A DNA stretch of 64,000 bases. It comes from Capitulum mitella (lineage: Eukaryota; Arthropoda; Thecostraca; Pollicipedomorpha; Pollicipedidae). Within the stretch, counting starts at the first letter, position 1. The number at the start of each line of letters is the position of its first letter. The notes under the pieces are model-generated. The model had not been told where the DNA came from and did not search any database. It worked only from the letters and a program-made list of their open reading frames with translations. Positions 1 through 64,000 of this stretch are shown piece after piece. The position numbers and the translations under genes were made by a program. The stretch covers positions 20,965,324-21,029,323 of the forward strand of contig CP099839.1 of assembly GCA_030062745.1 (NCBI GenBank). Reading direction: 5' to 3'.

Positions 1-189
1 CGAATTCAATACGGCAATATAACCCGAGATGTTTGGCGATTAACGGGTGTCTATATAAATGTATGCAGAGAAAGTGGTAGGTTGATGGTCATTGCTGACC
101 TCTGGTAGTCGTTCTTGCTGTGTGCAATCTCTGTGCAATAGCAGTATTTATCGATTACATATACATTCGCTAGGTAGGTCAGTAGCAGT

Positions 190-640
190 AGGAGGCACGT
201 GCTCAGATTGTCGCTCAATCTCGGCCTCCATCACCGGGCCGGCGGAGCTCGCACGAGAGGCCGCTCCCAGCCGGACCCACCGCACAGCCATGCCCACCCC
301 GGCCCCTGGCCTGGCCTGCCCCGCCCTGCCCTGCCCTGCCCTGGCCTGCCCCGCCCTGCCCAGCACGCGGCGCCGGCCGGTCCTGGGCCGCCCAGTCGCG
401 GCAGAGCGGCAGATGGCTGTCCCGTCCGACAGTCTGCGTTCACCCGCGCCCTGTCCCACCTAGGGCCACGCCATGCTACCAGAGCAGGGAAGGGGGGCAG
501 CGAACGGCCAGCCTCGTGTACATAGCCGGCAGGACCGGCGCACAGCCGGCACGGACCGGACTGTTCTCTGCGTGCTGGCGGCCGTTTGTTCTAGGCCACA
601 GAGCGTTCTGTGGAGACTTGTCGCCGCAGCGACGGCCGTC
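190..640. other. GC-rich patch with CCTGCC-type low complexity
   Basis: A GC block whose core (300-360) is a short array of CCTGCC, CCTGGCC and CCCGCC words. Several overlapping open frames result from composition. It may be a CpG-rich promoter, but no exon is supported. Confidence 0.4.
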
Positions 641-1949
641 GTCGATATGCCATGCTTTTCAATCAGTTCTTGATCAGCGGACAATCACATCAGGTAACAT
701 ATCTGGCCCAGCGTGATTCGACTAACCCTCACATATCTTCACTTTCATATCACATGTTGGCGATGGTACAAAAGGAATGATATTCGCTCGCTGTCCCAGC
801 TGCTGCCCTCTCTCTCCCTTTCTCTCTCTCTGTCTCGCCGCCACCTGTGATTCGTTGGTGGAGGCTGTTGTGAGAGAGCCGGGCCGGTGTATGAGGTAAC
901 GCAGATGTGCCAGTGCCGGTTGAAATATATTGTTGTCTTCGGTGTATGTGCCAACGTTGTTCGATATGATGAGTGCACCAGTGCTTTGTTTAGTATAATC
1001 TTACATAGGATAAGGTACGGATGAGGAGCAAATTCAAAATTTGGGGTGTGTGTGTGCGTAGTTTTTATGGAGTTTTCCATCGTAAGATATTTGTATATAA
1101 TGATACTTGTGTAGCTTTACAGCTTTACGATATGCATACTCTGTTGGGTTTTGTGTTTTGGCGGATGAGTGCCCGTGTGATCTGCGCGCCGCAAAATTGA
1201 CATTTTCATCAGAATAAGAGCGTTACTTGTCTACCAGGCGAGCTGATCGAGCTCGAAATCATTGAACGAGCCTGTTAAGCTCAATGGGAACTCCTAAACC
1301 AGCCTGATACTCTTTTATTTGTTGTTGGCGCTATTGCCTAGAAATATAGACCCCAAGAATAGATATTGTTGTCATATTCATTAAGGCAATAAGTGCATTT
1401 TGTATCAGATGCAAACATAACAGATATGGTGGTAAATATACACATTGTAATGGTGTTTTTCCCTGTTTTGCGTCTCGAAACCGGGAGCACTCGGTCCCTG
1501 GCAAGACAGCTGACGGTTGAGAATCTCCGCCAACATGGAGCACTAGCAACATCCAGCTCTGACACTAGCGGTATCTTCGGGCCACCAGTCACTGTGGGAC
1601 TGTCGACAGGCAGCGACACAGCACTGGTCAGCAGCAGACGGTGCACGAGAGACATTGCGTCGCCTTTTTTTAGCCCAATTTGGGTTGGCTGTGTACGCAG
1701 AAGATCCTAAAAGTAATTCGAAGTTATGAGCTCTTGTTTTGAAGCATGTTTTAATATCGAATAATCTTTGTCGTTTTGGTTGACATTGAGTAACTTATGG
1801 ATATTTTTACGATTCACGGATAAAGAAAAATAGGATTACAAACAGTCTGTATTTACCTTTGGTATGTTCCAAAACACATAGTACTATAACGACATCCCTT
1901 AGGATTTACTGTTCATAGCAAAAAGGGAAGCACGTCGACCGAGATGATA
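641..1949. other. no recognised feature apart from a CT-rich tract
   Basis: Mostly unique AT-leaning sequence. A pyrimidine-rich CTCTCT tract lies at 808-835. No gene is supported. Confidence 0.4.
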
Positions 1950-2101
1950 AACAGCCTTGTTACACTCAGCAGTTTACACGCCCGTATAAACACCCTTATT
2001 AATCAGAAGTGTTCACGCCGGCGTGAACAGCCTCATTACACTCAGCAGCCTGCACGCCCGTATAAACACCCTTATTACACCGCAGTATGCACGTCCGTCT
2101 A
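1950..2101. repeat. 76-bp tandem duplication
   Basis: Two units share AACAGCC, TTACACTCAGCAG and ACGCCCGTATAAACACCC. The junction between them contains an 18-bp perfect palindrome at 2011-2028. Confidence 0.8.
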
Positions 2102-3427
2102 CTCCAGGAGGCGTTGCGCACTTTTGATAGTTCTTCTCGCCTTTAGGCTCTGCGGCACCATCCTGAAAACAGAAAAGGGTTATTACGTGTGCCGTGCCTT
2201 CGCAGTCAGGCATGGGCTCTGAATTTGCCGTTCCTGCTTTCTTCGTTTTAAATCAGTCAGAACGTGAAAGTACACGACAAGGCAACCCGATTCCATGTTA
2301 TGCTGAGTCGGCCGCGCGACCTTTCACTACGCCACCGATCCTTTCCGGGTATGAAGAGATAAATTCCAGTTACTGAATCAAATACAGCTGAAGAGACTTG
2401 CCGAGCTGCACAAACTCGTGTTACGGTCCCCCCGCGACCAGCATAACGTATTGGTCCCGCGCTCAACAATGGCCATACCACAGCAAGAGAACAGTCGAAA
2501 TGTTCGACGAATATCTGTTTCGTGCTAGGCGAAATAGGAGGCTCGGGGAGATGAAAGCGCTGGGCTGCGTTCAGGTCCTCAGGCTCTGTAGTGAAACTTA
2601 GTTTGTCATTTGTTTCCTAAACACACCACAGCCAGCAGCTGTAAACATTCCGACTCATCACATCGGATGTTTGAAACGTCACAATCACGTCACAGCTTGC
2701 CGTCGGACTTTGTGTGTCCTAATTTTTCCCGATAATGTCAAAATTATGGCCTCATGTTGATGAAACATTGCATATCGCCTTTTCAGCTTAACACCGGGCT
2801 GGTGGCCCTGTGAGAATGGCGCACACTGATGGAAAGGGCACATATTTCTTTTTTCTCCGCCCTCACACTCTGACTCATTCTACTGATTCCAACTTAAGTT
2901 TGTAGAAGGACTTCTGCGTAGTGATCTTACTGCCTTTGAACAAGTAACACCCCTTCATTTCTCCAGGTCAACTGAACCAATCACAACTAAATTTTGTGGA
3001 ACCTTGCATGAACTTGCATACCACAAAGCAGGGTCAGATTAATCGAGGTCAACGAGGATCAGTGGTCGATAATGCTGCATTTTGTACAAATGCAGCATAA
3101 TGCAATCTGGTTTATTGTTAATAGGTAGGAACCTCTTCCACATTCGTAAATCAAATGACGTAATGAGGCCATTCGAGGTCAACCAGGGCCAAAGAAATAC
3201 ATCATCATAGAATCCTGCACAGGTCATTTGGGTAAATCTAGAGGGAAGGAAAGACTGTTTGTGTCACAGAAAGAAAGTATTCGCTAATTAATCTTCGACA
3301 ACAGAAACTGACATTACCTAGCCTGTGTATTGTTTGAGACACCCGCATTCGTCATGCAGTTAAAGTCTCCCTAAGATTCCTGTGCGACCCCTTCATAAAA
3401 TGAGGCATTTTCAATACCTGATCCCAG
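2102..3427. other. no recognised feature
   Basis: Unique-looking sequence with AGGTCA-like words near 3048 and 3175 that may mark a decayed element. No coding signal was recognised. Confidence 0.35.
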
Positions 3428-3431
3428 TTAA

Positions 3432-4640
3432 CCCGCGCATGACCGTCGGTCGGTTTCGAACATGCGCGACTGGGGGGGGGGGGGCAATTGGCCACCCCCT
3501 CTCTGTCTCACGAAAGGTTGGTCGCACGATAAAAAATAAGCATACCGTTTGGAAGCTTGTGACGAGTAGAGCTCGAAATTGATCTCATTTTTAGTTTTAG
3601 ATAATATGTAAGCAATTTACGCTCTATATCTGTTTTCTCATAGCCGACTGCATGAGACCGAGAATTGGCCTGAATCTCAAGGGTTGTGACTAATAACGCA
3701 TAGGTAAAGGCAACAGCGCACAAGTAAAGGTCCACGGATGCCGATACAGTCTACTTTCCCAGACTTGTTCAATATATACGCCGAAACGTTGAATTAAAGA
3801 CACAGCAATTCTCGCGCCAGCTGTCGGCGTGCGCCGGTGTCGTATGCAGTAATAAATTGACGAAAACTAATTTTAGCGTTCCTTTATTTTCGCCAAAAAA
3901 GCCTATTTATGTAAATTTGATTGATCTTAGTGGTTCTTGTGATGGTTTTTCATGCTTAAATTTTGGGAAAATTCATTAGTTACCAATCTAAACAACTGGC
4001 GGAGCTTTATTCGCGAGAGTCTGTTTATTTCCAAAATATGCTATTTTTCGAACTTTTTGAGGTTCCTGGTATTACTTACTTCTGTGCAAGCTAGTTCTGC
4101 CATTTTCTACCCATTCTGAGTAATTCATCGATGATTTTGACGGTGGTACATTTTGGCTCACTACAGCTATTCGTGACCTGACCTCAGGTCAATGGCTGGA
4201 AGTCACTGATACTTTGCTCAATGACGGTAACTAGATGTCTGCTTCACTCCACACTAAAAATGTTATGAAATATTCCGTCAGTTTCCGAAAAAACGACGAC
4301 ATGTCTTAAAAATGGGCTTGAGCTTAGGTCAATGACCTGGCCGAAAAATCTGAGATAGCGGATTTGTTGCATCTATCACGATCACTAATCCCTGAAAGTA
4401 TTATTGAGATATCTTGTTTTGCAAAAAAGTTACAGGGCGCTAAACTTTTTTGGACATGAGTCTGTTTCACCTGACCTGGGTCAGGCACCTAACCTGACCT
4501 GAGGTCAAAATTTTGACAAGAGATGTAAAATTAATGAAGCAAAAGGTACGCAAAGTTTCGTGACTCTCTGTTCATTCGTTGTCTCGCAATCCCAGAAAAA
4601 CCTCAGGGGTGGTCAACGGCCCTCCCCAGTCGGGGACGGA
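3432..4640 (+). mobile_element. non-autonomous TTAA element, family B copy 1
   Basis: About 1.2 kb, closely similar along its length to 42403-43620. The left end is TTAA then CCCGCGCATGACCGTCGG. The right end is CCAGTCGGGGACGGA next to TTTA, a mutated TTAA. Subterminal G-runs at the left mirror C-runs at the right, forming imperfect inverted ends. The body carries several TGACCT/AGGTCA words. No transposase is coded. The TTAA target and CCC ends point to a piggyBac-type element moved in trans. Confidence 0.8.
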
Positions 4641-4976
4641 TTTACCTCGACTGACCTGACCCAGGTCATCCTTGTCAGGTTTCGTTGAGGTCGGGTGATT
4701 AGATTTGTGGCAAGAAGTGTGATTCAGAAATGACGTTCATCATTTGATTTCAATTGACACTGACTGACCTGCCCCAGGCTGCCTGCGACCTTGTACTCGT
4801 ATTGCAAATTTATCCCGATGAATTATCTGGGATTGTTTGGGTTTTGGGGCTGTATATGTTGTAAGCAGTCCAAATGATGGCTGAGTTCCGGCAGTTTATA
4901 AAAGTATCATGTCTTTTTACAGCAGGAGAAATGGTCTTTCCTCTCTCCTAACCTTCATGTACAGTATTACTTTAGC

Positions 4977-4982
4977 TTTAAT
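4977..4982 (-). terminator. possible polyadenylation signal of the Reeler gene
   Basis: ATTAAA on the minus strand, about 300 bp past the stop codon. It is the nearest recognisable hexamer. There is no transcript evidence, and a more distant AATAAA lies inside the B1 repeat near 4024. Confidence 0.25.
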
Positions 4983-5278
4983 AAGAAGTGGAGAATCCAA
5001 CCCGAAGTAGCGTTGTTTCACCAGTGCAACAAGTCACAGTAACCATGCATTTCCACGGTAACCGGCAGCACCAGATTTTTCTGATGAACGACAAGCATGA
5101 AACTGTGACCATTCAGACCAAAAAAGATCGGGTTATTACGTCAAGGTCCAGCACAAGAGGCCTTTGACTACGTGCCCCTGCACAAAGAAAGTGGTTCGCG
5201 AAATCCCTCCCGAAAGGGAAAAAACCGGCTGTCCAGCACAGAGTTAACACCGCCCGAATAGGCGCTACCGTCACTCGC

Positions 5279-5480
5279 CTATTGCGGAAAGTAGCGCTGC
5301 AAGTCGAAGTGGCTCTGGTCCACCACAGGCGCGAACGGTCGTGGCCCGGCGGGCTTATTGGTGACCACTCCCTGTCGGGCTCCTGCTGGTGCCGGGGCCG
5401 GCTGTGACTGGCGCGAACCGCCCTCCTCCAGAGCCTCCACATCAGCCCAGAACTGGCTGTACGACTGCAGTACAGTCACG
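5279..5480 (-). CDS. Reeler gene exon 3: last Reeler strand and C-terminal tail
   Basis: The acceptor reads CTGTCCGCAG|CGTGACTG. The exon supplies the third base of His136, then VTVLQSYSQFWADVEA, the closing strand of the Reeler domain, then a low-complexity tail with SQPAPAPAGARQG, ending HFDLQRYFPQ and TAG (complement of 5279-5281). The first bases of this exon and its acceptor are repeated many times in the neighbouring intron (array 5468-5865), so which acceptor is used rests on frame and domain fit. Confidence 0.87.
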
Positions 5481-8400
5481 CTGCGGACAGAGGGTGGGAT
5501 TAGAGGCCACCACAGTACGGTCACGCTGCCAGCAAGAGGAGGGGCCACAGCAGCACTGTTATGCTGCCAACAGGAGGAGGAGCCACAGCAGCACAGACAC
5601 ATTGCCGACAGAGAGTCGGGTTAGAGGCCACAGCAGCACAGTCACGCTTCCAACAGGAGGAGGGGCCACAACTGCCCAGTAACGCTGCCAACAGGAGGAG
5701 GAGCCACAGCAGCACAGACACACTGCCGACAGAGAGTCGGGTTAGAGGCCACCGCAGCGTAGTCACGTTGCCAACAGGAGAAGGGGCCACAGCAGCAATC
5801 ACACTGCCAACAGAAGAAGGGGTCCTTGCAGCACAGACACGTTGCCGACAGAGGTTCAGCTCAGACGCAGTCACACTCACCTGGCATGACATGTCAGGTC
5901 AGAGCAAGGGTAACGTGGGGTGAAACGCACCAAAAACTTTCAACTGTTACTGTGTTATAATCCGTCACTGTACGAGCTTCATGTAACTTTTATATGAAAG
6001 GTGGTTCATTTATCTCATTACAACCAATCTGTTAATACACTGTCTTGACTTCAAACATATGAAAATCGAGTCTTTGCAAGACATTGCAGAAATGCTTCGT
6101 ATCTCTTTCAAGGGTAAGACGCCTTCTAATCAGGGATAAGAAGCCTTCTGCCTACGGCCTTACCCCAACGACATCACTGAATAAAAACCAGGACTTCCAG
6201 GTGGAGGACAGCGTGCAACACCTGTCGGCTGCAAGCCTAGGGTTGTCCATGAATTAGGTGTCGCTGATACGGCCAATGCGTGATCAAGCGTTACAGCGGG
6301 AAGGGTGGGAGGCTGAATCAGCGCTAAGTTATGATGTCACGCCAAAGATGAAAGGAGGTCAATAGATACCCAAAATACTAAAAAGAAAAATCGTTAACGA
6401 GTCGTGTAATTCTGGCTTCTGGTTAACGACGCTGGTAACTGAAATAAGCGACTGGCAGGGAGAGGGCTGTTGGTTGGGCGTTACGAGATTTGAAGGGCGA
6501 GGTTTGACTGACTGTTACGTAATTTTGGGGTGGGGTCTGACTGACCGTTACGTAATTTTGGGATGGGGTCTGACTGACCGTTACGTAATTTTGGGGTGGG
6601 GTCTGACTGACCGTTACGTAATTTTGGGCTGGGGTCTGACTGACCATTCCGAATCGTAGCAAGAGGAAGTTAGAAAAAAACCCTAAAATGTATTCAGTAA
6701 TTTATGAGAACAACAGATCTCAGAGCCGGACTGGCCTCCTGATAAGGACCGGGCAGTGTTTGAGTTACCCTGGGACCGGACCGGTCTCCTCGTAAGGACC
6801 GGGCGGTGTTTGAGTTACCCTGGGACCGCGCCGGCCTGGCTGCTCAGTCTCATGTTCCGTGCTAGCTGAAGTGATTTGCTCGGCCCGCGGCATGACTCGC
6901 AGTGAGTCCTCGCCAGCATTCGTTATTTGGGGACCTTCGACAGAACAAGGGGTTGGTGCGACCTCCCCAGGCATATCCGAACCTGACGTAATAGAGCAGC
7001 GAGCTGAAAACGAGCAAGTGGCATGGCCTTTGGCCACACCGTGATACCCCGTTTGACCCTTTTACGTTACACGGTAACCTTACAGGCAGCCTCAAATTAC
7101 GTCGTGTTAGCAGATTCTGGTTTTCATTGGATAGTATGGAACGTAACGTGTAGGGAGCTTTTAAGGGAACACAATAATTTTTAACCTTGAATAAGAGTTC
7201 AAATCACTGTTTTAATGGAAATCACTGCCTTCGACTACATTAGATCCCTCTGAGATGATAGAAGACCACAAAAAAACAGTGATCTCAACTGATGATTTTT
7301 GCCCAAGATGGTCTGACCCAACTAAGTGCTACGGAGTAGAGATCATTGACACCGTGATTGACATCCAGGTATAGGATCTAATAAGACTGCCGTAAAGCAC
7401 TTAAAACGTCCGCTCTCCGATAAAGACCCTCGCCGAAACGTTATTTCTCCATGATATCTCCTCGAGAACGAGGTCTTAGGTCGATGACCTGTCAAAGCAA
7501 TGGGCCCAGATTTTTAGACGTGTAAAAAAGTTTCAGACTCAGCTCTGCAAAAATTCGCAGTGACCCAAGCAGTGGTTTTGTGCCAGCCTACAAAAAAAAA
7601 TCTCAGGGGGATTGCACCAAGCCCCGGACTGGCAAGCGATCGGCACCGTTACACCCGCCCGAGCCACCTGTTCCGGCTGGTGGTCGCTTGACATATGTAG
7701 GTCTGCCTGGACGGGCCTGACGCCAAAGCCTAAAGCGGCACATTTAACAAGATTTCGAATGAAACGTAAAAAACGTAAATCTTCTGCATTTTAACTCGCC
7801 ACGGTCAAATGCCTGTCCTGCGGCGTAGGCGGATACACAGATGTGACTTCGACAAGCAAAAACCAATATGTCAAACTAACTCTGCAATGCTGACAGTCAA
7901 ATGCTGCGCCGCAGTTTGCTTCTCCTGTGATTGAATTTTCTATTTTAGTCGTATCTATCCAGCCCACTGCAGGGCCTCGGCGCTGGGCGGCCCTGGGCCG
8001 GGGTGGAAGCGGCGTCGATCGATGCGAATCTTCTGTGTACACCACTGACATGGTGACGCCGGCTGGGAGTCAGGGTGACTGTGGCATGACATGGCGTGGC
8101 TATGTGGCGAGAGGGCGACCTGGTGAGACGCCGCCACGTCGTCTGCACGCAGCGCGAGCGAGACTCAGAACGCGGACGGGATAGAAGTAGACCTGGATGG
8201 CCGGTCTAGCCGAGACAATGTCAAACAGATACGAAGCCCTGGGCACTAGATTCTGTGCACGTGACGCTGGATCATCTGGTGCTTTAGACATCAGGGCCAA
8301 GGGTTTCACGTCACGCAGGCAGGGGCCCAGAGAGTTGCGTGCCGGGCAAATGAGACAACAGGCACGACACCGCGGTCCTCACAGCATGAAGGCAGAATAT

Positions 8401-11400
8401 TTTACCATTGAGTTCCTGGACAAATGTTGACATTATGTTGCATTAAACGCAGTCACCCCTGCAGTTTTGGGCCCCTCGCGCTGACAAAAGGAGCACGAAA
8501 GTGCCTGATTTACTTTCTGATGCGACAGAAACGCCAGACTTCCATTAAGGTAGTCTCCAGTGGAACAGGGTTGCGAAAGAGTGACTGAGCGAACCGTGCC
8601 GACCGGGCGGAGTGAGACTGTGCGTGCCGACCGGCCGAGTCTGAGCCACTCACTGCATCGAGACGTCCTGGCGGCCGGACCAGGTGACCGCCACACTGGC
8701 CTTCTCGCTGCGGTCGGCGTGGGTGAGCGCGGCGCACTCGTTCATCAGGTTGACGTTGTCCACTGGCTGCCAGTTGCCCTGACCAGTGGCCGCCTTGCCC
8801 GTGCTGGGGTCACGAGCCTGCACCATGAAGCCCTTGAAGTAGTTGTTTCCTGACGACCTGATCACCACTGAAATGAGTCCGACCGCCATCAGCTGAGACG
8901 GGTCACAACTGGGGCCAGCGACGATCGCCATCCACCGAGACGCGTCACGACTGGGGAACGCCGACTCCTCGTCATCAGCACATTACGAAGCAGGGCGGCT
9001 GTTCCCCGGACAAACAAGCGAGCCGAGAGCGGTCAACATACACGGCATTGTTGGTGGCAAGGAATGTAAATGACAGAAGGTGAGTGACAAGGCATTATAA
9101 AAGATATTGCCAGTTGCGCGTAAACATGGATAATATCCAGGATTGACATGCGCTTGCCCTTTCAAACCAGAATGGTGGCGCAAAAGACGTTTTTAGCTCG
9201 TTTCAGAAAAAAATGGTTTCATTAGTTCACTTGAAAAATATCAAGCTTGTTATTATTTGCGCAAAGTTTTATGATCCCAAAATAATCCTCAATATAGCAT
9301 GTCAAGCTTCTTTTCCATCTTTTTTTCATTGGACACATTGATTGACGACTTCCAAATCCCTAGGATATCAGTAACAGGATATTGCCGGAAGGATGGTCTG
9401 CTGCACTGGACGAGGGCACCAAATGGGACATACCGTGTTTAGGTGAGTATGATGAGTATGATCAGTACCCAAGTAAGTACCGGGTATTCTGTTCGGGGAC
9501 GTGGGAGGACTAACCGGGCTTCGTTTGCAGCAAGTGGCCCACGACAGTGCGAAGGATGCTTTGCAAAGCGAGGAAAGCCACGTTGCCAAGCTGGCGAGGA
9601 TTTCGTTCAAGTGACTGCGTTTAGCTGCGGATCGAGAAAGCTACCCAGGCTACTGCTTTGTTCTCCAAGCAAGGACGCCGCAGCTTCCGATTGCCCATGG
9701 GGCATTTCGACACATTAATGTCCATTTTCAAAGCCCCGGGTGTTTGGTTAGGTTATGAACATTTCAGTTAGTTTTTTAAACATAACATTTAGTTACGTTC
9801 AGAATGCCGGTTTTGATACGTTAAGGTGCATTGGGATACATCAGGAGCCTTTGGATTGCTCAGAGGCTATTTTGAACGTCGTAAAGTTGTTTTGATAGCC
9901 CATGGCCCATTCCACACCTCGGGAACCCTTGTTTAGACCGCAGGAGATGCCTTTGGGCAGAAGAGTAAGAGTAGATAAGACTCTTCAGTAGATAAGAATC
10001 CCACTCATAACTGTCTTTTTGACTTCCTACACATCGGGGCCGCTTTGGTAATGCTGGGAACCTTTTGATGTTCTCAAACTCTTTAGAACCACCTTAAGTG
10101 AGGGCGAAGAGGGTGTTTTTGGGCACGCTTTGTCGTTCGAAAAGGACCCTCCATGGCGTCAGGGAGGGCAGATGTCCTAGTACAGTCTGAATGATCTCTC
10201 TTTCGCAGCTTATTTGGTAGCCTGAGATGTGCCTCAGCGATTTTAAGTAACACAGCACCACGCAGGTAGCGTTCTTGATATTCCAAGGATCCAATGCGAT
10301 CAACAGCTGTTGGGGGTTCACTGGACCTAGGAGGTCAATGATTTACCGCATGGGTTCTTTGGTGTTGAAACCTGCGCTTTAATTGACGTCAACGTCATGA
10401 AAATGACGTAAAGTTGAGGAACTACACAGGGAAGGAAAGAAAATGGGGAAATATTAGGTCGTTTGTGATAAAAGACGCATTGCACGAAAAGGCCACCGAT
10501 TAGCTCCACTTCTAAATATTACTCTCTGGTTGTACCAAACGCTTGCATGAAAGCAACTTCCCTCCATGGATACAGGATCAGATAACTGATGCTGCACGAG
10601 GAAATCGTCGCGGTACTACAGTTAAACCGACTAGATTCACGTGCACCTGGTCTGCCTGGCTACTCTGTGGTGCCGTATGGAATGGCACTGGGGGTCGCCA
10701 GCGGAGCCGGCTGGCCGCGGTCTCCCGAGGGCGGCTCTGCGGCCCATTGCACAGGAGTTTCGTCAGGTTGGCGACGGCGGCGCGGCGCCGCCAGAGCCGC
10801 CCCCGGCGGGGTCGGTGAAAGTGTGCCGCCGCCATGGAAAGGCGGCTGTCGGCCGGCCGTCGGCCTGTCCGACCCCTGGCTGGTTCGGCCGAGCGGAGCG
10901 TGGCCCAGAGGAGGCCCGGGCTCCGGCGAGATATGCCCGGCCCGCCGACGCGGCGGCCAGCTGGAGTTTCACACGGCGGACGCGGAGCGCACTGCTGGTC
11001 CCGACTGCAAATCGCCGAGCCCGCCGCTGACTGGAAGTGTATGCGAACATGGCACGGCGAAACCGTGCTCGTCGTGCACTGGTTACGCGCGGAATAAACG
11101 AACGTCGCTCTTTTTATGTCGTCAGACGGTCGGGTGGTGAAGGACGTGAAGATCTCCCTTGTCCGGTGCGAATCTCTCCGGTGACTGCGTCGGTGGCGCA
11201 TCAGCGCACCACTGCTTTGCACGTCCTTCGTGAAAGAGATCACAACTCAAGGAGCACCGTCACAAGCCGAAACGAATCGCTGCCGGAGCAGGAATTCTCT
11301 GTGATTCACCTGCCATTGACTATCGTCTCTAACGTAAGGCCATTGACTAAGGAGAAGGAAAAGTCGTCCCGCACCTTCCCGAATTATCTGTTGAACTAAT

Positions 11401-12619
11401 GAGCGTTTCTGAAAACTTAAGCGGCAATCGACAGCCCTGTATCTTGCAACCTCGAAACATCAAAAGAAGTATGTCCAGGGCAATAATGAGGTCACAGGTC
11501 GTGTTTAGGTCCAGTGTTGCTATGTTTTTATAATCATCGCCGGTGAAATGCAAGATGCCGTCACATTTTACTCGTGTCTCATGGCATATAACTTACATAC
11601 GTCAAGCACGTCGTGTACATTGACTTCCTCGATATTTGCTCGGGTTCAGCTGGCGGGTTATAGAAAAAGAATACAGCAGACATGTTTGAGACCCTTCCCT
11701 GGACTACTGACGTTCTTGATTCGAGCAGATCGCACATCAGAATGCGTCTTGATGAATGTTTCGTTGCAACCACACCATGGTCTTTAACACACCAAGAGTA
11801 TTCAGGCGGCGCCACCATGGTAGAAATAAATGCTTATTTCTCACCCAACGATCGCGGGTTCAAGCCTCGGTAGCGGCGGTTCTTTCGCATGCCGTTTATG
11901 ACATTTTCCGATGTTTCGGCCTATCAGAGCAAAAATAGGTTAAACACAAATCGAAATTTTTATTACATGGTACAGGAACAAAATGTTTGAAAGCTCTGAG
12001 AAGACGGTGGCCTCCGACATCCTACAATTACCAAACCAATCCGGGTGGTCAACTCCGACAGCCTAAAATTACCGAACTAACCCCGGTGCCCACCTCAGGC
12101 AGCCTATTGTTGCCGAACTAACCGTGGTGGCCAACTCCGACAGCCTTCAACTACCGAACTAACCCTGGCCGTCACCCCGGGCAACCCATAATTACCGAAC
12201 GAACCATGGCCATCATATCTAACGTCCTATAATTACCGAGCTAACCCCAGTGGTTACTTCCGACAGTTCGTAAGAATCGAGCTAACCCTGGCTGATATAT
12301 TCAATGCCCATGACTTTTTGAGCTGGCGGAGAGGCGCAAATGCATTTTCCCTACACGTCAGCCTGGAATAAATATGATACACAGCCTCCTCTTTCGCGTA
12401 TGGCGAGCATGGCTGAGGCAGCTCACCTTTGACCCCACCCTGGTACGTCTGCCGGGTGACGCTGAAGGGCATGGTGCGCGGGTCCTGGCTGCGGGCTCCG
12501 CTGTGGTTCGGCACCATGCCGCGCAGGCATGCTTCGATCGGCGCGCCGCTAGGGAAGGCCCACAGCGGCGCCGCACAGCCGGACACCAGCAGCAGCAGCG
12601 GCAACACCTGGCCGGACAT
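5279..12619 (-). CDS. Reeler-domain secreted protein (putative defence protein), 3 coding exons
   Basis: Three minus-strand exons, 12619-12427, 8867-8654 and 5480-5279, join in frame (193+214+202 = 609 nt) into 202 residues plus a stop. Residues 1-21 form a signal peptide with a leucine core, probably cut after LWA. The chain then starts FPSGAP, the usual start of a mature Reeler domain, with a cysteine at 31 and a second at 109 (context NECAALTH) that would form the domain disulphide. YFKGFMVQARD (74-84), TW (126-127) and the closing strand HVTVLQSYSQFW (136-147) fit Reeler proteins, as in insect and crustacean defence proteins and noduler. The last 55 residues are a Pro/Ala/Gln-rich tail with no known domain. 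The product should be secreted. Arthropod relatives are linked to immune responses, but that role is inferred here. Phases are 1 at intron 1 and 2 at intron 2. UTRs are not defined. Confidence 0.88.
5468..5865. repeat. minisatellite built from the Reeler exon 3 acceptor junction
   Basis: About ten imperfect units of roughly 38 or 45 bp, in a repeating order of short and long forms (units 3-5 resemble units 6-8). On the minus strand most units carry a pyrimidine-rich stretch, a GGCAG or GGCAA, then a GTGACTGTGCTG-like sequence. This is the same layout as the true exon 3 acceptor and the first bases of exon 3. The first unit overlaps the exon itself. Confidence 0.85.
5866..6504. other. Reeler intron 2, no recognised feature
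   Basis: Unique-looking intronic sequence. No exon, RNA gene or repeat was recognised. Confidence 0.5.
6505..6650. repeat. 33-bp tandem repeat, four units
   Basis: Near-identical units of TGACTGACCGTTACGTAA followed by TTTTGGGGTGGGGTC. Because 33 is divisible by three, frames stay open on both strands and would read LTDRYVILGWG repeatedly on the plus strand. It lies in Reeler intron 2, so coding is unlikely. Confidence 0.9.
6725..6837. repeat. 50-bp tandem duplication
   Basis: Two units containing TAAGGACCGGGC, GTGTTTGAGTTACCCTGG and GACCG, plus the start of a third. They differ at a few bases only. Confidence 0.8.
6905..7195 (+). repeat. repeat family I, copy 1 (TTAA-type element fragment)
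   Basis: Diverged match to 36788-37065. Shared blocks include CCTCGCCAG at the start, CCGAACCTGACG, GAAAACGAGC against AAAAACGAGC, GATACCC-GTTTGAC and CTTACAGGC. Its left end has lost the TTAA seen in copy 2. The right boundary is not defined. Confidence 0.6.
7196..8653. other. Reeler intron 2, remainder
   Basis: Contains AGGTCGATGACCTG and other AGGTCA-like motifs near 7480 that may belong to a decayed element, and a moderately GC-rich part at 7970-8190. No exon was recognised. Confidence 0.4.
8654..8867 (-). CDS. Reeler gene exon 2: core of Reeler domain
   Basis: The acceptor is CTCATTTCAG|TG and the donor CGATGCA|GTGAGT. The exon begins at phase 1, completing GTG (Val65) with the last base of exon 1, and ends at phase 2. 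It codes residues 65-135 and two bases of His136. Visible motifs are YFKGFMVQARD, a second conserved cysteine in NECAALTH, and the ASVAVTW strand before the exon end. The match to the Reeler fold is clear. Confidence 0.9.
10640..11110. other. CpG-rich patch inside Reeler intron 1
   Basis: Strong CpG and GC enrichment with long open frames on both strands. One ATG (10834) has a good context, GCCGCCGCCATGG, but the protein matches no family that I know. It could be an alternative first exon, a promoter of another transcript, or an unmethylated repeat. Confidence 0.35.
12013..12290. repeat. 41-bp tandem repeat, about six to seven units
   Basis: Degenerate units of a TCCGACAGCCT-like segment, then ATTACCGAACTAACCC, then a variable GGTGGTCAAC-like segment. 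The array lies 137 bp inside intron 1 from the exon 1 donor. Confidence 0.85.
12427..12619 (-). CDS. Reeler gene exon 1: signal peptide and start of Reeler domain
   Basis: The ATG (complement of 12617-12619) opens MSGQVLP followed by a hydrophobic stretch, and the signal peptide ends near LWA. The exon codes residues 1-64 plus one base of codon 65. The donor reads AAAG|GTGAGC, with the GT at 12426-12425, close to the consensus. An upstream in-frame reading frame exists through GC-rich DNA, but this ATG is chosen because it puts the signal peptide at the N-terminus. Confidence 0.85.
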
Positions 12620-12860
12620 GGCGGCAATGAGCGCGAACCGGCGACGACTGAGGTGGCCGCCGTCTGCGCCGGCCGCCCGGCGGCGGGGCGGCGCCTGCCG
12701 CCGGTCGCCTGAGGCTCCCCCGGCGCCGAACAGCACGCTTCGCGCCGCCGGAGAACAGGGCTGCCCGCGCTGCCCACGGCCGGCCACACGGCCAGCGGCA
12801 CGCCAGCGAAACCACGCCCCGACTCTGGGCTTCGGCGCCGGGTTCGGGGAAAACAGAACG
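12430..12860 (-). promoter_or_regulatory. CpG-rich 5' region of the Reeler gene
   Basis: A sharply GC- and CpG-rich block covers exon 1 and about 240 bp upstream of the start codon, then falls to AT-rich DNA. This fits a CpG-rich promoter and 5' UTR. No TATA box is obvious. Open frames on both strands here are a by-product of base composition. Confidence 0.4.
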
Positions 12861-13392
12861 GGAGAAGTCTCGCAATGCCCTAGCGGCAGTTCCAAGAACA
12901 GACATAGCTAGGCTTTGAGTTGTGATAGACAGGTTGCCTTCAATCTCGTACAGCTCCACCCAACAATTTCAGACCCCCGAATTGCCGATTCCGATCCACG
13001 TGCTTTCAACTCACCAGATTATTATTTTGTGTTTCCCTGATACGCTATTTGCTTCACATAAGGATACCTTAATCAGTATCTCAGCTGGTGAAAGCGCTGG
13101 TCTCCCCGTCCTGGCAAAATGGGCTTAAGTCGCTTTGGCGTTCGATATTTGGTCCGCGCATAGGCTGGCAACTGAGCAACATAGCTGGTCATACCGCGAC
13201 CTTGCGATACGTCAGACTTTTACCGCAAACTCAGTCTTTACCAGGAATTGTTCGGTCTGGTGCAGGGGTCGAAGGGTATGTTGCAGGCTATGCTTAGCAC
13301 TGACTCCGATTACTAACATGACCCTAGCAACCATTCGGATTCCATTTTCAGGAAACATAATTAATTCAGTTAAAACAGTACATTTATGAGAC

Positions 13393-13393
<1 letters not shown>

Positions 13394-13464
<71 letters not shown>
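13394..13464. repeat. compound microsatellite (TA)n(GT)n
   Basis: About 40 bp of TA followed directly by about 30 bp of GT, ending in a T-run. Confidence 0.97.
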
Positions 13465-13467
<3 letters not shown>

Positions 13468-14813
13468 TTTGCATTTGCTACTTTCTTGATGTGTCAATCA
13501 AGTTCTCGGCCTTTCTTTTAGCAAATTCGTCAAGATTTTATATCAGATGTACAGAATTATGCATTCATTTATTTACTATCGTTTCCAGACACGTATCACT
13601 TATCTTATCAGAGTATCACACTTTTCAGAGTAGCGAAAAGCTGGCACAAGGAACTGTTTGAAAATTATTTGCGGTGCACCAGGTTTACATGTCACACATA
13701 CCGTCAGCAGGGAAATAAGTAGATGGTTAAGAAGATTAATCGAAGCGTTGGATTCAAAAGCTAATGCCCTGCTCCCAGCGGCAGGGCGTTAGCCTGCTCC
13801 TAGGTAATGGAAAGAATTAGTTGTTTGTTAAGGGTTGGCGAATTTTCATGAACATGTACGTATTCATGAAAATTTATACATATATTTAATTTGTTTACAA
13901 CCCGTATTTAAAGCCGTTTCACGTCATAACATGGTCGTAACATGGTCGCATCGTCCGTCAGCTGTTGTCGCGTTATAGTCTCGTCGTGTTTTTCTGTCAG
14001 GTGTTGAAGTTGCGCACCGTCACGCCTTGAGGGAGTTGTCATATCGGCGTAGTCTGAGTCGTTATGAAGCATCATCACCAGGCAGCAGCTCACAGATAAC
14101 ACGGAAATCATCGCATCTACAACTGGCCGACGAAGACTCCACATCCTCGAAGCTTTATACGTCAAGCAATTCAGCCCAGCACTTAACAAACAAATAAACG
14201 TGGGAGTATTACTGAAGCTCTTCGGATAATTTTACAGAAAGCTTGGGTAAAAGCAGGTATGGAAGTTTTTGGCCTTTCAGGACTATGTGGACAATCCTGT
14301 GTTGATGCGACATGTATAGTGGAAGCGTGGCAACCGAGAAATGAACGTGTTTTTTTAAACCTAACCTAAGTGTGGTCGAAATGTAATGTCGCTGTGTTAT
14401 TTTGAAAATGGATAGTGCCATATCCGAAACGTTAAATAAAACCCACTAGGAGTAATGTCCTACTAAATGTGTACATCTGTCTCAACTTCACACGAACTAA
14501 ATGGTGAACTGAAGCATATAGTTCGAGACATCGAAAAAAACAAAAAACAAAAGGTTAATTAAAACAAAGTATGCCAAAGTATGTTCAATAAAACTTGTGT
14601 CAAAGAAAACATTCTACCCAAGTTTACCAATATATATTAAATATTAAGGTGTATCGTTTTGTTCAAGACCAAAGGAGAAAGCAGCGCTGAAACTTGTTAC
14701 ATATAAAAGTGCATATATGAGTAGCATAGGTAATTTGATCGGTGATCTTCTTCTGCATATAGAAATGAACAAAAGACGGATCGGAAAATGAACAACGCGT
14801 TGGTCTTTAATGA

Positions 14814-14815
<2 letters not shown>

Positions 14816-14863
<48 letters not shown>
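14816..14863. repeat. (AT)n microsatellite
   Basis: About 48 bp of uninterrupted AT. Confidence 0.97.
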
Positions 14864-14866
<3 letters not shown>

Positions 14867-16861
14867 GTATCTCGTCAATCACAGATCGCTAGGTGATAGC
14901 AAAATAACTAAAGAGTATCCTTCAGAATCCCCGAAACCAATCATCATTTATCATCAAATCATAAAAAAACACACATCAAACACATCAATCATCGAACAAA
15001 AACAAAAGGCAAAAATGCGTTCTGGCTACTTTATGATATTTACGTACCTCAGACTGCCAGCTATCGCCGAAGAAGTCCAACTTTGAATCATCAGATGCAT
15101 GTAGAACAAATATTTCTTTTTAATTTTGGCAACGAAATAAGGAGAATGGGGGCTGTTTCTCTGCAAAAACAAATTTACTTAAAAGTTATTGCTCAACAAC
15201 CGTAGTACCTAACCAATAAACATAATGCAGTGGATGCATGCGCACAGACGGCATGGACAATGTGTCCTTGTAATAGCTATTTCACTGCCACCAGCCACGG
15301 ATTCCTTCATCAAAAAGCGTCATGCTGTCTGTCCTATGGGGTCACTTCGTTGGAACTGTTATCCGGCTGGGATCGCAGTTCAAGTAAAGCGGATAAGGCT
15401 TGCACACGAGAGGGCGTGGATCTATGGCCAAACACAGACAGGAACATTTCAGATTCTCTCTGAACTTGGCGGTGATTAATTGGCGCATTATGTGGCAGTA
15501 TGTGAGCGCAGAGGATGTGTATTTCGTGCTGCCATTCGCCTGTTTGCTCCGACATCCTTGTTGTTGGCTCTGAGAGCACCAGTGGGACTGTCAAAGCCAA
15601 CCACTATGTGGCTGGCCAAATTGCGCTGCTGTTTGGTGACACTGGGGCGTCGTATGTGCTTGTCGATTGTTTGGACTGTTATAATGACGCTGATTTCATT
15701 AATTTATCCGCCAGTTACATGAAAATAAATTGAACATGAGAGGTGTTCTGTCAGCTGGGTGGTATAATGTCGGGACCCAAATCATTCGGGCCAGTGGGAA
15801 ACTCTCGGCTGGTTCATTTGAAAAGAAACTTCATCAGCCTCATGCCAGTGGCAGACACAAAGCTGGAAATAGACGAGGACCTAAAGGAACAACTGCGTCA
15901 CAACCAGGAGCTTGTATGGCAGTTGGTGAATGGTATCAACTGCGGGTAAACTCCTTCACACGTGCCGGGCAAAATAAAATCAGGCCCTTCTGTCATATTT
16001 ACTCGATAGCTGACGTGAACGACCAGAATTACTTGTATGTATCGGACCCAGAGTGATGAGAAAAGCTTGTGCAACTAATCCAATTTAGTGCTGGACATTG
16101 CGCCACTATATGGTTCAAGAGAGAACAACACTGGGAATGTGAATATAATTGTAAAAACCTCTCTGATGGCGTGCTCCTCCTGAGTCCGAGGCGGCCGAGA
16201 ATAAGACAAATTTTCAAGCCAGCGCTGTGAGGAGACTGTTACTGGTCCTATCCGAAACGCTGCCATTCGTCGTGCTCACTGCTGCTGACAGCAAAGCTGT
16301 GCGAGAGGGAGTAGGGAAAGATGTGCTCAAGTGCTGGACGGCCACAGCCCCACAACAGCGCGGCATCCACCCGTTCAAGCTGCCCGTTATTAATACGCAA
16401 CCTGCGAGTTTCGTGCAGCTCTCTTTCTGACTAGGCCACGGGCACAGAGCCAGTTTTCGAGCCTCCGCTCATTCGGTGGCGGACGAAGACACAGGCAACT
16501 GTTCATTACACCGTTAGACATCCCATGACACGGATGCAGCTTTGACCTAGTCTGCGACCTTGGCGTTTGATGACCTTGGGTCAGGTAACACTCAGAATAT
16601 GAGATGAAACTGCCAGAAATATATTTTCATGCAAATTTCATTCTCGGTCTGCTTTTCATTGCGATAAAGTAACTGAAGGAAAGGGTTACTTTGAGTATGG
16701 ACCTGTGACGTCACGTATGACTACAAAGTAGAAAAATGTATATATCACAAGACCGAACGGCCCGGCACTTACGCATGGTGTCACTGGTCGTGGCTGTCAG
16801 CACAAAATTGAGAGCAGGCAGAAAAAGCGGGCACTACTCCGGGATACCCCTGTTCTTTTAA

Positions 16862-18062
16862 CCCTATTCCCGGAGAGCTAGACGGTATGGTCGATTCCCG
16901 GCAGGGGGGCGGATTCGCCCCCCCCCTGAGATCTCGAGAACTGCTTGTCCGATTTCAGCGCAACAAACGGCAATCGATTTGCTGTGACGTGAACTACATT
17001 TTTATAAAACGAAATTTTCAAAATTTCGAAATTTGTGGATGCAGGGGGCAAAAATGTCAAAATAGGGGGTACTTTTGGACTTCTTATAAGTCCCTTGTTT
17101 ATCAACCGATTTCAATGAAACTGGCATGAATCGAGAGATTATGGATAGAGCTTTTACAATAGGTCCACAAATCTGAAATTTTGAGAAAATCCATGGGCGT
17201 TCACAGGGTTTCAAAAATAGGAGGATTAGTTTTATAACAACTGAATGAAGAAAAAAGGTAAAAACACTTTTTTGGCTTCTGCTAGTCATGCTATGCTAAA
17301 GAAGTAAAAATTGCATTACAATGTTTATATAATGTTAGCATAGGCGGTGCCAGGGACATGAAAAAGGGGGAACTGTCAAGGTCACACGTTCTTCAGATCA
17401 ACTTGTGACCTTTGACCTTAAATGACCTCCAGTGACCTTGGGGTCACTTGGAATGATCTCGTGTGCATTTGGTATTATCTGTAAACGTTTTAAATCATTT
17501 GAATTCACTCTATTCAGAAAATTTCATTTTATGACTATTGCGATATAGGGTACGCGCACTGACATTTTAGGTCATAGCTCCGTGACCCGACCTGATATCA
17601 AGCTGAACCTGGTACAAAAGTAGAGGGCAACCTTCTACGTCATATATGTTCCGGGTTTGGCACTTGAAAAAACGGTGCCGAAATTATTGCAAAAAGAAAT
17701 ATTGACTTTTGACCTTGATCTGACCTTGTAAAGTGATCTCAGATAAACAAAATGTTATGTGAACATTGCCAAACTATTTAGCTATACATCCATATAAAGT
17801 TTCAAGTTCTATCTTAAAAACTCTGTTTTTGGCAGACATTTTCCTTTTGCCCTGAACATGGCCAAAAATGGCCTGAGGTGCCTCCCAAAAACGTTGCCTG
17901 GCTCCGCTCCTGAGCAAAGCAGAATTGTAAAATTTTGTCACAGCGCGTATAAAGAATAGCTAGGAAGAGTGACCAAGTTTCGTGAAGCTGTGTTAAAAAG
18001 CCTGGAATTGGGAAGCAAAAAACCCGAGGGGGCGGATTCAGCCCCCCCTGCCGGGAATAGGG
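16862..18062 (+). mobile_element. non-autonomous TTAA element, family A copy 1 (intact ends)
   Basis: 1201 bp with TTAA on both sides (16858-16861 and 18063-18066). The ends are CCCTATTCCCGG and CCGGGAATAGGG, a perfect 12-bp inverted repeat, followed inside by GGGGGCGGATTC and its partner. It has no transposase. The body has many TGACCT motifs, including TGACCTTTGACCT at 17407-17419. It contains the unoccupied TTAA (17993-17996) into which the B element inserted in copy 2. Best read as a piggyBac-type MITE. Confidence 0.88.
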
Positions 18063-18244
18063 TTAATACGCTGAACGTAAAAGTAATTTGCCGAGTGAAA
18101 AATCCAGCCCGCAATCCGAAACGAGCAAGCGCTATGAAGGTTTGAAATACAATGAACGCGACCCTTTTTCGTGTCCCTGACGGATTTTACTTCATATAGT
18201 TTAAAACGGTTTAAGTTTTCAAAAAACTGGCTGCAGTTTACATA

Positions 18245-18790
18245 TCGTGTCAAAGTTTTGACCTCCGATCACGTCAGGTGTCGGACCTAGGTCAGGAAAA
18301 GTGAACCTATGTCCAAAAAAGTTTGACATTCCGGGACTTTTTTTAACCAGATATCAAAACCATTTTTTTTTTGGGGGGGGAACTTGATGTCATTACAGGT
18401 GCAATAAATCTGCTATTTCAGATTTGTCGTTAACTTCCAGGTCATTGACCTAAGGCCAAGCGTGTTTTCAAAACAAATCGTCTTTTTTCGAAATTGAAAT
18501 TTTTCCGACGCTTTGAGTATGCGGTGTTAGAGACTTCCAATCGTCGTCATTTAGAAAAGTAGCACTGGCATCCAGCCATTAACCTGAGGTGAGGTAGCAT
18601 AACTGGTATGAGCAAAAATGCACCCCCTCAAAATATGCCATGAATGACTAGGGACGGATGGAGAGCGGCAGAACTGAGTCTCAGTGTTGCTAATGACACC
18701 AAGAACTTCAAAATTTGGATAGTTTGCAAATCAACGGGCTGTTGCGAATAAAGCTCCACTTACTGTGTACACTGGTAGCTGCTATTTAAA
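18245..18790 (-). mobile_element. family B copy 3, decayed and reversed
   Basis: Read on the minus strand it follows the B consensus: GGAGCTTTATTCGC near 18745, CCTCAGGTTAATGGCTGG near 18580, AGGTCAATGACCTGG near 18440, and TTTTTTGGACATAGGTTC near 18310. The ends are lost. Confidence 0.6.
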
Positions 18791-19708
18791 AAAATGGTCA
18801 TGGAAAATCATAGAGAGAACTCCAGCATGAAGAAACACAAACTAACTGGTACAAACAAACACAAACTGGTAAGCCACATTAGACCAAAATACAGGGGCGC
18901 CAAAATTAGTGTCCGTCAATTTCATACCACCTTCACGTGTGTCGCAGATATCGCCGCATCTGTAACTCGACGATCCCGCGTAAAGATTCAACAAAGCAGA
19001 GAAAATAGGTATGCATTGGCATCTACGGACATTGATCTCGTTGGTGCATTTACTTAGTCTTTATAAATCGCAGCCCTTGAACTCCAGGGCGTGTCTCGGG
19101 TCCATGTAATGAAATATGATAATGCATATGTAAGGCGTAATTGGCTTTGATATTGTCCTAAAACTGGCATGAGTTTCGAGCTCTGCTTGTTACGAGCTCA
19201 CCATTGCCATGCTTATTTTTATCGTGAAACTAATCGTTCGCGAATTAGAGAGGGTGTCAATACACAATCCCTCACCTAATCAAGCGTGCATGGCGCCGAC
19301 CGCCTGTCGTGCGCGGGTTACACTGAGCCCGCCAATTGCAGTGAAACGTAGATTGCACTTGCCTGCTCTGACTCTGTCGAGCATTTTATTTTAGCTCCGG
19401 TGGAAATCGTACTGTGAAATGGTTCCCAAGGGCATTTTTCGGGAAGGACTGTGATTTTTAAGTCTTGTTCAATATAGCTGGACCAAATGCATGACCATTT
19501 TCGCGATATTTTAAATGGGTTTTATTTTCTCGAAGTCATACTTCTACCCGTCTTGTGCGATCATTCAATGAAATAATGCGTTGTCAGACATCAGGAATAG
19601 AAATTCTAACTGAACTACAACACAGCAAATGGTAATTGACCTCTCCAGTTCACCCAAGGTCATCCAAGGCCAAAGTCAGAACTTTGGGTACTTTTCAAGG
19701 CTTCAGTC
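18791..19708. other. no recognised feature
   Basis: Short frames only. A GAGCTC-rich stretch near 19175 is not diagnostic. No gene is called. Confidence 0.35.
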
Positions 19709-19934
19709 CTAACCCTATTCCCATACTCATAACGCTAGAGTGCATTCTGTATGGAGAGATAATTCGGCCCCTCTAAGACTTCGAGAACTACCCGTCCGAT
19801 TTCATCGCGACAAACGACAATCGATTCGTCATGACATAAACTAGATTTAGAGAAGAACTGTTGAAAATCTTGAAAGCGGAGGATGCAGAGGGGGGCAAAA
19901 AATCAGAAAGGGATAGTGTTTTACTAGTTATAAC

Positions 19935-20126
19935 CACCGGCGCGGCCAAAGAAAAGGGCGGGTGGTTAACCAAACCACTCGTCCCCTTCCACCCCACCTC
20001 TGAGGGCCGCATTTTTGTGAAGAACCATTGCACATCGTCTTCCCAGCAGGCGGTTTTCATATGATTTCAGTTCACACTGAGCTCCACGCTCCCCATCCCC
20101 CTAGGTAAATCCCGGCTGCGCCCCTG
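19935..20126. mobile_element. short hAT-like element, family C copy 1
   Basis: It starts CACCGGCGCGGCC and ends GGCTGCGCCCCTG, imperfect inverted ends of about 13 bp. It interrupts the A4 sequence and shares GTGAAGAACCATTGCACATC, CAGGCGG and ATGATTTCAG with the other C copies. Confidence 0.65.
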
Positions 20127-20562
20127 GTTCCGCTGTCTATTGGCTGATTTTGATGCAACTGGCATGAATCATGAACTAATTGCTGGAATGTTTCCAATTT
20201 ACCCATACTTTTGGGATTATCAGACAATTCATCCGCGTTCACAGGGTTCACAAAGTGGAAGGAATATTCTTTTGAAAACTAAATGGAAACAAAAGTTTAA
20301 AACATTTTTCACTAGTCATGTTATACTTATGAAGTGCAAATCGTATTCCATTGAGGAATGTTGGCATAAGCGGTGCCAGGGACATGGAAAAGAGGGAACT
20401 GTCATGGTCGCATGTTCATCAGGTCAGCACACAATCTGCGACGTTAAATGACCTCAGATGGCCTCAGAGTCACATGGAATGCCCTTAAGCTTCCTCCATA
20501 GTGTTTGGAAATGTTCCCAATCATCTAGATTGACTAAAAAACATATTAATGGCCATCGTGGT

Positions 20563-20697
20563 CACCAGCGCCCCCTTAGGTCCGTATTTTTTGTGAAAAC
20601 TGTTGCACATCTTCTTCCCAGCAGACGGTTTTTGTATGATTTCAGTTCACACTGAGCTCCGGGTCTCTCCGTTAAGAAAACCTTGGCTGCGCCCCCG
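20563..20697. mobile_element. short hAT-like element, family C copy 2
   Basis: It starts CACCAGCGCCCCC and ends GGCTGCGCCCCCG. The flanking 8-mers ATCGTGGT and GTCGTAAT look like a target-site duplication decayed by transitions. It interrupts A4. Confidence 0.65.
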
Positions 20698-21829
20698 GTC
20701 GTAATATAGGGTATGCACGTTGACACCGGGTCACCTCCATGACCCGACCTGATGAAAACCTGAAATTTATAACACAAGTAGTGGGCGCTGTGCTGAGTCA
20801 TACGTCTTCTCGATTTCGTTTTTTGAACATAAGAGTTAGCAATATTTACATGAAACCAAATTTTGACGTTAGGCCCTGAATACACCAGTCCGAGATCTTA
20901 GGTTCTATCTTAAAAACAAATTATGGCACTCATTTTTCTGTTGCCTTTTACAATGCCAAAAATTGTCAGAGATGCTTCTAAAAACACGTGGCCTGGCTCT
21001 GCCTCTGGGCATCATAAAACTATGAAGATTTCGCATAATGCGTGGAAGGAATAGCTGGGAAAAAGGGAAAACTCACTGCGGTTAATGAAGCTGCGTCAAA
21101 GACCCTGGAAATGACGGGCAAAAAGAAAAATGGATGGAAGCTTTTAAACCTATCTTCCTCCCACACTATAGGAACAGATTTAAGGCATTCTGTTATTGAA
21201 ATTTTTGGACTGGATGGAATTAGTTCCTTTATTCTCAGCAAACAAAAAACGAAATGGTATGCGAAAACTGCAGCAGATCGTCGCCCACTCTCTCTCGGCG
21301 GGTTTTGGCCAGAGCTGGATGCCCCCCTTGGTTCCGGACGCTGCCGCTCAGCGTCGCTACTGTCGTCACCTGATGTTTTGATTCCTGTCTGGGAAGACGT
21401 CCGTTCTTGAAACGGTTTTCCACAGCGGAATCCCGGCGAGCTTCCAGAGGACCGAACGCTCTGTCCCGCCATCTGCCGGGTGCAGGGATACTGGTAGCGT
21501 GGAGGGGCATCGACCGGCTGATCAGTTGCCATTTTCCTCTGCCGCCGAAGGTGGCCAGATGGCGAATGCTGACAGTGATTGAGAATGCAAAAGAGACTCC
21601 TCATTTCGATTTGTGAGACAGTTAATGAGAGCTGAGTGAAGAGAGGCAGAATGGCCCGCTTGAGGGCCAGTCGAAATGCGAAACGGCCTGCCTAGCCGGG
21701 ACAAGCTAGCGAAAGGCCATCGGTGCCGACCAGTTCAATATAGCACATGCCTACAGATCTGACGACGTGTACACACATCGCACATTGGAGACACGCACAG
21801 ACATGTACAGATTTCCAGTGTTTCAGCGT

Positions 21830-22250
21830 CCATTTTCCGAATCAGTGGCGTATCCAGAGGGTCGCTTTGGGGCTGGCAAACATTCGAGACCCATAGCGCC
21901 GGTTCCACGACGACTCTCGTTCCTGCTGACAGCGTCGTCATCCACAGAGCGTGACCGTTCTCGGCGGGGTTCCGCATACCGTGTTGGTCGTTGCCCGTGG
22001 CGTGCCGCCCTGGCGAGACGGACAGCGTCACGTGGCGGCAGCACGACGGTGGTCGGCCGCGCCGGGCCACGTGTCGGGCGTCGGCTCCGGGCGGCAGACG
22101 GCCGCGCTAAGCTGTATCGACCACGCCAGTTACGACAGCGCGGCGTCCCGAGTCGCCGCGCCGCCGTTTGTCGACTGATTTCGGGAAAGATCGAGCAGGG
22201 TGTGGCGCCCTGCGACGCGGCGCTCGCCATTGCCGGGCGTTAAGGTTGCG
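21830..22250. other. CpG-rich patch, intergenic
   Basis: Strong CpG enrichment in AT-rich surroundings with overlapping open frames on both strands (for example 21767-22243 plus and 21823-22230 minus). No domain was recognised. It could be a promoter of an unseen transcript. Confidence 0.35.
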
Positions 22251-23162
22251 GAGCGGCATTGACACTCCTCATTCCATGTGACGTGACGCGTATATGTCGG
22301 CGCTGCATCGGACTGAGTCGCCCGTCCTGCGCTTCATTACATTGTTCTGGTTATTGCCGGACCCAGCTGCTGTGGTTCCTGGTTTTGAGAAAACCTGGTT
22401 TTGAGCGAAACCTGGTTCCCGGCAGCACCATGTTTCGCTGCCTTTTTGGTTCGCGCAGCACCATGTTAAGGTCGCATTGTCACAGGGACGTACTCAAGGG
22501 GGACCAAGGGGGCCATGGCCTCCCCTGAGCCAAATCGTCCTCACTAGATACACGGCGATTACGCATGAATGCGGAAGAGCGATCATATATATGTTGCAGA
22601 AGCAAACGTTAGATGTTTCCTGTGCGTTAAACATGAGGCAAATTGCATAAAATTGCTGTTTTTCCTATAACTTTCGTCATATGTCAGTGGTATATGATGG
22701 CCTTTGACATTCGCCTCCCACCTTCCCCCGAGGAAAATTCTGGCAGCATTGCCATGCCCACTTTGTCATACTTTACATCAAATAACCAAAAACCAAAACT
22801 TTGGCACCTACACAGACTGGTACTGATAACCCCCTCCATTTTTTTCGGCCAAGTTAGAAATGCGTCACGTACAGAAACGTTGAAAACAGTCGACCAATGA
22901 AATCAGTTTAAAAGTGGGAAGTAAACGACTTTAAAATTTCAAGAATCCGATGCAAAGATTCGAATCTATTCGAATCTATTCGAGTCTCGAATTCAAATCC
23001 GAATCGGAATCCACCTCCCACAGGATTCAAATCCCAAAATGCATGCCAATCCCCAGCTCCACAGGGACCCATCCGCGTCCCGTGCGCAGCACCGCCGCTG
23101 GGCGAGCCTTACCGGTGACGTCACCTGCCGTCGGCCGGGCGGCATCCAGGGAGTTCAGATAC

Positions 23163-23570
23163 GCCGGCCAGTCAGCGACAAGTAAAACGTCAAGCGGCCG
23201 GGTTCATCGCACGTGACCGAGAGCCGCCCCCAACCTGTCCGAGGGCTTGAGAAACCGTGTGGCAAGGGCCGTCAAGGCGGAGAGGTCAGTTAACTAGGGT
23301 CTTGAGTCGGACTCAGTCGCAGTATGGATTTCGGACCGCACGAGGCGAGGGGACGGCGGCTCGTATGAACCCATCGCAAGGCAGACGGGACAAGACAGCA
23401 AAGCATAGGCAGCGTAGCAATTGGACGGCGGCTCTTATCGCTGACAAGTGTTATGACGCCGCGGACGTATTCCTGCGATGTATAGCAGACCTACCTTGAG
23501 TTGTATTCAAACGCAGTTTGCAGTTTGATGAAATGCTTGCAATTAAGATAAAACAGCCTGGATAAAACAA
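23163..23570 (+). repeat. repeat family F, copy 1
   Basis: Diverged match to 32452-32885. Shared blocks are GGCCAGTCAG, CAAGTAAA, GTTAAGCGGCCGGG-like, ACGAGGCGAG-GGACG, GCAGTTTGCAGTTTGATGAA against GCAGTATGCAGTCTGAGGAA, and GATAAAACAAG against GATAAACCAAC. It may be an LTR or other promoter-like repeat, but the ends are not defined. Confidence 0.55.
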
Positions 23571-26500
23571 GCTTTGTAAGCATGCTGATTAATGGTAGCT
23601 GATCAATATACTATTTGAGTAACGTGGTGCTGTCCATGGCCGTATATGCTAATCGGCCTGGGATCTGGCACATTGACGATGCTTTGATGACATGCTTTGG
23701 GTCTGTCTCTCAGTCGTCCCGCCCTTCTGTCTGTATGCCAGCAAATTATTGCTCCGGTCCCGGGCCAAATGGACTGACGGATCGCCACGAGCTGTGCACC
23801 GTTCGACAGTTCTCACACGCCACCACAAAATCCGCTTATTTCCGCCGCGGTGCGACCTGTCGTTGGCGCGTTCCGCACGATTCAAGGGTATTTTTTGTTT
23901 TGTCCGTAGGGATAACACGTAAAACGGGAAAGGCTAACAGCGTCAAACATCATTTCGACGTCGGCGGCTTTTCTCTCTATAGGTCGGATCGCCTCGGGAC
24001 GCACCAACTTCAAACGAGAATTGATCGGGCGATCGCGTGGCACGCCGCGCGTTTCAGTGTGCGCGGCACGTGCCACTCGCAAGCGGCAGGAATGTACAAA
24101 AGCTGTTTCTGGGCGGTTTTTTGAGGACTGGGTGTGGTGCAGGCGATCTAATCGTCGCAGCGACTCGGAAAAAGGATCGCGGCGTAACTCCGTGTACCGT
24201 ATTTCGTTCGCATCAGCAGCCCAACGGTTTCAACATCTGGTCCGGGTGCCTCGCCGCCTGGAAGCAGACAATACACCCATTCTCGAAGCCCTTATCAATG
24301 TCGCTTCACTAGCGCATGAAGGCCGTCGACTTTTTGCGATGAGAATTATATCGACATATAGCGCGTTCTTTTCAGCCCATATCAACCAGAAAATCATCGG
24401 ATTTTATTGTAGTAGGTCTGCAATAGCTCATTTGGTGAAATGACATGCATTAACTGGTTGTCTTGCGTGTTCAGACGTGAATTTATCGGGAAAAAGAATA
24501 ACATGCCGGCTGCAGTCACTAACTCAATGCACAGCGCAATGAAACTAATAACGCAAGCTCGGCTCAGACCTTACAATCCGCGTAGCCGAAAACTTTGGCA
24601 ATTTTCTTTGTCAAAGAAGTTTTGGTTTCAGAGAGCTGAAACGGAGTATGTCAAGCACAGGAGCGTCCAGCAGGAAGCACTTCACCGCCATTTCTGATAT
24701 CCGCACCCCATAGCCCAAAACCAACCAAAGATTCCAAAGGCCAGACTGCTTCGAAAACGATACCATTGGAAACCGGGCTGTTCAGTGGTGTCCATGAACC
24801 TTGCTTAATGAAGTACTCCGCGAGCCATAATACATTACTAGTACGAATGCTTTCGGCTTCATAGTAGCATGCTGGATACGTACAAAAGAACAAGAACGCA
24901 AATTAACCAACCTTCAGAACGTTTGGTGCACCAGGACCACGTTACCAAACACAAAAAAAGACAGTAATTAGTATATCGACATAGGGGCATTGGGGGGTAA
25001 TTAGTAATGTATCCCCATTACTAATGTTCGACATTTTCTTACCTTCGACAGTAGTGGTGGTATGACTCCCGCTATTTCTAAACGTCACGTGACTGAGCAA
25101 TGGAACAAAAATGAGCCATATTTTCATGTTTTAAGCCTTAATTTCTGGGACATCTCTTGACCCTTTGGTTTTTCCGGCATAAAGTTCCGTTGACAAAACC
25201 CAGTTGTTCCAGATTTTCATTAGCCCTAGTTGCATGGCACAGCCACGATTTGGCAGTGATGGTTGACCATTTTAAAACAGGCCAGGTCATACGATGTCAT
25301 CAGCTGAAAGATAGACGCGTTTTTTCAAGTGCTGTTATGACTCCGGCACATGATTATTTCCTTTTGACGTGGCTTGCAAGAAGCTTATCAGGGATGGCAA
25401 AGAGAGTAAGTATCAGGCCGCTCAAGTTACAAGGGACGGGAAACTCGGTTGCAGCAGGTCGTTTGCCAGCTTTCCACAGGGTCAATTAATCCTCTTTTCT
25501 ATGGTAATTAGGAGAAAGTGTCCAATGAACGCCATCTTGCCTAACTGCGTCGCCCAATTACTCCTAATTGAGACAGCTGATTGCCAGATGTAGGATATTT
25601 TCTGAGAGGCGGCATTGCTGCGGATTTGATTATTTTTTCTGCCTCTCTGGCAGCGGAAGTACCGCTGCGGTACGGGCATAAGGCGAGTCCGTTAAATGTC
25701 GGTGCAAGTTTGAAATAATTTTCTGGCTTGTGTTGCTCTTGTATAACTGTGCTATTCAATGCTGTGAAGCAAAATGGAACTCCTGCATTGCTTCCGTTGT
25801 GGAATTACGCTCCCTATTTGACCAGAATAGAGGTGATAAGTGTGTACAGCTTTCGCGACTAAAATGTTCCATTTACATAGAAACAATAGGCATCTTTTAA
25901 CTTCTCGTAAAATCCTTTACCACTTATAAGTAAAATGCCAATAGCCAGTCCACGACGTATTTTCAGCGTGATCTAACTAGGCTTCGGTTCATTGTTCGCG
26001 AAAATATAGTGTGCGGTGGCGAGAGGAGCTCGCTTGGTGTGAGGACCGGCCGGCAGCAGGTGTCAGTGGTGACGCAAAGATGAAGGATTTCAAGTGAGGT
26101 ATGAAAACAGGCATGGACACTGGCTCAGAAATAACTTAAGGCATGTCTGTTTTTAAGGCCGATAGTTTCACTGTACTCTGCACCAGCCTGAATCGTGGTA
26201 CTGGTGTGGATGGTGGACGCTGTAGACCCCAGTTTTCACCCATCGCATATTTTAAAACCAAAGCGGCTACGGCGATTCTTCCGATGGTACATACCTCGCG
26301 GCCCGTGCATTTGAGGGCACGGAAGATAACACAATGATATAGATAGGATTTGTGTAGAACTGAGCGGAAATTCTACCCCAAATTGCATGTAGTGTATGGC
26401 CTCAACAGTGACAATTAATGCTATTGGAGTATTTGGACATGATGAAATAGTTCAGTTTGGTCTAAATAATGTTGCCCGATGTTTGCCTATGTATCTAACG

Positions 26501-26689
26501 TTAGACACTGCACTCCTCTCTTCAGTGGGCGAAACAGAGCATAGAAATGCGGTACTAGTCTGAACAGATGTCATTATATCAAAGGCGTCTGGCGTGAAAG
26601 CAGAACACTCGCGCAAAACTTACGCACACATCCTCATCACTATCTATCGCGATCTGTTCCGTGAAAACGGCTAGCAATACGCTGCGCTG
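23571..26689. other. intergenic, long unassigned open frames only
   Basis: Frames at 23615-24124 and 24021-24443 (plus) are long for the base composition but overlap each other and minus-strand frames, and they match no family that I recognise. No gene is called. A short inverted pair near 25500-25600 (AATTAGGAG / CTCCTAATT) is also present. Confidence 0.35.
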
Positions 26690-26980
26690 GCGGTGTTTGC
26701 GGAGCCGACAGGACCGCGTCGGCCGGCCGGCGCGACGGCGGCGGTGGCGGCGGCGACGGCGCCGTCTGCGCGCACAGGCCGGGCGCCGCGGCTGCCGTCG
26801 GCCCGGCTGGCCGGCCGGCAGTCGGTGAGGCCGGGCCGACGCGCCGGGCTCGGGCATGCGTCAGTGAACGACGTCAGGAGATGGCCGGCTGGCCGCCGCT
26901 GGTGGCCGTGCTCGGCCTGGCACTCGTCTGCCGGGGCCGCGCCACGCCCCTGACGCAGGAGGTGCCCGGAGGTCAGTGGC
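26690..26980 (+). promoter_or_regulatory. CpG-rich 5' region of the EB-module gene
   Basis: A dense CpG block with CGGCGG and GGCCGGCC runs directly into the signal-peptide ATG, and the sequence on both sides is AT-rich. It is the probable promoter and 5' UTR. The transcription start cannot be placed. Confidence 0.45.
26881..26971 (+). CDS. EB-module gene exon 1: signal peptide
   Basis: The ATG at 26881 opens MAGWPPLVAVLGLALVCRG, a hydrophobic secretion signal probably cut near RA|TP, then TPLTQEVPG and one base of Gly31. The donor is CGGAG|GTCAGT. Read through without splicing, the frame soon stops, which supports a short first exon. The block sits at the 3' edge of a CpG-rich patch, as first exons often do. 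Another frame is also open here but has no signal peptide. Linkage to the exon at 56763 rests on matching phase and on logic, not on transcripts. Confidence 0.65.
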
Positions 26981-29900
26981 CGGCGACCGGCACACAGATG
27001 GGCACAGTGTCCTTTGTCGACTGTCGCCTTTGTCGTGCTCTGCTGTAACCTGACAGTTTTTAGATTACGGCGGTGGTCGATTGTTATTAATTTCAGCCAA
27101 CGAAATCATACTGTTGTTCAATATTGGCTCACAGCACCGATAGCTAAGCGAGCGATCACTTGTCCGAAAACGACGTCCGCAAACGACCACAAAATAGCTT
27201 GATACGCCTCGCAGAAACATTTCCCGGACCTGCTCCTGTTCCAAGGAGGACGTTCCAATTCTGACATTATATTTAAAAGCCATGCGTAGGGAACTGTCTT
27301 CTCGTCCACTAAATTTCAGTGTGATATCCCAAAAGATTTAGCTTTGGTGCTGGAAAACCAGGGGCCGCATTAACCCTGCATGAAAAGAGGATTGACCAGC
27401 GATGTTCTGCTCCCGCCCCTGGCATTACTGACACTACTTCCAAAGCGCAGAAAGCAGCAAACTCAAATCTACAATAACTCGATTCAAAGGTCACACCCAC
27501 TACTAAGAAACGTAGGTCACCGTAGGTCATGTCATACGACGCCATAACCTAAATCAGACTTGGCGGTTTCAGCAATTGTTTTAACCATATTCCGGGCGGG
27601 TAAGCTTAATAAGCGACCCCGTGAGGATTTCCACCTGCCATTTTAAATGTTTTAACCCCCATTGGACGAGGGAGCTGGTTTCCCCATGAGGTTTTTTTTG
27701 GATTACCGGCGGACGACCCGCGTTAAGAAGGTATAATTTGCGAAGAAGGTATAGATTTACATCTTTTTAATAAAAGAAGAAATAAATTTACATTTAGTAC
27801 AGAAGAAATTACATTACAAATTACAAATACAGAAGAAATAAAATTACATAAAGGAAGGTATAAATTTACAACTTTTTCGCGTCTTTTCCCAAGAAACTGC
27901 CAAGTCATGGTAGGTCACTGGGTTATGACGTCTTTCTCAAGGCCTTGTAAGTCCATTTTTTATCTGAGCTACGTTTTGTCTTTTTTCGGGTGTTTGCCTA
28001 TTAGAAGGTCATTTTCTGGAGCAGGGCTTTTTTAACACATGCTTCTTACCATATTAGGCTCTGGAAGGTGAGTGACCTTTACAAGAGCAAATGAGGCTAC
28101 TGACGTGACTTGACTTCAAAATGCATTTGAACCGGTCTTAGAGTAATTATTTGTCTTCTATTACTGGAACCGATTTTAATATCGACAACTGTTTTTGTCA
28201 AAATGGACATCAGTAGAATCAAACGATGACGAGCTACACGCTGTTTGTTTCGTCGCTCTAAAAGTAGGGCAAAATAGGCAGGAGGGGGCGGCACCCCCAT
28301 TCCCCTCCGCTCGTCAGGAGCCTAGGTGAAAATTTTAAAGTCCACCGAGGGTTAACAACGATTCATTACATTTGATGACTTTTCCTGCCATTTTACTGCA
28401 ACAAATTGGAGTTTGGAACTTAACCAGTAGCGTGGTTACGATGATTTCTGGGAAGCACATTCGCCCGTTTATCGTCACTTTTGAGGCAACATTGTTGATA
28501 TGTTTCATTCGATGTCATAAAAATCCATGCCAACTTAACCCTCGCCCGTATAAGGTCTTCTTCATAACGCGGAGGTATAGGGTTGTGGGTTGATGCGACC
28601 CTCCCGGCTATTTCCACACCGTGCGTCCTAGAGCGTGGTAGAAAAAAAAACAATGTTTTGTGCGTGACGAGGTCTCGCCACTGATATTTCTTTATAGGGC
28701 CTCGTATTAACGGATGATTCCAGGTCGGGTCAAAGGTCAGAAATTCTCAGAAAGTGGTACTTTTTCAAGTTTAATCACAAGTGAACGCCAAAGAATAAAT
28801 GATTATGAAACGAAACGGATATCATATGGCGCGTCAATCAATTATAAGTCTATCTGTACACCACATGATTGTATTTTAACCATGAAGTCCGATCCAGGTC
28901 ATGCTAGGTTAATCCTTGTGAAACGGGGTCATCGGCTTAAATGCGTTCTCGGAGTTGCGGAGGCATTTCTGTAGATAATTACAGATGTTCAAGTCAAATG
29001 TAGCATCTCATGTAGCAAGCACTATTGTCCAATAACATATATAGACCATCAACATGTCATCCAAGGTTATCTGAAGCCAGTAACCTAGAATGATCTTGGA
29101 TTGGCTAAAAATTGTAACTTAGACGCCTTAAAAAGCGTTTTCCGAGTTGATATCAAACAAAAAATTTAATTTTAGGCATGCCGTGGTATTGTAGACTCAT
29201 CATTCCGCGGCCGACGCCGCTTCGCCCATCGGAGCAAAGGTCGGGCGTCCACTGCATTGCGCCCTCTCTTGGTGAAATAAAAGGTAATTTGCACCAAATG
29301 GGGGGGGGGAGTGGTGTTCATACCAGGACCCGGCAGACCCAGCCAAAAGCTCGATTGTGCTCGGCCGACCCCAAATCGGACCGGTTATGAGAAATTTGCC
29401 CACAACGCTCCATTTTCTCATTGACGCTACTCAAAAAGTCGGGCTGGACCGGGCCTTGCCCCCTGGAAAGGCCAGTCCCCAGTCCGCAGCGGTCCTGGGA
29501 ATTCTCCAAAACTGACACCTCTGTGGGAGGTTCCCACAATTCAGTTGGCTTCCACCGATCGAGCACTGAGCGAAGACCAGGGAGACTGTACGGCAGCAGT
29601 TTAAACCTAAACATAAGGGATTAATTCGGTCACATGCTCTGGGCATGCTCCGAGCCGGCGCTGACCTCTGCAGTGGCCAACTGGGAGGCCATCATTCGAG
29701 ACGTCCTGGACGAGATCGCGAACGATCCTGCCGCTCAGCCGGAGCTGGATTCCGACGTCTGGTGCTCGTTAAACCTGACTCTGCCGGTATTCCGAACGAC
29801 CAAACCGGTGTTTACGGCCATCTAGGCCGAACGGCAGACAGTGGCGGCCAGCCTGCGCCAGGCGAGGGTTCTGCGGCAAGTAATGAGCGGCTGTCGCTAT

Positions 29901-32900
29901 CGCCTCGAGAAGTTTTGATCTGAGACACCGAAGAAGGCCGAAAAACCGCAAATCGACGAACCCCGGGTGGCAAGGAGGGTGATCCACGACGACTGGATAT
30001 CTGAAGATAGCCTGGAAAGTGCTCCGGATGAAAGGCATTTTGTCGGTGACGACAGAGTCATGGTTGAGTCCGAGCTGGTACTGACCACCGGCAACCTTAC
30101 TGCAACCGAGCGCATCACTGCCCACTTCACCCTGGACTCGGACCAGCTGGAGCTCCGCGTGCAGATGAAACTTATTCGTCCCCTGCTCACCATTCCGGCT
30201 GCAACATGCACCGCTAAGAGAAGTTTCAGCACACTGCGTCGCCTAAGATCGTACCTCAGATCAACCATGACCCAGCTGCGTCGCAATTCCAGTGCCATCT
30301 GCGTGGCCTACGGTGAAGACGTCCGGGCTCTCGATAGATCGACAAAGTGGCACCTCTTTGGGAGTTTGCTGGAGCGAGTGAAAGGATTCGGTGTTTTTGC
30401 GTGCGTTTTAGAGGATGGGAACAAAGCCGTGTGGGCCCTAGGCCTGCTCGTGGCATGTGCCGTTGTTGTGGTTGCCGCTGCCTCATCTAAGCAGCTGTGC
30501 TATTCCCTTGGCTTCCTCCTGACCCAAACCTCGGCACAACACCCGTGGCTGCCTCCCGATCCAAACCTGGGCACAACACCCGTGGCTGCCTCCCGATCCA
30601 GACCTCGGCACAGCACCTCTGGCTGCCTCCTGATCCAGACCCCGGCACCGCCCTGTGACTGCCGCCCGATCCAGACCTCTCATCGCTCCTCTGGCACCAA
30701 TGCCGCCCGATCCAGATCTCTGCGCCGCTCCCGTGATGTCGTCCCTGATACCGCAGTGGCCCGGTCGTGGAGTCCACCCCGGCTTCGTGATTAATGGCCC
30801 GATGGAACAGTATCAGGTAGGAATCTTATACCGAGCCCCATTAGTCTTATACTGCGGGCCATTAGCGCCTGCGACCTGGAATGTTGTGTATTGAACTGTG
30901 CGAGTAGTCTGCCGAAACAATGCGTCTAAGACCACGGGCAAAGTGTGGTCCAAAACCACTGTCATGGCACAGACAGAATTTGAGTCGATTTTAGCGGTCA
31001 ACAGTCCAATTGAGCTAGTAGCCTCCATCACAGACCTCATGTTAAATCTGAAAGTGAATGGGAGGCTGCGGCCCTCGGAAGCATATACGAAGACGCGCCT
31101 GCGTAAAAGTTGAACACTGAAATGTGAATACTTCATTGTATCCAATTTGTTAGTCAATATTCTTCTTTAGCACTACATAATGTCTTTCATTGGTCCTAAA
31201 CCTTGGGACTGAGCACTGTGCCCGACATTGGGCCTTGCGCAAAATGCAACCGAAATGCCCATTTTTCCCATGCTATTTGTTGCCTGTAGTGAGTCCAGCT
31301 TAGCGCACCCAACACCGGCCTGCGAACCGGGCTCCACGTGTACCAGCATTGATGACTCTGATGACTCTCTCGTATCCAATAATGCAAGTTCTTCGTGTCT
31401 GCATAGATCATTGGATCCAGAACATAAGCTTCGAAGCCAGTTTAAAGTTGATTGTCCAGTTTCGTAACTGACAGGGTGTAATGGCTAACGAGGGTTATGA
31501 TTATATAAGCCGTTGAGGAGAACTAGGAGATATAATAAGCAGACCACACGGCGTCACTGCAACGTTTAGTGTAATCCATAAATATCAAACTCTCTGTTAT
31601 CGGGAACTAAAGTGACCTAAACGTGACGATTTCGTTTTGGGGGAGGGTAAATCTGAAAGAGCACCAGCTGACATTTTTCAGAAACTCCACCCATGGCACG
31701 TGGTGTTATGTGGAGCTTTTCTACCAAAGTGCCCTGCACCGGCGCGGCCAAAGCGGGTGGCCGGGGGTCTGGGCTCCCATCTTAGGCCCTCATTTTTGCA
31801 AAAAGCATTGCATATCGTCTTTTCAGAGGCGGTTTTCGTATGATTTCAAGTAACACTGAGCTCCCCCGCTTAAGAAAATCCTGACTGCGTCCCTGGTGCC
31901 ATGTAGCTCTAACACACACTTCAATCATATCAGGGAAAATGTGCATACATAAATGGTGCATACATACACGCATATATCAGGCACAAACTGGTTCAGTTCG
32001 CATTGTACATAGTTGGGTCGCGGCATCTGACATGCGTAGGATGTCGATAAATCCGTTCTGTACTCTTAATTAGCTGCTTATATAGATCTTTTTCATTTTT
32101 TTCGAATTTCACAGGCTATATTACTTTGCGTAGGTTACATGTTCCCGTCCGTGCCAAGCGTTCCATTTATAAGAAGTCCTGTAGGATAAATTCTACAGCT
32201 CAACATTTCATTTGCTTTAATTGAAACACACGCGATGGGTCCACTGCCACTGTATTGCTGAAAGACAAGACTTTCTCACTACGTCTATGTTTAATCATTT
32301 ATGTGTTAAATAGGCTCAGTTGGCTGAATTGTTACATTGGCCGTAATCATTGACTTCAAAGCGCCTCGTGTCGGGCGGCCGTCGGTCGGTGGGCTTTCCA
32401 CATGACGTGATATGCCACCGACCAATCAGCGGCTGGTGACGTTAGCTAAGGCAGGCCAGTCAGTGTCAAGTAAATGTTAAGCGGCCGGGTCAGTCGCGCG
32501 GGAGCAGGAAAGGTTCAGAGCCAGTCGGAAGGCTCTAGCAGTCGTGTTTTTCCCAAAAGGCGGGGGTGGCTAGGGCGGTCAGCCCAGTTCAGCTACTTTC
32601 GCTGAGTTTCGCACGGTAAAGGACGAATATTCAGTCACACTCTTGATTCCTGACCACACGAGGCGAGTGGACGACGGCGCATGTACGCGTCGCAGAAGAC
32701 TAGACTCGGGAAGATATAACAGCGTTGGCTGCGTAACGAGCAGATGGCGGCGCGAGCTGCTAGCGAGTTAGTCGCAGCGAATGAAAACTTTGTTACGTAG
32801 AAGACCAGATTTATATTTAATTGCAGTATGCAGTCTGAGGAAATCTTTGCAACAAGGATTAAAGAACCTCGATAAACCAACAGATTTATCGTCATTATTC

Positions 32901-35900
32901 TGACGCCAGAAGTGGCATCCTTTTATTCCCAAAGAAGGCTTTAAGTTTACAAAAAATATATATCGATCTCTTACTTTGAACTGACTTTACGATTTGATCA
33001 GAGCAACCGAATTATTTGCCATTTCTTCAGTTAATTATCTGTGCACATCTCACTGCACTCATACAAAGTTTGAAAGTCTCTTCCGAACACGTACTTGTGG
33101 CACCATTTTTACATTTCTTGTTTGAAACATTCATTATGCATCATTCCCGTATTTTTCAGTTAATTGTCTTTGCACATTGCACTCATACAAAGCTCGAAAG
33201 TTTGTTCCTAAAACTCCACTCGTGACAACGGTTTGAAGTACAACCTAGAAATGGTGGTTTTTGAAAACCATGACCTGAATTTCACCGCTCCAGCTTGGTG
33301 CTTCGAATTGTCTTGACAATGTTTTAACCAAAAGATCCGTTGCTCAGCTCTGTATAAGTGTACCAGATTTGATACGGCTGCCCCTTACCGTTTGGGGCTT
33401 ATGTTGGGAAAAACCTACGGTAAGTCGAATTTACCCCCCACCCGAGAGCACGTTAAATCGTTTCGTAAGGCCCACACAGACACGATGTCTCTCTCACGAA
33501 CTCCTACCGATAGCAACTACGAGTAGTCGTTAACGTTTAATTAACTTTGATTTACGTAATTAAGTTCGTCAAGCTTTGTTTCTTCACTGAAACGCATCCG
33601 TTGAATATCACATTACCGCCACAGATCACAAAAGAACATAAGTGACTGGCCCAGAATGGCCGAGAACAGGCCGGTTCTTGCTCATGATAATTTTCGCTGC
33701 CGACCCGTTAGGTCGTTCGTGTCAGCAGCTGGTGCCTTTCGGCCGACCGAGGTGATAGGCCATGGCGCGTGACTTATCGATGACGCCAGAGCATCTCCAA
33801 TGGCATCGCCAATGGCATCTCACCGCCAGACCATGACGCTTCGCTGTTATTACCAGAGCCTGGTGTCTGCAGCGGTAACTCAGGACCCATGTTTTTTTCA
33901 TTACCGTTTCAACGTGCTTTGGAAATGACAAAGTTGTGGCATCAAAACCAAAATGCGCAGATTACCACAAAGCATTCTTTCGGATACTGCTTTGTTGAAA
34001 ATGGCGAACAGATAGTCTCCTTTTTATGATAATGCGGTTATGAAACTGAGATGAATTTCAAATCTCAAATTGTTTTGAACGGATGCTGAGACACCCGGCA
34101 TGTTCCAGGAAAATAATCGTGACAGACTTTTGTCTTCGTTTGGTTTCACTGACAGCGTTGTAGCCAAAGGTCATAAGTAACACAGAAGTAAGGACGCTGT
34201 CGGCAAAATAAATAACTCAGAAAACGTATCGTTTTGTAACAAAGCATTTGCGATTAGAGGAAAACAATATTTGGTCGGCAATGTTCGAGGAACTTCCGTT
34301 CGAGTCCTCGGTCATACATTTCTCCCGGCTTGATGGTTTCAGTTATTTACGGTAGCTCAAGATGTCATAACTTAGCACTCGCTTCTCCTGGAAAGGAATT
34401 CGTTTTTGTACACGTCACTGAAGAATTCAGCTTTAATGCAGAAAGCACAAGTTTTGGCATGATTTTTGCCTGCTGTCACCACCGACTTCTAGGCGATCCG
34501 CAGCTGTTCGTTGACAATTCGCGGTGACACATGTATTTCAAACTGCGAAGCCGAGCCTGCAGGTCCGTGCATTGGGACGATTTTACTAACCCCAAACCCT
34601 AGTCAAGTCCATAAATATTGTTGGAGACTTTTTGCAGGCCAGAACTCTCGCTGATGTCGGACTGAAACACTGCAAACTGCAAAGCCAAGCCTGCAGGTCC
34701 GTGCATTGGGACGATTTTACTAACCCCAAACCCAACTCAAGTCTAGAAATATTGTTGGAGCCTTTTTGCAGGCCAGAACTCTCATTGATATTGTCGGACT
34801 GAAACACTCCTTGTCATTGTCTCGCCATGGCCACATTGATTGCATGCCTTGGCAACGTGCAGGGACAGCACAAGTGAATCTGGGCGAATGCAAAGGAACA
34901 TTGTTTTGGGTGTCTGAGAGGAGCAGTTGCTGTGTTTTTAGCCGACTGAAAACATTCTTGTTACTTTATTACGCAGTTCAAAAATGTTTTGGCTCCCTGG
35001 TATCGGCAGTTTAAGTAAAGCCATCTTGTATCAGTTTAATACCGGGGCCTTAATTTATTCCAGCTTTTTGCAAACAGTCGGCGGCATCCCTCAGCCGAAG
35101 TGCTCTCGTGGTATGATGCTGCATTGCCGCTCCGGAGATCGCTGGTTCAAATCCAGGCGGGGGTCAGAAATCCGCTGTGCTTTTCTCATGATTACCGCGA
35201 TCGTCACGCGTGTAGCCACGGTGCAGAAGCTGTGGGGGACAAACTGACTGCATTCCACCAAGCATAGGTGGGACGGAGGTAAAAATAACTTTTTCGGGCG
35301 TTGCACGACAAATTGCGGTTAAATACTTTATGCCAGATTTCAGAGTTCGACAAAACTTATCGCCAATGAGAAATAACTATCTGATACATTAAAAATTAGA
35401 GGACACAAATTATTGCTCCTGGAAAACCATGGGGGACATGCCCCGCAGTCCCTCCCCTCCAGAGTGACACCCATGGATGTTTACATGTATGGCATCCATG
35501 ATGCAAGTTCATCCTTCACACACTTGCATCGTGGAAAGTATTGGGGCCATGCATGAATCTTTCATGCATTCGCCCAGATTGCAATCGGCGACCGGCGTCT
35601 TGCCCATCAATGCAAGACTCAGCTAAGCCGGTGGCGAAATGGGATCCGCCGTATCAGGTCGGTGACACAAAGTCGTCTTTGATGACCTCTGGTTGTAACA
35701 CCCAGCGACGATGTCCCCAAGCATTCAGGGATGTCGATTTGTATTCTTTTGAGAGGGCTGTGGTCTACCCAATGTCACTTTGGGCCCCTCCAACGTTGAT
35801 TTGGGCCCACCCAATATTTTCTGCTGGTTTTAAAGGGAAACAAGCAGATATAACGAAAGAAGAACGGCCGCAAAAGATAAGAGATAGGCAGAAAGCAAAG

Positions 35901-35938
35901 AATAAAAACTAAAGTAATGTGCGTATCTATCTTTCTAT

Positions 35939-36001
<63 letters not shown>

Positions 36002-39000
36002 CCAAATACATGGTGGTAAATGCAATTTTTGGCTTAATAAATAGCAGCAAAAAAACTTGAAAATTCTCGTTGACCAAAATAAAGTGGGCTAAATCCGTTG
36101 AGAAAACCACATTTGAGGGGAGGTTAGGTTGTCTGGCCCTCGGCTCGGCCCACTCAATCATTTACAGAAATCGACACCTTTGCAAGCATTCATTGCTCAT
36201 CCCCATAATGTACAGTTGCAATGCGGCAAAACGCAAGAAAGACGGCGCGAAACATTTTTATAGTTTCCGTGTGCAACAAAGTTCTTTGCATGTGCAGAAC
36301 CTCGGCGCCGTTTCTGAACCAGTGAACTTTGGCTGGTGAAAGTTCTCCGAGTCATTGTTCATTGACCGGCAGACAGTGCAGGGTCGGCCGGCCGCTTGCC
36401 CCTGCCGCGCTCAGCGCCATCGGTGCCAGCCGACAGCAGCGGCTCGTGACGGCCTGGCGGCATGCAAGGCGCCGCACCACTTTCTCGGCCCCGCCCCGCC
36501 CCGGCTCGGCCCGGTCCGGTCACGTGACAGTGGCGCGGCGCCGCGGCGCGAACCACGTGACCGGACGGTCGGACATGACTCGGCGGGCCGATCGATCGGA
36601 GGTCTGGCGGCGGGCAGCCCCCCGCCCGCGCCACGCCTCGGCCGCCGGCGCCGACTGAGCCCGGCCGGCGGCACCAATTGAACGTGGTCTGCCGACCCCT
36701 CGGCCCGCGGCATCAACTGAACCCGTACGATTGTCTCCTGGGCCCGGCAAAACGTATTCAGTACGCAACATTACAACACGCACTTATTAACCCTCGCCAG
36801 AATTTACCATTCGGACACTTCCGACAGCAGAGGAAGAACGAGATACAGGTGCAGGGTGGCAGGCCCCCCAGCCATTTCCGAACCTGACGGGATAAAACAA
36901 CGAAACAAAAAACGAGCGGCCAGCGTGGCCTTTTAGCCGCACGATGATACCCTGTTTGACGATTTCATATCACACAAAGCCCTTACAGGCGACAAAGTTT
37001 CCATTGGAAACTATGGAAAATAATCCAGGGAGCTCTCAAGGGACCCAAAACGACTCTTAACGATGACAACAGGCCTCACTGTCCAGAAATGTCGTTTTCT
37101 ACAGGCCTTGTAATGTCTATACCTTGCCAAAATTAATCTGAGCCCTTCTAATGATTTTTGTCCTAAATTACGAATGCATGTAAAAAGGCAAGTGGTATAT
37201 AAATGGAACCATGAATGAGTATTGAGAGTGGTGGTTGCCACCCCTAGCCAATTTTTATGTCGAAACAAAAAAGTATTGGGGTTAGGGTGCTAAAATTTGG
37301 GGCATCTTAGTTTTCATTCATTTCGCATTTTCTGAAAAGAGTTGAGGTCGGGCCAGGTCAATAAGATATGGCGTCATTGGCGAGGGTTTGCAGGCCAGTT
37401 TTATGGAAAAACGGTACAATTTTCATTGCAATTTGCTGTTTACAGCATATCTGATGTTTCCTTGGGTTGAACACTAACACCACAATCACACAATGTAGGA
37501 TGATCTAAAATAGTTACATTTAGAGACCAGGCCAGGTCAGTGACCTTTAACTGACCCCAGTTAAACTCGATTTTGTTCCGTCTTTTTTCTGGACTTATTC
37601 CAATGTTTGTGGAAGCAAATCACACTAAAGGGGCAACTTGGGGTCAACCTAGTTGTAAATGGACTACGTCTATGGGCTCCACTAAGTTCAAGACCCTCTT
37701 GATATCAAATGACGTCACTGAACTTGGATGGCCAGATGACGCTGACCTTTGGATGAAATAAAGTGAGTAAGCCGGAATGGTACAAAGTAGATCCCAAGTT
37801 CGAAATCAGCACTCCAAAATACTTTGTATAACACCCACGGTCAATAAAGATCATCCGAGGTACAAAGTTCGGATAATTTCGGGTGACCTTTTTGGCCTTG
37901 GGTTGACAATGGGGCATTTTGAGTGCTGATTTCGAATTTGGCAAACATTTTGCACCGTTCTGACTGTTCCAAATTGATTTCATGGCAGCCACAGGGCTCT
38001 AGATTCCATGCCGTTCCAGCTGGTAACGGGATTTGACCTGATCTGACCTACTGGGTTGGCCTGAAGAATAAATGAAGAGTACTATTTTATTTGCAACGTC
38101 TTAGGGGGTCCTATGATTTTGATACGGTGACTCTAACTGAGAAACCTTATGCTCTGTGGCCTTATCAACAACAAGTTTTGCCATTCCGCCTATTTCGAGA
38201 TAATGACCTGACCTGGGACGCACCAGCTGACCCAAAATCTTAAAACCGGATATCATTGGCTTACTCTTGTGGCGAGCAACAACAACAACGACAAAAACAC
38301 GGCCGTTTTTGTTTCGCGGCTGTAACTTAATTAGGAGCGAAACGGCGGGAGGTCCCACGGCGCCCTCTCGCCTGAGACGTTAGTTAAAAAAGAAACCTAC
38401 GCCTGGCAAGGGATGAGACCAATAGGCGGATAGGCAGCGTCGTAGTCAAGCGCTTTAGGCAGCGTCGTAGTCATGGACGAAAGGGCCATGACCCCATGGA
38501 GCTGAAAACTTAATATTTCTTCAATGCCAAAAATGAAAATAAATGAAAATTGCTGGAACTCGGAAATAAAGTGGCCAAAATCCGAGGATTTCTTTTTTTA
38601 AGGCGATGAGATTTGTCCCGATTCCCTCCTTGGCAAAATTCTAGCTACGCCGCTGGCTTCAGGGGATTGGTTCAACTGACTACGGTTGTAACTAACGGTT
38701 GAAATCCGGTCACTAGTTCTCGAGGTAGGCAGTGGACAAAGGTAATTACTGAAAGGTGACTAATACGCAGTCCGTGTCTGGTTTTGAGCACCCGATATCG
38801 GGCGGCTGGAACTGGGTTCGCTTGTGTTGCTGCACTATAGTGCATGTACTCAACGCGACTTTGTTGGATTTGATTTGATTTGGTTTGATTTATTTCAAAC
38901 CTATCCGCATAAAATGATTTTCGTGGCTTCACGTCGATGAACATGCAACCCTCAAAAAAGCAAAATTAGGAAGGTATAGCACATTCACGCATTGAAGCAT

Positions 39001-40674
39001 GTACAAAGCCACGTCACCTGTCAGCCATTCATGTCGTTGTCCGGGTTTAAAAGTCTGCGATTGCTTTCACGGAAGAGCACTGCAGTACCGTGCGACCCGG
39101 TAGACAAAGCTCCGCCTGCCGCACTCAGTGCACTCAGTGGGCCGCGCTGACCGTTACGGCAGCTGTTGCAGGCTGACGTGCTGGCCCCCGCTGCACATGT
39201 GACCGATGCCCGTTCGGTCCATCTGCCAAGCTGTGCCCGGGTCACGTCGTCCGGGTACCGACGCAATCTCCCCTCCCCCTCAGTGGCCTCAGCAGTGGCG
39301 CAATGCGGGCCTCCCGGGAGAGGCCCACAGTGTAAACCGACGGGGTGACCCTGCCCGCGGCCGAATTGCCTCACACGGCGTCTGTCGTTGACCCGACCCG
39401 ATTTCGAGTCCGGCACACATCTCACAGGGCGTGCCGACGTCTCGAGTCAGGTCCACTAGAGGTAGACCCGTTTCGCTGTTGGTCCTTAGGAATGCCACTA
39501 GAGATAAACCGCATCATTAGGACGAGTTATCTATATGCATTTATATATGTATATATATATATTTATTTATTTATTTATTTATTTATATATGTGTGTGCAA
39601 TTAATATAACATGCGATTTCTCCGAAAAGAAAAGTGATAACAACCATCAACCGTTTTGAGCAGTTCCAAAGGTCTCGTGGAAGTGTTGATGAGCCAAAGA
39701 TTACTGTTAAGGTCGGTGAAGCCTGTGCAGCTAGAAGTGCTCTCTAAACTGTACACAAGCAATGCTGAATAACCTGAATTCTCCCGCTCCTCTGATTTGT
39801 GGCTTAGTTAAACCCTGTTTTCACGCGGGGGGCCATTCACCCCTCCCCCCGACTTTGTTTCCGGCGCCAAAGCCAAATGTCTGTGCCATCGCGCTGAAAT
39901 CTGGTGAATCTTGCTGTTCATTCCTTTTACACGTTACTGTAGAATTACGGTAGAATTACATGTCCTACAGGGAACAGGAGCGGCTCCAGGAGGCGTTTCT
40001 GGGAGGCATGTAAGGCCATTCAGCGGGCATTTCAGATGCATGCCCGCTGGTTGAGATAATGACACTGTAAGGTTATAGGTAGCAATAATAGAATGCCAGT
40101 CAGTGATGATTTGATAATTAGCCAACCACATGGTCTAAAAAATGTTTGGAGACTGCAAAGGGCGGATGCAAGGAACATCATGGGGTGTAATGCACGGTCA
40201 TGTATAAGTGGGTTCTGCGTGCTGAAAACAAGGTACATATAGTTACATAAGGAAACGTTTTTAGACGTGATAACATTGGTCTATAGTGTATGGACTGTAC
40301 TGGGAGCATAGCTAAGAATTAGAGGCGGAGACAGGCGAAGAAATTTGGGTGGTCCAGATTTCGATCCACACTTTCCAATAATTTCCATAATTGATTTCAA
40401 TGCATTAAAAGCATTTACGAAAAATAAACATATGACATATAATTTGCATATGTACATCGACGGGGGCGGATTCAGGAAAAATAAAAGGGAGAAACAAGGA
40501 AATTAATATGGTTTCGGAATGCGATCACACTGCTGGCACTTTCAGTAAGGTACATTAACACCCTATCGTAATTCCCTGGATCTGCCAGCGATGTCTCTTT
40601 TATAGAATGCGGTCATCATCTCACGCAAACATATCGAAATTGACCTAATCACTCAGACGAAAACGATATATATG

Positions 40675-40726
<52 letters not shown>

Positions 40727-43700
40727 CATACGTATATATATGTATATTGTAGACAGTTGTCTACAAAATTTGGATCATTTTATGTCACTTGTTATATATA
40801 TATATATATATAATATATATATATATATATACATAAGAAGTGACATAAAGTGGTCCAAATTTTGTAGACAGCTGTCTTTTTTTTGCATCAGACACTGACA
40901 ATAAATCCACCTATGCTCCTAAAATTGTTTCTAAGCATGTCTTGAGGGCTAAAGATTGTGAAGCTGATACGAGAGTACAAGAAGGCGCCTGCAGCCAGGT
41001 AAGCCAGAGGACGAAAACCGGTCCCTTACCACTTTTACTCTCCTGCAGGCACCACTGAAGTTTTTGCTACTTTTGCATTTGCCAAAGGGTAGTTCAGGTC
41101 ACAAGCTTTCGTTTCAGCCGCTTTTCGTTGAAGTCGGTCCAGCAGACCGGTGGATCTGAGGAGACTGAGTCGCCCCGTCCGCGCACTGATTTCAAGTGAA
41201 ATTCACCCCATGAAAGTTGGATGTACTTGGCACTGGCGGGATATTTCGCCATCTTCCAATTAACCCTATTCCCGGAGGGCTAGACGGTATGGTCGATTCC
41301 CGACAGGGGGGGCAGATTCGGCCCCCCTGAGATCTCACGAAGTACTCGTCCGATTTCATCGCAACAAACAGCAGTCGATTTGCCGTGACGTGAACTACAT
41401 TTTCATAAAAAGAAATTTTCGGAATTTTGAAATTTGTGGATGCAGGAGGGCAAAAACGTCAAAATGGGGGGTACTTTTGGGCTTCTTATAACTCCGTTGT
41501 TTATTGACCGATTTCAATGAAACTGGCATGAATCGAGAGATTATGAATAGAGCTTTTACCATGGGTCCGCAAATCTCAAATTTTGAGAAAATTCATGGGC
41601 GTTCACAGGGTTTCAAAAATTGGAGGATCAGTTTTCGTACAACTGAATGAACAAAAAAGGTAAAAACACTTTTTTGGCTTCTGCTAGTCATGCTATGCTA
41701 AAGAAGTGCAAATCGCATTACAATGTTTGTATAATGTTAGCATAGGCGGTGCCAGGGACATGAAAAAAGGGGAACTGTTAAGGTCACACGTTCTTTAGAT
41801 CAACTTGTGACCTTTGACCTTAAATGACCTCCAGTGACCTTGGGGTCATCTGGAATGATCTCGTGTGCATTTAATATTATCTGTAAACGTTTTCAATCAT
41901 TTGAATTCACTCCATTTCAAAAATTTCATTTCATGGCTATTGCGATATAGGGTACGCGCACGGACATTTTAGGTCATAGCTCCGTGACCCGACCTGATAT
42001 CAAGCTGAACCCTGGTACACAAGTAGAGGGCACTTTTCTACGTCATATATATTCCGAGTTTGGCATTCGAAAAAACGGCGCCAAAATTATTGCAAAAAAA
42101 CAAAATTTTGACTCTTGAGCTTAACCTGACCTTGTAAAGTGACTACAGATAAACAAAATTTTGTGTGCACATTGCCCAACTATTTAGCTATACATCCATA
42201 TAAGGTTTTAAGTTCTAGCTTTAAAACTCTGTTTTTGGCAGACATTTTTCTTTTACCCTCAACATGGCCAAAAATGACCTGAGGTGCCTCCCAAAAACGT
42301 TACCTGGCTCCGCTCCTGACCAACGTAGAATTCTGAAATTTTGTCACAGCGCGTAGAAAAAATAGCTAGGAAAATTCACCAAGTTTCGTGAAGCTGCGTT
42401 AACCCGCGCACGACCGTCGGTCCGTCCCGAACATCGGCGACTGGGGGGGCAGTTGACTGCCCCCCCTCTAACTCACGAACGGTTGGTCGCACGATAAAAA
42501 TAAGCATACCGTTGGAAAGCTTGTGACGAGAAGAGCTCGAAACTGGTCTCATTTTTAAGTTTTAGATAATATGTAAGCCAATTTACGCCCTATATATGTT
42601 TTCTCATAGCCGACTGCATGAGACCGAGAAATGGCCTGAATCTCAAGGGCTGTGTCTAATAACGCATAGGTAAAGGCACCAGCGCACAAGTAAATGTCCG
42701 CGGATGCCGATACACGTCTAATTTCCTCAGATTTGTTCAATATGTACGCCGAAACGTTGAGTTAAAGACACCGTAATTCTCCCGGTCGGCCGTCAGTGTG
42801 CGCCGCTGCCGTATGCGGTACCAAATTGTCGAGAACTAATTTTGGCGTTCCTTTATTTTCGCGATAAGGACAATCTATGTAAATTTTATTGATCTTTGTG
42901 GTTCTTGCGATGGTTTCTCATGCTTAAATTTTGGGAAAATTGATTAGTTGCCAGTCTACAAAGATGGCGGAGCTTTATTCGCGAGAGCCTATTTATTTCC
43001 AAAATATGCTACTTTTTCAAACTTTTTGAGGTTCCTGGTATTAATTTCGTCTGTGCAAGTTAGTTCTGCCATTTTCTACGCATTCATGTAGTTCATCGCC
43101 GATTTTGACGGTGGTACATTTTGGCCCACTACAGTTATTCGTGACCTGACCTCAGGTCAATGGCTGGAGGTCACTGATACTTTGCCCAATGACGGTAACT
43201 AGATGTCTGCTTCACTCCACACTAAAAGTGTTATGGAATATTCCGTCAATTTCCGAAAAAAAAACGACGATATGTCTTAAAAATGGGCTTGACCTTAGGT
43301 CAATGACCCAGAAAATTCCGAAAAACCTGAGATAGCAGATTTGTTGCATCTATCACGGTCACTACTCCCTGAAAGTATTATTGAGATATCTTGTTTTACG
43401 AAAAAGTTAGAGGTCGCTAAACTTTTTTCGACATAGGTCTGTTTGACCTGACCTAGGTCAGGCACTTGACCTGACCTGAGGTCAAAATTTTGACACGAGA
43501 CGTAAAACTAATGGAGCAAAAGGTACACAAAGTTTGGTGACTCTGTGTTTGTTGGTTCTCTCGCAATGCCAGAAAAACCTCAGGGGGGGCAGTCAACTGC
43601 CCCCCCCAGTCGGGGACGGGTTAAAAAGCCTGGAATTGGCAAGCAAAAAACCCGAGGGGGGGCCGATTCCGCCCCCCTGCTGAGAATAGGGTTAATGAAG

Positions 43701-46700
43701 GGGAAATTTTTTGCCGACTGCCATCTCAGGCACCACCCGTCGGACTGCGACGATTCCGGCGGCAATTGCTAGTCAACCGTCACCTCAAGGCGCCAGGCAG
43801 TTCCCATTTGTTGAACGAATGTTAGCGATGAAGCTACAGGTCAAGTCATAGCCATGCAGTTGGCGATTATATGTGAAACGCTGGAGAAGCAGATTAAGTA
43901 GGAAATAATGGTCGACGTTGACTTCCCGGTATGCATAATAAAATTTACTTATTATAAGCAAAAACAATACCTTTCTGAATATGACTTAATGTCAACAGAG
44001 GAAACTTTGTGCACTTTGTTGATGACCCGAGCTTTTTTCTATATACTTCTGGTGTAGCCTTTCTCAAGAAGCTTCTGAAATGGTCAAGTTGTCCATTTTC
44101 GTCGTCATTCCCGAAATCTGGGACTTTGTAACGATCATTTTTGACTTTCTCGAGTTTCATATCTTCTGTATTTGTAGTACTTTGGTCGTCAGTGCTAGCT
44201 TTGTCTCCGATCAAAGGCTAAAATGGCATTGCCCAAAGCTAGCCGCTGACCGCTGTTGACCTCGCTTCAGGTTGCTTATGACATACGCGGCCTGGTTCTT
44301 GGTTTCCTATTATCGTTGAGGAGCTCCTTGCAAGCCAGGTGAAATGAAAGCAGATGATGAAGTACCTGTGCCAACTGCATCTGAAAACCACGACTATGCA
44401 TCAGTTTTGTGGCGTTTTATGGCCTGACCTATGACCTATGGTCAGTCGCGATTCGTCTAGAGATGACTGTGTTCCTAGGGCATCAGTATTCAGCCCTCGT
44501 GGGGCCGGCCTCCGGCTCCATCTTCGCCGGGTCCGGGGTTGTGAAAAACCCCAAGATCTCGAGTACCACGAGTCGCACGGAAAAGCGAAAACGCTTTTGG
44601 AAGGGTTTTGCCACATCTAGAACAATGCAGCTTATTTATCACAATTAATTCAATATGAAAGTCGCCATAGGTCATCTTAGGCCAAACTACCAGTAGCCAT
44701 TTTTGGCAGAATAAATTGGTTTGTAGGTCTTTTACTTACCTCCAAAGAAGTCAGCAGTAAAAAGAATGCCTGATTGACTTGTTTGGTGCAGAAAAGGAGT
44801 ATCTGAAGTAAAATTTGGGCGACCCAGAGGAAATGTTGAAAGAGGAAACATTTCGTCTTTTTTATAAGGGCAGGAGGGGTATTTTTCTAAACGCATAAGA
44901 ATGCGTCTAGACCGGAGCACGCCAAAAATTTGATATGTGTCTGGGACACATGTCAAATGTTCAACCACTATGTTGAGGTTAAGCAAGGTCAACTTAGGTC
45001 AAATTCAAAGACAGACGTTATCACTCGGCTGTTTCAGGCGTCCGTCGTATCACGTGCCGCAAAACCATTGATCAGACACGGCACAGCGTGAAGTCCTCTA
45101 GCTTTCTTCGTAAATGTCCCTTAAACATCGCAAAACTCACGCCCCAAGCATTTTTTCACGTACGACACTTGTACTCTGCGTGGCAGGTACGGAGCTATAT
45201 AAAAGCCTGATGTTTGGTGGAAAGCTATTTTCGCGATGAAGAGGGTTTTACTTTAGCGACCAACAATAAGAGGGTTAAAGCAGTACAAGCTGTATGTAAA
45301 GCGTACCTGGGTGCATTTCTTATCATCTGTGATCATGCACTCTGTTGACATAGAAACGACCAGCATATTTCCGATGATCGGCAATCTAATTTTTAACATG
45401 CCTACTGAAGCAAAAAAAAAGATAATCTGAGCCGTGGAGCCAAATTAAAATAGACTTGTAAATTCAAAATCTACTTCACTTTATGGCGAGCAATATTTGC
45501 CAATCATATCTTCTTAAATGTCAGGGCACATCAGCACTTTGTGATGTTCTTTGTCGTTTGTTCGATATTTCTTGTCAAGGTTTTCGTATTTATTGGAAAT
45601 TCGTAAACTGAAATACTAATATCCATGCAAATCCCACTGAAGTTTTGGTGATATCTATGCATTCACCATCTTCAGAGGTAAACAGGCTGATTGCTGAAAT
45701 GGAACATTTAACTTTTTATGGGATACGAGTTCGAGCGACGAAGCAAATGGCACTTTCAAATAACCAGGCTTCAATGGAAAGCGGGAGAATACGGAGGCAA
45801 TGGCATGACGAAATTACAAAATAGTACGTTGGTACAAAAATGGATAAATGAGCAATGCACAACAGTCTTGAATGTAAGTTTTCAATTAAAATTTTAAAAA
45901 AATCAGTTCAGTTAAATTCAACAGTCGTGCTGAATATAAACGAACACAATTCACCGCTTATCTCGTAGATATACGGACCAATAGTTCCAAGGTCATGCAA
46001 GAGCTGAGCCGTCGGTTTAGTTCCGGTCTGTCGCGTTGAGTGAAGAGAACTTTGTATATATGAGCCTCAACTGGCGATCTACTGGCGATTTTAACCCTCG
46101 CCGGACCGGCCTGTGGATCCACTTTTGCCAGTCTGGGGGTTCATGGGAACCCCTCCTCAAGATCTCGGTTTCTATGAATCCCAAAGAGAATAAAAACACC
46201 GTGGAAAGGTCTTGGCGAAATGCTGTATCTGTTAGAAAAAGGGGCACTTGAGGTCAAATATGATTATTTGAAACAAAGATGAAAAGGAAGGGAAAAATCG
46301 TCTTTGTTCTGGGCAGGAGTCGCGTTTCTACTGAGTGTATAAAAATGTGTTTTAGCTAGAATACGCCGCAAATGTGTCTGACGGTCATATTATAGTCTGC
46401 AACAACCATATTAGGCCAAAACAAGACCACCCTCGGTCGAGGTAATGACTCGTATACGTCAGGCGTATCTGATGTCTGTCGCATCATCTGTCACATTACC
46501 ATTGATAAGACTAGATACAGCATAAAATCCTATACCATTGGATTATGCAATATTCTACATCATGAGCCCCGTGCCTCAAAGCATATTCTACAATGTCACA
46601 CAGATAACGGGCGACGGACCCAGCCAAAATTTAAAAACCTAGCGTTTGGTGGGAAGTTTTCTTGCGATGGCAAGGGTTATGTTTTGATGACCAAGAATAA

Positions 46701-49700
46701 GAGGTCTGAGCAGAACAAACTGCATAGAAAGAAGGCATGGGTCTCATCTCCTGACCACGGGTGGCCTCACATAGTGTGTCCGTATTGAAAACGAGAATAA
46801 TATTTGAAAATAAGTACCATTACATATATTATGTATTGTATTATATATGTATTATCTGGGATTAGATCACCCTAGGCAAGTAAGTTCTTAGCCTATATCA
46901 GTGGTTCCGAAGCACATATGACTACGAACAAACATTCCAAAACTGTAAACCTATTAATCATATTCTGCTGCGAGTCCGGAAATTCGGTATAAAACGCTAC
47001 TCGACATCAAGTAACAGGTCAAGAGGTACAGCTACGTGTTCGAAGGACGTGAGAAGCAGCAGGGCGTATATTCAAGCTTGAAAACCACCCAACGAAAGCC
47101 CCAAAATTTCACTGCGGAACGTAAAATAACGCAAATTTAGCTTTCATAAGGTTAATGACCTGAGCACTTAAAAAAAAATCAGGATAATGGAGTTCTTCCA
47201 TTTGTCATATTTTATCAAAACGCCAAGTTTCACGGCAATTTTTGAGTTTCACGAAATGTTATGTTACTGTTTTTTTTTTGGGGGGGGGGAGATGGTTTTA
47301 CTTGGCCTGCCCTACGTCAGTAACTCGAGCTGACGCTGAATTTAAAAACTGACACAAGGTGTAAAAGTGATGTACAAAAAGGTGCCCAAGGTTTGACGCC
47401 TCAGCACCTTTCGTTTTTTAGATTACTCTCAGAAAACCAGGGGTTTTTCTGAAACCCCGAGCAGGCGAAGATTAACGTGACGCTATTAGAAGTAAGGTCG
47501 TTTCCGGTGATGAGTGTCCTGTGCTTCCGGAGCATGTGTTGTTGTGGAGCTCCGTCTCTGAGGTGCATAGTCAAGCGTCGTGAGAGGGTGATTGTGGCGA
47601 TACCGGCGTAGTGCGTGAGATGTTGCCGGCAATTTTCGTGTGGATGCGTAGATTTATTCACTACGTTGATTCGTTTGGATCGGTTTAAGCCTTTTGACAT
47701 TCTATTTTCCATGACAAGGTGACTCCCAGATAGCGCTTGTCTACTTCCCGTCCTCAAAGGAAAACATTATAAAGTTCCACCCCTGTAACATGTCGCAAAC
47801 AAGGCTGAAAAACGTGATGGGAAGCTTCGCTTCAGCATTCTTATCACGGACCCCAGATGTGATACCAGAGGAGCCATTTACGTATCTGGCAAGAAAGGCC
47901 TAGAGACGCTCTCATTCCGTGGCGGCAGCGCGGCTGGCCGAGGACGAGGCTGACTGTAGACAAGGGGAACAGTTTTTTTAGCCTTGGCCAGAGGTGGACA
48001 CGGGACGAAGACGTCCAGCGTGAGCAGGGCGAGGCAATCGTCATTGCCGGCTTGGAGAGGCAACGATGTTTTTCTAACAACCAACAAGTGGTCACCAATG
48101 CTGGTGGAAGACGCCAGCGCCGGTGTGGGTACTGCGATGCCGAGGAGAAGCAAACGGATGTCTTACTGCGGAGGAAAGATCTTCCCAGAGCCTGTTTTTC
48201 CACCGCCACCGGTCTGCAGCGGCTCCTGCAGGCCGCTGTCAATCGCAGAGCCCCACGCGCTGCAGCGGCTGGTCGCGCTCCTCCGTCGGTGCAGATGATT
48301 TCGGCTATTCTCCTGCTGAGGGCGGCTCAAATCGATCCCGCCCGCCCAGATTGAGGCCGCGGCTCTCTGAGGCAGCCCGAAAGACGGCCGAGAGCACTCG
48401 ACTCCTGCCACTGAGCGCGGTGAAGGGGAGCCGAGCTGGAATATCCGACGTAGAAACGGAGGAGAGGCGACCTCTGGCCTCTTTTTTAGCCAGCGGAGCG
48501 ATGCACAGGAACAGTAGACGCCATTTGATGTGGTATATAAGGTGCCATCTCGTACTCAGCACAGCACCACAGGGATTGCTTAACACTATTTTCTTCTAAG
48601 ATTTTCATGAAAATTAGTTTATAGGGTCTCCTTGGTCACTAATGCACCTCGTACAATTTTGTCTCCATCCGGTCAATGAACGGACCACGAATTACCCCGG
48701 CACCACCTGTGAGTTTTCACCCCCCCCCCCTCCGTCCCGCGACAACGGCAAGGGGGGCGGAGGAGAAGGGGGTAAAATCAACCCCATCGTATCTCGCGGC
48801 GTAAGGACCTGGTCTAAATGATTCTAACGGCAATCAATAAGGCTTGTCTTTTGCATCTCAGTATGTGAAATTTGTTCTCTTGTGTTGACCTGCGACGTCA
48901 CAGGCCACGAAAGTGTCAGATTACGACGAAAAATGTGCAGTGTTTTTAAAGAGACCTAGCAAATGCACCATTTGCATGACAACTTCGAAACTGATATGAA
49001 ACGAAAGATCACAGCTCGGGGTATTTGGTCTGGTGCCATAAGTACGGTAAAAGCTATCCTAGAGTAGCAAGGGAGAGTTTTGAAAGTATGGATTGTAAAG
49101 TTATGACCATATGTGTGTCCATGATGGCCAGACGCGAACAATATATCACACTGCTGGTCGCTCTTTCCTTCTCCTATTTGGCTCTCTCCGTCTCTCGTCG
49201 TGCTGTTCCAATTTACGGTCACACGCACATCGCGCAACACGGTTCTTGTGTCTCGTATTGCTGGCCGTTCGGCGGACAACGTCAATGCTGGGCCGACGGC
49301 ACCGGCCCGTCTCATATACAATGGTGCAGCTGCTGTCGGACTGGTGTGGCGCTGGTACTATGGATGTCAAAATACCCGCCCCGCGCCGCGCCGTTCTACT
49401 GTTGTATGGGGGGGGGGGAAATAACGATTTCATGTTGCTGAAGGATGCGTTTACGCTTTCTGTGCAAACACCAAGAACTCATTTGAATGCCCTAACATTT
49501 CTCGCTCACTCTGAATGCGTGATAAAATGTCGCCTAGGGTATGACGGTAGCAGTATATGCATCGTATTCAAACCTGCCATTTATATGCTTTCCCCGTATG
49601 TGTGCTGGGCGCAACGGTTTGGAAAATGATGGTGCTGCAAGATATTCATTCCTCGCAATAACAGAATAGTAATGGCGGATTTTACTCGTTTTCCTCCATT

Positions 49701-52700
49701 TTTGTTTTGGAATCAACAAAAACGTTCGTCGCATCCTCTTGTGAACCATAAGGAAAACAAAATTTGGTTGGGAATCTGGAGAAGTTAAGTAAGCAAAATA
49801 GTTCTACGTGGACTGTTAAATAAGCCCTACAGACGCAAACTTAGCGATAAACTCAGCATTTATCTGCCTCGTTTGTTAAATATCGATCAGCTCAGAACAA
49901 TGGCGAATTGTCTTGATTATGAATAACTGCGCGTGAGCCAACGAAAATTTCTGTGGGACGTAAGTCGTTTTGAATTTGTCACCCAATAGCTTAAACCGGA
50001 AATTCCTGTTTGAAAACTAAGATGAAAATTCAGGAGACAAACGAGATGAAGAAGACATATTCCGGCAGAAGCGAATATAGAACGCAAACTAAATATTCTA
50101 TGCGCGCGATTCGCGGTAGTTCTCAAGATGCCCAACTTCCTAAACATATTCTCCATCAGTATTTTTTTATATTAATTCCAATAATGGTGTCCAGGCAGCC
50201 TTCTTGTTGCCACGAATGTCTAATTTGATGAAATAAATGACATTGTTTGTATTTTCGCCACTCATCAAAGTTTCCTCGCCGTTGCGAGACGTTATCTCCT
50301 ATCTAAGTTTTTCATCTTTTATTCAACATTGCTTCTGTTCTATGTTCATCAGTAGTTTTCCATTAAGCAGTAAATACCATGAAATCCAGTAATAACCGAC
50401 TCTCTTTGCCTTTAAGTTTGGACTTTGTTTTTAATTATGGGCAACGTTTCCTTTACACATTTTGCGTTAGGAACGGATGTTTATTGATCTACATCTGTGT
50501 TTTATGTCGGAGGAAAGGCATTCTTAAATGTAAAGGGGTATGTAGGGTTGTTAACACCCTCCCCCTCCCCCGGCGCATTTTTTAGATATCTCCCAAAAGA
50601 ACAAATGCAGCATCCTGAAACTTTCAGCACCACTTTAACTTTAGTTATGCACGTCCTGACAAACCTTTGGAAACCAGGTCATCTTGGTCACGTCTTAATG
50701 ACGTCATTAAGACAACAATGTTTTTCGTTTCGACGTTCAGTCTCACTTCGCCGCTGTGTTGTTGATGCTTATACAATGAATGGTCACTTTGACTTGCATT
50801 GCATATCAGCATGCCCTGACAGTTCAGTATGGAGCACCTCGGACCTCATGCTAGGTCATCTTAGGTCAAATGTGTATTTTCACTTTCCCGGGTCCAGCAA
50901 TAACGCATTTTGGACATTAACTAAATAAACTGATTTTTGGGTACAGCTAGATACATTACGAAATTTTCTTGCAAAAAACTGCACATGAAACTTAAACAGC
51001 ATTTTCTTGCAAAACTGCAGCATTGTTTCGTAGGCCGACCTTGGCAATTTTTTTCCCTTTTCGCAGATTTCAGATTGGCGAGTAAACTTGTGGCGTCTCT
51101 TTGACGCCCTGGATGAACGGTGTGGAAATATCGGCCCTTGCAGCGTTGTGAAGCATTCTTTGTAAATGTACAACATAGGACAAAATGGCTTGTAGGGTCA
51201 TCCAGAGATAGGCGCGGATCCAAGGGGGAGGGCGATGGAGGCGATGGCCTTCTTCGCCCCTGAGGACTGAGAAGAGGCCTGTATGAGCTTCATGTGGTCT
51301 CTGTGGAAACGTGACAGGCTCTTGAAGCAGTCAGGAGGCCTCTGGTAGGGTTAGATGACCCCTGAGACGCATAAAAGGGCCATTGTGCCACTGTAGCTCC
51401 CAAAGTGCCCTTGAGGCCACAACAGGGCGCCGACACGGCAGAATGCCACTGAGACCGCCAGAAGGGCCGCAAGGCCCCTGAAAGAGCAAGGATGATGACT
51501 GAACGCCTATGACGGCCTATGGGCCCCTGGGATGCCAAAGGGACCCCGAATGGGTTTAACGGGCCTGTGTGAAAAGCTGAACGCTCCTGATACAGTCAAA
51601 GGACCTCCGTGAGGGTCGAGGATCAATGAGACCCAGAAACGGCAAGATGACCCCTAAGATGGATAGAAGGGCCCCTGAAATTTTCCAGTGGTCCCTGGGA
51701 CCTGGGAACAAGGGAACAAGGGCCCCAGTACAGCAAAAGGTCCATGAGACCGATGAAGGTGTCAGAGAGGCCCCTGAGACGGCAAGAATTTAAGAGGGTG
51801 CCTGGCACGACATAACGAGACCCTGGCCAGCCAAAGGTGCCCCCTGAACGGAGATACATCGGTGATCTTCTCAACCTCGAGAAGGGCCTCATATGGCCCC
51901 ACTGACTGTTTGGAGCACCTGAGCGGTTCTTGATGCCGTCAGGGGACCCCGGGAAAATCGGGTGGCTCCTGAGACTGTACGATGGGTCCTTACTTGACAG
52001 AGAGCCCCGAGATCGCCAAAAAAGTTGGAGAACTCTTCTGAGGCAAAGGCGATAAGAGGACCTATATGGCGGTATGGGGGCTCTGGATGGTCAGAGGACC
52101 CCCGAGTGTGTTAGGCGGGCTCCTGGCATTAAAACGGTCCCTCTGAGGCTGCCAGGTAGGCACCTGAAGCGCTAACAAAGGCCCCTGATGCGGTTAGAGG
52201 GGCCCTAAGGTTGCCAGACACGCACCATGTAACAGAGGAAGACCCCTGATACGGTGATGGAGACCGCCTGAGACGTTCAGAGGGTCTATGACACTGCACA
52301 GGGACCATGAAATCGCCAAAAGTTTTTTTTGTAACTGCCAGAGGGTCCCTGAGATGGATAAATGTTCTCCGGAAACGACAAAGACACCTAGGGCAGCAGG
52401 GGGTCCACTGACACTGCTAGAGGGGGTCCTTCGAAACTGCTAACTAGCATTCTGTACCAGTAGGAGCCCTGAGACAACCAGGGCGGTCCTTGAAAATACT
52501 AAACCTTGAGACGTCCAGACAGCTCCTAAAACGGCCGAAGGGCCTAGAGTATTGCTAGAGGCGCCCTTGTCACAGAGAGAGACTTATGGAGGGCCCTTGT
52601 TACTTGTAACGGCGGTGTTGTTACTACTTGATGGGCTTCTTAGACGGTAAAAATTCCCCAGGGACGACGGGAGGGAAACAAAGATGGCTTTAGCGTCCCT

Positions 52701-55700
52701 GAAACTGCCAGATGGGTCCCTGAAACTGTCCGAGGTGCCCTGAAACTACCAGAGGAGCGCCTGAGACGCCCCGAGAGGCACGTGAAACTGTAAAAGGAAC
52801 CCAAGCCACTGAAGGGCCCTGGCACGGCAGACGGCCCGAGATCAGTCTGAAAGTGCCCCTGTAAGTGGAAGAGGGAACGTAACATAAGCTTACAAAAAAG
52901 TCTCCAGAAACTACGAGGACGTATAGGAGCTCCTGCACCAGATACGGACGCGACATTTCAAAGAGAGGGAGGGACGTAGCCGCCTAAAATCTCGCCGTTT
53001 TTTGTCATATTTGGGCCATTTGTACCGGAACAAAACACAAAATTTTTCCAAGTAAGGTGGATTTTTTTTCGGATACTTCACATTGTGAAAGCGCATAATC
53101 ACTGAAATGTTTCCCCCGGACCCAGACCATCTTTTTTCCATATCTAAAGAGCAAGAAATGGGGGGGGGGGAGCCAGGAGGGGGCCCGGCGCTGACCATCC
53201 GCCCTCCCTGGCGACATCCTGGATCCGCCCCTGTCCAGATATGTCGGATGTCACTAGCGTAGTCGTGGTGCTTCAAGTTTGGAACTACAGAATTTCCAAC
53301 ATTGCACATACACGGTAACTGGGGCAACTGCAAAGGTTTTTCGTGCACCAGGCTCTTTGAAAGCTTTTTTAGAACATCCGTCCGAAATGGGCCAGAAAGC
53401 ATGTACTGCGGGACATGTTATAATGGACGTCAAATGTGTTCCAACCTGTGACCCTGACATTGCATGACCACGGGTCGGGTGACATTAAAAAATCGAACTG
53501 CTAGAAACATGTTGCCTCTTTAACTTCAGTCTCAGTCTGTTTTGCATTGTGATTAGGTAACTGTGGGGAAAATGATCACTTTTTTATGTTTGACGTGGCA
53601 TGTGACGTCATCAATGACTCAAAATTTAAAAAATGTATGCGTCACAGAACCGCATGGTTCGACGCTATCCACTGAATTGATCGACGCTATTGCGGTTTGA
53701 ATCAGCCGAATCCAGCGACTGGTTCTCGGGATAGATGGGGGGGGGGGCGCTAAAAGCTCCACCCCCACCCAGTCAATGGATGGCGGTGAGATACCCCAGT
53801 CATTGCCGGGTTAATGATGCGGCAAAGTTTAGCCTTGATGTGGATCCGAGGGCACAGAATGTGGGATTACCCATCGATAGTTGCATCTGTTTTGGCCACA
53901 TCCATTATGGCCACGGCGCGGCAATCCGTCAAGTTGATTATGGGGATTGTTGTGACATGATTTCGTTTACGTACAGCCTAAAAAACTGCGTAAAAACAAA
54001 ACGATGCACCTTGGCACAAAGCACACATCGACAGAGAAAGCCCAAATCTTACTTAAAAAAGCGTTGTAAGAGATCAACTGATGCGGAAATGTGTGATGCT
54101 AATTCATATACAGCAGCTGCTCTAGTGAAGTAAAAATATCTCTTCGGCCGCAATCCTGACTCTTTCCCCCTCCCCAGCCTCTTAATGCCTTCTCCACTTC
54201 CTTGATATCAATGTTCACTGTGCTACAGTTTCCAAAACAGTCTCCCTTGAGGAAAGGCCGTATTCCAAGAGGACAATTAGTTTGCCTTTTCAGTGTCGGC
54301 CAAAATCGCTCCATGCGACTGGAGTCCACAAACGTCATGGAAGCTTTTCGACGGGTCCGAATGGGTGGGTAATATCTCCATAGACGCGACCAGAAGGAAT
54401 GGGAGGGTCTTCCCTGAGCTCAGTTGTTTCAAGGAGAAAACACAGTTTAAGTCCAGTTATGGAAGAAACAACATGTCCGATGCTATACATCCCTACAAAC
54501 CACTTTGTTTTTAAACATTGCCACAAAATGGCATTGCAAATCAATTTTAGCGCCTCAGCCTCCGTTAGCACCACCCGTGTAATGCAATAACCTGCCTGGT
54601 AATGCCTATAATGCAATACGCTGCCTGACGCCAGTACTACCAATCCCTGGTCTCATCATATAGACTCAGAAGGCACTTTTCTCCTAAAACCGTCAAAATT
54701 ATCGTCTGGGCTCATATAATACCTCATATAATTTACCGTTTACCAGTGTGGGGCGGTGCACTTCTCACGCAGTTGAAACGAATTCAGAATGCTCGAAATT
54801 TTGCAGCCCGGACAGTTTATGGTGCTAAGCAGAGACCACGTCACACCCGCTTTAGAACCACTTCAAGGATCGAAAACTAATCAGCTGATCTGTGTGAAAG
54901 TGCGTCCGCTTCCTGAACGACCTCGTCGCTCCGACCGCACTGCAGGCTATGTCCGTGCGTCGATCCGACGTTTCTTGCCGTAGCACACGCATGACACATT
55001 CCCACCAGCTGCACTTGCCCAGGGTGCGTCTCTCGTCCGCTCAAATGGTCTTTCCATACAGGTCCGCAACATCCTGGAATCGTCAACAATCGCCAACAGC
55101 CGCCTCCGGCGGCTGTTGGCTGTCGAACACTACTCGTTTTCAAACTCGCACTTCGCCAACGTATGTTACGCCTTTTTATTTCCGCGTAATTCTTTATCAT
55201 AGCTGCTGCATTAATTTCCATACTGGTATGCTGTGCATTTCTTTTAATGTTCGACTGCATAGGACGTAAAGCCCTGAAAACCGACGTCCGCAAGAGTAGT
55301 TTGGATGAATAAATGAAGATAACGATGATGTATTACTTTTTCTAGGACTAAAAAATGTCTCCGGAGCGGGAGAAATATCAATATACTGAAAAAACAATTG
55401 CAACGACATAGACGCCTGTTAATGGACTGACCCACTCGCTGAGCATCTGCTTGGTTACGATGAGAAACTGCTTTTTTGACATTTACCTTTGTCCACCTCT
55501 GACGTTTCAAAGTCGGAGGGAAGTAGGGTTGGCATTGCCTTATCACGGCTGTACAATTCATCTATTGGAAAAGCGGTACAATCTACTAGATCAGGTCTCC
55601 CCATAGGGTAAGGCTTAATTATGACACCAATGGGTTGTGTTGGGAAAATCATCATAGCCTATGAGTCTACTAAGTCTCAGTTGCGAGATAACTCAAAATA

Positions 55701-58700
55701 GGTAACATAGTTGGACCGTCGGCATAGCTGACCGCACCATAGCTGCCCGTACACACTGTATGACTATACAATATAATACAGTATGCAACATATAATATGC
55801 AGTATAATGCAAGGCTATGCGAACATATTACAAACTGTGTTGCTAAATCTGAATAAAGAAATGACAAAGTACTTACACCATTCAACTTACTGTCCAGTCT
55901 TCTACAAGATTATGTGCATTTTCTATGATTTTCTTGGAGCTATGCTTACACTGTCAAATAAACCCTCACCGGACGGCGGCCAATGGGCGCGTCCGCGAAT
56001 CACAGGACATCGTGGTATTGTTTTGTTCCTAATTTCGGTACAGTGCAGCAAATATGAATCCTTTGTTTCTTCATGATTTGCCAAATTTACCAACTGGCAC
56101 AAGGCTCAGTAAGATAAGTCAAGACCACAACCAGAAGCCTATTTGTTCAGGTCACCTAATGGTGTGTAACTCCGTGTCACGGACGCCGTTTATTTCACCC
56201 TATTATTGCGAGCTAGGCCAAAGGCCGAGTGCAATGTGGGGTTGCACATTGCACACTTGTTTGCACACACGCACACACACGTACAAAAATACAAAAATGA
56301 ATAAAACTGAGCAGCTTGGCACGACCTGGCCATGACGAGTTCTGAAAGGTAATAACTTCGTAACCACTGGCCACCAAGTCATGAAATTTTCGCCAGAAGA
56401 TAGGTGCCTTCAGTTCTTTAAAGCTGTGCAGTTGCCTTCGTGGCGTGAAATCTATTTGCCAAATTGGCGTCGAGCGCTTCCTTTTTAGTTATCACTCGGA
56501 CTCAGATTCGGACTCAGGCCCTCTCGTTGAGGACTCGGACTCGGGGTAAGCTTGATTGGACATGAATCTGGCTGGGACTAGGAATCAGGGTTTTAATGCA
56601 TTACTCAGCTTAAGACTCGGAATCTCCAGATCCAGATCAGAGAGATGCTAAACTGCATTCAAACTCGGACTCAAGGTATCCGTGCTTGGATAAGGATTCG
56701 CGATCAAGAACCATTTATACCTCGAAGCCATCATAGCCTTTACATGACATTTGGTGTTGCAGGTATGGTGCAGAAGATTAACAGCTCTTGCTCATCGCAG
56801 GACGACTGCCAACAAGTGACACATGGAGTGTGTAACATCACACTCGGCACTTGCCAGTGCATCAAGACACACCCGATTCCCAACGAGATCACCTGTCTCA
56901 AAGGTAACGTTCGGAACATTACTGAATAAGCGTTCATAAGCTTTACGTTTTCTTTACGAGGGTCAGATATTGGTTCGCCATGTGATGCGAAACATAACTT
57001 TTGCATTCTTCTGGTGTGATTTCAACTGACCTCATCAGAAAAGCAGTTCGTTTTTTACTTCCTTTTTTTCAAATGGAATACATTTGCCTGAAATGGCTAA
57101 TATCTTTATTCCTTCTGATGGGGCAACGGGTGTGTACAACTTTTGTGAGCTTCAAGATTACGTATACCTCAGGCCACGGGTTACGTGAACAGTCCATATT
57201 TGGCCAATTTGGGAAATGCCGTTCTTACGTAAATGTCAGAGATTGCAGGCATCCTAAAATCGAAATACATGGAATGACATTTCCAAGATACACATATCAA
57301 TCTATCTGAGGAAGTGTTGATACAGGTGCAGCCAGGCCATGAAAAAAATGGGCAATTTTTGTTAATTTAATCTCTCGCCTGAGAAGAACGTAGTTGGTAC
57401 CATTCCCCATCCCTCACCTCCATGAGGTCTTTTTTCTAAGGCTGCTGGTGAACATGTGAGGTAACTAGCCTTACATGCGCTCAGGGTGCATTTGATCCCG
57501 TTTTAGGGCAACTGTCATGGTAATTCCATTAACTGAAACTATTTTTTACTTTGCTCGATGATCAGAACAGTGTTCTGTGATAACAAAGCATAGTTATGGA
57601 CACTAGCGGTGTGGTCGAAGATCATAATGATATCTGATCTCTCTTTGGTTTGGCATTACAGACGTTGACATGACAAAAACCCAGAGAAACAAAAACATTC
57701 AATGAATACAAAGACTAATTAGCTTTAAAACCAATTCCTTGCAGAAGCACGGCTTGCAGACCTTTCCGTTTTTGCAATACTACGATGATATTAGAAATAT
57801 ATATCATACCACATCTTACTTGCAAAAATACCACGTTCATATTTTTTGTCTATCCTCAGAAAACTGGAGGGACGTTCTCTTGACCCCTCCCCCTGTCCGG
57901 CGAAGGTTAATAAAAGTAGAAACCACTTGTGCAAGTAACGCATAAATTAGCGCAACTTAACGTTTTCGAGCAAACGAAACAGTGAAGACTTTTGTTACGG
58001 ATCAAATGCTACCTTTTTTTGAAGATAAGTAAAGGCCACCTTGCATACCAAAACAAGGGTCAAAGAACCCATCGGACTATTTTGCCTTCCTAATTTACAG
58101 TCGTGAAATGGGATCATTTGTCAGTGAACTCTTCGCTATGCAAATATATGTATATTAGCCATTGCTGGACGAGAGGGTTCCTACCACCCCCCCCCCCCCT
58201 TACCGACGAGGTTTATACGAGACTGCTGACGAACAGCCCGCGTCTAATTCCCGAAATTTGCAATACCTTACATCACATTCTCTCCGCGTCTTTAAATGAC
58301 AAATTCACCGGTGGGGCATTCCATCACAGATAGACCAGGGTCCAACACCCTCATCCCTCAGGTTTTGTTATAAGCTTGCCTGAGGATTATCTGATACTCC
58401 GAGTCGACCTGTGCAATTTTTAGTTCGATCCGATTTACGGTTTATTTGTTATATTATCTACACAACTAAATTAGCAATATGCATGTGTGTGTGTGTGCCT
58501 GGATTTCTAGCCAAACACACAGCACAGACGGCTGCACCGATAACAGTGAAATTTGCATACACGGCAAAGTCAGCTTTTGTGACGATCCCTCGGAATAAAT
58601 TCATGCCGATCCAACGCCGGTGTCCGTCACGACACGCACGACAAGGGGTCATGTTTTCGGACTTTTATTGACCCTATTCCCGGCAGTGGGCTGAATCCGC

Positions 58701-61040
58701 TCACTCGGGTTTTTCGCTCGCCAGTTCCAGGGTTTTTGGTGCAGCTTCACGAAACTTGGTCACTTTTCGTACCTATTCTTTCCACGTACAGTAACAATAT
58801 TTCGTAATTCTATTTTTGCTCAGGGTCAGAGACAGGCGACGTTTTTGGGAAACACCTCAGGCCATTTTTGGCCCTGTTGAGGGTAAAAGAAAAAACAACT
58901 GGCAAAAATTACTTTTTAAGATAGTGATATGGGTTTATAGGAAAATAGGTGGTCAAATATACAAATGCAATTTCGTTAATCTGAGGTAACTTCACAAGGT
59001 AAGGTAAAGGTCAAAAGTCAGAATTGGGTTTCATTTTGGCGCTATTTTTCCAAATCTCAAACCTGGAATATATATGACGAAAAGTATACCCTGTACCTGT
59101 TTACCAAGTTTCAGGTTGCTATCAGATCGGTTCACTGAGTTATGACCTAAAATGTCAGTGCGCGTACCCTATATCACAAACAGCCGTAAAATGGAATTTT
59201 AGAAATAAATTCAAATGATTGGCAACGTTTTCAAACAATATGACATGCACTAAAGATCATTCCAAATGACTCAAAAGTCATTGGAGGTCATTTAAGGTCA
59301 ATGGTCGTAAGTTGGCCTGATGAACATGTGACCATGACAAATCACCTTTTTCATAACTATGGCACCGCCTTTGCTAACATTATACAAACAGTGTAATACG
59401 ATTTGTACTTTTTCAGTATAACATGACTAGTAGGAACTAAAAAAGTAGTTTCAACTTTTTTTAATTCAGTTTTTAAAAAGCATCCTATTCTCAAAACCCT
59501 GTGAACGCCTATGAATTTTCGGAAAATTTCAGATGTATCGACCAATGGTAAAAGTTCCATCCATAATCTCTCGATTCATGCCGATTCCATCAAAATCGGT
59601 CCATAAACTTCGGAATTATAACAAGTCCAAAAAATCCCCAATTTTGACCTTTTTGCCACCCTATATCCACCTTTTTCGAAACTCCGAGAACTCTTTTTTA
59701 TAAAAATGCAATTTATGTCACGGCAGATCGATTGCCGTTTGTTGCGAGAAATCGGATGTATAGTTCTCGAGATCTCAGGGGGGCGAATCCACCTCCCTTT
59801 GCCGAGAATCGGCCAAACCGTCTAGCCCTCCGGGAATACGGCTAATGAGAAACCTATCGCATATTGCCTCTTGAAAGACGTGAAGCAATGGCGATGAATT
59901 AAGGATCCTCCATTTCATGAGATAGATCATTTACGCCAATAACCAGGGTAAAATCATTTAATGACAAAAACTTCAGTGACAGAACTTGCAACGAAAAAGA
60001 GTCCGAGTGACGCATAAGCGCCACAGATAATGCAAATTAGAGTTGCAATTTGTCTTCCCGCCCAACCCACATATTTAACTGGGTTTGATCAGCGGGCTCC
60101 TTCATGGTCTTTATGTTCGTCAAATAGAAGCGGTTTTTACAGGAAAAAAAGAATATTGTTTGCCCAGGGCACCTAAATTACGAGTGTGTTGCAGGGACCA
60201 GGTCCAAATGGTAAAAGGCCTGGTTTTGGTGAAATGGACCAAGGTGGACCAGGGAGGGACTTGTTGCGGCTTGGATTTTTTAGAGTTCTGAGCCTCCCAT
60301 GTACGAATTCCTTTTGAGATGCATTTCAGATCGTTGGAAAGGACTTTTTTAGCTGAACGTAACTAGATGTGTTCATCCAGGATCCGCCACCGTGTACAGG
60401 GTGCCCATGACAGTAAATGCATGACATTACATCCGCACCGGCTGCCTTCGGCAGTCTCCAGCGTCACCTCACGCACATCGTTTTTCAAACACTTGAAGCA
60501 TCTGACATTGTGATTGCCAGTTGGCGTTTGAATGCGTGCGTTTTATGTCACCTGACAACCAACTTTGTATCATCGCTTTTGTAATCATGACGAATGGGCA
60601 GAATAGCCACGGCGTGGGCGCCTCAAATACATGCATGCATATATTCATGACACCTCCTAATATCTTCAAATGAATTTCATTGCAGTCGTATGGACGACTT
60701 CGACTGAAAGGCAAAGTTGCCGCCGAATCTCATGCGCATTAATGGTCTAACGATTAATCCTACTTACATGCGGTGTATTTCGCGACAAATCCATTGGGGG
60801 GCCGATTCGGCCCTACCCCGCCCCCTTCCCTGATACCTGCTGATCTACTGCACCGCTCTCGACGTGACGGGACTGGAACAAAAGCTTGTGGTGTGAGCTA
60901 ACATTCTGTATAGGCGAAGCTATTAAGAAATGCTAGTGGCGCCTTCGGAGGAGCAAAAAAGGGAAAACGGCCGATTTCGTCTTCTGGTATCCAGCACTCC
61001 AAGCATCTTGACCCTGATGTCAAGTTTATTACCTTGAGCT

Positions 61041-61089
<49 letters not shown>

Positions 61090-63655
61090 CTATGAAGCTG
61101 GCATAACACTTTATGAAATAAATCGACTGAAATGAGACTTGGCATAATGACATAACATGGCAGATAGAACAATTCTGCAATATCGAATTTTTCCGGAAAT
61201 TTCTAGGTCAATGGCTTCATGTCAGCTGAACACCTGACCTCTTTTACATTTCTTATTGAGATTGTGGGACTGATTCTATGGTTTTGAAGCTTGTAGATAC
61301 GTCATGATGCTTCTCACATCATGCGCACACGTAACTGTACCCCTCGATACGTGACCTGGGGTCAGGCCACGTTTTATATCCAGTTTTCGCAGCCGCATCC
61401 GAGCACAGGTCTTTGTTTTACAGTCTTGGAATGTTTACTGGTAGCCATATGTGCTTCGAAAGCACAACATATGGTAAGAACTTATTTTCCAATGACGACC
61501 CAATGACATTTGACCCAGGCTGACCTGATTTGGTCTTTGAAATGTTCTGCGTGTTTTCAATGCAAACGCACCTTGTATGGCCACAAAGGATAAGAACTTT
61601 GCCCATGCATTCCACCTATACAGTTTGTACTGCCCCAATACTTTTATTTTTGATCGCCAAAATGGAAACCTTTGACTACAAACTACAATAACTTTCCGTC
61701 ATATGTTAGGTTTTTACATTGTTGCTGAATGCGCCACCCGGTGTCTGTGTGATTTTCGTGAAGAAAATGCCTCAGGGCCTGGGTTTTGTGATGTAGAACG
61801 GGAATTGCATGAACCGATGTAGGATTTTGTGCTTTGCCGTGTCTGATCATTGGAAATGCAGCAGACGATATGACAGTTATCAGAAACTCCCGACTTATAT
61901 GCGTCAAGAGTTTGACCTAGATTGACCTTGTTTGACCTTGACATTATAGCCGCAAGCTTTGCGTGTATCCTAGACACATTTTAGGCATTATCTAGCCGAA
62001 ACGCATTTTTTGCGCAATAAGGGAATGAGGAAAACGCGACCACTGCCCTTAAAACAGACGAAATTTTTCTTTCATTTTCAGTCAATGTGAAATAGACACA
62101 TTTGACCTCCAATGCTCTTTTACTGCTCCAAAAAGATAAATCATGCCCTGTTGTTACGTCTAACCTGTTTGGAGACATTTGAACGACTTGATTACACCAC
62201 AGTTTTCCGCCCCAAAATGCCAGCAAGTAAAATGACCTATGATGACTTCCGGCGACCTCAACATGAACCCGATCGGACTATATTTGGGTGTTTCCTTCTA
62301 GTTTCTACAAAGGCTTTCCAACGTTGTTTTTTCTTTTCTGTAGGACTTAAAATTCCCGAGAATTTGGGGGTCTCCACGACCCCCTTCGCCCGGACCAGTA
62401 AAGGCAGACCAGGACGCCGTCCCAACGTGGGTTAAAGATAACCGTCCATCGTGATTTCTCAAAAATGCCCAAGGCTAAAACTTGGAAACCGTATGTCGGA
62501 TCGAGCTTAAAATTGCATTGATTGCGCCTGAGTACCAGACAACCCCATGGAGAGAGTTGTATCAAAACCTGAGAGACGAGACTAATTATTTATTTCAGCG
62601 GTCGATCTGTCGTGGAATGCCTGAGTCATGCCAGGCCACCGAGTTATGACGTCATTCCTGAGATCTTGCAAACTGTGTTTCTATATTTGAGCTGCGTTTT
62701 GGTTTCTTTTTCAGAAGTTTGACGAGTTATGGAGTTGTTTTTTAATGCAGGACTGTTGCGTATGTTTGATAATATCACAACATATCGGGCCTTGAAACAT
62801 CAGTGATCTTTCCAAGGCCAGGTAAAGTTACTGACCACATGCGCCCTCAGAACGACTTTGAACTGGTCTCGGGGTAATGTGTGAGACTGGTTTCAGTATT
62901 GGAGATTTTTTTCCATTCGCTGTATCTATATGTATGTATTAGATATTTTACCCATTTCGGTAACCAGACCTCTAGTTTGTGGCATCAAAGCATAGATTTT
63001 GGCACCAGCATAAGACATGATTATGATATTTGATCTCACGTTAACCTGACCTTGACGCAAAGAAACAAAAGCAATCGCTGACTATAAGGAGCAATCGGCT
63101 ATAAAATCAAGTCGCTAAAAAAGCATAATTTGAAAGCTTTTGCTGCAAAACTTTAAGGATGTTGGCAGAGGCGCCAAACAGCGTGATATTCTTTTTCGCT
63201 GTGTTCTGCGGGGCCGTAAGGTGACCTGAAGGGGTCAGATCAGGCATCATTAAAATCAGACAAGAACGAGCTACTCGTTCGTTCTTGTGTCATTTCTCTG
63301 TGTCATTTAGGGGCCAAGTGGGCAGAGGTGGAGGGGAGAGGACGACCATCGACCCCACGTGAGGCGTGTAGATGGAAATCCTTACATTCGGCCACGGCTA
63401 ACCGTCAGTATGCATTCGTGTAACGGCCGAATGACCCAGCGACGACTTGGGAAAATTTAGAATTATTCGTTTACATGTCAAGACTTATGTAGTGTACGCC
63501 TCTTTCAGCGTCGGCTGTCAACGAGAGCTGCTCCATCACAGCCCAGTGTCGGCCCGATTTGACGCACGCCGAATGCGTGCGCGGCATCTGCGTGTGCGGC
63601 GCCGAATACTACATCCACACCTACACCGACGGCACCTCCTCGTGTCTGCTGCGCA
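26881..63655 (+). CDS. secreted EB-module (cysteine-rich) protein, 5' part, 3 exons, continues beyond window
   Basis: Exons 26881-26971, 56763-56903 and 63509-63655 join with phase 1 at every junction. Exon 1 codes a signal peptide and a short linker. Each later exon codes one six-cysteine module with spacing C-x5-C-x7/8-C-x4/6-C-x-C-x11/15-C, which matches the EB module found in nematode and arthropod extracellular proteins. Both internal exons are multiples of three (141 and 147 nt), the classic one-module-one-exon phase 1-1 design. The last donor, CGCA|GTGAGT, is intact and no stop is reached, so more exons must follow outside the window. The product is secreted or the ectodomain of a membrane protein. 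The partner and role are unknown. Intron 1 is about 29.8 kb and full of transposons, and an undetected extra exon inside it is possible. Confidence 0.75.
27899..28353. repeat. repeat family G, copy 1
   Basis: Diverged match to 62620-63250: GGTTATGACGTC against AGTTATGACGTC, GAGCTACGTTTTG against GAGCTGCGTTTTGG, and TTTGAACCGGTCTTAGAGTAAT against TTTGAACTGGTCTCGGGGTAAT. It ends near GAGGGTTAAC, a TTAA-type end. Confidence 0.6.
28533..29165. other. possible start of another TTAA-type element, boundaries unknown
   Basis: TTAACCCTCGCCCG at 28535 resembles the ends of families E and I. The following sequence has AGGTCGGGTCAAAGGTCAG near 28725. No second end was found. Confidence 0.3.
29634..30350 (+). 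pseudogene. hAT transposase remnant, C-terminal dimerisation region
   Basis: One reading frame runs across with two in-frame stops (29823-29825 and near 29919). Its end reads RPLLTIPAATCTAKRSFSTL, then RRLRSYLRSTMTQLRRNS. This is the hAT C-terminal dimerisation motif (an LLTIP stretch, then SFS, LRSTM and a conserved arginine). Only a few hundred residues of C-terminal sequence remain, with no zinc finger or catalytic core visible. It is a dead transposon copy in intron 1 of the EB gene. Domestication is unlikely because of the stops. Confidence 0.75.
30521..30745. repeat. 37-bp minisatellite after the hAT remnant
   Basis: Six units starting GATCCAGACCTCGGCAC with spacing 37, 37, 37, 36 and 41 bp. 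The plus frame of the hAT remnant stays open through it. Confidence 0.85.
31737..31895. mobile_element. short hAT-like element, family C copy 3
   Basis: It starts CACCGGCGCGGCCAAAG and ends CTGCGTCCCTG. The flanking 8-mers GTGCCCTG and GTGCCATG differ at one base, which fits an 8-bp hAT target duplication. The body matches copies 1 and 2. Confidence 0.75.
32452..32885 (+). repeat. repeat family F, copy 2
   Basis: Counterpart of 23163-23570. GAAGATATAACAG lies near 32700 and could be a TATA-like word, but this is not established. Confidence 0.55.
32886..34540. other. EB gene intron 1, no recognised feature
   Basis: AT-rich sequence. A diverged local repeat of TCTGTGCACATCTCACTGC and TCTTTGCACATTGCACTC, each followed by ATACAAAG, lies at 33030-33200. 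No exon was recognised. Confidence 0.4.
34541..34810. repeat. 134-bp tandem duplication
   Basis: Units at 34541-34674 and 34675-34810 share CCTGCAGGTCCGTGCATTGG, GACGATTTTACTAACCCCAA and TTTTTGCAGGCCAGAACTCT, with few differences. It looks recent. Confidence 0.9.
35094..35164 (+). tRNA. tRNA-Gly(GCC)-like pseudogene or SINE head
   Basis: A 71-nt segment fits a tRNA-Gly layout. It has a D-loop TCTCGTGGTATGATGC, an anticodon loop TTGCCGC with anticodon GCC, and a T-arm CTGGTTCAAATCCAG with an intact B box. Only about 4 of 7 acceptor pairs form and one anticodon-stem pair is lost, so it is probably not a working tRNA. It may be the head of a tRNA-derived SINE whose tail was not delimited. Confidence 0.45.
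35941..36000. repeat. (TA)30 microsatellite
   Basis: Sixty bases of perfect TA. Confidence 0.98.
36360..36730. other. CpG-rich patch inside EB gene intron 1
   Basis: A sharp CpG block (GGCCGGCCG, GGCGCGGCGCCGCGG) with frames open on both strands and no recognised domain. It may be an alternative promoter. Confidence 0.35.
36788..37065 (+). mobile_element. repeat family I, copy 2 (TTAA end)
   Basis: It begins TTAACCCTCGCCAGAATT and matches copy 1 at 6905-7195. The element probably extends further right, towards 38390, through DNA rich in AGGTCA words, but its right end is not certain. Confidence 0.6.
37066..38390. other. AGGTCA-rich sequence, probably the rest of a family I element
   Basis: Repeated GTCAGTGACCT, GGCCAGGTCA and CTGACCT words, and an internal inverted pair (TTCGAAATCAGCACTCCAAA near 37799 and its partner near 37916). 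It ends near GCGCCCTCTCGCCTGAGACG. No gene was seen. Confidence 0.35.
39040..39440. other. GC-rich patch inside EB gene intron 1
   Basis: A moderately CpG-rich block with overlapping frames on both strands. No domain was recognised. Confidence 0.3.
39541..39596. repeat. (TA)n / (TTTA)n microsatellite
   Basis: TA runs around a (TTTA)n core, ending in GTGTGTG. Confidence 0.95.
40681..40722. repeat. (AT)n microsatellite
   Basis: About 42 bp of AT just upstream of the fold-back element. Confidence 0.95.
40751..40877. mobile_element. fold-back element with (TA)n loop
   Basis: Arms 40751-40789 and 40839-40877 are inverted copies matching at 36 of 39 positions. The 49-bp loop is almost all TA. 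The outer end of the right arm is a perfect palindrome, AGACAGCTGTCT. It is a MITE-like hairpin. Confidence 0.8.
41264..43691 (+). mobile_element. TTAA element, family A copy 2, split by a B element
   Basis: TTAA flanks at 41260-41263 and 43692-43695. The left end is CCCTATTCCCGG; the right end AGAATAGGG has lost part of the repeat. Without the nested B element and one TTAA it is about 1206 bp, almost the same as copy 1 (1201 bp). Similarity to copy 1 is high over its whole length. Confidence 0.88.
42403..43620 (+). mobile_element. TTAA element, family B copy 2, nested inside A copy 2
   Basis: 1218 bp between TTAA at 42399-42402 and TTAA at 43621-43624. Left end CCCGCGCACGACCGTCGG, right end CCAGTCGGGGACGGG. 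Flanking A sequence (GAAGCTGCG on the left, AAAGCCTGGAATTGG on the right) is contiguous in A copy 1 across one TTAA, which proves insertion with a TTAA duplication. Confidence 0.92.
43696..44487. other. EB gene intron 1, no recognised feature
   Basis: A minus-strand frame at 43945-44214 reads as a charged peptide, but it is short and has no known match. Confidence 0.35.
44488..45370 (+). mobile_element. repeat family E, copy 1
   Basis: Diverged match to 46095-46790: CGCCGGGTCCGG against CGCCGGACCGG, CAAGATCTCG, a GTGTCTG block, GTTTGGTGG-AAGC and CCAACAATAAGAGG against CCAAGAATAAGAGG. It includes AGGTCAACTTAGGTCA. The ends are uncertain. Confidence 0.6.
46095..47471 (+). mobile_element. TTAA element, family E copy 2
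   Basis: Left end TTAA then CCCTCGCCGGACCGG. A possible right end is GGCGAAGA next to TTAA at 47472. The body matches copy 1, and the reversed copy at 61880-62435 in part. No transposase. Confidence 0.6.
47880..48430. other. GC-rich patch with unassigned open frames
   Basis: Open frames on both strands. One minus-strand frame contains GGGGKTGSGKIF, which resembles a P-loop but lacks the following Ser/Thr and stops soon after. No family is assigned. Confidence 0.3.
49111..49443 (+). CDS. doubtful: candidate small secreted cysteine-rich peptide
   Basis: From the ATG at 49132 the frame codes MARREQYITLLVALSFSYLA, which scores by eye as a signal peptide. A segment with cysteines in the order C-x3-C-x8-C-x12-C-x-C-C follows, including SCVSYC and WCSCC. 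The CxxxC and CxC pieces recall CSαβ defensin-type peptides, but the first cysteine of that motif is missing and the frame runs on to 49443 past a G-run. Other frames on both strands are also open here, so chance is a real alternative. It lies inside intron 1 of the EB gene. Confidence 0.2.
51211..53233. mobile_element. 2-kb element D with hAT-like ends and minisatellite interior
   Basis: Left end GGCGCGGATCCAAGG followed by GGGAGGGC; right end GCCCTCCC, then CATCCTGGATCCGCCCCTG. These are inverted and resemble the CAGGGGCGGATCC ends of hAT-type MITEs. The flanks TCCAGAGATA and TCCAGATA may be an 8-bp target duplication with a 2-bp change. No transposase. Confidence 0.6.
51260..52880. repeat. 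degenerate minisatellite with GGCCCCTGAGAC motif
   Basis: Dozens of diverged words of the type GGGCCCCTGAGACGGCCAGA at irregular spacing of roughly 25-40 bp fill most of element D. Frames on the minus strand read repeated VSGAL- or VSGPF-like peptides because of this. Confidence 0.75.
53234..54720. other. EB gene intron 1, no recognised gene
   Basis: Contains a poly-G tract near 53738 and overlapping frames at 54099-54640 on both strands without a recognised domain. Confidence 0.35.
54745..55320 (+). pseudogene. decayed LINE 3' end (reverse transcriptase C-terminus)
   Basis: Broken over several frames but readable in order: VWGGALLTQLKRIQNARNFA, AARTVYGAK, then HLPRVRLSSAQMVFPYRSAT, SWNR, then VFKLALRQRMLRLF. 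This order (WGG, LKRIQN, PR-R, RSA--WN, FK--L) is typical of the C-terminus of non-LTR retrotransposons of the CR1/L2/RTE kind. The end is GATGAATAAATGAAGATAAC, a plausible short repeat tail. Frameshifts and stops show it is dead. Confidence 0.65.
56490..56680. repeat. GACTCGG-rich low-complexity tract before EB exon 2
   Basis: Scattered GGACTCGGACTC-type words, irregular, ending about 80 bp before the exon 2 acceptor. Confidence 0.6.
56763..56903 (+). CDS. EB-module gene exon 2: first EB module
   Basis: The acceptor is TTGGTGTTGCAG|GT and the donor CTCAAAG|GTAACG. The phase 1-1 exon codes GMVQKINSSCSSQDDCQQ, then four more cysteines in VCNITLGTCQC and ITCLK. The spacing is C-x5-C-x7-C-x6-C-x-C-x11-C. 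Two N-glycosylation sequons (NSS, NIT) fit an extracellular product. The frame stops about 9 codons after the donor. Confidence 0.8.
57568..57915. repeat. repeat family G, copy 2
   Basis: Matches copy 3 (AACAAAGCATAG against ATCAAAGCATAG, ATGATATCTGATCTC against ATGATATTTGATCTC, and an AGAAACAAAA block). It ends GTCCGGCGAAGGTTAATA, a TTAA-type end. Confidence 0.55.
58672..59841 (-). mobile_element. TTAA element, family A copy 3 (reversed)
   Basis: About 1170 bp in reverse orientation to copies 1 and 2. One end is CCCTATTCCCGGCAG beside TTGA, the other CCGGGAATACGG beside CTAA, both mutated TTAA sites. The body follows the A consensus throughout, with more divergence than copies 1 and 2. Confidence 0.85.
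59842..61041. other. EB gene intron 2, no recognised feature
   Basis: No exon or repeat was recognised. A short TGGACCAAGGTGGACCAGG stretch lies near 60235. Confidence 0.35.
61042..61088. repeat. (TA)n microsatellite
   Basis: About 47 bp of perfect TA. Confidence 0.97.
61880..62435 (-). mobile_element. repeat family E, copy 3 (reversed)
   Basis: Read on the minus strand it matches copy 1: GGTCCGGGCGAAGGGGGTCG near 62370-62400, then GCGTTTCGGCTAGATAATGCC, then AAGGTCAAACAAGGTCAATC near 61920. A TTAA lies near 62433. The far end is not defined. Confidence 0.5.
62620..63250. repeat. repeat family G, copy 3
   Basis: Counterpart of 27899-28353 and 57568-57915 (see their shared blocks). It ends about 260 bp before EB exon 3. 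Confidence 0.55.
63509..63655 (+). CDS. EB-module gene exon 3: second EB module
   Basis: The acceptor is CGCCTCTTTCAG|CG, with a good pyrimidine tract, and the donor is CGCA|GTGAGT. The phase 1-1 exon codes NESCSITAQCRPDLTHAEC, then VRGICVC and TDGTSSCLLR. The spacing is C-x5-C-x8-C-x4-C-x-C-x15-C. Codons are strongly GC-ending, unlike the AT-rich flanks, which supports real coding. A different, longer open frame overlaps the exon but carries no cysteine pattern. Confidence 0.82.
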
Positions 63656-64000
63656 GTGAGTAGTCAGCCACCCTTTCGTACCTTCCAGCACTCGCTCAGC
63701 TTGTGTGTGAACCTCCTCTTCCCTCCAGGAAGGTGCTGCTTATGTTGCTCGGGCACTGGGATCGATCGTGGCCGGCTGGGCAGTCACGTTGCGGCTGTGC
63801 CGAGGAACCGCCCCCGCACGTACACCTCGTAATTTCGGTGTTGATTTATCTTTAATTGGTCTGTAACATAACCAATGAGTACGTTGTTCGATTAAAAACA
63901 TGTTATTTTCGTTCTCGACAGTAAGGCGGTTTGATCTCGAACTGTTTCCAAAACTGACCTGATAGAGCATGAAACAAAAGTCAGTGTGTAGCATGGTCTT
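63656..64000. other. start of EB gene intron 3
   Basis: Follows the GTGAGT donor. No further exon is visible before the window ends. Confidence 0.5.

Follow-up and report, generated by a model that had tools for sequence, protein, structure and literature searches.

How one acceptor is chosen among several good ones is a long-standing question in splicing. It is raised at this locus of Capitulum mitella by a gene in which nine diverged copies of an acceptor junction stand in a row against the real site, and which invites the further question of what, if anything, the copies do. The gene lies on the minus strand of the window (the whole stretch of 64,000 nucleotides that was analyzed, C1:20965324-21029323), within an assembly of 477 Mb in 16 contigs that was searched along with it. 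The three coding exons found, at 12619-12427, 8867-8654, and 5480-5279, encode a protein of 202 residues that has a Reeler domain and, apparently, a signal peptide. Exon 1, placed by its open frame and its donor (AAG/GTGAGC), would hold the signal peptide and the start of the Reeler domain; exon 2, with the acceptor TTTCAG, the donor GCA/GTGAGT, and phase 2, continues the domain; and the coding part of exon 3 runs from VTVLQSYSQFW to QRYFPQ, with its stop codon at 5281-5279. When exon 3 is joined at the real acceptor, the product matches positions 3 to 131 of the 131-position Reeler profile at 68.4 bits. The last intron (intron 2), of 3.2 kb, splits in phase 2 the codon preceding the VTVLQSYSQFW strand, and the first bases of exon 3 fall, by the profile match, in the conserved end of the domain. 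A PDB search with the Reeler protein gave a single chance-level match (E of 0.6), and no Rfam match at the gathering threshold was found across the window. The Chitin_bind_4 cuticle domain has at least 150 matches in the genome (150 of 627 candidates scored), which mark it as that of an arthropod.

The real acceptor module occupies 5481-5503 on the minus strand and comprises CTAAT, a pyrimidine tract, and CCGCAG, with the AG at 5481-5482, where the first-pass annotation had put it. The nine copies of the intron 2/exon 3 junction fill 5504-5864 on the same strand and abut this module. Their order is A1 B1 C1 A2 B2 C2 A3 B3 C3 (unit starts at 5864, 5826, 5790, 5745, 5707, 5669, 5624, 5586, and 5548), followed in register by the real site (5503), which occupies the next A position. 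Units of 36 to 45 bp are thus grouped by three into a higher-order repeat with blocks of 119, 121, and 121 bp. Block H1 (A1, B1, C1; 5746-5864) is the most diverged, agreeing with both H2 and H3 at 93 of 119 positions; H2 (A2, B2, C2; 5625-5745) agrees with H3 (A3, B3, C3; 5504-5624) at 107 of 121. The greater divergence of the outer block resembles a diverged-edge pattern, in a series of three blocks only. Tandem Repeats Finder (TRF) reports a repeat of period 121 at 5467-5853 (score, 497), close to the 5468-5865 originally claimed for the amplified row, and one of period 38 at 5502-5813 (score, 226).

We slid the real 36-nt junction (23 intron and 13 exon bases) over the two strands of the window, 127,930 placements in all. 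Apart from the self-match, the eight top placements, with 22 to 29 of 36 bases matched, are all minus-strand units of the array, and the best placement beyond it reaches 21 of 36. B1, one of 11 placements scoring 20 and hence at chance level, was assigned as the ninth unit by its register in the series rather than by its score. Amplification of the exon 3 acceptor junction into a row, as first proposed, is therefore borne out. About 13 to 19 exon bases are copied per unit. Over the 23 intron bases the A units are closest to the real site (16 to 19 matched; CTAAC is present in A2 and A3), and over the 13 exon bases C2 and C3 are closest (12 matched). The proposal that each unit carries the tract, the CAG, and the first exon bases holds for the copied junction as such, but the AG itself is retained in only six of the nine units (B1, A2, B2, C2, B3, and C3) and has become AA in A1, C1, and A3. 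Immediately 5' of the array, at 5875-5883 on the minus strand, stands a donor-like CAG/GTGAGT at which no known exon ends; its CAG scores 2.37 as an acceptor on the approximate matrix described below.

Repeats that bear splice sites have precedents. A minisatellite of the interferon-induced gene 6-16 (IFI6) reportedly contains multiple splice donor sites (Nucleic Acids Res, 1995); its units resemble those of the Reeler array in bearing splice sites, but these are donors, whereas the Reeler units copy an acceptor junction and no donor junction. The closest likeness is to the mirages described in amphioxus Adh3, the globins BflGb6 and BflGb9, TnC, and PGBD5 (PMC3087553; PMC3902484), which are minisatellite-like tandem duplications of an intron/exon boundary, with homogenization within a cluster. 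As the kind is described for amphioxus, central units are homogenized and those at the edges diverge more, normal splicing is left undisturbed, and the number of units differs among haplotypes or cells. Many but not all of the amphioxus units retain their AG or GT, as do six of nine here, and the Reeler repeat unit likewise spans a boundary, in a gene whose Reeler match runs across the junction. The first-pass annotation had called amplification of a splice junction unusual; given the amphioxus descriptions (PMC3087553) and the recurrence of the same kind of array in this genome (see below), that description is not supported. The Reeler array differs in belonging to an arthropod and in its 36- to 45-bp units within a 119- to 121-bp higher-order repeat, compared with unit sizes of 150 to 160 bp for BflGb6 and 10 to 72 bp for Adh3 (PMC3087553). 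Variable internal tandem repeats that, at an exon-intron boundary, can alter gene structure have also been described in human segmental-duplication genes (PMC2812944), but there they are treated as repeats inside exons that may create introns, whereas the Reeler intron is old. A prawn lectin family (PMC7536079) was considered as a further mirage and rejected, as the repeats described there are within exon 2 and the alternative acceptor is in exon 5. We found no arthropod mirage in the open-access literature searched.

The amphioxus model of intron gain by tandem duplication predicts junction-spanning tandem repeats (PMC3087553), and the Reeler repeats could on that ground be read as a record of the birth of intron 2. 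The paralogues argue against this. One paralogue, L010 (C8:24.14 Mb), has an intron at the same position and in phase 2, followed by an exon start reading ATLLQSYSVFW, and a more distant Reeler gene (L011) shares the intron position and phase with the window gene; the intron was thus not created by the duplication. No copy of the L010 acceptor junction was found within 2 kb of it. Because both paralogues share the intron and L010 is without junction copies, the intron appears to be old and the junction to predate the array. Since, moreover, the copied exon bases lie in a conserved domain and the intron is present in paralogues, we take the junction to be ancestral and the array to be its copy. 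The repeats are also confined to one end of the 3.2-kb intron. A record of intron birth is accordingly the least credible of the readings weighed here. Separately, L010 has a short repeat (25 bp, 2.1 copies) about 180 nt upstream of its acceptor, in which no junction copy was found.

The more interesting fact about the Reeler array is that its kind recurs in other genes, chaperonins included. Four chaperonin loci (L035 to L038), out of seven regions initially sought, were examined for real acceptors, and two of them (L036 and L038) contain acceptor arrays. The L036 exon matches T-complex protein 1 subunit beta (CCT2-like). Upstream of it are 11 copies of its own acceptor, with a main spacing of 55 bp, at locus positions 1950-2620 (G000:C5:25675149-25675819). 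Their identities over 52 bases are 51, 50, 48, 48, 43, 42, 40, 37, 36, 34, and 32; two copies are identical to the real junction at 39 of 40 bases, and the AG is present in 10 of the 11. Any of these copies, if used, would add a stop to the extended exon. The zeta subunit match, L038 (CCT6-like), has an array in minus orientation at 3016-3590 with a 207-bp period. Its clear copies, at -433, -226, -319, and -523, match 42, 40, 39, and 37 of 48 bases, and two weaker ones, at -98 and -603, match 30 of 48, the -98 copy being one base out of register. All six carry CAG, and only two exceed the threshold of the survey given below. A donor is copied in L011, where the exon end CDEAKYQ plus GTGAGC (donor CAG/GTGAGC) is followed into the intron by decaying copies of exon end and donor (8696-9031, minus strand; TRF, 2.7 copies of 36 bp). 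Past the TRF repeat there are three more matches of 22 to 24 of 36 bases, the best elsewhere in the 10-kb locus being 21; a fourth match, at 20 of 36, was discounted as lying within that background of 21. This is, in one arthropod genome, a new record of acceptor mirages in CCT2-like and CCT6-like genes together with a donor mirage in a Reeler gene.

We take the CCT2-like and CCT6-like genes to be essential. Close junction copies before exons of such genes must therefore be compatible with correct splicing. Since the real site of the CCT2-like gene hardly differs locally from its best decoys, position or exon context must decide between them, if the gene works, and its array would allow position and context to be told apart from local sequence. 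By analogy, the choice of site in the Reeler gene is probably made in the same way. The recurrence also bears on the idea that the Reeler array is an artifact of assembly or came to the exon as a piece of a dispersed satellite or transposon. Minisatellites are indeed common in this genome, taking up 6839 of 200,000 bases (about 3%) in 20 sampled stretches at a period of 15 to 200 and at least 2.5 copies. Against this idea, a genome DNA search with 5440-5900 matched its own locus only, very common words being skipped; the L036 array likewise has a single place in the genome search; and each of the other junction arrays copies its own exon. We regard a dispersed or artifactual origin as very improbable.

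How often junctions are copied was estimated by a crude survey in which a local copy was defined as a match of 28 of 40 bases or better within 2 kb. Such copies accompany 4 of 29 acceptors with the window site included (3 of 28 without it) and 1 of 23 donors; control 40-mers have them in 133 of 2094 cases within these loci and in 270 of 4960 across 20 further stretches. The L038 acceptor (profile position 259) and, for L011, the second donor had been added to the survey by hand after their arrays were seen. With these positives and the window site removed, 2 of 27 acceptors and 0 of 22 donors remain, one of the two acceptors, in L037, having a single copy at 29 of 40, just above the threshold. 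The L012 donor, which was not found, an L035 intron (67-65) without a junction, and an L037 intron whose profile gap was wide were left out; two introns of L038 yielded no junction. In this small and partly biased sample, the counts fit copying of junctions at about the background rate, with no clear enrichment. Several such cases shift the Reeler array from a curiosity toward a background process. That splice-junction mirages are widespread in this genome, affecting perhaps several percent of junctions, essential genes with decoys almost identical to the true site among them, is a tentative extension to which we give somewhat less than even odds. If it is correct, position or exon context, and not the local acceptor sequence, must guide the splicing machinery to the copy next to the exon; the arrays would then offer a natural experiment in the choice of splice sites, as well as a reservoir for the evolution of exon edges.

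The reading we prefer, with a probability of about 0.74, is that the Reeler array is a neutral minisatellite of the mirage type, made by local duplication, with splicing picking the copy adjacent to the exon. Because copying is seen in other genes of the same animal, the array would be a by-product of local duplication rather than a special switch. The exon 3 acceptor junction may have been duplicated in place to give units of about 40 bp, each taking in the branch-point region, the pyrimidine tract, the CAG, and the initial 13 to 19 exon bases; a three-unit block of about 121 bp would then have been reduplicated by unequal exchange or slippage. The driving process is presumably the general tandem duplication behind the minisatellites of this genome, which here happened to include a junction. 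The real site would be the one mostly used, because it lies close to the exon body (exon definition) and has a branch point of its own, and the remaining copies would be silent or a source of low-level aberrant mRNA, the array having no function of its own. Arrays of this kind might persist because splicing takes the copy joined to the exon body.

The first-pass annotation held that uniformly poor acceptor scores in the units, along with reads using the real acceptor only, would make the row a neutral minisatellite. The unit acceptors do not all score poorly, however, and some of them outscore the real site. We scored them with an acceptor matrix of approximate values (the donor, acceptor, and branch-point weights are approximate too, and none are MaxEntScan scores) and with a matrix built from 26 inferred acceptors of this genome, 16 from chaperonins, picked by donor strength, and 10 from Reeler-family genes, placed by eye. 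Three doubtful acceptors ending in GAG or AAG were retained in the 26-site matrix and removed for the branch-point count, which uses 23. On the approximate matrix, the real site scores 6.88 and B1, A2, B2, C2, B3, and C3 score 7.52, 4.67, 6.95, 3.11, 6.95, and 6.95, respectively; on the genome matrix, these units score 2.07, 2.24, 4.30, 0.70, 4.30, and 5.52, compared with 3.41 for the real site. B2, B3, and C3 thus exceed the real site on both matrices, and B1 does so on the approximate one only. On the genome matrix, the real site beats only 8 of the 26 inferred acceptors. With three units outscoring the real site, sequence strength alone leaves the presumed silence of the decoys unexplained.

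Of the sites that keep an AG, just two, the real site and A2, are preceded at 20 nt by a branch-point-like CTAAY without an intervening AG. A3 carries CTAAY in place, but its AG is gone; B3 could draw on this CTAAC, which lies 58 nt from it along a clear path. Motifs of branch-point strength (score of 5 or more) accompany 10 of the 23 inferred real acceptors, compared with 113 of 2372 CAGs in the window, and since so many inferred acceptors do without the motif, its absence cannot exclude a site. Two other marks that might set the decoys apart were rejected. A G at -5 is present in all nine decoys and absent from the real site, but 6 of the 26 inferred acceptors share it, including the L007 acceptor and one in L036, and it is carried also by the CCT6-like acceptor of L038. 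Masking of the decoy AGs by hairpins fails in that predicted accessibility does not tell the real AG from those of the decoys. The branch-point region of the real site is predicted to be more open (0.74 to 0.84, versus 0.40 or less for the others), a figure that is given no weight here, as it is one of several measures examined and was obtained without a shuffled control.

These strengths speak for a reading of the units as regulatory decoys that vie with the real acceptor for U2AF and the spliceosome. Intron 2 would then be removed more slowly, or less correct mRNA be made, and array length would tune expression. Besides the six AGs kept and the three units stronger than the real site, A2 is the most complete decoy, with a full module of CTAAC, tract, and CAG, and B3 is within reach of a branch point. 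The CCT2-like gene, however, has 10 AG-bearing copies, several of which are far closer to its real site, so that strong decoys seem to be tolerated; in the Reeler array, the AG is lost in two of three A units, and we saw no sign of maintenance. A regulatory role for the decoys is therefore unlikely.

The products predicted from decoy use vary from unit to unit. N-terminal extension of exon 3, which had been suggested from the outset, is open to one unit: the acceptor of C3, if used, would add 15 residues in frame, and it is the only one of the six AG-bearing units that is open into exon 3. B1, A2, B2, C2, and B3 would meet stops at 5523, 5523, 5644, 5561, and 5523, respectively, ahead of exon 3, B2 being in frame arithmetically and the other four shifting the frame. 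No coding exon was found beyond exon 3, so that premature stops in it need not provoke decay. One could accordingly imagine alternative isoforms in which C3 inserts its 15 residues and A2, B3, and others exchange the C terminus for a leucine-rich, hydrophobic, possibly anchoring tail. All nine units begin in the right phase, the junction with exon 2 reading H-V or H-I in each, and the A2 product reaches a top 19-residue hydropathy of 2.45 (VSMHVSVLLWLLLLLAALL). The leucines, however, are the translated pyrimidine tract, the repeat lengths of 38, 119, and 121 break the frame, and the stops vary among units. In the decoy products tested (C3, B3, and A2), moreover, the Reeler score falls from 68.4 to between 55.6 and 57.5 bits. 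We consider functional isoforms improbable, and under the preferred reading, that of a neutral array, such products would be at most low-level aberrant ones.

Other tandem arrays are present in introns 2 and 1 of the Reeler gene, at 6479-6653, 6726-6837, and 12012-12209, with periods of 33, 50, and 41/82, respectively. An ancient genome duplication has been reported in barnacles (PMC11331182). Two groups of Reeler genes each have members on both C1 and C8 (the window gene with L010, and L002/L006 with L007), which is the pattern that would be expected from a duplicated chromosome.
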